Positions 1 to 47,085 of a stretch of DNA of 47,085 nt are shown one piece after another. The position numbers were made by a program, and so were the translations under genes. A model generated the notes under the pieces. That model was not told where the DNA came from. It did not search any database and was given only the letters and a program-made list of their open reading frames with translations. The DNA is from Jiangella ureilytica. GTDB lineage: Bacteria > Actinomycetota > Actinomycetes > Jiangellales > Jiangellaceae. Numbering within the stretch: the stretch's first letter is position 1; each line of letters begins with the position of its first letter. The stretch covers positions 1 through 47,085 of the forward strand of contig NZ_SMKL01000045.1 of assembly GCF_004348545.1 (NCBI RefSeq). The letters run 5' to 3'.

Positions 1-1
1 A

Positions 2-115
2 CGCCGCACCACCGAAGGCCTCACACCCCGCGACATCCGCCGCTGCCTCAAGCGCTACATCGCCCGCGAACTCCACCCCATCCTCACCGCAGACCTCGCC
101 GCCTTGACCACATAG
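2..115 (+). CDS. IS110-type transposase, C-terminal end only
   Basis: An open frame enters from the left edge and stops at TAG 113-115. The 37 visible residues include EGLTPRDIRRCLKRYIAREL, which I recognise as the end of actinobacterial IS110-family transposases. These are DEDD/serine-type recombinases that insert site-specifically without terminal inverted repeats. The catalytic parts lie outside the window, so activity cannot be judged. The stop codon lies only 6 bp before an inverted-repeat element whose left arm looks cut there. The family assignment rests on a short stretch and is moderately secure. Confidence 0.6.
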   Translation, partial: RRTTEGLTPRDIRRCLKRYIARELHPILTADLAALTT

Positions 116-121
116 GAGCGT

Positions 122-293
122 CGTTCACCACCCGATTCGGTGCCACAGCAGCTTTCCAGACCTGGTGATGCGCGGACCATCCTCGTGATGCCCGGGCGAT
201 CCCTGTGACGTGTGCATCACGAGGATCGCCGGCGCATCACGAGGTCTGCAGGCCTCGTGGGGCAGGGAGTCGGGTGGTGAACGTGGTCATTCC
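122..293. repeat. Inverted-repeat element, copy 1 (left end cut)
   Basis: This is a long imperfect palindrome centred near 203. Outer arms 122-135 and 270-283 match 14/14. Middle arms 157-173 and 232-248 match 16/17. Inner arms 179-191 and 214-226 match 13/13 around a 22-nt loop. Its right part (238-293) matches the right part of copy 2 (32827-32882) at 53 of 56 positions. Copy 2 continues outward on the left with GAATGACCA, but copy 1 loses that similarity at 121, just after the transposase stop. The right end supplies the stop codon of the NUDIX gene. It looks like a small non-autonomous element or large extragenic palindrome. Confidence 0.8.
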
Positions 294-763
294 GGGGGAG
301 GGGAGAGGGTGGCGGCGAGGCGATCCAGGAACGCGGCCTGCGCCTTGACGATCTTCTCGCGGGCGACGTCGAGCGGGAACCACTCCACCCGGTCGACCTC
401 GGGGAACTCCTGTAGCCGCCCGGACCGCGGCGGCCACTCCAGCGCGAACGTCCCGGGCACGACCGCGGCCGGGTCGAGGTCGCCGCGCAGAGCCCAGGCC
501 GTGACCGTCTTGCCGCCGGACTGCCGCACCGTCCCCAGCTCGACCAGGTCGCCGTCGGGCACCGGGAGGCCGAGCTCCTCGGTGAACTCGCGCCGGGCCG
601 CGTCCTCGGGCGTCTCGGCGTCGTCGTACTCGCCCTTCGGCAGCGACCACGCGCCGGCGTCCTTCGTCGCCCAGAACGGCCCGCCCATGTGCCCCAGCAG
701 CACCTCGACGCCGCCGGCGCCGTCCCGGTGCAGGAGGATCCCCGCGCTCTGCCTACCCGCCAT
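287..763 (-). CDS. NUDIX hydrolase
   Basis: A 158-residue NUDIX-fold pyrophosphohydrolase. The Nudix box is complete at residues 44-66: G44, E50, R58-E59, E62-E63, G65. It is preceded by WSLPKGE, as in single-domain proteins acting on nucleoside diphosphate-X compounds such as Ap4A or NTPs; the substrate cannot be told from sequence. The last codons run into the right end of the inverted-repeat element, which provides the TGA. The C-terminal PPPE may therefore not be ancestral. The gene starts 14 bp after the methyltransferase stop, so the two probably form one operon. Confidence 0.9.
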   Translation of the reverse strand: MAGRQSAGILLHRDGAGGVEVLLGHMGGPFWATKDAGAWSLPKGEYDDAETPEDAARREFTEELGLPVPDGDLVELGTVRQSGGKTVTAWALRGDLDPAAVVPGTFALEWPPRSGRLQEFPEVDRVEWFPLDVAREKIVKAQAAFLDRLAATLSPPPE

Positions 764-777
764 GACGGCCGAGTCTG

Positions 778-1968
778 TCAGACCCCCTGCGGCAGCGGCT
801 CGGCGACGATGACGGTCGCCTTCCCGGCCACGCGCGTCACGACGAAGGTGGCGACGGCGTCACCCTGCGGCCGGACGGCGGCGCGCAGCTTCTCCGGCTC
901 GACCCCGACGCCGCGCTTCTTCACGGTGAGGATCCCGATGCCCTGCTCGCGGACGTACCTGCGCAGCGTCTTCACGTCGTAGGGCAGCGTGTCGACGACG
1001 CGGTAGCCGCGGGCGAACGGGGTGGCGACGGCGTCGTCCGCGGTCACGTACGCGATCGACGGGTCGACGAGGCCGCCGCCCACGAGCGCGGCCGCCGCCG
1101 TGACCAACCCGGCCCTGATGACGGCGCCGTCGGGCTCGTAGAGGAAGCCGCCGAGCGGGCGCACCACCGGCCCGGGGTCGTCGCGGTCGGTCAGCGTCGC
1201 GCCCGACGGCAGCAGCGTCGCCCGCCGCTGGACCCCGCCGGGCGCCAGTCCGCCGGACCAGAGCGCGGCCTCCTTCACCTCGCCCCGCTCGGACACCCAC
1301 TCGGCCTCGACGCCGCCGGGCAGCAGGTCGTGCGGAATGCCGGGGGCGACCTTCACACACGCCGTCGCCGCCAGCAGCTCCAGCACGAACGGCCAGGGCG
1401 GCCGGTAGGCGCCGGGGTCGAAGACGCGGCCGCGGCTGCCGCGCCGGGCCGGGTCGCACACGACCGCCGCGAACGCCGTCCGGTCGACCGCCGTCGCGTC
1501 GCCGCACTCGACCCGGGCGGCGTCCGTCAGCTCCAGGGCGGCCACGTTCGCCGCCGCCATGGCCGCCGTCAGCGGATCCGCCTCGACCCCCGTCACCGCC
1601 AGTCCCGCGCGGGCCAGCTCGACCAGGTCGCCGCCGATGCCGCAGCAGAGGTCGGCCACGGCCGCACCGGCGCCCGAGGCGGCGGCGAGACGGCTCGCGC
1701 GGTGCCGGGCCACCGCCACTCGGGTCGCCTGCTCGTAGCCGTCGACGGTGAAGAACATCCGGGCGGCGTCGGCCGGCTCGAACTTGTCTGCGGCGCGGGC
1801 GCGCAGCCGGGCCTGGGTCAGCGCCGCGGCCACCAGCTCGCCCGGGTGCGAGCGGCGCAGCCGGGTGCCGAGCGCGAACTCGTCCTCGCGCCCGTACGCC
1901 GCCGTCGCCTCGGCGAGGAGCGCGGCGCCGGCCGGAGTCAGGAGCGCCTCGAACGTGGCCGTCTGCAC
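778..1968 (-). CDS. Class I SAM methyltransferase with THUMP-like C-terminal domain
   Basis: A 396-residue protein with a Rossmann methyltransferase core. Motif I is VADLCCGIGGD at residues 104-114, followed by GVEAD at the end of strand 2 and CDPARRG at 171-177. The C-terminal part (about 325-375, containing DVKTLRRYVREQGIG) matches the THUMP-like domain of a conserved actinobacterial family usually found near the chaperonin genes. A nucleic-acid substrate is likely, but the target is unknown. It is transcribed away from groES and shares the upstream region with the CIRCE sites. The NUDIX gene follows 14 bp downstream. Confidence 0.85.
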   Translation of the reverse strand: MQTATFEALLTPAGAALLAEATAAYGREDEFALGTRLRRSHPGELVAAALTQARLRARAADKFEPADAARMFFTVDGYEQATRVAVARHRASRLAAASGAGAAVADLCCGIGGDLVELARAGLAVTGVEADPLTAAMAAANVAALELTDAARVECGDATAVDRTAFAAVVCDPARRGSRGRVFDPGAYRPPWPFVLELLAATACVKVAPGIPHDLLPGGVEAEWVSERGEVKEAALWSGGLAPGGVQRRATLLPSGATLTDRDDPGPVVRPLGGFLYEPDGAVIRAGLVTAAAALVGGGLVDPSIAYVTADDAVATPFARGYRVVDTLPYDVKTLRRYVREQGIGILTVKKRGVGVEPEKLRAAVRPQGDAVATFVVTRVAGKATVIVAEPLPQGV

Positions 1969-2053
1969 GGCGCTCAGCCTCTCACCCCCGGCGCTGTTCC
2001 CCGTTCCCCTGCGGGTCCCTCCTCAGCACGGGACGTCGCAGCCGGCCGCGGGG

Positions 2054-2080
2054 CTGGCACTCTCCAAGACCGAGTGCTAA
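2054..2080. promoter_or_regulatory. CIRCE operator 1 (HrcA site)
   Basis: CTGGCACTC, a 9-nt spacer, then GAGTGCTAA. The right half-site matches the CIRCE consensus (TTAGCACTC-N9-GAGTGCTAA) exactly and the left half differs at two positions. It lies about 125 bp upstream of groES, so HrcA is expected to repress the chaperonin operon here. Confidence 0.93.
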
Positions 2081-2088
2081 GTTGGGCG

Positions 2089-2115
2089 TTGGCACCCTCC
2101 ACTGGAGAGTGCCAA
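2089..2115. promoter_or_regulatory. CIRCE operator 2 (HrcA site)
   Basis: TTGGCACCC, a 9-nt spacer, then GAGTGCCAA. This is a second CIRCE-like inverted repeat, 8 bp after the first. Tandem CIRCE sites upstream of groES are known in actinobacteria. The left half is weaker (ACCC instead of ACTC). Confidence 0.85.
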
Positions 2116-2206
2116 CGGTCGAGTCGCCGGCACCCGCGACGACGGCGGCATGCGGCCGGTCCACCAGAAGCATTCGTGACATCCCGCGAAAGGGGAGGTC
2201 AGACAA

Positions 2207-2506
2207 GTGTCGGTCTCCATCAAGCCACTCGAGGACCGTATCGTGGTCAAGCCGCTCGAAGCGGAGCAGACCACGGCGTCCGGGCTCGTCATCCCTGACA
2301 CCGCCAAGGAGAAGCCCCAAGAGGGTGAGGTCGTCGCCGTCGGCGAGGGCCGCTGGGACGACGAGGGCGAGAAGCGCATCCCCCTCGACGTGAAGGTCGG
2401 CGACGTGGTGCTCTACTCGAAGTACGGCGGCACCGAGGTGAAGTACGGCGGCGAGGAGCTGCTCATCCTCTCCGGCCGCGACGTTCTGGCGATCGTCCAG
2501 AAGTGA
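2207..2506 (+). CDS. groS: Co-chaperonin GroES
   Basis: A 99-residue GroES of normal length. It opens with [21 protein letters not shown] and has the mobile-loop region at about residues 17-35 ([19 protein letters not shown]), which caps the GroEL ring. The GTG start at 2207 is chosen because AGGGGAGG lies 7-8 bp upstream and because the protein begins as in other members. It is first in the groES-groEL operon under two CIRCE operators. A hairpin with a T-run lies between it and groEL. Confidence 0.98.
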
Positions 2507-4219
<1,713 letters not shown>

Positions 4220-4242
4220 GGTTCTGTCTCATCGTTCGACGG

Positions 4243-4275
4243 CGGCCCGGGTCCCCTGCGTGGGGGCCCGGGCCG
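4243..4275 (+). terminator. Terminator after groEL1
   Basis: A 14-bp stem, CGGCCCGGGTCCCC (4243-4256) against GGGGGCCCGGGCCG (4262-4275), with one G-U pair and a 5-nt loop. Only a weak T-bias (TTCGCTT) follows. It is placed where the chaperonin transcript should end. Confidence 0.75.
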
Positions 4276-4288
4276 TTCGCTTGAGAGC

Positions 4289-4831
4289 ATGGCCGGCATG
4301 AAGGTGTTGCGCTGGGTCGTTCCGCTGGGTGTGGTGACGGTGGCCGCGTGCGGGTCGGCGGCGGCCGACGCCGACGAGCTGGCCTCGCGGGCGGCCGCGA
4401 TCGGTGTCGACCCTGACGTCGTCTACGCGGTCGCGCTGGACGGGTTCGAGCCGGTGTCGCAGTCGGTCGGCGTGTCCGGCGACGCCGGGTTCAGCACGGC
4501 GTACGTGTCGGCGGAGGGCGGCGTCGTGATGCTCACCACCGATCCGCGTGGCGCGACCTCCACCGGCTGCGGCGTCTCCGGCGAGCAGCAGGAGTGCGTC
4601 GCCGTGCACGACGGTGTCGCGGTGACGCTGACCGCGCCGGCGGGGGTGGTGGACGAGGACGCCCTGCGGGCCGCCGTGGCCGGCGCGCACCCGCCGTCGT
4701 CGGAGGAGCTGGCCGCCTTGTTCGCATCGATGCCCGCTGACGGCGGTGACGGCGGCGGGCCGGTGGAGCGCGGCGACCTGCCGGCCGAGGGCGACGGCGC
4801 GCCGCTCGACCCGGAGGGCGCGGCCGGGTGA
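4289..4831 (+). CDS. Putative lipoprotein, function unknown
   Basis: A 180-residue protein beginning with a short basic segment, a hydrophobic stretch and the lipobox VAAC, followed by GSAAA. It is therefore probably exported and lipid-anchored. The rest has no motif I recognise. The last 30 residues are rich in Gly, Asp and Glu and look disordered. A second ATG at 4298 is an equally plausible start, since neither has a clear ribosome-binding site. Its stop overlaps the GTG of the DUF2891 gene, so the two are co-translated and may work together. Confidence 0.6.
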   Translation: MAGMKVLRWVVPLGVVTVAACGSAAADADELASRAAAIGVDPDVVYAVALDGFEPVSQSVGVSGDAGFSTAYVSAEGGVVMLTTDPRGATSTGCGVSGEQQECVAVHDGVAVTLTAPAGVVDEDALRAAVAGAHPPSSEELAALFASMPADGGDGGGPVERGDLPAEGDGAPLDPEGAAG

Positions 4832-5859
4832 GCGGTCGGTTCTCGTTGCTGGAGCAGAACGCCGCTGTGTATGCCCGGACGGCGCTGGCCTGCATCGATC
4901 GCGAGTACCCGCACCTGCCGATGGTCTACGCCGTCGAGCCGGGGCCGTACCCGCAGCACCGCGACCAGCACCCGGCGTTCTACGGCTCGCTGGACTGGCA
5001 CTCGGCGGTCGAGATGCACTGGGTCCTGGTGCGGCTGCTGCGGCTGGCGGGTGACGCGCTGCCGCCGACGCCGGCCGCCGCGGCGCGGGAGGCGCTGGGG
5101 GCGCACCTGACCCCCGCTCATCTCCTGCGGGAGGCCGAGTTCTTCGAGTCCGGGATCGGCCGCACCCGCGAGCGGCCCTACGGCTGGGGCTGGCTGCTGA
5201 CGCTGGCGCACGAGCTGTCCCTGTGGTCCGCCGACGCGGACGGGCGCGCGTGGGGCGACGCGGTGCGGCCGCTGGCGGACGTGCTGACGGCGAACCTCCT
5301 CGGCTGGCTGCCGGCGCAGACCTATCCGGTGCGCGGCGGGCTGCACCCGAACTCGGCGTTCGGGCTGCTGCGCTCCTACGACTGGGCGCTGGCTGCCGAT
5401 GGCGAGCTGCGGGCCGCGATCGGCGCCGCCGTCCGCCGCTGGTACCTCGGCGACACGGACTATCCGGCCCACTACGAACCGTCCGGCAGCGACTTCCTGT
5501 CCCCGGCGCTGGCCGAGGCGGAGCTGGTGGCGCGGGTGCTGCCCGCTGACGAGTTCGGCGTGTGGTTCGGCCGGTTCCTGCCCGGCGCGGCGTCGTCGTC
5601 GCCGGTGCAGCTGTTCGCGCCGGTCACCGTCTCGGACCCGTCGGACGGGCAGTTGGCGCACCTGGCCGGGCTGAACCTCAGCCGTGCCTGGTCGATGATC
5701 GCGGTGGCGGGCGCACTGCCGGCCGGCGATGCGGCCGCGGGTGCGCTGACGGCGTCCGCCGCGGTCCACGCCGAGGCCGGCCTGCCCTACGTGGCCGGTG
5801 GCGACTACATGGTCGAGCACTGGCTCGCCGCCTACGCCGTCGGCTACCTGACCGCCTGA
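4828..5859 (+). CDS. DUF2891 family protein
   Basis: A 343-residue protein recognised as DUF2891 from conserved stretches such as HPAFYGSLDWHSAVEMHWVL near residues 52-71, YGWGWLLTLAHEL near 115, and HYEPSGSDFLSPALAEAELV near 215. The repeated Trp/His/Asp pattern and helical character recall alpha/alpha-toroid enzymes, but no activity has been established for the family as far as I know. There is no signal peptide, so it is likely cytosolic. The GTG start overlaps the previous stop (GTGA), indicating translational coupling with the lipoprotein. Confidence 0.88.
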   Translation: MSGRFSLLEQNAAVYARTALACIDREYPHLPMVYAVEPGPYPQHRDQHPAFYGSLDWHSAVEMHWVLVRLLRLAGDALPPTPAAAAREALGAHLTPAHLLREAEFFESGIGRTRERPYGWGWLLTLAHELSLWSADADGRAWGDAVRPLADVLTANLLGWLPAQTYPVRGGLHPNSAFGLLRSYDWALAADGELRAAIGAAVRRWYLGDTDYPAHYEPSGSDFLSPALAEAELVARVLPADEFGVWFGRFLPGAASSSPVQLFAPVTVSDPSDGQLAHLAGLNLSRAWSMIAVAGALPAGDAAAGALTASAAVHAEAGLPYVAGGDYMVEHWLAAYAVGYLTA

Positions 5860-5960
5860 CCGTCCGGCGAGGACGAAGGTGCCCCGGCGCGCAACCGCAA
5901 CAGGAACGCGCCGGGGCTCGCCGGGATCGTCGGTGCGAGCCGGCCCCGTCGTGCGTCCTT

Positions 5961-7193
5961 TCAGAACTCCGCCTGCCAGACGCGGGGGGTGCGGATGCCG
6001 GGGCCGACCTCGCCGCTCGCGACGACCAGGTCGCCGTCCCAGTTCACGGCGGGCGTGGTGGCCGGCGGCGGGCCGGGGAACCAGCCGTCGACGCTCCAGC
6101 GGTCACGCCTCGTGTCGTAGCGCAGCAGTTCTCCGTTGAAGCCGGTGTGGTGGTCGTAGATCCAGGTCACGATGTCGTTCTGCCGCTGCCACTCCGCCGA
6201 CCCGGGCGGTGCGGCGGCCCGCAGCGCCACATGGTGCTCGATGAGGTTCCAGCGGTCGATGTCCTTGTCGCCGCCCACGACGACCAGCCCGGTCCGGCCG
6301 GCGGGGTGGGCGAGGCCGGCCGTCACGCACCACGGGAGGTCGGCGATCCGGTCCCAGCGCCGGCGTCGCGGCGAGTAGGCGTACGCGTCGCGGTGGAAGG
6401 TCCAGGACGTGTCCGGGTGCCGGGCCCGGCCGCTGAGCAGGAAGAACCGGCCGTCCTGGGCGGCGCCGACGGCGACGGTGCGCGGCTCGCCCGGCCAGCG
6501 CGGCAGCGTCTCCCAGCCGCGACCCGGCCGTTCCAGGTCCAGGCCGTAGAAGTCGCCGCCCTCCGCGACGTACACGACCCCGTCGACGACGCCGGCGACG
6601 CCGTAGGACATCGGCCGGGGCAGCGGCGGCAGGTCGGTGCGTTCGAGCCGTGACCGCCGCGCGTCCCAGCGCAGCACGAACACGTCGGCGAACTTCTGCG
6701 CCGGCCGCTGCAGCGTGCCGCCGGGCCCGCCGCGGTAGCCCTCGCCGCCGATGACCAGCACGCCGTCGCCGGTGCTCAGCGTCGCCGCGTAGCCGATGGC
6801 GTCCGGCAGCTGCCCCGCCGCCCGCCAGCGGCCCGTCCGCCGCGAGTACACGAACGCGTCGGTCCAGTACACCTTGCCGAGCGTGTTCTCCCTGGTCGCG
6901 GTCAGCGCGGGCTCCGGAAAGTTGGCCCCGCCGGCGACGATCAGGTGGTCGCCGTGCGCACCGGCGACCGGCCCGGCCAGCCCGAGCTGGGTCCAGTACG
7001 GCTCGCCGACCGGGATCGCCTCGTGCCAGTCGGTGGTGTTCGCGGGGACGTCGGGGAGTCGCGTCCAGGTGGCGCCGCCGGCCGGGCCCTCCACCAGGGC
7101 CGAGGCTGACGCCGTCGTCGATGAGACTGCCCAGCCGATCGGGCCGGCCGCCGCTGCCAGGGTGAGTGCTGACCGTCGCGTGAGGTCCGTCAT
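5961..7193 (-). CDS. Kelch-type NanM-like protein (sialic acid mutarotase family)
   Basis: A 410-residue secreted beta-propeller. The N-terminus (TRRSALTLAAAAGPIG) looks like a twin-arginine or Sec signal, followed by about six kelch-type blades with repeats such as DHLIVAGGANFPEP and DGVVYVAEGGDF. GGANFP and the long insertions resemble N-acetylneuraminate epimerase (NanM/YjhT) and the cyclically permuted mutarotase family. This fits its divergent neighbour, a sialidase: the propeller could speed anomer conversion of the released sugar. ATG 7193 is chosen because the signal peptide starts there; upstream codons do not look like protein. A galactose-oxidase-like role is possible, but no Tyr-Cys cofactor motif is evident. 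Confidence 0.75.
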   Translation of the reverse strand: MTDLTRRSALTLAAAAGPIGWAVSSTTASASALVEGPAGGATWTRLPDVPANTTDWHEAIPVGEPYWTQLGLAGPVAGAHGDHLIVAGGANFPEPALTATRENTLGKVYWTDAFVYSRRTGRWRAAGQLPDAIGYAATLSTGDGVLVIGGEGYRGGPGGTLQRPAQKFADVFVLRWDARRSRLERTDLPPLPRPMSYGVAGVVDGVVYVAEGGDFYGLDLERPGRGWETLPRWPGEPRTVAVGAAQDGRFFLLSGRARHPDTSWTFHRDAYAYSPRRRRWDRIADLPWCVTAGLAHPAGRTGLVVVGGDKDIDRWNLIEHHVALRAAAPPGSAEWQRQNDIVTWIYDHHTGFNGELLRYDTRRDRWSVDGWFPGPPPATTPAVNWDGDLVVASGEVGPGIRTPRVWQAEF

Positions 7194-7194
7194 A

Positions 7195-7206
7195 TCGGAT
7201 ATCCGA
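7195..7206. promoter_or_regulatory. 12-bp perfect palindrome beside the NanM-like start
   Basis: TCGGATATCCGA is a perfect palindrome beginning one base upstream of the kelch gene's start codon. It is a candidate operator for the divergent sialidase/NanM pair. Confidence 0.4.
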
Positions 7207-7234
7207 CCAAAATCGTCACTGTTCGTCAACGTTC

Positions 7235-7255
7235 TTGACACATATCCCATATGTG
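7235..7255. promoter_or_regulatory. TTGACA box and 17-bp palindrome in the divergent promoter
   Basis: TTGACA at 7235-7240, on the sialidase strand, overlaps CACATAT-CCC-ATATGTG (7239-7255), whose 7-bp arms are perfect. A repressor bound here would cover the -35 box. No strong -10 box is visible at standard spacing. The AT-rich character stands out against the surrounding GC. Confidence 0.55.
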
Positions 7256-7291
7256 ATGTGGGATGGATCTTCCCGACGAAGGAGGACCTCC

Positions 7292-9136
7292 ATGCGCCTG
7301 CCCGTCGCCGTCGCCATCGGCCTCACTCTCGCCCCTCCGGCCGGTGTCCTCGCAGCTCACGCCCCAGCCGAAGCGGCGCCACCCGTCCGGCAGACGGTCG
7401 TCTTCGAGTCCGGCACCGAGGGCTACGACACCTTCCGCATCCCCGCGATCGTCCGCTCCGAGGCCGGCACGCTGCTCGCGTTCGCCGAGGGCCGGGTCGG
7501 CGGCGGGGGCGACACCGGCGACATCGACCTGGTGCTGCGCCGCTCGCACGACAACGGCCGCACGTGGGGACCGCTGCAGGTGGTCGGCGACAACGGCCTC
7601 AACGTCTTCGGCAACCCCACGCCGGTCGTCGACCCCGCCAGCGGCGACATCGTCCTGCTCAGCACCCACAACGCCGGTGACGCCACCGAGGCGGAGATCA
7701 TGCGCGGCGAGGTCACGCCGGAGCAGAGCCGCCGCGTGTTCGTCCAGCGCAGCAGCGACGACGGCGCCAGCTGGTCGCCCGCGCGCGACCTCACCGCCGC
7801 GACCAAGCTGCCCGAGTGGCGCTGGTACGCGACCGGTCCGGTGCACGCCATCGCGCTCGAGCACGGCGAGCACCGCGGCCGGCTGGTCGCACCGGCGAAC
7901 CACTCGACCAGCCCGGCGCCCGGCTCGGCCGACAGCGGGCAGGAGGCGAAGTACTACGGCGCGCACTCCCTCTACAGCGACGACGGCGGCCTGACCTGGC
8001 AGATCGGCGACATCGACACCCCGCTGACCGGCGTCGTGAACCCGAACGAGAACACCGTCACCGAGCTCGCCGACGGCACGCTCTACTTCAACGCCCGCGA
8101 CCAGAACGGCACCGGCATCGGCACCCGGGCGACGACCACCAGCAGCGACGGCGGCGAGACGTTCGACGCGCCGTTCGCGCTGGAGCCGGACATCGTCACG
8201 CCGGTGGTGCAGGGCTCGGTGCTGCGGCTGCCGCGGGCCGGCGACCGGCTGGTCTACGCGGGACCGTCGAACCCGACGGCGCGGCGGACGCTGCAGCTGC
8301 GGTACAGCTCCGACGCCGGGGCGACGTGGACCGGCGGGCCGGTCCTGCACGACGGGCCGGCGGCGTACTCGGACCTGGTCGAGGCCGGCGGCCGGACGCT
8401 CGGCGTGCTCTACGAGAACGGCGACACCGGCACCTACGAGCGCATCACCTTCGCCCGCGTGCCGTTCGCCGCGCTGGACCGCGGGCTGGCGCCGGTGGTG
8501 ACGACTCCGGACACCTCGGAGAGTGGCGAGGACGCGGTGGTGGGCGGGGCGCCGACGGTGGTGGCCGACGGCGCCGTCGGCGGTGCGCTGCGGCTGGCGG
8601 CGGCCGGTGACCACGTGGCGGTGCCGCGCAGTGCGCGGCTGGACGTCGGCGACGGGCCGTTCACCGCGGCCGGCTGGTTCCGCACCGACGTCGCGGCCGA
8701 CCAGGCGCTTCTGTGGGCGTACAACTCCGGCAGCGGGCGGGACCAGTGGTGGGTCCGGCTGGAGCCGGGGAGCAACCGGATCCGCGCGCTGGTCGACACC
8801 TCGCTCGGTACGGGGACGCTGGTCGCGCCCGGCTCGTTCGCCGACGGCGCCTGGCACCACGTCGCGCTCGTGCGCGGCGCCGGCGGGCTCGCGCTGTACG
8901 TCGACGGCGCTCTCGTCGCGTCGGGCGCGCCGCTCGCCGGCTCGGTCACCACCGATGCCGCCGTCGGCGTCCACCTCGGGCAGCGGCCCGACGGCGCCAA
9001 CCAGCTCCTCGGCGACCTCGACGACGTCTGGCTGCTCGGCCGTGCCGCATCGGCCGCCGAGATCGCCGCGCTGGCCGCCGGCGACGCCGCCGACGACCCG
9101 CTAGTCCACCTGCCCCTCGACGAGTTGCAGCGCTGA
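7292..9136 (+). CDS. nanH: Secreted sialidase (GH33) with LamG-like domain
   Basis: A 614-residue exo-sialidase that should release terminal sialic acids outside the cell. A signal peptide covers about residues 1-29. FRIP is at 48-51, and its Arg is one of the triad holding the substrate carboxylate. Asp boxes (SxDxGxTW) occur as SHDNGRTW (85-92), SSDDGASW, SDDGGLTW, SSDGGETF and SSDAGATW, marking a six-bladed propeller. From about residue 415 a concanavalin/LamG-like domain (FTAAGWFRTD, WHHVALVR, LYVDGALV) probably binds glycan or aids attachment. ATG 7292 is chosen because GAAGGAGG lies 6 bp upstream and the signal peptide begins there. It is divergent from the NanM-like gene. Confidence 0.94.
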   Translation: MRLPVAVAIGLTLAPPAGVLAAHAPAEAAPPVRQTVVFESGTEGYDTFRIPAIVRSEAGTLLAFAEGRVGGGGDTGDIDLVLRRSHDNGRTWGPLQVVGDNGLNVFGNPTPVVDPASGDIVLLSTHNAGDATEAEIMRGEVTPEQSRRVFVQRSSDDGASWSPARDLTAATKLPEWRWYATGPVHAIALEHGEHRGRLVAPANHSTSPAPGSADSGQEAKYYGAHSLYSDDGGLTWQIGDIDTPLTGVVNPNENTVTELADGTLYFNARDQNGTGIGTRATTTSSDGGETFDAPFALEPDIVTPVVQGSVLRLPRAGDRLVYAGPSNPTARRTLQLRYSSDAGATWTGGPVLHDGPAAYSDLVEAGGRTLGVLYENGDTGTYERITFARVPFAALDRGLAPVVTTPDTSESGEDAVVGGAPTVVADGAVGGALRLAAAGDHVAVPRSARLDVGDGPFTAAGWFRTDVAADQALLWAYNSGSGRDQWWVRLEPGSNRIRALVDTSLGTGTLVAPGSFADGAWHHVALVRGAGGLALYVDGALVASGAPLAGSVTTDAAVGVHLGQRPDGANQLLGDLDDVWLLGRAASAAEIAALAAGDAADDPLVHLPLDELQR

Positions 9137-9177
9137 CCTCGTACGATGAGTGTCCCTGACGTCGAGAAGGGGGCACG

Positions 9178-10167
9178 ATGAGCCGGGCACGGGTCGGCTA
9201 CGCGGCGATGCTGGAGCGGTTCGCGCCCTCCGAGGTGGTGCAGCTGGCGGTGGCGGCCGAGGCCGCCGGCTTCGGCGGCGTCATGGCCGACGACCACTTC
9301 CAGCCGTGGACGCCGCAGCAGGGACAGGCCGGGTTCGTCTGGAACGTCATGACGGCCATGGCCGAGCGCACCCGTGGCTCGGTCGGCGTGGGCGCGACCT
9401 GCCCGTCGTTCCGGTGGCATCCCGCCGTCGTCGCCCAGGCGGCGGCCACGCTGGAGCAGCTGTACCCGGGCCGGCACTGGCTGGGCATCGGGTCCGGCGA
9501 GGCCATCAGCGAGCACGTCGTCGGCGGATACTGGCCCGAGGCGCCGCAGCGGATCGCCCGCATGTTCGAGGCGGTCGAGATCATCCAGAAGCTCTTCACC
9601 GGCCGCGACGTCCGCCACGACGGCCGGTTCTTCACCCTCGAGCGCACCCGGCTGTGGACCATGCCGGACGCGCCGCCGCCCGTCTACATCGCGACGTCGG
9701 GGCCGATCACCGCACGCCGGGCCGGCGCCTCCTGCGATGGCATGATCACCGTCGCCAGCACGCCGGACAAGGTCGCGGCTCTCTTCGGCCGGTTCGACGA
9801 GGGCGCCCGGTCGGCCGGCAAGGACCCGTCGACGCTGGCGAAGATCGTGCAGGTGCACCTCTCGTGGGCGCCCGACCCCGCCGAGGCGGCAGCCCAGGCA
9901 CTGCGCGAGTGGCCCAACGGCGCCATGCGGTTCTCGAAGGCCGACATCCGCTCGCCCTACGACTTCGACCAGATCGCGCGCATGGTCCGGGTCGAGGACT
10001 TCGAGGGCCGGGTCACCATCTCCGCCGACCTCGAGGTGCACCGCAAAGAGATCCAGCGCTACCTCGACGTCGGCGCCACCCACGTCTACCTGCACGATGC
10101 CGGCCCCGACCAGCGCACCTGGATCGACGTCTTCGGCCGCGAGGTGCTCCCCCACCTCACCGCCTGA
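9178..10167 (+). CDS. F420-dependent LLM-class oxidoreductase
   Basis: A 329-residue luciferase-like monooxygenase (LLM) fold protein. It resembles the F420-dependent glucose-6-phosphate dehydrogenase-like group: GYAAMLERFAPSEVVQLAVAAE at the start, MADDHFQPW near residue 36, WLGIGSGEAISEH near 101, and IATSGPITARRAG near 171. Members use deazaflavin F420 to oxidise or reduce sugars, alcohols or other small molecules; the true substrate is unknown. ATG 9178 has GAAGGGGG 6-7 bp upstream and a TACGAT -10-like hexamer at 9142. The next operon, convergent, encodes an importer of the type proposed for F420-0, which supports an F420 link. Confidence 0.85.
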   Translation: MSRARVGYAAMLERFAPSEVVQLAVAAEAAGFGGVMADDHFQPWTPQQGQAGFVWNVMTAMAERTRGSVGVGATCPSFRWHPAVVAQAAATLEQLYPGRHWLGIGSGEAISEHVVGGYWPEAPQRIARMFEAVEIIQKLFTGRDVRHDGRFFTLERTRLWTMPDAPPPVYIATSGPITARRAGASCDGMITVASTPDKVAALFGRFDEGARSAGKDPSTLAKIVQVHLSWAPDPAEAAAQALREWPNGAMRFSKADIRSPYDFDQIARMVRVEDFEGRVTISADLEVHRKEIQRYLDVGATHVYLHDAGPDQRTWIDVFGREVLPHLTA

Positions 10168-10389
10168 GCGACGACGGCGTCAGCCCCGGTCCCGCCGTGG
10201 TCGGCGAACCGGCCCTGCGGGCCGAACTGCTCACGATGATGGAGGCCGAGGCCGACCAGGGCGAGCTCGACCGGGGCCCGGCGCAGGGGCTCGGCGCGCT
10301 GAAGCGCTCCACCACGGCTGCGGTCCGGGCGCCATCGGTCGCCTTCAGCGAGCCAAGAGGGCACCGTCAGCGTGCCGAGCGCCCAGCGG
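10168..10389. other. Noncoding or decayed stretch between convergent genes
   Basis: No intact gene here. In one plus frame, residues read VGEPALRAELLTMMEAEADQ, which resembles the N-terminus of DUF6624-type proteins, but no start fits and the similarity stops after about 25 residues. It may be the remnant of a lost gene. Treat this as a weak suggestion. Confidence 0.25.
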
Positions 10390-11189
<800 letters not shown>

Positions 11190-11193
<4 letters not shown>

Positions 11194-12263
11194 CGGCCTA
11201 CCCTCCGGCGGCGTAGCAGGACGGCGAACGCGGGAGCGCCGAGGAAGGCGGTGACGACGCCCACCGGCAGCTCGCGCGGGTCGAACAGGGTGCGGGCCAG
11301 CGTGTCGGCCCAGATCATGAAGCTCGCGCCGGCCAGCGCCGACAGCGGCAGCACGCGGCGGTGCCCCGAGCCGACGACGAACCGGACGGCGTGCGGGAGC
11401 ATGAGCCCGACGAAGCCGATGGCGCCGCTGACGGCGACGGCGGCACCCGTGAGCAGCGCGACCAGCGTCAGCAGCACCCATCGGGTCCGGTTGACCTCGA
11501 TGCCCAGGGACAGCGCCGTGCTGTCGCCGAACGCGAACGCGTCGAGCGTCCGGCTCCGCGACACCAGCACCGCCCCGACGGCGGCGACGGCGACCCAGAC
11601 GATGGCCGCGTCGGCCCAGGAGGCCCCGCCGAGCGACCCCAGCAGCCAGCTGAGGATCTCGCGGTAGGAGTCGCCCGTCGCGGACCAGAAGATGATGAAC
11701 GACGTCGCGGCGGAACACAGGTACGACACCGCGAGCCCGGCCAGCACCGTCCGCGTCGGCGCCAGCTCGCCGCGCCGGTTGGCCAGCGCCAACGTCACCA
11801 GCAGGGCGAGCAGCGCGCCGGCGAACGCGGCCACTGGCAGCCCCAGCCGGCCGACCCCGAGGATGAGTACGGCCACCGCGCCCACCGACGCGCCGGACGA
11901 CAGCCCCAGCAGGTACGGGTCGGCGAGCGGGTTGCGGGTCAGGGTCTGCATGACGGCGCCGCAGATCGCCAGCGCGGCGCCGACGGCGGCCGCCGTCAGC
12001 ACCCGCGGCAGCCGCAACTCCCACACGATGCCGTCGCGCAGCTGCGACAGCGACGACGAGGACAGCCCGAGGTGGTCGCCGATGGAGCGCCAGACGTCGA
12101 GCGGGTGCAGGTCGGCCGAGCCGATGGTGACGGCCAGCGTGATCGACGCCGCGAGCACCGCCGCCATCGCCACGATCCAGGCCGTCGTGCGCACCCCGTG
12201 CCGGACCGGAGGCGCCGAAGCGCCGCCCGGCGCGGTCGCGGGAGCTGCCGCCGTCGTCGTCAC
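11190..12263 (-). CDS. ABC importer permease (FecCD family)
   Basis: A 357-residue integral membrane protein with about nine to ten hydrophobic helices and FecCD-family landmarks: LRLPRVLTAAAVGAALAICG near residue 83, NPLADPYLLGLSSGAS near 110, and GLMLPHAVRFVVG near 286. It forms the channel of a type II importer with the ATPase downstream and the binding lipoprotein upstream. It overlaps both neighbours by four bases, so the three genes are one tightly coupled operon. Confidence 0.93.
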
Positions 12264-13294
12264 AGTCCCAGCTCCTCCAGCTGCGCGGCGAGGTCGACGA
12301 CGGCCTGCGCGTTGCGGACGCCGGCCTCGGCGGCCGGGAACGGCAGCGTCAGGTACCGCTCCTCGGCGACGGCGGGCAGCGCGGCGGTCGCGGGGTTGTT
12401 CGTCAGCCGCTCGATCTTGCTGTCGGCGGTGTTCCAGGCGGCGTCGACGAGGATGATCACGTCGGGGTTCCGGTCGATGATCTGCTCCCAGCTGACGTTC
12501 GACCAGCTCGCCTCGACGTCGGCGAAGACGTTCTCGACGCCGAGCTCGCGCATCATCATGGCCGGCGCGCCGATGTCGCCACCGACGAACGGCGCGTCCT
12601 CACCCGAGGAGTACCAGAGCGCCGTCAGGCCCTCGCCGGGCGCGTCGACCTGGTCGAGCAGCGCCTGCTGCTCGGCGACCAGCGTGTCGGCGGCCTCGGT
12701 GGCGCCGAAGAACGAGGCGACCTCGTGGATCTCGGCGAACAGCTCGTCGAAGGTCATCGGGTTGGGCTGGTAGGCCGGTTCCTGGCAGGCCGCCGGCGAC
12801 ACGTACGTGGTGATGCCGAAGTCGGCCAGCGACGGCCGCTCGCCGGCGGTGTCGGCGCCGAAGTTGCTCTCCCAGCCGCCGTAGACGAAGTCGGGCTCGA
12901 CGTCGAGGAGGGCCTCCTGGCCGGGGACGTTGTCGGACAGCACGGGGACGCCGTCGAGGTCGGACGCATACTCGTCCGGCACCGGGCCGTCGGCGAACGC
13001 CGTGCCGACCAGCCGGTCGGCCAGGCCGAGGGCGAGCATCATCTCCGTCGACGTCGACTTGATGGTGACGACGCGCTCCGGCGGGCTGTCGACGGTGACC
13101 TCGAAACCGCAGTTGTCGACGGTGACCGGCTCGAACTCGCCGGATCCGGCCGTCGACGTCGACGCCGCCTCGGTCGCGTCGTCGCCGGATCCGTCATCGG
13201 AACCGCAGCCGGCCAGGATGAGCGCGCCGGCCGCGGCGGCCATCAGGGCAGCGCGCAACGGTGGGGTGGGTGATAGCGCCACAGTGGTCTCCAC
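12260..13294 (-). CDS. Substrate-binding lipoprotein of putative F420-0 ABC transporter
   Basis: About 344 residues from GTG 13294, with lipobox LAGC (Cys about 30) followed by an acidic Ser/Thr linker. The mature part is a class III periplasmic-binding fold. The stretches VVTIKSTSTEMMLALGLADRLVG, split by DGPVPDEY and followed later by NTADSKIERLTNNPATAALP, match the family proposed to bind the deazaflavin precursor F420-0. That proposal comes from genomic association with F420 enzymes, not assays I know of, so a siderophore or cobamide remains possible. The start is uncertain: an ATG at 13369 in the same frame is possible, but the signal peptide fits the GTG better. Confidence 0.82.
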   Translation of the reverse strand: METTVALSPTPPLRAALMAAAAGALILAGCGSDDGSGDDATEAASTSTAGSGEFEPVTVDNCGFEVTVDSPPERVVTIKSTSTEMMLALGLADRLVGTAFADGPVPDEYASDLDGVPVLSDNVPGQEALLDVEPDFVYGGWESNFGADTAGERPSLADFGITTYVSPAACQEPAYQPNPMTFDELFAEIHEVASFFGATEAADTLVAEQQALLDQVDAPGEGLTALWYSSGEDAPFVGGDIGAPAMMMRELGVENVFADVEASWSNVSWEQIIDRNPDVIILVDAAWNTADSKIERLTNNPATAALPAVAEERYLTLPFPAAEAGVRNAQAVVDLAAQLEELGL

Positions 13295-13450
13295 ATGCGA
13301 AGGCAGGGTTCGTGGGAGACGGTGCAAGGCGACCGCCGAACCAGCTGCCCACTGACCGGGCAGACGCATCAGAGCACAAGCGGTGCTCCGGGGCTCCTGC
13401 CATCTTAAGCAGCCGGACGCGCGGAAATCATCCCTCCGGGCTCACTTTTA

Positions 13451-14398
13451 TCAAAAATCCAATGCGAGCGTACGGAGGAGATCGGCGACGAACGCCTCGC
13501 GGTCGACATCGGTGACGACGACGGTGCCGGCCGGCGGTTCCGTGCGGGCGGCGGTGATCCAGGCCGGTCGCAACAGCAGCGCGGCGGCCAGGGCGTCGTG
13601 CACCGGCGCGGCCCGGCGGCCCCACCGGCCCTCGTAGGCGTCGATGTAGCGCTCGACGAGGGCGGCGGCGAACTCGCCCCGCGCGGTTCCGGCCGCACGT
13701 AGCCGACGCACGGCCTCGTCGTCGGCGACCACCGTCGAGGTGACGTCCACGCCGAGGTGGAGCAGCCGGGTCCTGGGCGCCGCCAGCACGCGGCGGGCCG
13801 CCCCGGGGTCGTGGCGGACGTTCGTGTCGCCGGCGGAACCCCCCATGACCAGCACCGACCGGAACAGCGTCAGCAGCTCGGGCTCGAGCTCCAGTGCCAG
13901 TGCGACGTTGGTCAGCGGGCCCAGCGTCAGCAGGTCGTAGTGGCCCGGCCGGCCGCGCGCCAGCCCGGCCAGGTATCGCGCGGCGGCCTCGCCGACGGCG
14001 GCGCGCGGCGGCGTCTTGGCCGCGACGAGGTCGCCCAGCCCGTCGGACCCGTGCGTTCCCGAGGCGGCGCGCCGCGAGCCGTCCATGGGACCACCGGCGC
14101 CGACGGCGACCGGCACGTCCGGCGGTCCGGCCAGCCCGAGCACGTGCCCGACGTTCGCCACGACGGCCTCGACGGGCGCGTTGCCGTGCACCGTCGTGAC
14201 GGCGGCGAGCTCGCAGTCGCGCGGCCGCCCGGCCAGGTACAGCAGGGCCAGCGCGTCGTCGATGCCGCAGTCGGTGTCGACGACGACGTGCCGGATCTCG
14301 CGCCTCGGCTGCGCCGCGAGCCGCTGCCCGCGGCGCGAGTACCGTGAATCCGTGCCAGCACGCCGACCCGCGCTCGTCGAGCGGATGCGTCCGTTCAC
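13451..14398 (-). CDS. Inosine/uridine-type nucleoside hydrolase
   Basis: About 315 residues. The calcium-binding signature DTDCGIDDA is near residue 41, with TLGPLTNVALAL, VMGGSAGDTN and the conserved late segment HDALAAALLL. It hydrolyses the N-glycosidic bond of ribonucleosides for salvage, probably in the cytosol. The start is a problem. No ATG, GTG or TTG occurs in frame between the conserved core and the divergent aminotransferase, so the first possible starts are GTG 14398 or ATG 14407. Either way the two divergent genes overlap by about 50 bp and the protein has a basic 35-residue leader. A non-standard start is the alternative. Confidence 0.8.
   Translation of the reverse strand: MNGRIRSTSAGRRAGTDSRYSRRGQRLAAQPRREIRHVVVDTDCGIDDALALLYLAGRPRDCELAAVTTVHGNAPVEAVVANVGHVLGLAGPPDVPVAVGAGGPMDGSRRAASGTHGSDGLGDLVAAKTPPRAAVGEAAARYLAGLARGRPGHYDLLTLGPLTNVALALELEPELLTLFRSVLVMGGSAGDTNVRHDPGAARRVLAAPRTRLLHLGVDVTSTVVADDEAVRRLRAAGTARGEFAAALVERYIDAYEGRWGRRAAPVHDALAAALLLRPAWITAARTEPPAGTVVVTDVDREAFVADLLRTLALDF
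14340..14345 (+). promoter_or_regulatory. -10 hexamer of a leaderless promoter (aminotransferase)
   Basis: TACCGT ends exactly 6 bp before GTG 14352. In actinobacteria this spacing puts transcription start at the start codon. It also supports the GTG over upstream in-frame codons. Confidence 0.55.
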
Positions 14399-15527
14399 GT
14401 CGACCATCTTCGCCGAGATCACGGCGCTCGCCACCCGAACCGGCGCGATCAACCTCGGGCAGGGCTTCCCGGACACCGACGGCCCCGACGTCATCCTCGA
14501 CACCGCGACGGCCGCCATTCGCGGCGGGCTGAACCAGTACCCGCCCGGTCCCGGCATGCCGGTGCTGCGCGAGGCGGTGGCCCAGCACCAGAAGCGGTTC
14601 TACGGCCTCGACGTCGACCCCGACACCGAGGTGCTCGTCACCGCCGGCGCCACCGAGGCCATCGTGGCGACGATCATGGCGCTGTGCGAGCCGGGCGACG
14701 AGGTCGTCACGTTCGACCCCGTCTACGACTGCTACGCCGCGTCCATCGCGCTGGCCGGCGCCGTCAAGCGCACCGTCACGCTGCGCTGGCCCGACTTCGC
14801 GCTCGACGAGACCCGACTGCGGGCGGCGTTCGGGTGGCGCACCCGGGTCGTGCTGGTGAACACGCCACAGAACCCGACCGGCAAGGTGTTCGACCGGGCC
14901 GAGCTCGAGCTCATCGCCCGGCTGGCGCGCGAGCACGACGCCGTCGTCGTCACCGACGAGGTCTACGAGCACCAGGTCTTCGACGACGGCGTCCACGTCC
15001 CGATCGCGACGCTGCCGGGCATGGCCGAGCGCACGGTCACCATCTCGTCGGCCGGCAAGACGTTCTCGGTCACCGGCTGGAAGGTCGGCTGGCTGCACGG
15101 CACGGCCGAGCTGGTCGCCGCCGCGCGCGCCGTCAAGCAGTTCCTCACCTTCGTCAGCGCCGGGCCGTTCCAGCCGGCGGTCGCGACCGGCCTCGGCCTC
15201 GGCGACGACTTCTACGCCGCGCTGGCCGGCGGGCTGCAGGCCAAGCGCGACCTGCTGGTCGAGGGGCTGCGCGCGGCCGGGTTCGCGGTGTCGGTGCCGC
15301 GCGGCACGTACTTCGCCATCGCCGACGCCGCGCCCCTCGGGTTCGCCGACGGCGTCGAGCTCTGCCAGCGGCTGCCCGAGCTCGTCGGCGTCGCCGCGGT
15401 CCCGGTGTCGGTGTTCTACTCCGACCCGACGGCGGCGCCGTCGCTGGTCCGGTTCGCGTTCTGCAAGCGCGACGAGGTCCTGCACGACGCCGTCGAGCGG
15501 CTGAGCCGGCTGTCGGCGCTGCTCTAA
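14352..15527 (+). CDS. PLP-dependent aminotransferase, class I/II
   Basis: A 391-residue fold-type I aminotransferase. It has INLGQGFPDTDGP near residue 33, NQYPPGPGMPVLREA near 61, NPTGKVF near 174, and TDEVYEH near 201. The PLP-binding Lys236 lies in ISSAGKTFSVTGWKVGW. The closest groups I recognise are methionine/kynurenine aminotransferases and the succinyldiaminopimelate aminotransferase DapC of actinobacteria; sequence alone does not separate them. The GTG is chosen from the leaderless TACCGT hexamer and the match of the protein start. Its 5' end overlaps the divergent nucleoside hydrolase. Confidence 0.92.
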   Translation: MPARRPALVERMRPFTSTIFAEITALATRTGAINLGQGFPDTDGPDVILDTATAAIRGGLNQYPPGPGMPVLREAVAQHQKRFYGLDVDPDTEVLVTAGATEAIVATIMALCEPGDEVVTFDPVYDCYAASIALAGAVKRTVTLRWPDFALDETRLRAAFGWRTRVVLVNTPQNPTGKVFDRAELELIARLAREHDAVVVTDEVYEHQVFDDGVHVPIATLPGMAERTVTISSAGKTFSVTGWKVGWLHGTAELVAAARAVKQFLTFVSAGPFQPAVATGLGLGDDFYAALAGGLQAKRDLLVEGLRAAGFAVSVPRGTYFAIADAAPLGFADGVELCQRLPELVGVAAVPVSVFYSDPTAAPSLVRFAFCKRDEVLHDAVERLSRLSALL

Positions 15528-15532
15528 CGCCG

Positions 15533-16039
15533 TCAGTCCAGCGCGAACTCCAGCGCGGCCCGGACGGTGGCCGCCGGGGTGCCGTCGGCCACCTCGAGCA
15601 GCGCCGAGCGCCAGGCCGCGACCAGCAGGACCGAGGCGAGGCCGACGCCGTCGGGCAGCAGGCCGGCGAGCGTGGCGCGGACGCGGTCAGGGTGATCGGC
15701 CGGCGCGGTCTCGCCCAGCAGCCGGCAGACGCCGAAGCGCACCGTCGCGTCGAACGCGACCAGCAGTGCGGCCCGCGCCGCGTCGCGTCCCGGGCCGCCG
15801 ACGGTCTCAGCGGCGCCCTCCATGCGGTCGGTGATGCGCTTCTCGAGGTCGTGGCGGACGACGGTGTAGAGCCCGAGCTTCGAGCCGAAGTGGTGGTAGA
15901 GCGAGCCCGTGGTGACGCCGGCCTTCGACGCCAGCTCGCTGACGGTGGCCGCCTCGAAGCCCGCCTGCTCGAAGTGGTGCATGGCGGCTTCGATGAGCCG
16001 GGCCTTCGCAGACCCGGGTACCGGGATCCACTCCTGCAT
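15533..16039 (-). CDS. TetR-family regulator
   Basis: A 168-residue repressor. The N-terminal helix-turn-helix (AAMHHFEQAGFEAATVSELASKAGVTTGSLYHHFGSK, split around residues 18-55) is typical of TetR; the C-terminal ligand domain is short and unassigned. ATG 16039 is chosen because the DNA-binding domain begins there. It is divergent from a VOC-family gene with an inverted repeat in the 55-bp gap. That arrangement usually means the regulator controls itself and the neighbour. It ends 5 bp from the convergent aminotransferase stop. Confidence 0.9.
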   Translation of the reverse strand: MQEWIPVPGSAKARLIEAAMHHFEQAGFEAATVSELASKAGVTTGSLYHHFGSKLGLYTVVRHDLEKRITDRMEGAAETVGGPGRDAARAALLVAFDATVRFGVCRLLGETAPADHPDRVRATLAGLLPDGVGLASVLLVAAWRSALLEVADGTPAATVRAALEFALD

Positions 16040-16069
16040 GCTCCTCACCGTAACACGTTGACGGCGAGA

Positions 16070-16084
16070 CGTAATGTCGTTACG
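16070..16084. promoter_or_regulatory. Probable TetR operator (TetR/VOC intergenic)
   Basis: CGTAA-TGTCG-TTACG is a 15-bp inverted repeat. A further CCGTAAC half at 16048-16054 pairs with GTTACGG at 16079-16085. It overlaps the TACGGT -10-like hexamer just before the VOC gene, so binding would block that promoter. Confidence 0.6.
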
Positions 16085-16094
16085 GTCTGAGGAC

Positions 16095-16442
16095 ATGAAG
16101 CTCACCTTCGTCTACGTGTCCGTGCCGGATCTCGAGGTGGCGCTGCGGTTCTACCGGGACGAGCTCGGCCTGGACGAGTCCTGGCGAGAGGGCGACGGCA
16201 CAGTCGTCTTCCAACTGCCCGGATCCGAGGTCCAGCTGATGCTCTCCGTGCCGCCGGACGACGGGCCGAGGTGGCGCACCGGTCCGTTCTACGCGGTGGG
16301 CGACGTCGAGATGTTCATGAAGGAGCACGACTCGTTCGAGTGGGTCGGTGAGCCCAACGACGTGCCGGGTGGGCGCTCCGTGTCGTTCCGCGACCCTGCC
16401 GGCAACATCATGCACGTGTTCGACCGGTCCGCGCCCGAGTGA
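16095..16442 (+). CDS. VOC (glyoxalase/bleomycin-resistance) family protein
   Basis: A 115-residue single VOC module. It starts MKLTFVYVSVPDLEVALRFY, has DELGLDESW near residue 20, and ends with FRDPAGNIMHVFD. These are the beta-alpha-beta-beta-beta repeats of a metal-binding fold used by glyoxalases, dioxygenases and antibiotic-binding proteins. A single module acts as a dimer. The substrate is unknown; the divergent TetR regulator suggests a small-molecule inducer. ATG 16095 is preceded by CTGAGGA. Its last 35 bp overlap the convergent DUF2269 gene. Confidence 0.88.
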   Translation: MKLTFVYVSVPDLEVALRFYRDELGLDESWREGDGTVVFQLPGSEVQLMLSVPPDDGPRWRTGPFYAVGDVEMFMKEHDSFEWVGEPNDVPGGRSVSFRDPAGNIMHVFDRSAPE

Positions 16443-16962
16443 TCCGGCCCCAGGGCTTGAAGACCGACAGCAGGAACGCCACCAGCAGCAGCGACGTCGA
16501 CACGATCGGCGGGAAGACCATGTCGCCGGGCGCGGGGAGTGCGGCCGTCCCGCCGTCGAGCAGGAGCCGGCCCTGCTCGCCCGCCTCCCGTACGCCCGGG
16601 CGCAGCGCGATCAGCACCAGCGTCGACAGCAGCACGTTGAGGCACAGCTTCACCGCCACCCACCAGTACCTCACCAGGCCGTACTTGCCTCCCAGGCCCA
16701 GCAGCACGCCGCTGGCCAGGCAGACCAGGCCGGCGGTCGCCATCGGCCAGACGGCGAACAGCTCGAGCGCCTGGTAGGTGACGGCGCGCGTCTCCTCCGA
16801 GCTCGTGCCGACGGCGGTGAAGACGAGCACCGCCATGACGATGTCCATGCCGAACCACGTGCCGGCGGACAGGATGTGCGTGACCAGCACGGCCTTGCGG
16901 GTCCGGCCGGACAGCCGCCACGGCCTCGTCGGCCGGGCCTCGGATGTCGTCGTGGTCGTCAT
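16408..16962 (-). CDS. DUF2269 family membrane protein
   Basis: A 184-residue integral membrane protein with about four hydrophobic helices. The pattern GRTRKAVLVTHILSAGTWFG near residues 19-38 and the conserved KLCLNVLLSTLVL are those of DUF2269. Function is unknown. The C-terminus (WGRITRARTGRTRA) is basic and cytosolic. Its 3' end overlaps the VOC gene on the other strand by 35 bp. Confidence 0.82.
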   Translation of the reverse strand: MTTTTTSEARPTRPWRLSGRTRKAVLVTHILSAGTWFGMDIVMAVLVFTAVGTSSEETRAVTYQALELFAVWPMATAGLVCLASGVLLGLGGKYGLVRYWWVAVKLCLNVLLSTLVLIALRPGVREAGEQGRLLLDGGTAALPAPGDMVFPPIVSTSLLLVAFLLSVFKPWGRITRARTGRTRA

Positions 16963-17291
16963 GCCGTTCAGCCTCGCGGGCCGCGGCCGTCACCGTCGTC
17001 GGCCCTGCTGCGTATCCGCGGCTACGTCCGGCTGCGTAGCGCCTGCGGTCCGCACCGTTCAAGGCTGTCCTGCTGCCGTGCTTGACCATGATCATCGACC
17101 TTGTGTGTCGGCGGGGCAGTCGGCGGGGCAGCACCACGGGTTGATGATCACGGAGAACCGCACACCCGGCGAGACCTGACCCGACCCGGAAGCAGCCCGC
17201 ACCATTTGTAAGGGTTTCTGCCCCCCGCAACCCGGTTGCCCGGTGGTGCGTCATGAGGGTCATCACCATCGGGCACCAAGGGGGAACCGTC
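16963..17291. other. Divergent intergenic region with an inverted repeat
   Basis: 329 bp without a convincing gene, between the starts of the DUF2269 and AMIN-like genes. It holds CCATGATCATCGACC (17086-17100), which pairs with GGTTGATGATCACGG (17139-17153) at 13 of 15 positions. Between them is a 12-bp direct repeat TCGGCGGGGCAG (17108-17119 and 17120-17131). Both promoters should lie here, but no clear boxes stand out. Confidence 0.5.
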
Positions 17292-17834
17292 ATGAGACGC
17301 ACCATTGCCGTCCTGATCGCACTGCTGGCCGCCGTGCTGGCCTCCATGGTCGCGCCGGCCGCATCGGCCGCACCGTACTGCGGCATCCGCTGGGGGTCGC
17401 TGCCCGAACGGGCCGCGGCCACCGAGACCGCGCCGCTGGTCGATGTCCGGGCCGGCCGGCACACCTGCTTCGACCGTCTGGTCCTCGACGTCGCCGGCGA
17501 CGCCGACGGCTACTCCGTCCGCTACGTCTCGGCGGTCCGGATGGACGGGTCGGGGCAGCTGGTGCCGCTGCGGGGCGGCGCCTACCTGGAGGTCGTCGCG
17601 ATCGCGCCGGCCCACGACAGCGCCGGCCGGCCGACCTACCGTCCCGCCGATCCGCGTGAGCTCGTCGCCGTGTCCGGCTGGCGGACGTTCCGGCAGGTCG
17701 CGTGGGCCGGGAGCTTCGAGGGCCAGACGACCATCGGGCTCGGTGTGCGGGCGCGGCTGCCGTTCCGGGCGTTCACGCTGGACGGGCCCGGCGCCGGGTC
17801 GCGCCTGGTGATCGACGTCGCCCATCGGTGGTGA
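17292..17834 (+). CDS. Secreted AMIN-like domain protein
   Basis: A 180-residue exported protein. The signal peptide MRRTIAVLIALLAAVLASMV ends near ASAAP (about residue 31), then one AMIN-like domain follows: CFDRLVLDVAGDADGYSVRY, GGAYLEVVAIAPAHD, WAGSFEGQTTIGLGVRARLP and LVIDVAHRW. AMIN-type beta domains often target proteins to the cell wall or septum; the actinobacterial stand-alone version has no known activity. ATG 17292 is chosen for the signal peptide and the purine-rich AAGGGGGAA upstream. A 15-bp perfect hairpin follows. Confidence 0.85.
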   Translation: MRRTIAVLIALLAAVLASMVAPAASAAPYCGIRWGSLPERAAATETAPLVDVRAGRHTCFDRLVLDVAGDADGYSVRYVSAVRMDGSGQLVPLRGGAYLEVVAIAPAHDSAGRPTYRPADPRELVAVSGWRTFRQVAWAGSFEGQTTIGLGVRARLPFRAFTLDGPGAGSRLVIDVAHRW

Positions 17835-17842
17835 CGGCCGGT

Positions 17843-17880
17843 CCGCGGTGCCCGGACCGACGACCGTCCGGGCACCGCGG
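17843..17880. terminator. Bidirectional terminator hairpin
   Basis: CCGCGGTGCCCGGAC (17843-17857) and GTCCGGGCACCGCGG (17866-17880) are a perfect 15-bp inverted repeat with an 8-nt loop. It sits between the stops of two convergent genes, so it can end transcription from both sides. There is no T-run, as is common in high-GC actinobacteria. Confidence 0.8.
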
Positions 17881-17904
17881 GTCCACCTCCGGCGTCGGGC
17901 CGGG

Positions 17905-18855
17905 TCAGCCGTCGAGCGGGCTGGTGTGCAGCGCGTACCGCACGTCCGCGACCTCGATCGTCACCCGCACGGGGGCGACCGGGCCCTCGACGGTGAGGGT
18001 CAGCAGGTACGGCGTGACGGTCCACCGCTCGACGCCGCCGTGGGTGTGGTCGACCAGCCGCGTGGTGCGCCCGTTCGGGGTGAGCGTCGCCGTGGCCGCC
18101 GCCTCGCCGACCGTCTCGCCGGACTCGTCGATCATCCGCAGCGTGCCCGTCCAGCTGCCGCCCCTCAGGTCGACGGCGCCGGCCGCGTGGATCGGGGCGT
18201 CGGCGTAGGCGAAGGTGACGCCGAGGTCGTCCAGGGCGCCCTCGAGGAAGAAGTCGGTGGCGTTCTCGGCCTTCGGCTCCCCGAAGGCGACGAACTCCTC
18301 GCGGCCGACGAACGTCGCCGGGTTCGTGACGAACAGGTGGCCGAGCTCGTGGTACCCGTCGGCGAACCGCAGCTCCCACGGCACGCCGTCGAGGGCCACC
18401 GTGACGTCGGCGATCGCCAGCGCGGTCGTCGTGTGCTCCATGTGGACGCGGATGTTGCCGTCGTTGAACTTCTGCACGTCCTGCTGCGGGTCACCGGCGA
18501 GGGTGTACGTGCCGGCGACGGTGACGGTGCCGGCCGGCGCGCCGTCGTCGTCGGACAGCTCGACCGTGGCCCGGAACGTCGAGCCGGTCCAGTCGCTGGT
18601 GCCGCTGCCCTCGGCGAGGTGCTCGCCCTCCGGCCCACCCCAGAGCCGCGCCCGCGCCTCGGTGCCGGTCGTGGCCGACCGGGCCAGCGCGATGTCCAGC
18701 CCGCGGTCTTCGTCGGCCGCCTCGAGATAGGCGAACGTGACCTCGTCGTCCATCCGCGTCGGCTCACCGGCCGCAGCCGGTGCCGTCGCCGCGAACCCGG
18801 ACACCAGCGCCGCCACGGCGCCCAGCGTGTCGAGTGCCCCCCTGACTCTTCCCAC
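17905..18855 (-). CDS. Secreted protein, function unknown
   Basis: About 316 residues. The N-terminus (VGRVRGALDTLGAVAALVSG then AATAPAAAGE) is a signal peptide with a probable cleavage after AAA. The mature part is rich in beta-strand patterns with evenly spaced acidic and Thr residues, and I recognise no domain. HELGHLFV in the middle resembles a zinc-protease HExxH only superficially (HELGH does fit HExxH), but no other protease feature is visible. GTG 18855 is chosen because AGGAG lies 8 bp upstream and the signal peptide starts there. Confidence 0.65.
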   Translation of the reverse strand: MGRVRGALDTLGAVAALVSGFAATAPAAAGEPTRMDDEVTFAYLEAADEDRGLDIALARSATTGTEARARLWGGPEGEHLAEGSGTSDWTGSTFRATVELSDDDGAPAGTVTVAGTYTLAGDPQQDVQKFNDGNIRVHMEHTTTALAIADVTVALDGVPWELRFADGYHELGHLFVTNPATFVGREEFVAFGEPKAENATDFFLEGALDDLGVTFAYADAPIHAAGAVDLRGGSWTGTLRMIDESGETVGEAAATATLTPNGRTTRLVDHTHGGVERWTVTPYLLTLTVEGPVAPVRVTIEVADVRYALHTSPLDG

Positions 18856-18906
18856 GTGTGTGTCTCCTGTCGATACGCCCGCGCTCGTGGCGACGGGCTG
18901 GCTTGA

Positions 18907-22673
<3,767 letters not shown>

Positions 22674-22692
22674 CTCACTCGGGGCTTGTCAT

Positions 22693-22739
22693 CCTTACGA
22701 GTGTAAGGCTATCGTGCTCCTGAGACTTACGGGTGTAAG
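22693..22739. promoter_or_regulatory. Two copies of a TetR operator
   Basis: CCTTAC-GAGT-GTAAGG (22693-22708) and CTTAC-GGGT-GTAAG (22726-22739) share the core CTTACNNGTGTAAG. Their centres are 32 bp apart, about three helical turns, so two dimers could bind one face of the DNA. The first contains TACACT on the minus strand, a plausible -10 for the regulator. The second lies 10 bp before the oxidoreductase start. Confidence 0.8.
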
Positions 22740-22749
22740 GGAGCGCATC

Positions 22750-23697
22750 ATGAAGGCAGCGGTGTCCAACCGGTACGGCCCGCCCGACGTCGTGCGCGTC
22801 GCCGACGTGCCGCGGCCGGAGCCGAAGGCGGACGAGGTGCTGGTCCGGGTGCGTGCGGCTGCGGTCACGTCGGGCGACGCCCGGCTGCGGGCCGCGCGGT
22901 TCCCGCCCGGCTTCGCGCCGTTCGCGCGGCTGGCCTTCGGCGTGTTCCGGCCGCGGAGGAAGATCCTGGGCAGTGCCTACTCCGGCGTGGTCGAGGCGGC
23001 GGGGTCCGCCGTCACCCGGCTGAAGGAGGGCGACGAGGTGTGCGGCCTGCTCGGCGCGAGGATGGGCGCGCACGCGGAGTACGTGACGGTCCGGGCTGAC
23101 AAGCCCGCGCTGAAGCCCGCGCCCGTGAGCCACGACGACGCCGCCGGCGTGCTGTTCGGCGGCACGACGGCGCTATTCTTCCTGCGCGACAAGGGACACC
23201 TCACGGCCGGACAGACGGTGCTGGTCAACGGCGCGTCCGGCGCCATCGGCACGAACGCCGTCCAGCTGGCCCGCCACTTCGGCGCGACGGTCACGGGGGT
23301 CACCGGCGGCGCCAACGCCGCCCTGGTGACCGAGCTGGGCGCGGCCCACGTCGTCGACCACACCCGCCACGACGTCACCCGCACGACCGAGCGCTACGAC
23401 ATCGTGCTCGACACCGTCGGCAACCTCTCGATCAAGGCCGGCCGGCCGCTGCTCACCCCGTCGGGCCGGCTGCTGCTGGCCGTCGGGAGCCTCGGCGACA
23501 CCGTCCGCGCCCGCGGGAACGTCGCCGCCGGCGTCGCCCCGGAGCGCCGGGCCGACTATGAGCTCCTGCTCGGCCTGGTCGCCGACGGCGCCCTCACCGT
23601 CGTCGTCGACGAGGCGTACGACCTCGCCGGCATCGCCGAGGCCTACGCACGCGTCGACACCGGCCACAAGGTGGGCAACGTCCTGCTGCATCCCTGA
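22750..23697 (+). CDS. MDR-family NAD(P)-dependent oxidoreductase
   Basis: A 315-residue medium-chain dehydrogenase/reductase without catalytic zinc ligands, of the quinone-oxidoreductase type. The GroES-like N-terminal domain begins MKAAVSNRYGPPDVV. NGASGAIGTNAVQLARHFGA (about 159-178) is the nucleotide-binding Rossmann turn. C-terminal FEAY-like EAYARVDTGHKVGNVLL is typical. It probably reduces reactive enones or quinones with NADPH. Expression is likely controlled by the divergent TetR through two operators directly upstream. Confidence 0.9.
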   Translation: MKAAVSNRYGPPDVVRVADVPRPEPKADEVLVRVRAAAVTSGDARLRAARFPPGFAPFARLAFGVFRPRRKILGSAYSGVVEAAGSAVTRLKEGDEVCGLLGARMGAHAEYVTVRADKPALKPAPVSHDDAAGVLFGGTTALFFLRDKGHLTAGQTVLVNGASGAIGTNAVQLARHFGATVTGVTGGANAALVTELGAAHVVDHTRHDVTRTTERYDIVLDTVGNLSIKAGRPLLTPSGRLLLAVGSLGDTVRARGNVAAGVAPERRADYELLLGLVADGALTVVVDEAYDLAGIAEAYARVDTGHKVGNVLLHP

Positions 23698-23714
23698 CCG
23701 CTCGGCGGCTCCGA

Positions 23715-23720
23715 TATCCT
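23715..23720 (+). promoter_or_regulatory. -10 hexamer of a leaderless promoter (guaB3)
   Basis: TATCCT ends 6 bp before GTG 23727. No ribosome-binding site is visible, which supports a leaderless transcript. Confidence 0.6.
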
Positions 23721-23726
23721 CTGCAG

Positions 23727-24836
23727 GTGGCGGAGATCGAGATCGGCCGTGGCAAGCGCGGCCGCCAGGCGTATGCGTTCGACGACGTGGCCATCGTGCC
23801 GTCGCGTCGTACCCGCGATCCCGAGGAGGTGTCGACGCACTGGCAGATCGACGCCTACCGGTTCGAGATCCCGTTGCTCGCGGCTCCCATGGACTCCGTG
23901 ATGTCGCCGTCCATGGCCATCGCCCTCGGGCGGGCCGGCGGGCTGGGCGTGCTCGACCTCGAGGGGCTGTGGACCCGGTACGAGGACCCCGAGCCGCTGC
24001 TCGAGGAGATCGCCGGGCTCGAGGAGGGCAAGGCGCTCAACCGGCTGCAAGAGATCTACGCCGCTCCGGTGCGCGAGGACCTCATCGCCGACCGGCTGCG
24101 CGAGATCCGCGACTCCGGTGTCACGGTGGCCGGCGCGCTGTCGCCGCCGCGCGTGAAGCGCTACCACCAGGCCGTCATCGACGCCGGGGTCGACATCATG
24201 GTCATCCGCGGCACGACGGTGTCCGCCGAGCACGTCTCGGGCCGGGCCGAGCCGCTGAACCTCAAGCAGTTCATCTACGAGCTCGACGTCCCGGTCGTCG
24301 TCGGCGGCTGCGCCACGTACCAGGCGGCGCTGCACCTCATGCGCACCGGCGCGGCCGGGGTGCTGGTGGGCTTCGGCGGCGGCTCGTCGCACACCACCCG
24401 CTCCGTCCTCGGCCTCACCGTCCCCATGGCCACGGCGGTGGCCGACGTCGCCGCCGCCCGGCGCGACTACCTCGACGAGTCCGGCGGCCGCTACGTGCAC
24501 GTCATCGCCGACGGCTCCATCGGCCGGTCCGGCGACATCGCCAAGGCCATCGCCTGCGGCGCCGACGCCGTCATGGTCGGCTCGCCGCTGGCCCGGGCCA
24601 CCGAGGCGCCGGGGCGCGGCTGGCACTGGGGTTCCGAGGCCCATCACGCCGATCTGCCGCGGGGCGAGCGGGTGCACGTCGGGAGCATCGGCCCGCTGGC
24701 CGAGATCCTGGGCGGGCCGTCCTACCTCGCCGACGGCTCCATGAACCTCGTCGGCGCGCTGCGCCGCGCCATGGCCACCACCGGCTACACCGAGGTCAAG
24801 GAGTTCCAGCGCGTCGAGGTCACCGTCCTGCGGTAG
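23727..24836 (+). CDS. guaB3: GuaB3 family IMP dehydrogenase-related protein
   Basis: A 369-residue IMPDH-like barrel without CBS domains, matching actinobacterial GuaB3: YAFDDVAIVPSRRTRDPEEVSTHWQ near the start, NLKQFIYELDVPVVVGGCATY near 185-205, YVHVIADGSIGRSGDIAKAIACGADAV late. Where IMPDH has GPGSICTTR, this protein has GFGGGSSHTTR, so the catalytic Cys is absent. Some cyanobacterial GuaB3 proteins are reported to be IMPDHs; here the missing Cys argues against the standard reaction. GTG 23727 is chosen from the leaderless hexamer. It lies one gene away from guaB. Confidence 0.93.
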   Translation: MAEIEIGRGKRGRQAYAFDDVAIVPSRRTRDPEEVSTHWQIDAYRFEIPLLAAPMDSVMSPSMAIALGRAGGLGVLDLEGLWTRYEDPEPLLEEIAGLEEGKALNRLQEIYAAPVREDLIADRLREIRDSGVTVAGALSPPRVKRYHQAVIDAGVDIMVIRGTTVSAEHVSGRAEPLNLKQFIYELDVPVVVGGCATYQAALHLMRTGAAGVLVGFGGGSSHTTRSVLGLTVPMATAVADVAAARRDYLDESGGRYVHVIADGSIGRSGDIAKAIACGADAVMVGSPLARATEAPGRGWHWGSEAHHADLPRGERVHVGSIGPLAEILGGPSYLADGSMNLVGALRRAMATTGYTEVKEFQRVEVTVLR

Positions 24837-24863
24837 ACGAGGCACTTCTTGCGCCCCGCACCG

Positions 24864-24869
24864 TAGGCT
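24864..24869 (+). promoter_or_regulatory. -10 hexamer of a leaderless promoter (gabD2)
   Basis: TAGGCT ends 7 bp before ATG 24877. With no ribosome-binding site in the short gap, transcription probably starts at or next to the ATG. Confidence 0.6.
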
Positions 24870-24876
24870 GGCGGCG

Positions 24877-26445
24877 ATGAGCAGCACAGTCAGCGTCGAC
24901 GCCGTCGTCGACCACGATCTCCTCGAGCGGCTGACCGACCGCGTCGTCGCCCGCCCGCGCGCCGAGCGGGTCGTCGCCGTCGCGCCGTTCAGCGGCACCC
25001 CGCTGGCCGAGGTGCCGCTGTCCACGCCCGACGACGTCGCCGCCGCGGCCGCCGCCGCCCGCGACGCCGCCCACTGGTGGGCCGCCCGGCCGGTCGCCGA
25101 GCGCGCGCGCATCATCGGCCGCATCCACGACCTCGTGCTCGACCGGCGCGCCGAGATCGCCGACCTCGTCCAGGCCGAGGCGGGCAAGGCCCGGCGCGAC
25201 GCGTTCGAAGAGGTCGCCGACGTCGCGCTGGCGGCGCGGTACGTCTCCGCGCGCGGGCCGCGGGTGTTGCGCGAGCGCCGTCGCCTCGGTGCGCTGCCCG
25301 GGCTGACCCGCGCCATCGAGGGTTACCGCCCCAAGGGCGTCGTCGGGGTCATCTCGCCGTGGAACTACCCGCTCACGCTGGCCATCTCCGACTGCCTGCC
25401 CGCGTTCGTCGCCGGCAACGCCGTCGTGCACAAGCCCGACTCGCAGGCCGTGCTGACGGCGCTGCTGGCGCGGTCCATCGCCATCGAGGCGGGGCTGCCC
25501 GAGGCGCTGTGGCAGATCGTCTCCGGCGACGGCCCGGTCATCGGGGGCGCCGTCGTCGAGCACGCCGACTACGTCTCGTTCACCGGTTCCACCGCCACCG
25601 GCCGCATCGTCGCGGCGCGGCTGGGCGAGCGGCTGGTCGGGGCGTCGCTCGAGCTGGGCGGCAAGAACCCCATGCTGATCCTCGACGACGCCGACCTCGA
25701 TCGCGCCGCCGAGGCCGCCGTCCGGGCCTGTTTCTCCAACGCCGGGCAGCTCTGCATGTCCATGGAGCGGCTGTACGTGGCGGCGCGGGTGCGCGAGCCG
25801 TTCCTCGAGCGGTTCCTCGGCCGGGTCGAGTCCATGCGAGTCGGCGCGGCGTTCGACTACTCCTGCGACATGGGCTCGCTGATGTCACAGGCCCAGCTCG
25901 ACAAGGTCCGCTCCCATGTCGACGATGCCGTCGCCAAGGGCGCACGGGTTCTCAGCGGCGGGCGGGCCCGGCCCGACCTCGGGCCCTGGTTCCACGAGCC
26001 GACGGTGCTCGACGGCGTCCGGCCCGGCATGCTCGCGGCCGACCTCGAGACGTTCGGCCCGCTCGCCTCCGTCTACTCCGTCGCCGGCGACGACGAGGCC
26101 GTCGAGCTGGCCAACGACACCCCGTACGGCCTCAACGCCAGCGTCTGGACGTCCGACCTGCGCCGCGGCGTGGCCGTCGCCCGCCGGCTGCGGGCCGGGT
26201 CGGTCAACGTCAACGAGGGCTACTCCGCCACCTGGGGCAGCCACGACCTCCCCATCGGCGGCATGGGCGCGTCGGGCCTCGGCCGGCGCCACGGCCGCGA
26301 GGGCATCCTGCGCTACACCGAGCCGCAGGCCATCGCCGTCCAGCGGGCGCACAACATCGCCCCGCCGGCCGGCATGTCCTACGACACGTTCAGCGACGCG
26401 CTGGCCAAGTCGCTGCGCGTCATGCGCCGGTTCGGGCGCCCGTGA
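24877..26445 (+). CDS. gabD2: Succinate-semialdehyde dehydrogenase (GabD2 type)
   Basis: A 522-residue aldehyde dehydrogenase. Asn163 is in SPWNYP, the cofactor Lys186 in VHKPDS, the general base Glu259 in LELGGKNP, and the catalytic Cys293 in NAGQLCMS. Overall length, and the segments IGRIHDLVLDRR and GGMGASGLGRRHG, fit the actinobacterial succinic semialdehyde dehydrogenase GabD2. This enzyme uses NADP+ to feed succinate to the TCA cycle. Its stop overlaps the GTG of the beta-mannosidase (GTGA), so the two are coupled although no shared pathway is obvious. Confidence 0.88.
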   Translation: MSSTVSVDAVVDHDLLERLTDRVVARPRAERVVAVAPFSGTPLAEVPLSTPDDVAAAAAAARDAAHWWAARPVAERARIIGRIHDLVLDRRAEIADLVQAEAGKARRDAFEEVADVALAARYVSARGPRVLRERRRLGALPGLTRAIEGYRPKGVVGVISPWNYPLTLAISDCLPAFVAGNAVVHKPDSQAVLTALLARSIAIEAGLPEALWQIVSGDGPVIGGAVVEHADYVSFTGSTATGRIVAARLGERLVGASLELGGKNPMLILDDADLDRAAEAAVRACFSNAGQLCMSMERLYVAARVREPFLERFLGRVESMRVGAAFDYSCDMGSLMSQAQLDKVRSHVDDAVAKGARVLSGGRARPDLGPWFHEPTVLDGVRPGMLAADLETFGPLASVYSVAGDDEAVELANDTPYGLNASVWTSDLRRGVAVARRLRAGSVNVNEGYSATWGSHDLPIGGMGASGLGRRHGREGILRYTEPQAIAVQRAHNIAPPAGMSYDTFSDALAKSLRVMRRFGRP

Positions 26446-28931
26446 CGCTCCGCGCGCTGCACGACGGCTGGAGCGTGCGCGCCGCCGGCGGGCCGGTGCC
26501 CGCCGCCGTCACCGGCCGCTCGGTGCCTGCCGTGGTGCCGGGCTGCGTGCACACCGACCTGCTCGCCGCCGGCCTGATCCCCGACCCGTACCTCGACGAC
26601 CACGAGCACCTGGTCGCCTGGATCGGACGGTGCGACTGGGAGTACCGCACCACGTTCGGGTGGTCGCCGGACGGCCACGAGCGGCACGACCTCGTCCTCC
26701 ACGGCCTCGACACCGTCGCCACCGTGGTGCTCAACGGGCAGGAGCTGGCGCGCACGGCGAACCAGCACCGCACGTACCGCCTCGACGCCCGGGCCGCCCT
26801 CGTCGACGGCGCGAACGAGCTGGTGGTGACGTTCGAGTCGCCGGTCCGGTACGCCGACCGGCAGAGCCTCGAACTGGGCTACCGGCCGCACACCATGCAC
26901 CACCCGTACAACGCCATGCGCAAGTCCGCCTGCAACTTCGGCTGGGACTGGGGACCCGACCTCGCGACCGCCGGCATCTGGCGGCCGGTCGAGCTGCACG
27001 CGTGGTCCGGGGTGCGGCTCGCGTCGGTGCGGCCGCTGACCACGGTCGACGGCGACACCGGCCGGCTGGGCGTCCACGCCGGCCTCGAGTACGCCGCAGC
27101 GCAGCCGGGCGCGCCGGTCACCGTGACCGTCGCCGTCGAGGGGATCCTCGCTGCCGCCGAGGTGCCCGCCGGCGCGCCGTCCGCCGTCGTCGAGGTCGAG
27201 ATTCCGGGCGTGCGGCGCTGGTGGCCGCGCGGCTACGGCGAGCAGCCGCTCTACCCGCTCGACGTCCGGGTGAGCACCGGCGGTGCCGCGGCTGACGCCG
27301 TCACCGATCGATGGACCGGCCGGGTCGGGTTCCGCACCGTCCGGCTCGACATCGAGCCCGACGAGCACGGCACGTCCTTCGGCTTCGTCGTCAACGACCA
27401 GCCGGTCGCCGTCCGCGGCGCCAACTGGATCCCCGACGACGTCTTCGTGCACCGCGTCGACCGCGCCCGGTACGCGCGCCGGCTGGACCAGGCGGAGCAG
27501 GCGAACCTCAACCTGCTGCGGGTCTGGGGCGGCGGCGTCTACGAGTCCGGCGACTTCTACGACCTCTGCGACGAGCGTGGCATCCTCGTCTGGCAGGACT
27601 TCCTGTTCGCCTGCGCCGCGTACGCCGAGGAGGAGCCGCTGGCCGGCGAGGTCGAGGCGGAGGTCCGCGACAACGTCGTGCGGCTGCTGCCGCATCCGAG
27701 CCTGGTGCTGTGGAACGGCAACAACGAGAACCTGTGGGGGTTCGAGGACTGGGGTTGGCAGCCGCGGCTCGACGGGCGCAGCTGGGGGCTGGGCTACTAC
27801 ACCGGGCTGCTGCCGCGGCTCGTGGCCGAGCTGGACCCGCACCGTCCATACACGCCGGGCAGCCCGTTCTCGCCGCCTCCGGTCGCGGGCGGTGCGGGCG
27901 ACCCGGCGCCGCATCCGAACGACCCGCACCACGGCACCGTCCACCTGTGGGACCAGTGGAACCGCCTCGACCACGCGACCTACCGCGACACCGAGCCGCG
28001 GTTCGTGGCCGAGTTCGGCTGGCAGGGCCCGCCGACGTGGTCGACCCTGCGCCGCGCGATCAGCGACGACCCGCTGACGCCGGAGTCGCCGGGCATGATC
28101 GTCCACCAGAAGGCCGGCAACGGGAACGACAAGCTCACCGACGGGCTGGTGCCGCACCTGCCGGTTCCCGGCGACGTCGAGGACTGGCACTGGGCGATGT
28201 CGCTGAACCAGGCGGTCGCCATCGCGGTGGCCGTCGAGCACTTCCGGTCGCTGGGCTCCCGGTGCACCGGCAGCATCGTCTGGCAGCTCAACGACTGCTG
28301 GCCCGTGACCTCCTGGGCCGCGGTCGACGGTGACGGCCGGGCGAAGCCGCTGCTCTACGCGTTGCGGCACGCCTATGCCGACCGCCTGTTGACGGTGCAG
28401 CCGCGCGACGGCGGGCTGGTCGCCGTCGTGGTGAACGACTCGCCGTCGGCGTGGGACGGCGAGCTGTCGCTGCGGCGGCTCACCTACGACGGCGACTCCC
28501 TGGCCGCCGCGACGGTGCCGGTCTCGGCGCCGCCGCGGGCGAGCGTGCCGGTTCCGGTGCCGGGTGCCGTCGCGGCGGCGGGCGACGCGGCGGCGGAGCT
28601 CGTGGTCGCGTCGGTGGGCGACGTGCGTGGCCTCTGGTTCTTCGCCGACTACCGCGACTCGCGGCTGACGGCGCCGCGGCTGCGCGCCGTCGCCGAACCG
28701 GCCGGCGACGACGGATACCGGGTGCGGGTGACGGCCGAGTCACTGGTCCGCGACCTCGCCCTCCTGGCCGACAAGGCCCACCCCGACGCCGTCGTCGACG
28801 ACCAGCTGGTCACCCTCCTGCCGGGTGAGCAGGTGACGTTCCGGGTGAGCGCCCCGCCGGGCCTCGACCCCGCCGCCTTCATGGATCCGCGCGTCCTGCG
28901 CACCGCCAACGACCTGCTCCCATCCTCATGA
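26442..28931 (+). CDS. Beta-mannosidase (GH2)
   Basis: An 829-residue glycoside hydrolase family 2 enzyme removing terminal beta-mannose from mannan or N-glycan fragments. The N-terminal jelly roll has VPGCVHTDLLAAGLIPDPY (32-50). KSACNFGWDWGPDL near 161-174 is diagnostic for beta-mannosidases. Glu429 in WNGNNEN is the acid/base and Glu524 in VAEFGWQGP the nucleophile. There is no signal peptide, so it acts on imported oligosaccharides. GTG 26442 overlaps the gabD2 stop. A hairpin at the 3' end separates it from the convergent ABC genes. Confidence 0.95.
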   Translation: MTLRALHDGWSVRAAGGPVPAAVTGRSVPAVVPGCVHTDLLAAGLIPDPYLDDHEHLVAWIGRCDWEYRTTFGWSPDGHERHDLVLHGLDTVATVVLNGQELARTANQHRTYRLDARAALVDGANELVVTFESPVRYADRQSLELGYRPHTMHHPYNAMRKSACNFGWDWGPDLATAGIWRPVELHAWSGVRLASVRPLTTVDGDTGRLGVHAGLEYAAAQPGAPVTVTVAVEGILAAAEVPAGAPSAVVEVEIPGVRRWWPRGYGEQPLYPLDVRVSTGGAAADAVTDRWTGRVGFRTVRLDIEPDEHGTSFGFVVNDQPVAVRGANWIPDDVFVHRVDRARYARRLDQAEQANLNLLRVWGGGVYESGDFYDLCDERGILVWQDFLFACAAYAEEEPLAGEVEAEVRDNVVRLLPHPSLVLWNGNNENLWGFEDWGWQPRLDGRSWGLGYYTGLLPRLVAELDPHRPYTPGSPFSPPPVAGGAGDPAPHPNDPHHGTVHLWDQWNRLDHATYRDTEPRFVAEFGWQGPPTWSTLRRAISDDPLTPESPGMIVHQKAGNGNDKLTDGLVPHLPVPGDVEDWHWAMSLNQAVAIAVAVEHFRSLGSRCTGSIVWQLNDCWPVTSWAAVDGDGRAKPLLYALRHAYADRLLTVQPRDGGLVAVVVNDSPSAWDGELSLRRLTYDGDSLAAATVPVSAPPRASVPVPVPGAVAAAGDAAAELVVASVGDVRGLWFFADYRDSRLTAPRLRAVAEPAGDDGYRVRVTAESLVRDLALLADKAHPDAVVDDQLVTLLPGEQVTFRVSAPPGLDPAAFMDPRVLRTANDLLPSS

Positions 28932-28977
28932 CCATGTTCCCTGGCGGCGTGTGAACGACCGAGGGAACATGATCATG
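28927..28977. terminator. Inverted repeat between convergent genes
   Basis: CATGACCATGTTCCCT (28927-28942) and AGGGAACATGATCATG (28962-28977) pair at 15 of 16 positions, with a 19-nt loop. It starts inside the beta-mannosidase stop region and ends 3 bp before the ABC exporter stop, so it probably terminates both. The CATGATCATG core recurs near 34581 and, in part, at 17086. Confidence 0.7.
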
Positions 28978-28979
28978 GG

Positions 28980-30740
28980 TCAGCGGGCGTCGGCCGGCGC
29001 CGACGACCCGTGCCAGGACTCCCAGAGCGCGGCGTAGGCGCCGCCTTCGGCGACGAGGTCGTCATGCGACCCGAGCTCGGCGATGCGGCCCCCCTCGACA
29101 ACGGCCACCCGGTCGGCGTCGTGGGCGGTGTGGAGGCGGTGGGCGATCGCCACGACCGTCCGGCCCGACAGCACCGCCGACAGCGACCGCTCGAGGTGCC
29201 GGGCCGCCCGCGGATCGAGCAGCGAGGTCGCCTCGTCGAGGACCAGCGTGTGCGGGTCGGCCAGCACGATGCGGGCCAGCGCGATCTGCTGGGCGAACGC
29301 CGGCCCGACCTGATGCCCGCCCGAACCGACCACGGTGTCGAGCCCGTCGGGCAGCGCCTCGACCAGCTCCGACGCGTCGACGGCGGCCAGCGCTCGCAGC
29401 AGCTCCTCGTCGGTCGCCGACGGCGCCGCCAGCGCGAGGTTGTCGCGCAGCGTGCCCACGAACACGTGGTGCTCCTGAGTGACCAGCACGACCTCGCGGC
29501 GCAGCCGATCGACGTCGAGGTCGACCAGCGGCACGCCGCCGACGTCGACGCGGCCCATCCGCGGCGGGTGGATGCCGGCCAGCAGCCGCCCGAGCGTCGA
29601 CTTGCCCGCGCCCGACGGCCCGACCATGGCCAGCCGCTCGCCGTGCGCGAGGTCCAGCGAGACCCCGTGCAGGACGTCCTGGCCCTCGACGTAGGCGTAG
29701 CGCACGTCCTCTGCCGCGATGTCCTCGCCGGACGGCACCGCACCGGACGGCGTCCGGTCCGGCGGCACGTTGGCGATGCCGACGACCCGCGCGAACGACG
29801 TCAGCCCCACCTGCAGCTCGTCGAGCCACGAGACCAGCCGGTCGACGGGGTCGACGATCTGGACCATGTAGAGGACGACGGCGGTGACCTGCCCGGCGGT
29901 GGCGTGGCCGGCCGACGCCAGCCAGGCGCCCCAGGCCAGCGTGGCCACGACCGGCAGCACGTACGCCAACTCGGCCGTCGGGAACCAGACGCTGCGCAGG
30001 AACAGCGTCCGCTTCTCGGCCGCGAACGCCTCGCGCAGGTCGTCGTCGGAGCGCGTGACCCGCATGTCGCCCAGGCCCAGCGCCTCGATGGTGCGCGCGC
30101 CGTCGACGGTCTCGGTGATCGTGCCGTTGATGGTCGCGTACGACGCCCGCTCCCACAGGTACCCCGCCCGCGCCCGCTTGAGGTACCAGCGGGTGCCGGC
30201 GATGAGCAGCGGCGCGCCGACGATGGCGCCCAGCGCGACCAGCGGCCCGGCCAGCACGGCCGCGGTCAGCGTGAGCACCGTGGTGACCAGCGCGACCAGG
30301 ATCTCCGGCACCGCGAACCGCACGGTCCGCGACAGCGCGTCGATGTCGCCGGTGGTGCGTGCGACGAGGTCGCCGGTGCCGGCCCGCTCGACGGTGGACA
30401 GCGGCAGGCCGAGCACGCGGGTGATGAACGTCTCGCGCAGCTCGGCGAACACCCGCTCGCCGAGCACCAGCGACCGCCGGATGGCCACGCGCGTCAGCAG
30501 CGCCTGGACGACGATGCAGCCGGCCAGGACCGCCGCCAGCACGTCCACCCGCGCGGCGGAGCCGGACCCGGTGACCACGTCGACCATCTGACCCAGCAGG
30601 AACGGACCGGCCAGCCCCGCGCCGGCCGCCAGGACGTGGACGACCAGCGCGACGGTCAGCGTGGTGCGGTGCCGCCGGAACAGCCGGCCGGCCTCGCGGC
30701 GGACCTCGGCCGGGGTCGCCACGGGGAGCGCCGTGCTCAT
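28980..30740 (-). CDS. ABC exporter half-transporter B (catalytic Walker motifs, no signature)
   Basis: 586 residues: six membrane helices (about 25-320) followed by a nucleotide-binding domain. Walker A GPSGAGKST (374-382), Q-loop VTQEHH (420-425), Walker B TLVLDEATS (498-506) and H-loop AIAHRL are intact. The LSGGQ signature is replaced by VGPAFAQQ (478-485). Its partner upstream has the opposite losses. Together they form a heterodimeric exporter with one working ATP site, probably moving lipids, drugs or peptides outward. ATG 30740 overlaps the partner's stop, so the subunits are translationally coupled. Confidence 0.93.
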   Translation of the reverse strand: MSTALPVATPAEVRREAGRLFRRHRTTLTVALVVHVLAAGAGLAGPFLLGQMVDVVTGSGSAARVDVLAAVLAGCIVVQALLTRVAIRRSLVLGERVFAELRETFITRVLGLPLSTVERAGTGDLVARTTGDIDALSRTVRFAVPEILVALVTTVLTLTAAVLAGPLVALGAIVGAPLLIAGTRWYLKRARAGYLWERASYATINGTITETVDGARTIEALGLGDMRVTRSDDDLREAFAAEKRTLFLRSVWFPTAELAYVLPVVATLAWGAWLASAGHATAGQVTAVVLYMVQIVDPVDRLVSWLDELQVGLTSFARVVGIANVPPDRTPSGAVPSGEDIAAEDVRYAYVEGQDVLHGVSLDLAHGERLAMVGPSGAGKSTLGRLLAGIHPPRMGRVDVGGVPLVDLDVDRLRREVVLVTQEHHVFVGTLRDNLALAAPSATDEELLRALAAVDASELVEALPDGLDTVVGSGGHQVGPAFAQQIALARIVLADPHTLVLDEATSLLDPRAARHLERSLSAVLSGRTVVAIAHRLHTAHDADRVAVVEGGRIAELGSHDDLVAEGGAYAALWESWHGSSAPADAR

Positions 30741-32470
30741 TCGGGGTCCTCCTCTCGGGTCACGGTGCGTCGGTAGGCGGGGGTGGTGCTCATGAGCTCG
30801 TCGTGGCTGCCGGTGGCGACCAGGCGGCCGTCGTCGAACCAGGCGACGGTGTCGGCCTTGGCCAGCAGGAGCGGGCTGGCCGTGACGACGACGGTGGTGC
30901 GCCCGGCCCGGGCGTCGCGCAGCCGGCCGGCGATGGCCGCCTCGGTGTGCGCGTCGACGGCGCTGGTCGGCTCGACGAGCACCAGCACCTCGGGCTCGCG
31001 GACCAGCACCCGGGCCAGCGCGACCCGCTGGCGCTGCCCGCCGGACAGCGACCGGCCGCGCTCCTCGACCATGGAGTCGAGGCCGTCGCGCAGGGTCTCG
31101 AGCACGTCGCCGGCCGACGCGGTCTCCATGGCCCTGATCAGCTGGGTGTCGTCGTGCCGGCCGTACGGGTCGAGCCCGCTGCGCAGCGACCCGGTGAACA
31201 GCGTGGGCTCGGGGTCGCTGACGACGACGCGGCGGCGCACCTCGGCGACCGGCAGCCGGTCGAGCGGCACGTCGCCGAGCCGTACGCCGTTGCCGGGCAC
31301 CAGGCGGCCCAGCCGGTCGGCGACCGCGGCGGTGAACGCCGGCTCGTCGGAGACCAGCATGGTCAGCGACCCGGGCCGCACCCGCAGCCCGGTGGCGTCG
31401 TCGACCAGCACCTCGTCGGCCGACGACGGCGGCAGCTCACCCGCCGCCGTGGTGGCGCCGGGAGCGACCTCGTCGCGGACCTCGCGCTCGATGGCCAGCA
31501 CCGCCAGCACACGGCGGGCGGCGACCATGGCGCGGGTGGCCACGAACGCCATCTCGCCGGCCGTGCGGACCGGCATGAGCAGGAAGAACGCGTAGCCGTA
31601 GAGCGCCACCAGCGCGCCGGGGTCGATGTCGCCGCTGAGCACCGACCGCGCGCCGACCCAGGTCAGCAGCACCAGGAACACGCCCGGCAGCAGCACCAGG
31701 ACGGCGTCGAGCAGCGCCTGGGTGCCGGCCAGCCGGACGCCCGCCGCCCGCACGGTCTCGGAGCGCTCGGCGTAGCGGCTGACGAAGACCTTCTCGCCGC
31801 CGATGCCGCGCAGCACGCGCAGGCCGGCCACGGTGTCGGCACCGAGCGCCGTCAGGTCACCCAGGGCCTCGCGCTGGCGGCGCTGGCGTTCCTGCAGCGG
31901 CCGGATGAGCGGGCCCATCGCGACCACCAGCAGCGGCACGCCGATGAGCACCATGAGCCCGAGCGGCACCGACGTGTCGAGCACGATGACCGACACGAGC
32001 GCGTAGGACACGATGGCGCCGGCGAAGCGGGGCGAGACCTCCATGGCGTGCCCGATGTGCATGGAGTCGCTGGAGACCGTGGCCACGACCTCGCCGGTGG
32101 ACATGGTCTTCGGGACGGCGGGACCGGTGCGCGCGGCGTGCCGGGAGACCAGCTGGATGACCCGGAACGCCGAGTAGAGCCAGTTGGCCACCGACGCCCG
32201 GTGCCGCATGACGCCGGCGAGCGCCTGGACGAGCCCGAGACCGGCCACGAGCACCGCCCAGCGGGCCGTGCTGCCGGAGTCGTCGTCGATGATGCCGTCG
32301 ATGCCGTGACCGATGGCCCACGGCATGAGCGCCTGCGAGACCATCCACACGACGCCGAAGAACGCCCCGACGACGAGCGTGCGCCACTGCGCCCGCGCCA
32401 GCCAGCCCAGGAACCTCAGGCGGGAGCGAGTGTCGGGAACGCCGGGGTCGGCGTAGGGGAGAGCGCGCAC
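30737..32470 (-). CDS. ABC exporter half-transporter A (signature only, dead Walker sites)
   Basis: 577 residues: a six-helix membrane domain and a nucleotide-binding domain. LSGGQRQ (475-481) is perfect. Walker A is replaced by MLVSDEPAFTAA (371-382, no Lys). The Walker B Asp is Val499 in VLVLVEPTS. The Q-loop Gln is missing (VVSDPEP) and the H-loop His is missing (VVVTASPLLL). It cannot bind ATP in the normal way but completes the active site of half-transporter B. GTG 32470 is chosen because upstream codons run into repeat DNA; TACTGT lies 8 bp upstream as a possible -10 box. Confidence 0.92.
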   Translation of the reverse strand: MRALPYADPGVPDTRSRLRFLGWLARAQWRTLVVGAFFGVVWMVSQALMPWAIGHGIDGIIDDDSGSTARWAVLVAGLGLVQALAGVMRHRASVANWLYSAFRVIQLVSRHAARTGPAVPKTMSTGEVVATVSSDSMHIGHAMEVSPRFAGAIVSYALVSVIVLDTSVPLGLMVLIGVPLLVVAMGPLIRPLQERQRRQREALGDLTALGADTVAGLRVLRGIGGEKVFVSRYAERSETVRAAGVRLAGTQALLDAVLVLLPGVFLVLLTWVGARSVLSGDIDPGALVALYGYAFFLLMPVRTAGEMAFVATRAMVAARRVLAVLAIEREVRDEVAPGATTAAGELPPSSADEVLVDDATGLRVRPGSLTMLVSDEPAFTAAVADRLGRLVPGNGVRLGDVPLDRLPVAEVRRRVVVSDPEPTLFTGSLRSGLDPYGRHDDTQLIRAMETASAGDVLETLRDGLDSMVEERGRSLSGGQRQRVALARVLVREPEVLVLVEPTSAVDAHTEAAIAGRLRDARAGRTTVVVTASPLLLAKADTVAWFDDGRLVATGSHDELMSTTPAYRRTVTREEDPE

Positions 32471-32520
32471 GACAGACCACAGTACGAACCGTGAAGGGCC
32501 GGTCGCACCTGGTTTTCCCG

Positions 32521-32542
32521 CGGGTGGGAGCGTTCCCACCCG
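32521..32542. promoter_or_regulatory. 9-bp perfect inverted repeat upstream of the ABC exporter
   Basis: CGGGTGGGA-GCGT-TCCCACCCG lies about 50 bp upstream of the half-transporter A start and 4 bp from the edge of the inverted-repeat element. It could be an operator for the exporter or a small hairpin. Confidence 0.4.
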
Positions 32543-32546
32543 CCCA

Positions 32547-32881
32547 GAATGACCACGTTCACCACCCGATCCCGTCCCACAGCAGGCCTGCGGGCTTCGT
32601 GATGCACAGGTGATCCTCGTGACGTGCGACGGCGACCGCCCGGCCCCGGGCCGGGCGCACGGTGGAGAGACGCCGCGGCGGTAGAGAGACGCCGCGGCGG
32701 TGGAGAGACGCCGCGGCGGAGGGGCGCCGCCGCGGCGGAGGTGTGTCGCCGTGGCGGAGGGGCGCCGCCGCGGCGGAGGGGCGCCGCTGCGGCGCCGCGC
32801 CTGCATCACCAGGATCCTCCGCCCGTCACGAGGTCCGCAGGCCTCGTGGAGCAGGGAATCGGGTGGTGAACGTGGTCATTC
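32547..32881. repeat. Inverted-repeat element, copy 2 (complete, 335 bp)
   Basis: The terminal 24 bp at 32547-32570 and 32858-32881 are perfect inverted repeats (GAATGACCACGTTCACCACC and four more bases). Imperfect pairing continues inward for about 75 bp on each side. The right part matches copy 1 at 53 of 56 positions. The centre holds seven 19-bp tandem units, absent from copy 1. No transposase is encoded. It occupies the gap between the exporter operon and guaA, and looks like a non-autonomous (MITE-like) element. Confidence 0.85.
32661..32793. repeat. Seven 19-bp tandem repeats
   Basis: Seven units of exactly 19 bp run without gaps, starting GGTGGAGAGACGCCGCGGC (units 1-3, near identical). 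Units 4-7 diverge to the form GGAGGGGCGCCGCCGCGGC. As 19 is not a multiple of three, Arg/Gly-rich reading frames across it are not genes. Purine-rich and CpG-rich halves alternate. Copy number could vary between strains. Confidence 0.92.
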
Positions 32882-32955
32882 CGAAGCGGCGGCGCGTGAG
32901 GTGGGCAGGGACTCTCCGACCGGCGAGCGCAGCCACGCGCGGTGACGGCCTCGAC

Positions 32956-32961
32956 TACTCT
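32956..32961 (+). promoter_or_regulatory. -10 hexamer of a leaderless promoter (guaA)
   Basis: TACTCT ends 6 bp before GTG 32968. No ribosome-binding site fits in the gap, so guaA is probably expressed as a leaderless mRNA. Confidence 0.6.
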
Positions 32962-32967
32962 TGGCGG

Positions 32968-34542
32968 GTGGCCGAGACCTCCCATGACACCGTTCTCGTC
33001 GTCGACTTCGGCGCCCAGTACGCCCAGCTGATCGCGCGGCGCGTGCGTGAGGCGCGGGTCTACTCCGAGATCGTCCCGCACACCATGCCGGTCGCCGACC
33101 TGCTGGCGAGAAACCCGAAGGCGATCATCCTGTCCGGCGGGCCGTCCAGCGTCTACGCCGAGGGCGCCCCGGCCGTCGACCACGCGCTGTTCCAGGCAGG
33201 GGTCCCGGCGTTCGGCATCTGCTACGGCTTCCAGGCCATGGCGCGGGCGCTCGGCGGCACCGTCGCGCACACGGGCAGGTCCGAGTTCGGCCGCACCGAC
33301 CTCGCCGTCCGGAGCGCCGGCACGCTCCTGCAGGGCGTCGACACCGGCACCAAGGTGTGGATGAGCCACGGCGACTCCGTCACCGAGGCCCCCGCCGGTT
33401 TCCAGGTGCTGGCCGGCACGCCCGACACCCCGGTCGCGGCGTTCGAGGACGTCGCCCGGGGTCTGGCCGGCGTGCAGTGGCACCCCGAGGTGCTGCACTC
33501 CGAGCACGGCCAGGCGGTCCTGCAGCACTTCCTCTACGAGATCGCCGGCGCCGCGCCCACGTGGACCATGGCCAACATCGTCGACGAGACCGTCACGGCC
33601 GTCCGCGAGAAGGTCGGCGCCAAGCGGGTCATCTGCGGGCTGTCCGGCGGCGTCGACTCCGCCGTGGCCGCCGCGCTGGTCCAGCGCGCCGTCGGTGACC
33701 AGCTGACCTGCGTCTACGTCGACCACGGGCTCATGCGCGAGGGCGAGTCCGAGCAGGTCGAGCGCGACTATGTGGCCGCCACGGGCGTCGACCTCCACGT
33801 CGTCGACGCCGCCGACCGCTTCCTCACCCAGCTCAAGGGCGTCGAGGACCCCGAAGAGAAGCGGAAGATCATCGGCCGCGAGTTCATCCGGGTCTTCGAG
33901 CAGGCCGCCCGCGACATCGTCGCCCAGGCCGGCGAGGATGGGGTCGAGTCGGTTGAGTTTCTTGTCCAGGGCACGCTCTACCCCGACGTCGTCGAGTCAG
34001 GCGGCGGCGAGGGCACGGCCAACATCAAGAGTCACCACAACGTCGGCGGCCTGCCCGACGACCTCCAGTTCAGCCTCATCGAGCCGCTGCGCACGCTGTT
34101 CAAGGACGAGGTGCGCGCGGTCGGCGAGCAGCTCGGCCTGCCGGCCGAGATCGTCTGGCGCCAGCCGTTCCCCGGCCCGGGCCTGGGCATCCGCATCGTC
34201 GGCGCCGTCGACGCCGAGCGGCTGGCCATCCTGCGCCGCGCCGACGCCATCGCCCGCGCGGAGCTGACGGCGGCCGGCCTCGACCGCGACGTCTGGCAGT
34301 TCCCCGTCGTGCTGCTGGCCGACGTGCGGTCGGTGGGCGTGCAGGGCGACGGCCGCACCTACGGCCACCCCATCGTGCTGCGCCCGGTGTCCAGCGAGGA
34401 CGCCATGACGGCGGACTGGTCGCGGCTGCCCTACGACGTGGTCGAGCGCATCTCCACGCGCATCACCAACGAGGTCCGCGAGGTCAACCGCGTCGTCCTC
34501 GACGTCACCAGCAAGCCGCCGGGCACCATCGAGTGGGAGTGA
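32968..34542 (+). CDS. guaA: GMP synthase (glutamine-hydrolysing)
   Basis: A 524-residue bifunctional enzyme that aminates XMP to GMP. The class I glutamine amidotransferase domain has the nucleophile Cys85 in GICYG and His172/Glu174 in WHPE. The ATP pyrophosphatase domain has the PP-loop SGGVDS (226-231). The C-terminal dimerisation domain ends [15 protein letters not shown] 32968 is chosen for the TACTCT leaderless hexamer and the protein start [20 protein letters not shown]. Its promoter lies directly beside the inverted-repeat element, and a palindrome follows the stop. Confidence 0.98.
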
Positions 34543-34555
34543 TCCGGCCCACCAT

Positions 34556-34590
34556 CCCTTGATCGTCGCGCCACGATTGATGATCATGGG
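34556..34590. terminator. Imperfect inverted repeat after guaA
   Basis: CCCTTGATCGTC (34556-34567) and GATGATCATGGG (34579-34590) pair at 10 of 12 positions around an 11-nt loop. It is placed 14 bp after the guaA stop and may act as its terminator. The GATCATGG core is shared with the repeats at 28927-28977 and 17086-17153. Confidence 0.5.
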
Positions 34591-34609
34591 AGTGGTCCTG
34601 ACCGGAATT

Positions 34610-34697
34610 GCTGACGGCCGGCCGCTGGGTCACGCGCCAGCGGGGGGAGAATCGCTGACGGTCGGCCGCCAGGTCACGCGCCAGCGGGGGGATATGG
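34610..34697. repeat. Two 44-bp direct repeats upstream of the GDPD gene
   Basis: Units 34610-34653 and 34654-34697 both read GCTGACGGYCGGCCGC, then GTCACGCGCCAGCGGGGGGA, with few differences. The repeat ends about 100 bp before the GDPD start. It could be a duplicated regulatory site or a small tandem duplication. Confidence 0.8.
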
Positions 34698-34782
34698 GTG
34701 CGAGGCCCGAATGTGCGCGTGCGTTGGGCAGCGCGTCACGCCCAGTTCGAATCGGCGTGGTCGGCGTGACACGGTGGATCCC

Positions 34783-34788
34783 TAGCCT
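34783..34788 (+). promoter_or_regulatory. -10 hexamer of a leaderless promoter (GDPD)
   Basis: TAGCCT ends 6 bp before ATG 34795. There is no ribosome-binding site, so the transcript is probably leaderless. Confidence 0.6.
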
Positions 34789-34794
34789 GACCAC

Positions 34795-35925
34795 ATGTCG
34801 GACACCGTCGGCCGCCCGCGACCCATCGTCATCGCGCACCGCGGTGCCTGCGGTTATCGCCCGGAGCACACGCTGGCCAGCTACCAGCTCGCCATCGACC
34901 TCGGCGCCGACTACCTCGAGATCGACCTGCTGCTCACGCGCGACGGCGTCCTGGTCGCGCGGCACGACGCCGAGCTGTCCACGTCGACCGACGTCGCCGA
35001 GCGGCCGGAGTTCGCGCACCGGCGCCGCCGCGGGCTCGTCGACGGCCGCGAGCTGACCGGCTGGTTCATCGACGACTTCTCCCTCGCCGAGCTCAAGACG
35101 CTGTACGCGCGCGAGCGGATCCCCGAGCTGCGCCCGGCCAACCAGGCCTACGACGGCCGGCTCCGGGTGCCGACGTTCGACGAGATCATCACGCTCGCCG
35201 TCGAGGGCGGCCGGCGCCGCGGACGCCCCGTCGGCCTGTACCCGGAGCTCAAGCACCCGACCTACTTCGCCGAGCGTGGGCTGTCGTCGGAGGACGCCCT
35301 CATGGAGGTGCTGCGCGGCTTCCGCCTCGAACGGGCCGGCATCCCGGTGTTCGTGCAGTCCTACGAGCCGGCGGTGCTGCGCCGGCTGGCCGCCCGCACG
35401 TCGGTGCCGCTGGTGCAGCTGGTCGACATCACCGGCCGCCCCTACGACTGGGAGCGTGCCGAGGACGGGCGCCGGTTCGTCGACATGCTGACCCCGACGG
35501 GCCTGCGCGAGGTGTCGGCCTACGCGGCGGTGCTGGGGGCCCACAAGTCGCTGGTGGTGCCGCGCGACCCGGAGGGCCGGCTCGGCCACCCCGGCCGGCT
35601 GGTGTCCGACGCCCACGACCTCGGGATGGCGGTGCACACCTGGACGTTCCGGAACGAGAACTCGTTCCTGCCCGCCGACCGGCGACGAGGCTGGGAGGCG
35701 GCCGGGCACGGCGACGCGCTGGGGGAGTTCGCCGTGTACTACGGCGCCGGAGTGGACGGCGTGTTCACCGACCACCCCGACACCGCGGTCGCGGCCCGGG
35801 ATCAGGCCTTCGGGTCGCGCTCGCGGCGCAGCTTGCTCAGCGACGCCATGAGCCCGGCCAGTCCGATCGAGACCAGCAGCACCGGCATGGCGACCTCGAG
35901 GCCCGACAAGCCCAGCACGTCGTAG
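34795..35925 (+). CDS. Glycerophosphodiester phosphodiesterase
   Basis: 376 residues, hydrolysing glycerophosphodiesters to glycerol-3-phosphate and an alcohol. The catalytic set is visible: His15-Arg16 in AHRGACG, Glu42 and Asp44 in LEIDLLLT, and His57 in ARHD. LYPELKHP and VFTDHPDTAV complete the TIM barrel. There is no signal peptide. The domain should end near residue 340. The last 41 codons overlap a small membrane-protein gene on the other strand and read as low-complexity Ser-rich protein. The tail may therefore be a read-through extension. The start is chosen from the leaderless hexamer. Confidence 0.92.
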   Translation: MSDTVGRPRPIVIAHRGACGYRPEHTLASYQLAIDLGADYLEIDLLLTRDGVLVARHDAELSTSTDVAERPEFAHRRRRGLVDGRELTGWFIDDFSLAELKTLYARERIPELRPANQAYDGRLRVPTFDEIITLAVEGGRRRGRPVGLYPELKHPTYFAERGLSSEDALMEVLRGFRLERAGIPVFVQSYEPAVLRRLAARTSVPLVQLVDITGRPYDWERAEDGRRFVDMLTPTGLREVSAYAAVLGAHKSLVVPRDPEGRLGHPGRLVSDAHDLGMAVHTWTFRNENSFLPADRRRGWEAAGHGDALGEFAVYYGAGVDGVFTDHPDTAVAARDQAFGSRSRRSLLSDAMSPASPIETSSTGMATSRPDKPSTS

Positions 35926-36008
35926 TGCACGAACGGCCACATGGCGCTCACTCCAAGGAAGAGAAGTCCGAAGACGAGGGAGACGACGTCGGTGTCGTGT
36001 CGCTTCAT
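35802..36008 (-). CDS. Small membrane protein of the PspC module
   Basis: 68 residues with two hydrophobic helices (about 8-26 and 34-54) and a basic tail SKLRRERDPKA. No family is recognised. It overlaps the PspC gene by four bases (ATGA) and is therefore co-translated with it. That suggests a role as a membrane partner in the same signalling module. Its 3' 124 bp overlap the convergent GDPD gene. Confidence 0.75.
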   Translation of the reverse strand: MKRHDTDVVSLVFGLLFLGVSAMWPFVHYDVLGLSGLEVAMPVLLVSIGLAGLMASLSKLRRERDPKA

Positions 36009-37339
36009 CGGGTCACCACCAGCTCGCCCGCGCCGATCTCGGCATGGATGACGATGCGGCCACCCCCCGGGCCGTCGGAGCCGTTGTTCACGACACCGAT
36101 GTACTCCACGCCGGCCCCGTCGCGCGACTCGTCGAAGACGGTGATGTCGCCGGCGCCGATGGAAGCCCGCTCGACGGTGACGTCGGCGTCCGGCGGCAGG
36201 ATGATCGTCAGCTCGCCGACGCCCTGCGAGACGTCCAGGTGAGTGGTCTGGCCGTCGGTGAGGGTGACGGCGGACAGGTCGTAGAGGATGGAACCGGCGC
36301 CGTGCTCCTGCTTGTCGACGGGTACCTGGCTCGCCGTGGTGTAGCGGTAGGTGGCGTCGCCGACGTCGCTGAAGTCCCACTGCGACAGCCACGTGGCCGG
36401 GATCAGCGCCAGCGACAACAGGATGCCGAGGAAGATCAGGCCGCGTGAGCGTCCGTACCAGGCCCCGACCAGCAGGCCGATCGCGACGATGCCCAGCGGC
36501 ACGGCGACGAACAGGGCCGGCGGGTAGTTCGCCCAGGCGGCCTCGTTGACGGCCAGCACGCCGACCGACACCAGCGCGAGGCAGAACGTGATCAGGCCGA
36601 GGTGTGAGCGCTGCTTGGCCGGCTTCTCGGGCGGGAGCGGCGGTGCGGGCGTGGGCGGCGCCGGCGGCGGTCCCCAGTCGGGGCCCTCGGGCCAGCCGCT
36701 GGTCGGGCCGGCCGGGCCGGGCGTCGTGGCGGCGCCGGCTGTCGCGCCGGCCGTGCCGGTGGCCGCGCCGGCCGTGCCGGTGGCCGCGCTGGCCGTGCCG
36801 GCCGCCGTCGCGCCCGGTGCCGTGGGCGCGACCGTCGGGTCGTAGACGTACGGGGAGTCGAACCAGGCCTCCTGCGGCCCCTCGGCGCGCGCCCGCTCGT
36901 CCTCGTCGTCGCGGCGGCGCAGCAGCAGGTAGACGCCCATGATCGCGAGGAGCAGCAGGACGCCGCCGTCCCAGGTGCCGGCGATGATGCCGATGCCGGA
37001 GACGAGGCCGACGGTCGCCAGCAGCAGCGCCAGCGGGACGGTGCCCGAGCGGCGGTTCTCGCCGCGGCCCAGCGCCTGGTCGAGGATCGACCGCTCCTCG
37101 TCCTCGGCCGGGACCATCAGCCAGGCGATGGCGTAGAGGAGGACGCCGACGCCGCCGAAGATCGCCAGGACGACGGTGGTGACGCGGAGGACGACGGGGT
37201 CGATGCCGAGCCGCCGGCCGAGCCCGCCGAGCACGCCCGCGACGACACGGTCCGACCGGCTGCGGCGCAGAGACCGGAACTCGTCGGTGACGCGCGGCGT
37301 GGCGGCCGCGGCGGGGGAGGCAGGAGGCAGATCACTCAT
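36005..37339 (-). CDS. PspC-domain membrane protein with LiaF-like C-terminal domain
   Basis: 444 residues. A PspC domain (RSLRRSRSDRVVAGVLGGLG, then RRLGIDPVVLRV, about 23-80) is followed by several membrane helices. A cytosolic-looking linker made of seven-residue GTAGAAT-like repeats comes next, then more helices. The C-terminal beta domain of LiaF/DUF2154 type (VGELTIILPPDADVTVERAS, then GAGDITVFDESRDG) closes the protein. LiaF-like proteins restrain a sensor kinase until the envelope is damaged. The neighbouring PspC-fused kinase is divergent, which fits. ATG 37339 is chosen for the PspC start. Confidence 0.85.
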   Translation of the reverse strand: MSDLPPASPAAAATPRVTDEFRSLRRSRSDRVVAGVLGGLGRRLGIDPVVLRVTTVVLAIFGGVGVLLYAIAWLMVPAEDEERSILDQALGRGENRRSGTVPLALLLATVGLVSGIGIIAGTWDGGVLLLLAIMGVYLLLRRRDDEDERARAEGPQEAWFDSPYVYDPTVAPTAPGATAAGTASAATGTAGAATGTAGATAGAATTPGPAGPTSGWPEGPDWGPPPAPPTPAPPLPPEKPAKQRSHLGLITFCLALVSVGVLAVNEAAWANYPPALFVAVPLGIVAIGLLVGAWYGRSRGLIFLGILLSLALIPATWLSQWDFSDVGDATYRYTTASQVPVDKQEHGAGSILYDLSAVTLTDGQTTHLDVSQGVGELTIILPPDADVTVERASIGAGDITVFDESRDGAGVEYIGVVNNGSDGPGGGRIVIHAEIGAGELVVTR

Positions 37340-37364
37340 GGCACCGATGATGCCGAGGCGAGGG

Positions 37365-37381
37365 CCCCGAATGCATCGGGG
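37365..37381. promoter_or_regulatory. Palindrome in the PspC/kinase divergent promoter
   Basis: CCCCGA-ATGCA-TCGGGG is a perfect 6-bp inverted repeat with 5-nt spacing, the only strong palindrome in the 124-bp gap. It is a candidate site for the response regulator encoded downstream, controlling both arms of the module. Confidence 0.45.
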
Positions 37382-37463
37382 ATGACCCGGAACGGCCCCC
37401 GAGTCGCGATCTCCGGGAGGTCCCTCATGGCGGCGCGCGCTCGCGCGTGTGACCATCGATGTC

Positions 37464-39008
37464 ATGAGCACTGTGCCGACGCCCCGTGCCGCCGGTCCGG
37501 CGGCGCGTGGTCCGGCGCGTCCCGACGAGGCCGGCGGCGACACCGCCAGCCCCGTCGACGGCGACATCACCCGCCCCGTCGACGACCGCACCGCTGACGC
37601 CGTCGCCGACCCCGTCGACGACGACCCGGTCCCGGAGTCCGAGGCGGCCGCGGCGACGGAGCGGAGCCCGCGTGCGCTGCCGCCCGGTGAGCCGCCGGCG
37701 GGCAAGACCGGCCGCACGCCCCACCCCACCGCCGACCCGGGCGCCCCGCCGCGGTTCGCCCGGTCGTCCGACGGCCGCATGGTCGCCGGTGTCGCCGTCG
37801 CACTGGCCGCGCAGTTCAAGGTGCAGCCGCTGGCCGTGCGCATCGCGTTCAGCCTGCTCAGCGCCGTTTCCGGGTTCGGCGTCGTGCTCTATCTGGCGTT
37901 GTGGATCTTCACGCCGCTCGACCAGGCGCTGGCGCGCGAGGCCGAGGATGAGCAGGCGCCTGCGGGCCTCGCGGCCGCCACCCGCACCGGCAAGCGCAAG
38001 CGGCGCACGTTCGTGCAGCGCACGGGCGACCTCGGGCAGCTGGCGGCGCTGGTCGTGCTCGGCGCGGGCGTGTGGCTGCTGGTGCAGCAGACCCCGCTCG
38101 GCGTCAGCCCGGCCGTGTTCTTCCCGCTGCTGCTGGCCGCCGCCGGCCTGACGCTGGTGTGGCGGGCCGCCGACGAGCAGGAGCGCAGCCGGCTGTCGGC
38201 CATCTCGCCGCGGCTGCCGTGGCTGGCGGCGCTGACCGGCAGGGGCGGCTGGATCGCGGCCATGCGCGTGGTCGCCGGTGCCGGTGTCGTCGTGGCCGGC
38301 GTCGTGGTCTTCCTGGTGGGCCAGGGGCAGTTCGACGCGACCATGGACGCGCTGGGCGGCGTGCTGGTCATCCTCGTGGGCGTCGGGCTCATCACCGGGC
38401 CGTGGCTGTGGAAGCTGTGGCGCAACCTCGAGACCGAGCGGCGCGCCCGCATCGTCTCGCAGGAGCGCGCCGACATGGCCTCCCACCTGCACGACTCCGT
38501 GCTGCAGACGCTGGCGCTCATCCAGAAGCAGGCCAATGACCCCCGCGCCGTCGTCCGGCTGGCCCGGGCTCAGGAGCGCGATCTGCGCGCCTGGCTCTAC
38601 AGCGACCTCGTCGACGACGGCTCCTCGCTGGCGGCCGCGCTGACGAAGATGGCCGCCGAGGTCGAGGACGCGTTCGGCACGCCGGTCGAGGTGGTCACCG
38701 TCGGCGACGCCGAGATCGACGACGTCGCGCGGGCCGTCCTCAAGGCCGCCCGCGAGGCCACCGTCAACGCCGCCAAGCACTCGGGCGCCGCCAAGATCGA
38801 CATCTTCGTCGAGGCCGGCGACGACGGCGTCGAGGTCTTCGTCCGCGACCGCGGCGCGGGATTCGACCCGGACTCCGTCCCCGAGGACCGGCTGGGTGTG
38901 CGACGCTCGGTCATCGGGCGCATGGAGCGCCACGGCGGCGAGGCCACCATCCGGTCCGCACCCGGCGAAGGCACCGAAGTACGACTGTCGACCAGGAGAT
39001 CCTCGTGA
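37464..39008 (+). CDS. PspC-fused sensor histidine kinase
   Basis: About 514 residues. A disordered, acidic 90-residue N-terminus precedes a PspC domain (FARSSDGRMVAGVAVALAAQ). Four or five membrane helices follow, then a HisKA_3-type dimerisation helix with the phospho-acceptor His (about 343) in HLHDSVLQTLALIQ, and an HATPase domain with REATVNAAKHSG and RDRGAGFDPDS. It phosphorylates the LuxR-type regulator whose GTG overlaps its stop. GTG 37449 is an alternative start in frame; neither has a good ribosome-binding site. Confidence 0.9.
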   Translation: MSTVPTPRAAGPAARGPARPDEAGGDTASPVDGDITRPVDDRTADAVADPVDDDPVPESEAAAATERSPRALPPGEPPAGKTGRTPHPTADPGAPPRFARSSDGRMVAGVAVALAAQFKVQPLAVRIAFSLLSAVSGFGVVLYLALWIFTPLDQALAREAEDEQAPAGLAAATRTGKRKRRTFVQRTGDLGQLAALVVLGAGVWLLVQQTPLGVSPAVFFPLLLAAAGLTLVWRAADEQERSRLSAISPRLPWLAALTGRGGWIAAMRVVAGAGVVVAGVVVFLVGQGQFDATMDALGGVLVILVGVGLITGPWLWKLWRNLETERRARIVSQERADMASHLHDSVLQTLALIQKQANDPRAVVRLARAQERDLRAWLYSDLVDDGSSLAAALTKMAAEVEDAFGTPVEVVTVGDAEIDDVARAVLKAAREATVNAAKHSGAAKIDIFVEAGDDGVEVFVRDRGAGFDPDSVPEDRLGVRRSVIGRMERHGGEATIRSAPGEGTEVRLSTRRSS

Positions 39009-39688
39009 GCGAGACCAAGCCAGACGACGCCAGGCCCGCCGACGCCGGCCCGGTGAGGGTCGTCCTCGTCGACGACCACGCCATGTTCCGCACCGGAGTC
39101 CGCGCCGAGCTCGCGCAGGCACCGTCGGTCGACGTCGTCGGCGAGGCCGCCGACACCGCCGAGGCGGTCAAGGTGGTCCTCGAGACCAAGCCCGAGGTCG
39201 TGCTGCTCGACGTGCACCTGCCGGGTGGCGGTGGCGCCGAGGTGATCCGCCAGGTGCACCCTAAGGAGCCCGCCGTGCGGTTCCTCGCGCTGTCGGTCTC
39301 CGACGCCGCCGAGGACGTCATCGGCACCATCCGGGCCGGTGCCCGGGGCTACGTCACCAAGTCCATCACCGGCGACGACCTCGTCTCCGCCGTCGGGCGC
39401 GTGGCCGACGGCGACGCCGTCTTCTCGCCGCGGCTGGCCGGGTTCGTGCTCGACGCGTTCGCCGGCACCGAGGCGCCGTCCGTCGACGACGACCTCGACC
39501 GCCTCACCCAGCGCGAGCGCGAGGTGCTGCGGCTCATCGCGCGCGGCTACGCGTACAAAGAGATCGCGAAGGAGCTGTTCATCTCCGTCAAGACGGTCGA
39601 GACGCACGTGTCCGCCGTCCTGCGGAAGCTGCAACTGTCGAACCGGTACGAGCTGACCCGGTGGGCGACGGACCGCCGGCTGGTCTGA
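39005..39688 (+). CDS. LuxR/NarL-type response regulator
   Basis: 227 residues. The receiver domain has the acidic pair Asp23-Asp24, phospho-acceptor Asp69 in LLDVHLPGG, and the switch Lys in YVTKS. The C-terminal LuxR-type HTH reads LTQREREVLRLIARGYAYKE, then IAKELFISVKTVETHVSAVL. GTG 39005 overlaps the kinase stop (GTGA), so the pair is a coupled two-component system. The likely targets include its own divergent promoter region. Confidence 0.95.
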   Translation: MSETKPDDARPADAGPVRVVLVDDHAMFRTGVRAELAQAPSVDVVGEAADTAEAVKVVLETKPEVVLLDVHLPGGGGAEVIRQVHPKEPAVRFLALSVSDAAEDVIGTIRAGARGYVTKSITGDDLVSAVGRVADGDAVFSPRLAGFVLDAFAGTEAPSVDDDLDRLTQREREVLRLIARGYAYKEIAKELFISVKTVETHVSAVLRKLQLSNRYELTRWATDRRLV

Positions 39689-39723
39689 TCGCCCCCGCCG
39701 CGGCGAAGTACGACGCGCCGTAG

Positions 39724-39750
39724 TAGGGTGACTCCCGCCTCGATGCGGGA
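39724..39750 (+). promoter_or_regulatory. -10 box and leader hairpin before a small membrane gene
   Basis: TAGGGT (39724-39729) is an actinobacterial -10-like hexamer. It is followed by the hairpin TCCCGC-CTCGAT-GCGGGA (39733-39750), immediately upstream of the AGGGTG ribosome-binding region of the next gene. The hairpin could modulate translation. Confidence 0.45.
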
Positions 39751-39759
39751 AGGGTGATC

Positions 39760-40116
39760 ATGGAGTTCGTCTACGACCTCGTGCTCGTGCTGCACTTCTT
39801 CGGCCTGGCCAGCCTGCTCGGCGGGATCATGGTCCAGCTCAGCGCGCGCGGCGGCCGGGTCGTGAACCTGGCCATGCTGCACGGCGCCCTGACGCAGCTC
39901 GTCACGGGCGTCGCGATGGTCGGCATGGGCGAGGCGATCGCCTCGCTGGGCAAGGACGTCAACCAGGTGAAAGTCGGCGTGAAACTCGTAGTCGTGCTGA
40001 TCGTGACTGCGCTCTGCTTCGCCTATCGCAAGCGCACCTCGATCGCCGACGGCGTGTTCTTCGCGCTGTTCGGGCTGTCCGCGGCGAATGTCGTCATCGC
40101 CGTCTTCTGGAGCTGA
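39760..40116 (+). CDS. Conserved membrane protein, function unknown
   Basis: 118 residues with four hydrophobic helices. The conserved features are MEFVYDLVLVLHFFGLASLL, NLAMLHGALTQLVTGVAMVG and VGVKLVVVLIV. I recognise it as a small family common in actinobacteria without an assigned role. ATG 39760 follows GGAAGGG by 6 bp. It may be transcribed separately from the two-component genes 72 bp upstream. Confidence 0.8.
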   Translation: MEFVYDLVLVLHFFGLASLLGGIMVQLSARGGRVVNLAMLHGALTQLVTGVAMVGMGEAIASLGKDVNQVKVGVKLVVVLIVTALCFAYRKRTSIADGVFFALFGLSAANVVIAVFWS

Positions 40117-40203
40117 CTCCGGCGCTGTGCTGCGCGGTTCGGCCGGCCGGAGGCGTTCGGGTTAGGGTGGCGGGCAGCCGAGCCCGACCGGGAGGTCCTG
40201 CCT

Positions 40204-40626
40204 GTGACGCCGATCCGCCGCCTGACCGCCGCCGTAGTGGCCGGCATGTTGTCGTTCTCTCTGGTCAGCGGCTATGTGCCGGCTGCGGCGGCCGCTGAGC
40301 ACGACGGCGGGTGCGGCGGCCTCGAGCTGTGTCTCTTCTACAATTCCGGCCAGCGCGGCGCCAGTCACGACTTCCGGTACAAGGTCACCGATTTCGGGCC
40401 GTACGCGTTCCTCGGTGCCGGCGCGGGCGCCGGGCAATCGGTCAAGAACCGCGCCGCGTCGGCCTGGAACCTCGACGGATACTTCACCGCGCGCATCTAT
40501 TTCAATTCTGGTTATGCTGGGCCGGCTGACGACGTGACGCCGCTCACGAAACGCAATCTCGGCGACACGTACAACGACAACGCATCGTTCAACTGGTGCC
40601 ACAGGTCGCCGCTGGTGTGCGGCTGA
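40204..40626 (+). CDS. Secreted peptidase inhibitor, family I36
   Basis: 140 residues. The signal peptide is about 1-31 (AVVAGMLSFSLVSGYVPAAA). The mature part is Cys- and aromatic-rich with a gamma-crystallin-like pattern: CLFYNSGQRGASHDFRYKVTDF, then AWNLDGYFTARIYFNSGYAG and a C-terminal WCHRSPLVCG. This matches the family I36 inhibitors, whose model is the Streptomyces metalloproteinase inhibitor SMPI. It probably protects the cell from extracellular proteases, or modulates them. GTG 40204 has GGGAGG 9 bp upstream and TAGGGT at 40163-40168. Its base use is less GC-rich than its neighbours. Confidence 0.82.
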   Translation: MTPIRRLTAAVVAGMLSFSLVSGYVPAAAAAEHDGGCGGLELCLFYNSGQRGASHDFRYKVTDFGPYAFLGAGAGAGQSVKNRAASAWNLDGYFTARIYFNSGYAGPADDVTPLTKRNLGDTYNDNASFNWCHRSPLVCG

Positions 40627-40652
40627 TCGGTGGCATCCGAAAGGCCTCAGGC

Positions 40653-41540
40653 ATGACTGCCGCACGTCTCGTCCGAACCGCCGTCGTCCTCGTCCTTCCC
40701 GTCGCCCTCGTCGGCTGCGGCAGCGCGCCGGGCGACGTCGCCGTCCCGTCGTCGGATGCCGCCGGCGAGGCCATTCAGGTGCGGTCGGCGGGATCGGTGG
40801 CGCCGCGGACGGGCGGCCTCACGCTGCCGCTCGACGCATACGCGCTCACCGCGGCCGAGGACCAGGCGCTGGGGCGGGCGGCCGAGTCCCGGGTGCGCGA
40901 GTGCGCGGCGTCGGCCGGACTCGACGCGACACAGGTCGGCCCGCTCCCGTTCGGCACCGCGGCCGAGTCCGCCGCCGCCGTCGCCACTCGCCACGACCGC
41001 CGCTACGCCGTCGCCGACCCCGAGATCGCGGCCACGCACGGCTACCACCCGCCGGCGACGGCCGACGTGCGGCGCGAGTTCCACGAGGCGCACACAGACG
41101 CCGAGCTCGAGGTGCTGGTCGCCTGCCTGAGCGAGACGACCCGGGCGTCCGCCGCGAGCGACGAGGCGGGGCTGCGGGCCGGCGCGGAGCTGGTGTCGGA
41201 AGTCCAGACCGGCGCCTGGCACGCCGCCATGGCCGACCCTCGCGTGGCCGACGCGTTCGCCGCCTGGTCGTCCTGTCTGGCCGCCGCGGGCTTCGACTAC
41301 GCCGCGCCCATGGAGGCCAACGACGATCCGCGCTGGTGGGCCTCGGACGTCGCGAGCGCCGAAGAGATCGCCACCGCCGTCGCCGACGTCGCCTGCAAGC
41401 AGTCCACCGGGCTCATCCCGGTCTGGTCCGCCGTCGAGGCCGAGCACCAGGAGACCCTGATCGCGGAGCACCGGGCCGAGCTGGACGCGTACCGGGCTCT
41501 TCTCGACGCGCAGGTCGCGTCCGCGTCCACGGCCAGGTGA
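40653..41540 (+). CDS. Putative lipoprotein, function unknown
   Basis: 295 residues with signal peptide and lipobox LVGC (Cys about 22). The mature part is mainly helical and acidic, with Trp/Cys positions (WSSCLAAAGFDY, VACKQSTGL). This recalls actinobacterial lipoproteins found beside membrane or lantibiotic-type genes, but I cannot name a family. ATG 40653 begins the signal peptide; upstream in-frame codons overlap the I36 gene and do not look exported. Its last 128 bp overlap the convergent TIGR02206 gene. Confidence 0.65.
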   Translation: MTAARLVRTAVVLVLPVALVGCGSAPGDVAVPSSDAAGEAIQVRSAGSVAPRTGGLTLPLDAYALTAAEDQALGRAAESRVRECAASAGLDATQVGPLPFGTAAESAAAVATRHDRRYAVADPEIAATHGYHPPATADVRREFHEAHTDAELEVLVACLSETTRASAASDEAGLRAGAELVSEVQTGAWHAAMADPRVADAFAAWSSCLAAAGFDYAAPMEANDDPRWWASDVASAEEIATAVADVACKQSTGLIPVWSAVEAEHQETLIAEHRAELDAYRALLDAQVASASTAR

Positions 41541-42195
41541 TCAGGGCCCACACGGCGACGATCAGCGTCGTCTCGACCACCAGGTACCACGGCCAGGGGC
41601 CGAACAGGTCGAGCAGCGACGCGGAGTCCGGCTTCTCGTTGAGGAAGCCGTAGTTCACGTCCGCGGCAGAGTTGAAGGCGAACACCGTCGCCGCCCACAC
41701 CGCCGTCGCCGTCACCGCGACCCGGTAGGAGTCCCAGCCGGGCCGGATGCCCAGCCCCCACGTCAGGAACACCGCGGCGACCACGGTCAGGCCGTGCATC
41801 GCCCAGTAGAGGACGAACGCGGGGTCGGGGAACTGCGCGTCCAGATCCGGGGTGAGGATCGGCTGGACGCTGAGCGTGAGGCCCCAGTAGTACGTCAGTG
41901 CGGCCGACCAGCGGCGGCGGGTCAGCAGCGCGTGGATCGCCGCCAGCCAGGCCAGGTCGCACAGCTGGACCGGCAGCGACAGGCCCAGGTCGAAGCGGCC
42001 GGGCAGGTTGAAGTACACCTGCAGCGGCAGCGTCACTGCCAGGAAGACGACGGCGAAGCCCGTGCTCAGCCGGTCCGCCGCGGGGGTGCCGCGGACCGCG
42101 CGGCCCTGCCGCACCAGCCACCAGGCCAGCGCGGTCAGCACCGCCAGTACGGCCACGTGGGAGGCGCCGTACGGCGTGAACGTGTCGTCCGCCAT
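41413..42195 (-). CDS. TIGR02206 (YwaF) family membrane protein
   Basis: 260 residues with six to seven membrane helices. LPVQLCDLAWLAAIHALLTR, TYYWGLTLSVQPILTPDLDA and NYGFLNEKPDSASLLDLFGPWPWY (split) are the family landmarks. Function is unknown. The natural end seems to be near VWALITWPWTR. The remaining 40 or so residues are Arg/Pro-rich and come from the stretch antisense to the lipoprotein gene. ATG 42195 is preceded by GGGAGCGGAG. Confidence 0.85.
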   Translation of the reverse strand: MADDTFTPYGASHVAVLAVLTALAWWLVRQGRAVRGTPAADRLSTGFAVVFLAVTLPLQVYFNLPGRFDLGLSLPVQLCDLAWLAAIHALLTRRRWSAALTYYWGLTLSVQPILTPDLDAQFPDPAFVLYWAMHGLTVVAAVFLTWGLGIRPGWDSYRVAVTATAVWAATVFAFNSAADVNYGFLNEKPDSASLLDLFGPWPWYLVVETTLIVAVWALITWPWTRTRPARREEPGTRPARPGAPRSGSPGARPRRRTRPG

Positions 42196-42786
42196 CGCTC
42201 CGCTCCCACGCCGATCGTTCCCGTCGGCGGCGAGGTCATGCGTGGGAGGTCATGCGGGGCGAGGTCGTGCGCGGGCGACCACCCGGCGCCGTCCTCGTCG
42301 TGCACCCTGGTGGTCGCCGTCCCGAACTCGCTCGCACGAAGGGCCGCGCTGGTGTCGGCGAGTCCGCCCGCGAAGACCAGCAGCCCTCGGCGATCAGCGG
42401 GCGCCCGGCCGGCCGGGAGACCTGCATCGTCACGCCCCTTCGAGTCGACGCGCGACTAATCGGGTCGGGCCCGAGATCCGGGCCGGTCTGCGCGAACGGT
42501 CGCGCCCTGCCGGGAGTGTCTCGGACGGCGGTCGCGGATCTCCGGACAGGACGGTGGTGCCCGATCGCGGCTCCTCTGCCGTGGCGCAGCCCGTCGTGGG
42601 CGGGCCTCATCCCTGCGACGAACCCCACCACCGCGATCCGACACCGCCTCCCGGATCTCTTCGGCGACACGTCCGCCGATCGAACGGGCGTTCGTAAGCG
42701 TGTTCGGGCGGAGTCTGTCGGCGGACGGGCATAGGCTGGGTGCGCCAGCGCCAAGCGAGTGAGAAGGCGAGTGTGACCCGCCGGCA
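42196..42786. other. Gene-poor region upstream of pcrA
   Basis: 591 bp without a convincing gene. On the minus strand near 42290-42380 one frame reads LLVFAGGLADTSAALRASEF, resembling a YCII-type domain. It lacks a start and is followed by non-matching sequence, so it may be a decayed fragment. TAGGCT at 42732-42737 is a likely -10 box for pcrA, leaving a 49-nt leader. Confidence 0.4.
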
Positions 42787-45099
42787 ATGAGTGCCCTTTT
42801 CGACGACCTCACCCTGACCGACGCGGCCGTGCCGCAGAAGCCGGTCAAGCGTCGGTCACGCGACCCCGAGGCGTTGCTCGACGGCCTCAACGGGCCGCAG
42901 CGCGACGCGGTGACCCATCAGGGCGCGCCGCTGCTCATCGTCGCCGGCGCGGGGTCGGGCAAGACGCGGGTGCTCACGCGGCGCATCGCGTATCTGCTGG
43001 GCGAGCGCAACGCGCATCCGGGATCCATCCTCGCCATCACGTTCACCAACAAGGCCGCCGGCGAGATGAAGGAGCGGGTCTCCGACCTCGTCGGGAAGCG
43101 GTCGGACATCATGTGGGTGTCCACGTTCCACTCCGCGTGCGTGCGCATCCTGCGCCGCGAGGCCAAGCACTTCGGCTACACGTCGTCGTTCTCCATCTAC
43201 GACCAGGCCGACTCCCACCGGCTCATGGCCATGGTGTGCCGCGAGCTCGACCTCGACCCGCGCCGCTACCAGCCGCGGCAGTTCAGCTACACCATCAGCA
43301 ACTTCAAGAACGAGCTCGTCGACTACGAGACCGCGCTCGCCCGGGCCGACACCCACCAGCAGAAGATGGTCGCCGAGGCCTACGAGCTGTATCAGCGCCG
43401 GCTCACCGAGGCCAACGCGTTCGACTTCGACGACCTCATCATGACGACGGTGCACCTGCTGCAGGCGTTCCCCGACGTCGCCGAGAACTACCGGCGGCGG
43501 TTCCGGCACATCCTGGTCGACGAGTACCAAGACACCAACCACGCCCAGTACGTGCTGGTGCGCGAGCTCGTCGGCACCGGCGTCATCTCCGGCGAGGACG
43601 AGCCCGCGGTGCCGCCGGCCGAGCTGTGCGTGGTGGGCGACGCCGACCAGTCCATCTACGCCTTCCGCGGCGCCACCATCCGCAACATCCTGCAGTTCGA
43701 AGAGGACTACCCCGACACCCGTGTCATCCTGCTCGAGCAGAACTACCGCTCCACGCAGACCATCCTGTCCGCGGCCAACGCCGTCATCTCCCGCAACTCC
43801 GGCCGCAAGCCGAAGCGGCTGTGGAGCGACAGCGGCGACGGCGCCAAGATCGTCGGTTACGTGGCCGACGACGAGCACGCCGAGGCACAGTTCGTCGCCG
43901 ACGAGATCGACCGCCTCACCGACGACGGTGAGGCCAAGACCGGCGACGTCGCGGTGTTCTACCGCACCAACGCCCAGTCCCGTGTGCTGGAAGAGATCTT
44001 CGTCCGGGTCGGCCTGCCGTACCGCGTCGTCGGCGGCACCCGGTTCTACGAGCGGCGCGAGATCCGCGACGCACTGGCCTACCTGCGGTTCTTTGCCAAC
44101 CCTGAGGACTCCGTGTCGCTGCGGCGCATCCTCAACGTCCCCAAGCGCGGCATCGGCGACCGCGCCGAGGCCATGGTCGAGGCGCTGGCCCAGCGCGAGC
44201 GCACCACGTTCTTCCAGGCGCTGCGCCGGGCCGCCGACGCCCCCGGCATCGCCACCCGCTCGGTCAACTCCATCGAGGGGTTCGTCCAGCTCACCGACGA
44301 GCTGCGGGCCCTGGTCGACGACGGCGTCGGCCCGGCCGCCGTCCTCGAGGCGACGCTCGACCGCACCGGCTACGCCGCCGAGCTGTCCGAGTCCGACGAC
44401 CCGCAGGACGAGACGCGCCTGGACAACCTGCGCGAGCTGGTCGCCGTCGCCGGCGAGTACGAGGCGGGCGACGGCTCCGACGGCTCGCTGTCCGGGTTCC
44501 TCGAGCAGGTCAGCCTGGTCGCCGACGCCGACGAGATCCCCGAGGGCGACGACCACGACGGCATGGTCACGCTGATGACCCTGCACACCGCCAAGGGCCT
44601 CGAGTTCCCGGTGGTGTTCCTCACCGGCCTCGAGGACGGCGTCTTCCCGCACCAGCGCTCGCTCGGCGGCAACTCCCAGGAGCTCGAAGAGGAGCGCCGG
44701 CTCGCCTACGTCGGCATCACCCGGGCGCGCGAGCGGCTGTACCTGTCGCGGGCATTGCTGCGCAGCGCGTGGGGCTCGCCGGCACACAACCCGGCGTCGC
44801 GGTTCCTGGCCGAGATCCCCGACGAGCTCATCGACTGGCGCCGCACCGAGGCCGACCAGACGAAGTGGAACACCCCGCCGCCCCCGCGCCGCCAGCCGGT
44901 CAGCGGCCGGCCCACGGGTGCGGGCAACCGCCCCGTCGTCGCGCTGTCCGCCGGCGACCGTGTCACCCACGACGCGTTCGGCCTCGGCACCGTCGTCGCC
45001 ACCGCCGGGCAGGGCGAGCACGCCAAGGCCACCGTCGACTTCGGCGACAACGGCCTGAAGACGCTGCTGCTGCGCTACGCCCCGGTCGAGAAGCTCTGA
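42787..45099 (+). CDS. pcrA: ATP-dependent DNA helicase PcrA/UvrD
   Basis: 770 residues, a superfamily 1A 3'-5' helicase for nucleotide excision repair and removal of blocked polymerases. Walker A GAGSGKT is at residues 54-60. ITFTNKAAGEMKERV is motif Ia, VDEYQDTN motif II, GDADQSIYAFRGA motif III, QNYRSTQ motif IV, TLHTAKGLEFPVVF motif V, and VGITRARERLYL motif VI. The C-terminal Tudor-like segment (GDRVTHDAFGLGTVVA, near 720) binds RNA polymerase in relatives. ATG 42787 is chosen from the family start; the ribosome-binding site is weak. The 3' end overlaps a HAAS-domain gene by 25 bp. Confidence 0.97.
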   Translation: MSALFDDLTLTDAAVPQKPVKRRSRDPEALLDGLNGPQRDAVTHQGAPLLIVAGAGSGKTRVLTRRIAYLLGERNAHPGSILAITFTNKAAGEMKERVSDLVGKRSDIMWVSTFHSACVRILRREAKHFGYTSSFSIYDQADSHRLMAMVCRELDLDPRRYQPRQFSYTISNFKNELVDYETALARADTHQQKMVAEAYELYQRRLTEANAFDFDDLIMTTVHLLQAFPDVAENYRRRFRHILVDEYQDTNHAQYVLVRELVGTGVISGEDEPAVPPAELCVVGDADQSIYAFRGATIRNILQFEEDYPDTRVILLEQNYRSTQTILSAANAVISRNSGRKPKRLWSDSGDGAKIVGYVADDEHAEAQFVADEIDRLTDDGEAKTGDVAVFYRTNAQSRVLEEIFVRVGLPYRVVGGTRFYERREIRDALAYLRFFANPEDSVSLRRILNVPKRGIGDRAEAMVEALAQRERTTFFQALRRAADAPGIATRSVNSIEGFVQLTDELRALVDDGVGPAAVLEATLDRTGYAAELSESDDPQDETRLDNLRELVAVAGEYEAGDGSDGSLSGFLEQVSLVADADEIPEGDDHDGMVTLMTLHTAKGLEFPVVFLTGLEDGVFPHQRSLGGNSQELEEERRLAYVGITRARERLYLSRALLRSAWGSPAHNPASRFLAEIPDELIDWRRTEADQTKWNTPPPPRRQPVSGRPTGAGNRPVVALSAGDRVTHDAFGLGTVVATAGQGEHAKATVDFGDNGLKTLLLRYAPVEKL

Positions 45100-45821
45100 G
45101 CCAGGGCGGCCGTCCGCCGGCGCCCGTTCCGGTACAGCACGTAGGCAGTGCCGATGCTCAGGGCGGCGACCGCGACGAAGGTGATCCAGAACACCATCGG
45201 CGTCAACCAACCGTCGGTGGTGCACGTCTGGTAGGTGCTGCCGTCCTCCCGCATCCCGCCGCCGCACACCTCGGTCGATCCGGTCGTGAACAGGCCGACG
45301 AACAGCAGGATGCCGACGCCCGGCAGCAGGAACGTGCCGGCCAGCTTCTCCAGCGGCGTCCACAACGGCGAGATCCAGAGCACTGCCCAGCCGCCCAGCA
45401 TCACGAACGGCAGCAGGAAGATCCCCCCGATCGTCGCGAGCAGCGTCAGGACCAGCGGGCCGATCAGCAGGCCCACCATCACGAAGCCGGGCACCCAATC
45501 ACGTTGCAGCATCGGGACTGTGCGAACCCGGTCGTCCTCTGAGGCGACCGTCGCGGGACCGGGGCTGCCGCCGTCGTCGCCGGTGGCCCCGGCCGCGATG
45601 GTGAGCGGGTCACCGAGCGCCCGCAGCACCTCGTCGACGTCGTCATCGGTGATGCCGCCCCGGTCGGTCAGAGCGGCCTCGATGTGCTCGCGGACGCCGG
45701 CGACGACGTCGGCCCGCTCGGTCTCGGGCAGGCCGCCGAGCGCGCCGTCGAGCTCGGCCAGGTAGCGGTCGATGCGCTGGTGCTGCGTGGCGGTGAGCAT
45801 GGGCTCCTCCATGGCGGTCAC
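45075..45821 (-). CDS. HAAS-domain (DUF1700-type) membrane protein
   Basis: 248 residues. A soluble helical N-terminal domain (RIDRYLAELDGALGGLPETE, then ADVVAGVREHIEAAL, about 13-50) is the HAAS/DUF1700 type. It is followed by about four membrane helices and a short Cys-containing loop (VCGGGMREDGSTYQTC). These proteins are regularly paired with a PadR regulator, as here. GTG 45821 overlaps the PadR stop (GTGA); ATG 45812 is an alternative. It probably transmits or buffers an envelope signal. The substrate or partner is unknown. Confidence 0.82.
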   Translation of the reverse strand: MTAMEEPMLTATQHQRIDRYLAELDGALGGLPETERADVVAGVREHIEAALTDRGGITDDDVDEVLRALGDPLTIAAGATGDDGGSPGPATVASEDDRVRTVPMLQRDWVPGFVMVGLLIGPLVLTLLATIGGIFLLPFVMLGGWAVLWISPLWTPLEKLAGTFLLPGVGILLFVGLFTTGSTEVCGGGMREDGSTYQTCTTDGWLTPMVFWITFVAVAALSIGTAYVLYRNGRRRTAALAQSFSTGA

Positions 45822-46135
45822 GCTCGCCCGGCCGCGAGCACGCGGTCGACGGCGTCGCGGAACGGCTGCCAGGTCTTCTCGAACGTGTCCAGCGCGGCGC
45901 GCCCGTCGGGCGTCAGCCGGTAGTAGCGGCGCGGCGGCCCGGACTCGGACTCCTGCCACGACGACGCGACCAGCCCGCCCTTGCGCAGCCGCGAGAGCAG
46001 CGGGTACAGGGTGCCTTCACCGGCCATGAGCACGCCGTCGGTCAGCTCGCGGGCGATGTCGAGCCCGTACCGCTCGCCGTCGCGGACCAGGGCCAGGATG
46101 CAGTACTCCAGCGCCCCGCGCCGGAGGTTGGTCAT
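45818..46135 (-). CDS. PadR-family regulator
   Basis: A 105-residue winged-helix repressor: LRRGALEYCILALVRDGERY, ARELTDGVLMAGEGTLYPLL, then SRLRKGGLVASSWQ and PPRRYYRLTPDG. This is the PadR core with the recognition helix and beta-wing. ATG 46135 is chosen because GAGGG lies 8 bp upstream and the fold begins there. It is in an operon with the HAAS-domain membrane protein and probably autoregulated through the repeats just upstream. Confidence 0.92.
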   Translation of the reverse strand: MTNLRRGALEYCILALVRDGERYGLDIARELTDGVLMAGEGTLYPLLSRLRKGGLVASSWQESESGPPRRYYRLTPDGRAALDTFEKTWQPFRDAVDRVLAAGRA

Positions 46136-46151
46136 GATCTGACCCTCGCCA

Positions 46152-46174
46152 GGTACCATGCGATACAAGATACC
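46152..46174. promoter_or_regulatory. Possible PadR operator
   Basis: GGTACC (46152-46157) and GATACC (46169-46174) form an imperfect inverted repeat with 5 of 6 matches, enclosing a second GATAC copy (46162-46166). It lies 17 bp upstream of padR. Weak but well placed. Confidence 0.35.
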
Positions 46175-46211
46175 AGCCGTGAGCGCACTCCGGAAGGGTG
46201 CGTCGCGTGGG

Positions 46212-46886
46212 TCAGGCGGCCTTTCGCGCCACATAGAGGCAGGTGTAGAACGCCCGCCAGGCGAGGTCGGCGTCGGTCAGGCCCGCCTCCGCCAGCGCGT
46301 CGAGGTGGTCGAGCATGCTCGGGAACGGGAAGTAGTGCGGGTGCGACGGCTTCCCGGCGTGCGGCCCGGCGAAGATCGGCAGCACGTCGCGGTAGCGGCG
46401 GTCCCAGTCGCCCGGCGGCAGGATGTGGTCGAGCGTCACCAGCCAGCCGCCCGGCACGAGCAGCCCGGCCGCGTCGCGGTAGAACGCCTCGAGCCCCGGC
46501 CGGTCGAAGTGGTGCGCCACGCGCGAGTTCAGTACGACGTCGGCGTCGCGGGCGGCCTCCATGGCACTGAGGCCGGCCGCATCCCCGACGACGTACTCGA
46601 CCCGGCCGGCGTACGGGGCCAGCGTCTCAGCCGCGCGCTCCCTCATGTCCGGCGAGGCGTCGATCCACACGCCGCGCGCCTCCGGGTACGCCTCGAGCAA
46701 CGCGGCGAGGAACGTCCCGGGCCCACTCCCGACGTCGACGACACGTTGCGGCGCACGCTCGTGCCCGACCAGCGTCGTCGCGATGGCCCACGGCAGCCGC
46801 AGCATCGCCGACATCCCGTCGGCCTGCTGCCACTGTGCCGCGTACCCGGACTCCGACCACGAGGCGATCACCCTGTCGTTCGTCAT
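46212..46886 (-). CDS. Class I SAM-dependent methyltransferase
   Basis: 224 residues, with motif I VVDVGSGPGTFLAAL near residue 49, an acidic end of strand 2 (GVWIDASP), motif II-like VVGDAAGLSA, and VLNSRVAHHF where many small-molecule methyltransferases have the VLHH loop. The C-terminal HPHYFPFPSMLDHLDAL segment suggests a small organic acceptor. No closer assignment is possible. ATG 46886 is chosen because TATCTT sits 6 bp upstream, as in other leaderless genes of this window. Confidence 0.85.
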   Translation of the reverse strand: MTNDRVIASWSESGYAAQWQQADGMSAMLRLPWAIATTLVGHERAPQRVVDVGSGPGTFLAALLEAYPEARGVWIDASPDMRERAAETLAPYAGRVEYVVGDAAGLSAMEAARDADVVLNSRVAHHFDRPGLEAFYRDAAGLLVPGGWLVTLDHILPPGDWDRRYRDVLPIFAGPHAGKPSHPHYFPFPSMLDHLDALAEAGLTDADLAWRAFYTCLYVARKAA

Positions 46887-46892
46887 ACCGTG

Positions 46893-46898
46893 AAGATA
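46893..46898 (-). promoter_or_regulatory. -10 hexamer of a leaderless promoter (methyltransferase)
   Basis: On the minus strand TATCTT ends 6 bp before ATG 46886, with CACGGT in between and no ribosome-binding site. Confidence 0.55.
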
Positions 46899-46911
46899 AT
46901 GGATACACGAT

Positions 46912-46963
46912 GCTTCCCGTCACCGCTCCCCCTCACCGCTTCCCGTCACCGCTTCCCGTCACC
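46912..46963. repeat. Four 13-bp tandem repeats
   Basis: GCTTCCCGTCACC occurs at 46912, 46938 and 46951, with the variant GCTCCCCCTCACC at 46925. The 52 bp are gapless. They lie just upstream of the methyltransferase promoter region and next to a large inverted repeat. Confidence 0.9.
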
Positions 46964-46985
46964 GCCACTCGCTCAGCCAGCCCCG

Positions 46986-47057
46986 GTTGATCTTGGAGTA
47001 ACTGCGGAATCAATCGGGCAAATCGCCCGGCAACTCTGCAGTTACTCCAAGATCAAC
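46986..47057. repeat. Perfect 20-bp inverted repeat with nested hairpin
   Basis: GTTGATCTTGGAGTAACTGC (46986-47005) and its exact complement (47038-47057) flank a 32-nt centre that holds CGGGC (47015-47019) paired with GCCCG (47025-47029). Flanking CCCCG and CGGGG extend the symmetry. There are no T-runs. It may be an extragenic palindrome or a bidirectional terminator for a gene beyond the right edge. Confidence 0.85.
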
Positions 47058-47085
47058 TTCGGGGCGGGGCGGGACGGCGCGAGGC

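Follow-up and report, generated by a model that had tools for sequence, protein, structure and literature searches.

A family of paired actinobacterial ABC half-transporters with one intact and one largely lost ATP site

The gene pair and its ATP-site motifs

The window, i.e., the whole 47,085-nucleotide stretch of Jiangella ureilytica contig NZ_SMKL01000045.1 that was analysed, carries two half-transporter genes on the minus strand, here called A and B, which overlap in an ATGA at 30737-30740 (Table 1). The start of A is most likely the GTG at 32470, in agreement with the end coordinate proposed in an initial annotation of this locus. A scan for promoters and terminators upstream of A found none. 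Both proteins consist of an ABC_membrane domain followed by an ABC_tran domain, the architecture of type IV ABC exporter half-transporters, and scores are above cut-off for PF00664 and PF00005 in A (99.4 and 39.1 bits) as well as in B (111 and 79.4 bits). The best 25 of the 167 NCBIfam models that match A, and of the 177 that match B, do not reach the curated cut-off.

Table 1. Genes and ATP-site motifs of the pair, in window coordinates
Feature	Position	Strand	Remark
Half-transporter A (dead ATP-binding half)	30737..32470	-	577 aa; GTG start at 32470
A, Walker A position VSDEPAFTAA (residues 373-382)	31325..31354	-	P-loop replaced
A, Q-loop position SDPEPTLF	31196..31219	-	without Gln
A, signature LSGGQ (LSGGQRQ)	31034..31048	-	intact
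A, Walker B and D-loop LVLVEPTSAVDA	30950..30985	-	Asp to Val; catalytic Glu and D-loop Asp retained
A, H-loop position VVTASPL	30869..30889	-	His to Ala, then conserved Ser-Pro
Half-transporter B (ATP-binding half)	28980..30740	-	586 aa; ATG start overlapping A's stop
B, Walker A GPSGAGKST (VGPSGAGKST)	29595..29621	-	intact
B, Q-loop Gln (VTQEHHV)	29475..29477	-	present
B, signature replaced by VGPAFAQQ	29286..29309	-	commonest family form PAQAQQ
B, Walker B with catalytic Glu, and D-loop LVLDEATSLLDP	29211..29246	-	intact
B, H-loop His (AIAHRLH)	29139..29141	-	present

Missing from A are the Walker A Lys, the P-loop glycines, the A-loop aromatic residue, the Q-loop Gln, the Walker B Asp and the H-loop His; LSGGQ, the D-loop and the catalytic Glu are retained. 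The initial annotation had stated that A keeps only LSGGQRQ. The losses of Lys, Walker B Asp, Gln and His that it named are borne out, but "only" is too strong, as the catalytic Glu and D-loop Asp are also retained; this Glu and the loss of the A-loop aromatic are additions to its motif list. Its description of B, with intact Walker A, Q-loop, Walker B and H-loop and with VGPAFAQQ as the signature, matches the motifs as we read them directly. It had also proposed that one ATP site of the dimer combines all intact motifs, and the other all lost ones. The first part holds in 86 of 86 pairs (see below). However, the second site does not consist entirely of lost motifs, because A retains its catalytic Glu and D-loop Asp, and the window's B its D-loop. 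By the geometry of NBD dimers, B's D-loop belongs to the dead site.

Conservation of the pattern in Actinomycetota

Our main set comprises 86 A/B pairs from Actinomycetota, 71 of them below 85% identity. It was obtained from 88 pairs by dropping L144, in which the frames of A are broken, and L239, where the contig ends inside B; a further locus, L164, is without A. A search of 60 genomes, including that of the window, found 56 genes, of which 47 were retrieved with their surroundings and nine without, and the motif pattern is present in 47 of the 47 pairs so retrieved.

The losses recur throughout this survey of homologous pairs: the Walker A Lys is absent from A in 86 of 86 cases and present in B in all 86. 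The residues of the live site are invariant, i.e., SGGQ and the D-loop Asp in A (each 86/86), and GxxGxGK, Q, Walker B Asp, Glu, His and A-loop Tyr in B (each 86/86). At the positions of A that belong to the other site, His and the third P-loop Gly are found in 0/86, Gln in 1/86, the Walker B Asp in 21/86 and the catalytic Glu in 72/86, and the A-loop column is empty in 86/86. In Streptomyces-type A proteins (QDKDPVL), a Gln precedes the Q-loop position by two residues, and in L076_A the Q-loop column itself holds a Gln. The signature of B has its Ser in 16/86, its first Gly in 8/86 and its second Gly in 1/86; Ser or Thr occupies the Ser position in 45/86, and Gln or Glu the last position in 53/86. 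B lacks the D-loop Asp in 16 of the 86 pairs. Fifteen of these belong to a sister clade in which this Asp is lost from 15 of 15 pairs, mostly as AEAGS; the window's B differs, with SLLDP.

The replacements are themselves conserved. Among the 71 non-redundant pairs, A has a Pro in the P-loop segment in 78%, at least one acidic residue within its ten-residue P-loop segment in 69/71, and, following the H position, Ser in 100% and Pro in 98%. In B, the altered signature reads Pro (66%) and Ala (78%), then Gln-Ala-Gln-Gln (66, 87, 98 and 94%). Because the pattern is conserved in the 47 retrieved pairs, and the Lys is absent from all 86 A, chance or decay can be excluded as its source.

Close homologues of A with an intact Walker A, named in the initial annotation as a sign of local decay or sequencing error, were looked for among 30 matches from the phylum that were given a locus, a check that left out L136 and five further above-threshold genomes; 27 of the 30 lack Walker A. 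L134 and L135 have an ordinary Walker A, score about equally with the A and B profiles, and lie outside the A clade. A wider scan was limited to two patterns, VGPSGAGK[ST] and PHT[LV][VI]LDEA, and cannot establish absence beyond Actinomycetota; among the matches listed, the 50 other loci, 43 of them from other phyla, are all ordinary. The 52 ordinary exporter proteins retain Lys, Gln, His and Walker B Asp, but their loci came from patterns that contain Walker A, so that this motif cannot count as an independent observation.

Five plasmid pairs outside the main set (L245-L249) likewise have an A without the Walker A Lys and with SGGQ retained (5/5). All five plasmid records examined name the half without ATP-binding motifs "ABC transporter ATP-binding protein", which exposes a naming problem.

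In a tree of 20 of the 71 non-redundant pairs, A forms one clade and B another, with support of 100 each, and both clades contain the two subclades, i.e., that of the window and its sister. The first split is identical in the A and B trees. Adjacency of A and B holds for 84 of the 86 pairs: the gap was measured in 75 of them and is at most 247 bases in each, and the remaining nine were judged from reading frames. In the other two pairs an NRPS gene stands between A and B. Median dN/dS, from 66 comparisons among 12 members of the genus, is 0.255 for A and 0.199 for B, and A is under purifying selection.

A probable single-ATP mechanism and its alternatives

We compared AlphaFold2 predictions of A and of B, each as a single chain. 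In the model of A (pLDDT 86.2), the P-loop region is a strand (369-374), a turn (375-376) and a helix (377-387), so that a two-residue turn stands where the B model has a six-residue P-loop. The phosphate-binding loop of A is thus predicted to be lost. The 13 solved chains most similar to A in Foldseek all belong to TM287/288, MsRv1273c/72c, TmrAB and EfrCD, with TM287 at the top. Homodimeric exporters appear from rank 14 on, chains of BmrC and TAP lie within the top 50, and the structural matches also include chains of IrtAB and YbtPQ. With a second aligner, the fold of A resembles degenerate halves no more than it does other exporters. By sequence, the best PDB matches are ABCB1 for A (216.6 bits) and for the A profile (413.3 bits), and ABCB19 for B (305.4 bits); therefore, no solved member of the A/B family was seen among the best 60.

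We consider it likely that A and B assemble into a type IV ABC transporter, an obligate heterodimer in which a single ATP site works and the other interface is a nucleotide-free hinge. By their motifs, the two gene products, whose assembly we infer, supply a consensus composite site and a degenerate one between them. ATP would bind to the Walker A, Walker B, Q-loop, H-loop and A-loop of B and be clamped by the LSGGQ and D-loop of A. At the opposite interface, the collapsed P-loop of A and the Pro-Ala-Gln-Ala-Gln-Gln segment of B would meet in a protein hinge. A single ATP binding event would close the NBDs around this hinge and flip the membrane domains, and hydrolysis of the bound ATP would reopen the NBDs, at a cost of one ATP per cycle. 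The direction of transport is probably export. Judged from the sequences, the asymmetric sites proposed in the initial annotation are supported, with one composite site intact in 86 pairs and the other nearly all lost; the nucleotide-free second site and the one-stroke cycle that it suggested may likewise hold. It is important to consider that the catalytic Glu in 72/86 A and the Walker B Asp in 21/86 count against an empty site, being odd in the absence of nucleotide.

We see an even chance that this account extends to the actinobacterial family as a whole, including pairs of the CchGI kind, such that the degenerate site has become a dedicated nucleotide-free hinge and exactly one ATP is used per cycle. 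The hinge would then have conserved residues of its own, namely an acid-Pro turn and Ser-Pro in A, and PAQAQQ in B.

It might instead be that the second site is catalytically dead yet holds a nucleotide structurally, as in Pdr5, through residual contacts that could include A's catalytic Glu (72/86) and, in B's altered signature, the Ser or Thr (45/86) and the Gln or Glu (53/86). The degenerate sites of Pdr5 (PMC8421411) and of TM287/288 and BmrCD (PMC5216877) are described as holding nucleotide. However, A lacks even the P-loop scaffold of a degenerate site, with the third Gly and the Lys each in 0/86 and the two-residue turn in the model, and it has an empty A-loop column in 86/86 and an acidic residue in the P-loop segment in 69/71. 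We therefore regard a bound structural nucleotide as unlikely.

The genomic neighbourhood bears on a second alternative, an importer with an exporter fold, like IrtAB, which takes up iron-loaded siderophores (PMC10246721), at least in the siderophore-linked clade. Genes of siderophore type are near the pair at 11 of 15 sister-clade loci versus 0 of 32 in the window's clade (E 1e-5, not counting the locus a query came from or generic ABC ATPase matches; loci spanned 5.5 to 19 kb in the sister clade and 9.6 to 20 kb in the others). This and the IrtAB and YbtPQ matches speak for import. On the other side, several of the siderophore loci have their own importer genes, of the FecCD or binding-protein type, CchGI is presumed to export coelichelin (PMC12161575), and the 32 loci of the window's clade are free of siderophore genes; import is accordingly quite improbable. 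The window does contain a FecCD/binding-protein set at a distance of 15.6 kb from the pair, and its NCBIfam name is putative F420-0 transporter. Neighbours gave no substrate clue for the window's clade, the largest non-ABC cluster occurring in 6 of 31 loci among the matches listed. A divergently placed guaA recurs beside the pair in seven family codes and gives no hint of substrate.

The two halves might also work apart, with B as a homodimer, and A as a regulator or as partner of another half-transporter. The interaction of A with B is itself read from sequence, and locus L164 (Nocardia brasiliensis) has a B with no recognised A in the retrieved stretch. However, both signatures would be altered in a dimer of B alone, and a dimer of A alone would lack Walker A, so that a complete site arises only in A-B, and the adjacency in 84/86 pairs and the shared first split of the trees also argue against separate roles, which we think very unlikely. 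Finally, although the breadth of A's losses makes decay, a pseudogene or sequencing error a natural first thought, we rejected it as having next to no chance in view of the key-residue pattern in 86/86 pairs, the dN/dS of A, its 95% identity to the A of genome G001, and the conserved place beside guaA.

The A/B design is conserved in many actinobacteria. A 2020 review calls the advantage of a second, barely hydrolysing ATP site unclear (PMC7756269), and a conserved family without the nucleotide-binding machinery of that site is a natural test of whether it is needed. If the pump does run on one bound ATP, a second nucleotide is not essential, and contact between the proteins can substitute for it.

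Comparison with known systems

Within the literature searched, which mostly did not extend to subscription papers, we found no published account of this actinobacterial motif pattern. RamAB-type exporters of class III lanthipeptide loci are, as A/B, paired half-transporters in Streptomyces, but both of their halves retain the P-loop, unlike A. Given an intact Walker A in 4/4 such loci, we rejected the idea that the family is already known under the name of RamAB/AmfAB-type lanthipeptide exporters. The two RamAB-type loci in our tree belong to neither clade; they branch beside that of A, a position that carries a long-branch warning, and the genome has no LanKC synthetase over cut-off.

The CchGI genes are SCO0491 and SCO0493, adjoining CchCDEF (SCO0497-0494), and we take SCO0492 to be the NRPS of the cch locus. 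In loci L244 and L242, whose pairs belong to the sister clade by motif, a binding-protein gene is followed by B, a large NRPS gene and A. This fits the cch locus of Streptomyces coelicolor, a match made by gene order. The CchGI kind would be the sister clade, whereas the window's pair lies in the clade with siderophore genes at 0/32 loci. CchGI is described as the presumed coelichelin exporter of S. coelicolor (PMC12161575), and Drug/Siderophore Exporter-3 is given as the name of TCDB family 3.A.1.119 (PMC3924187).

Yeast Pdr5 and the fungal PDR transporters resemble A/B in that nearly all motifs of one site are altered, in a complementary manner across both NBDs. Pdr5 retains its P-loop glycines, and it is a single chain with the NBD before the TMD, whereas A and B are two genes with the TMD before the NBD, which places them outside the PDR class. 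Its deviant site has Lys to Cys, Glu to Asn, His to Tyr and LNVEQ according to PMC7756269, and all motifs but the D-loop altered according to PMC8421411; the Walker B Glu lost there is mostly kept in A. Both sources report ATP in this site in cryo-EM. Broad losses at one site are thus already known, and because the deviant site of Pdr5 still binds ATP, motif loss alone is no proof of an empty site.

The heterodimeric exporters TM287/288, TmrAB, BmrCD and MsRv1273c/72c share with A/B the type IV fold and the pairing of a consensus site with a degenerate one. The degenerate site of TM287/288 and BmrCD binds nucleotide, which reportedly prevents separation of the NBDs (PMC5216877), and the degenerate site of MsRv1273c/72c also binds nucleotide (PMC12038006), whereas the P-loop and A-loop are gone from that site in the A/B pair. 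Given this reported role of the nucleotide in TM287/288 and BmrCD, its absence in A/B would need a compensation, and none was seen. However, one state of MsRv1273c/72c is described with NBDs still dimerised at an empty degenerate site (PMC12038006), and a protein contact at an empty site is therefore possible.

Complementary motif losses in the two halves

According to the initial annotation, half A keeps its LSGGQRQ signature and has its Walker A Lys, Walker B Asp, Q-loop Gln and H-loop His replaced, and half B keeps these four motifs with VGPAFAQQ as its signature. Our reading of the motifs confirms the losses in A, and every motif named for B is correct. Window A also lacks the A-loop aromatic residue, and it retains the catalytic Glu and the D-loop.

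The half-transporter genes of the window and their motifs
Feature	Coordinates	Strand	Sequence or remark
Half A	30737-32470	-	GTG start
Half B	28980-30740	-	overlaps A by ATGA
A, Walker A position			VSDEPAFTAA, motif replaced
A, Q-loop position			SDPEPTL
A, Walker B and D-loop			LVLVEPTSAVDA
A, H-loop position			VVTASPL
A, signature			LSGGQRQ, intact
B, Walker A			VGPSGAGKST
B, Q-loop			VTQEHHV
B, Walker B and D-loop			LVLDEATSLLDP
B, H-loop			AIAHRLH
B, signature position			VGPAFAQQ

Homologous pairs, a survey of which the initial annotation had proposed, have the same losses. We counted residues over 86 actinobacterial pairs, 71 of them under 85% identity. The Walker A Lys is present in no A and in all 86 B, and SGGQ in all 86 A. 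Half A also never has the H-loop His or A-loop aromatic, and has the Q-loop Gln once, the Walker B Asp in 21 pairs, the catalytic Glu in 72 and the D-loop Asp in 86. All 86 B have the P-loop glycines, Lys, Gln, Walker B Asp, Glu, His and A-loop Tyr; of their signature, Ser survives in 16, the first Gly in 8 and the second Gly in 1, and 70 retain the D-loop Asp. By the strict criterion that every listed residue must conform, 76/86 pairs are complementary. Nine exceptions retain one signature Gly in B, and in three of these A too has a Gly, at P-loop position 1; the tenth, locus L076, has Gln in the Q-loop column of A. Lys, Gln, His and Walker B Asp occur in all 52 ordinary control proteins, the catalytic Glu in 51 and the first signature Gly in 49. 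Because a Walker A pattern helped to find the controls and 28 named B, the Walker A of these proteins cannot count as independent evidence; that pattern played no part for the remaining 58 pairs or for the A sequences. The complementary motif loss is real and family-wide.

In the 71-pair set, Pro occupies position five of A's P-loop segment in 78%, and 69/71 segments contain one or more acidic residues; directly after the H-loop position come Ser (100%) and Pro (98%). The B signature is replaced by Pro (66%), Ala (78%), Gln (66%), Ala (87%), Gln (98%) and Gln (94%). The replacement columns are nearly invariant among 12 genus members. The conservation of the replacements suggests a structural role for these residues and not drift. 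Median dN/dS (Nei-Gojobori, 66 comparisons of the 12 members; approximate, given GC-rich codons) is 0.255 for whole A (NBD 0.225) and 0.199 for whole B (NBD 0.155).

Occurrence, descent and gene neighbourhood

A query with A matched 35 of 60 genomes (its own included) at E <= 1e-60, in 58 rows, or 56 genes once two split matches were merged. We analysed 47 of these genes with their surroundings, among them the window; in 47/47 A is accompanied by a B, with an identical motif pattern. A scan of named genomes with a B profile gave at least 80 loci. Among those listed, 30 belong to the family, from Streptomyces, Kribbella, Herbidospora, Actinomadura, Micromonospora, Nocardioides, Actinomyces, Phycicoccus, Prauserella, Glycomyces, Microlunatus, Actinoplanes, Amycolatopsis, Nocardia and three other actinobacteria; the other 50 are ordinary exporters, 43 of them from other phyla. 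With a profile built from family members themselves, 35 of 296 genomes sampled across the phylum passed E <= 1e-90, and loci were obtained for 30. Walker A was tabulated for 29 of these (all but L136): it is missing in 27, and the other two (L134, L135) are ordinary and have it intact. A second pair in the window's own genome (G000:C90:27655-31118; L071, L103), whose A is 48% identical, shares these losses, and 11/11 other ABC proteins taken from this genome keep the P-loop.

Several loci show individual features. The second pair lies near a LacI-type regulator (named by eye). Both reading frames are broken in L144 (Streptomyces sp. GKU 895, draft genome), and L164 (Nocardia brasiliensis) has a family B with no recognised A within the stretch taken. 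In L152 and L184 the pair directly follows a second half-transporter pair, giving four exporter genes in a row; in the extra pair, the P-loop of one half is intact and its signature reads ISAGQRQ. Public annotation of L245-L249 calls the half that lacks ATP-binding motifs an "ABC transporter ATP-binding protein".

In a tree of 67 rows (a quick method, with long-branch warnings), A and B each form one clade with support 100. Both clades first split into the same two subclades, with inner order differing in part. Subclade 1 includes the window pair and its own-genome paralogue. In subclade 2, A differs in its Walker B, where LVLHDPTT is frequent, and B lacks the D-loop Asp, with AEAGS in 13/15. 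The D-loop SLLDP is lost, mostly to AEAGS, in B of L083, L084, L162, L163, L178, L233-L237, L240-L244, L248 and L249.

Siderophore-type genes accompany 11/15 subclade 2 loci, in contrast to 0/32 in subclade 1. Two loci (L244, L242) have the order binding protein, B, NRPS (3632 and 3652 residues), A. On a Streptomyces plasmid, a subclade 2 pair is flanked on one side by a SidA/IucD/PvdA-type monooxygenase and on the other by a binding protein, with an NRPS, a formyltransferase and iron-chelate permeases nearby; we read these genes as a hydroxamate siderophore cluster. CchGI (SCO0491 and SCO0493), beside uptake genes SCO0494-0497, is the presumed coelichelin exporter in PMC12161575 and PMC3924187.

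Beside A in the window, guaA (GMP synthase, NF000848, 762 bits) is placed divergently, as it is in relatives from seven family codes; in Phycicoccus it is close to the pair, with small genes in between. This neighbourhood reflects vertical descent and is no substrate clue. In the window, 7.1 copies of a GC-rich 19-bp unit in tandem (32660-32794) lie between guaA and A. A few subclade 1 pairs have MarR or TetR regulators nearby (identified partly by eye), a weak hint of efflux. At 11193-13369, 15.6 kb from the window pair, are a FecCD permease and a binding protein, which NCBIfam calls a putative F420-0 transporter; both score over the cut-off.

The second ATP site and known exporters

AlphaFold2 models from 28-row alignments have mean pLDDT 86.2 (A) and 85.4 (B). 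In B, residues 374-379 form the P-loop, preceded by strand 369-373 and followed by a helix whose first residue is the Lys. Strand 369-374 of A leads after two residues into helix 377-387, and therefore no phosphate-binding loop is seen in this model. The A-loop hairpin strands shrink from 9 and 10 residues in B to 3 and 3 in A. In Foldseek, the 13 best solved chains for A belong to TM287/288 (TM287 top), MsRv1273c/72c, TmrAB and EfrCD; those of TmrAB and EfrCD are the degenerate-site halves. With a second aligner, many exporters scored Z of 25.6 to 27.7, ABCB1 at the top, and these chains did not stand out.

From the motifs and models, the second site of the proposed heterodimer, formed by A's lost motifs and B's altered signature, is likely to be without nucleotide. 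By the geometry of NBD dimers, the D-loop of B serves this site. The D-loop loss in the siderophore-linked clade is thus an extra loss confined to the dead-site side and, as the Asp is lost in B and in no A, fits a reading with a single working ATP site.

The initial annotation held that degenerate sites of known asymmetric exporters usually still bind nucleotide. Tight binding there is described for TM287/288 and BmrCD (PMC5216877). According to PMC12038006, MsRv1273c/72c has nucleotide at its degenerate site in several states, and in one state its NBDs are described as remaining dimerised at that site while it is empty. Human degenerate sites typically have signature changes and Glu-to-Asp, with Lys-to-Arg in ABCG5/G8, according to a review (PMC7756269) that places the deviation of Pdr5 among the largest. 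The paper on the Pdr5 structure (PMC8421411) excepts the D-loop from the deviations of Pdr5 and shows ATP in the deviant site. Pdr5 is a parallel to the A/B pair, but in another transporter class. The literature searched, available in part, yielded no description of a type IV exporter whose degenerate half is wholly without a P-loop. The A/B pattern exceeds the degenerate exporters that we found described, yet it is the extreme of a known kind.
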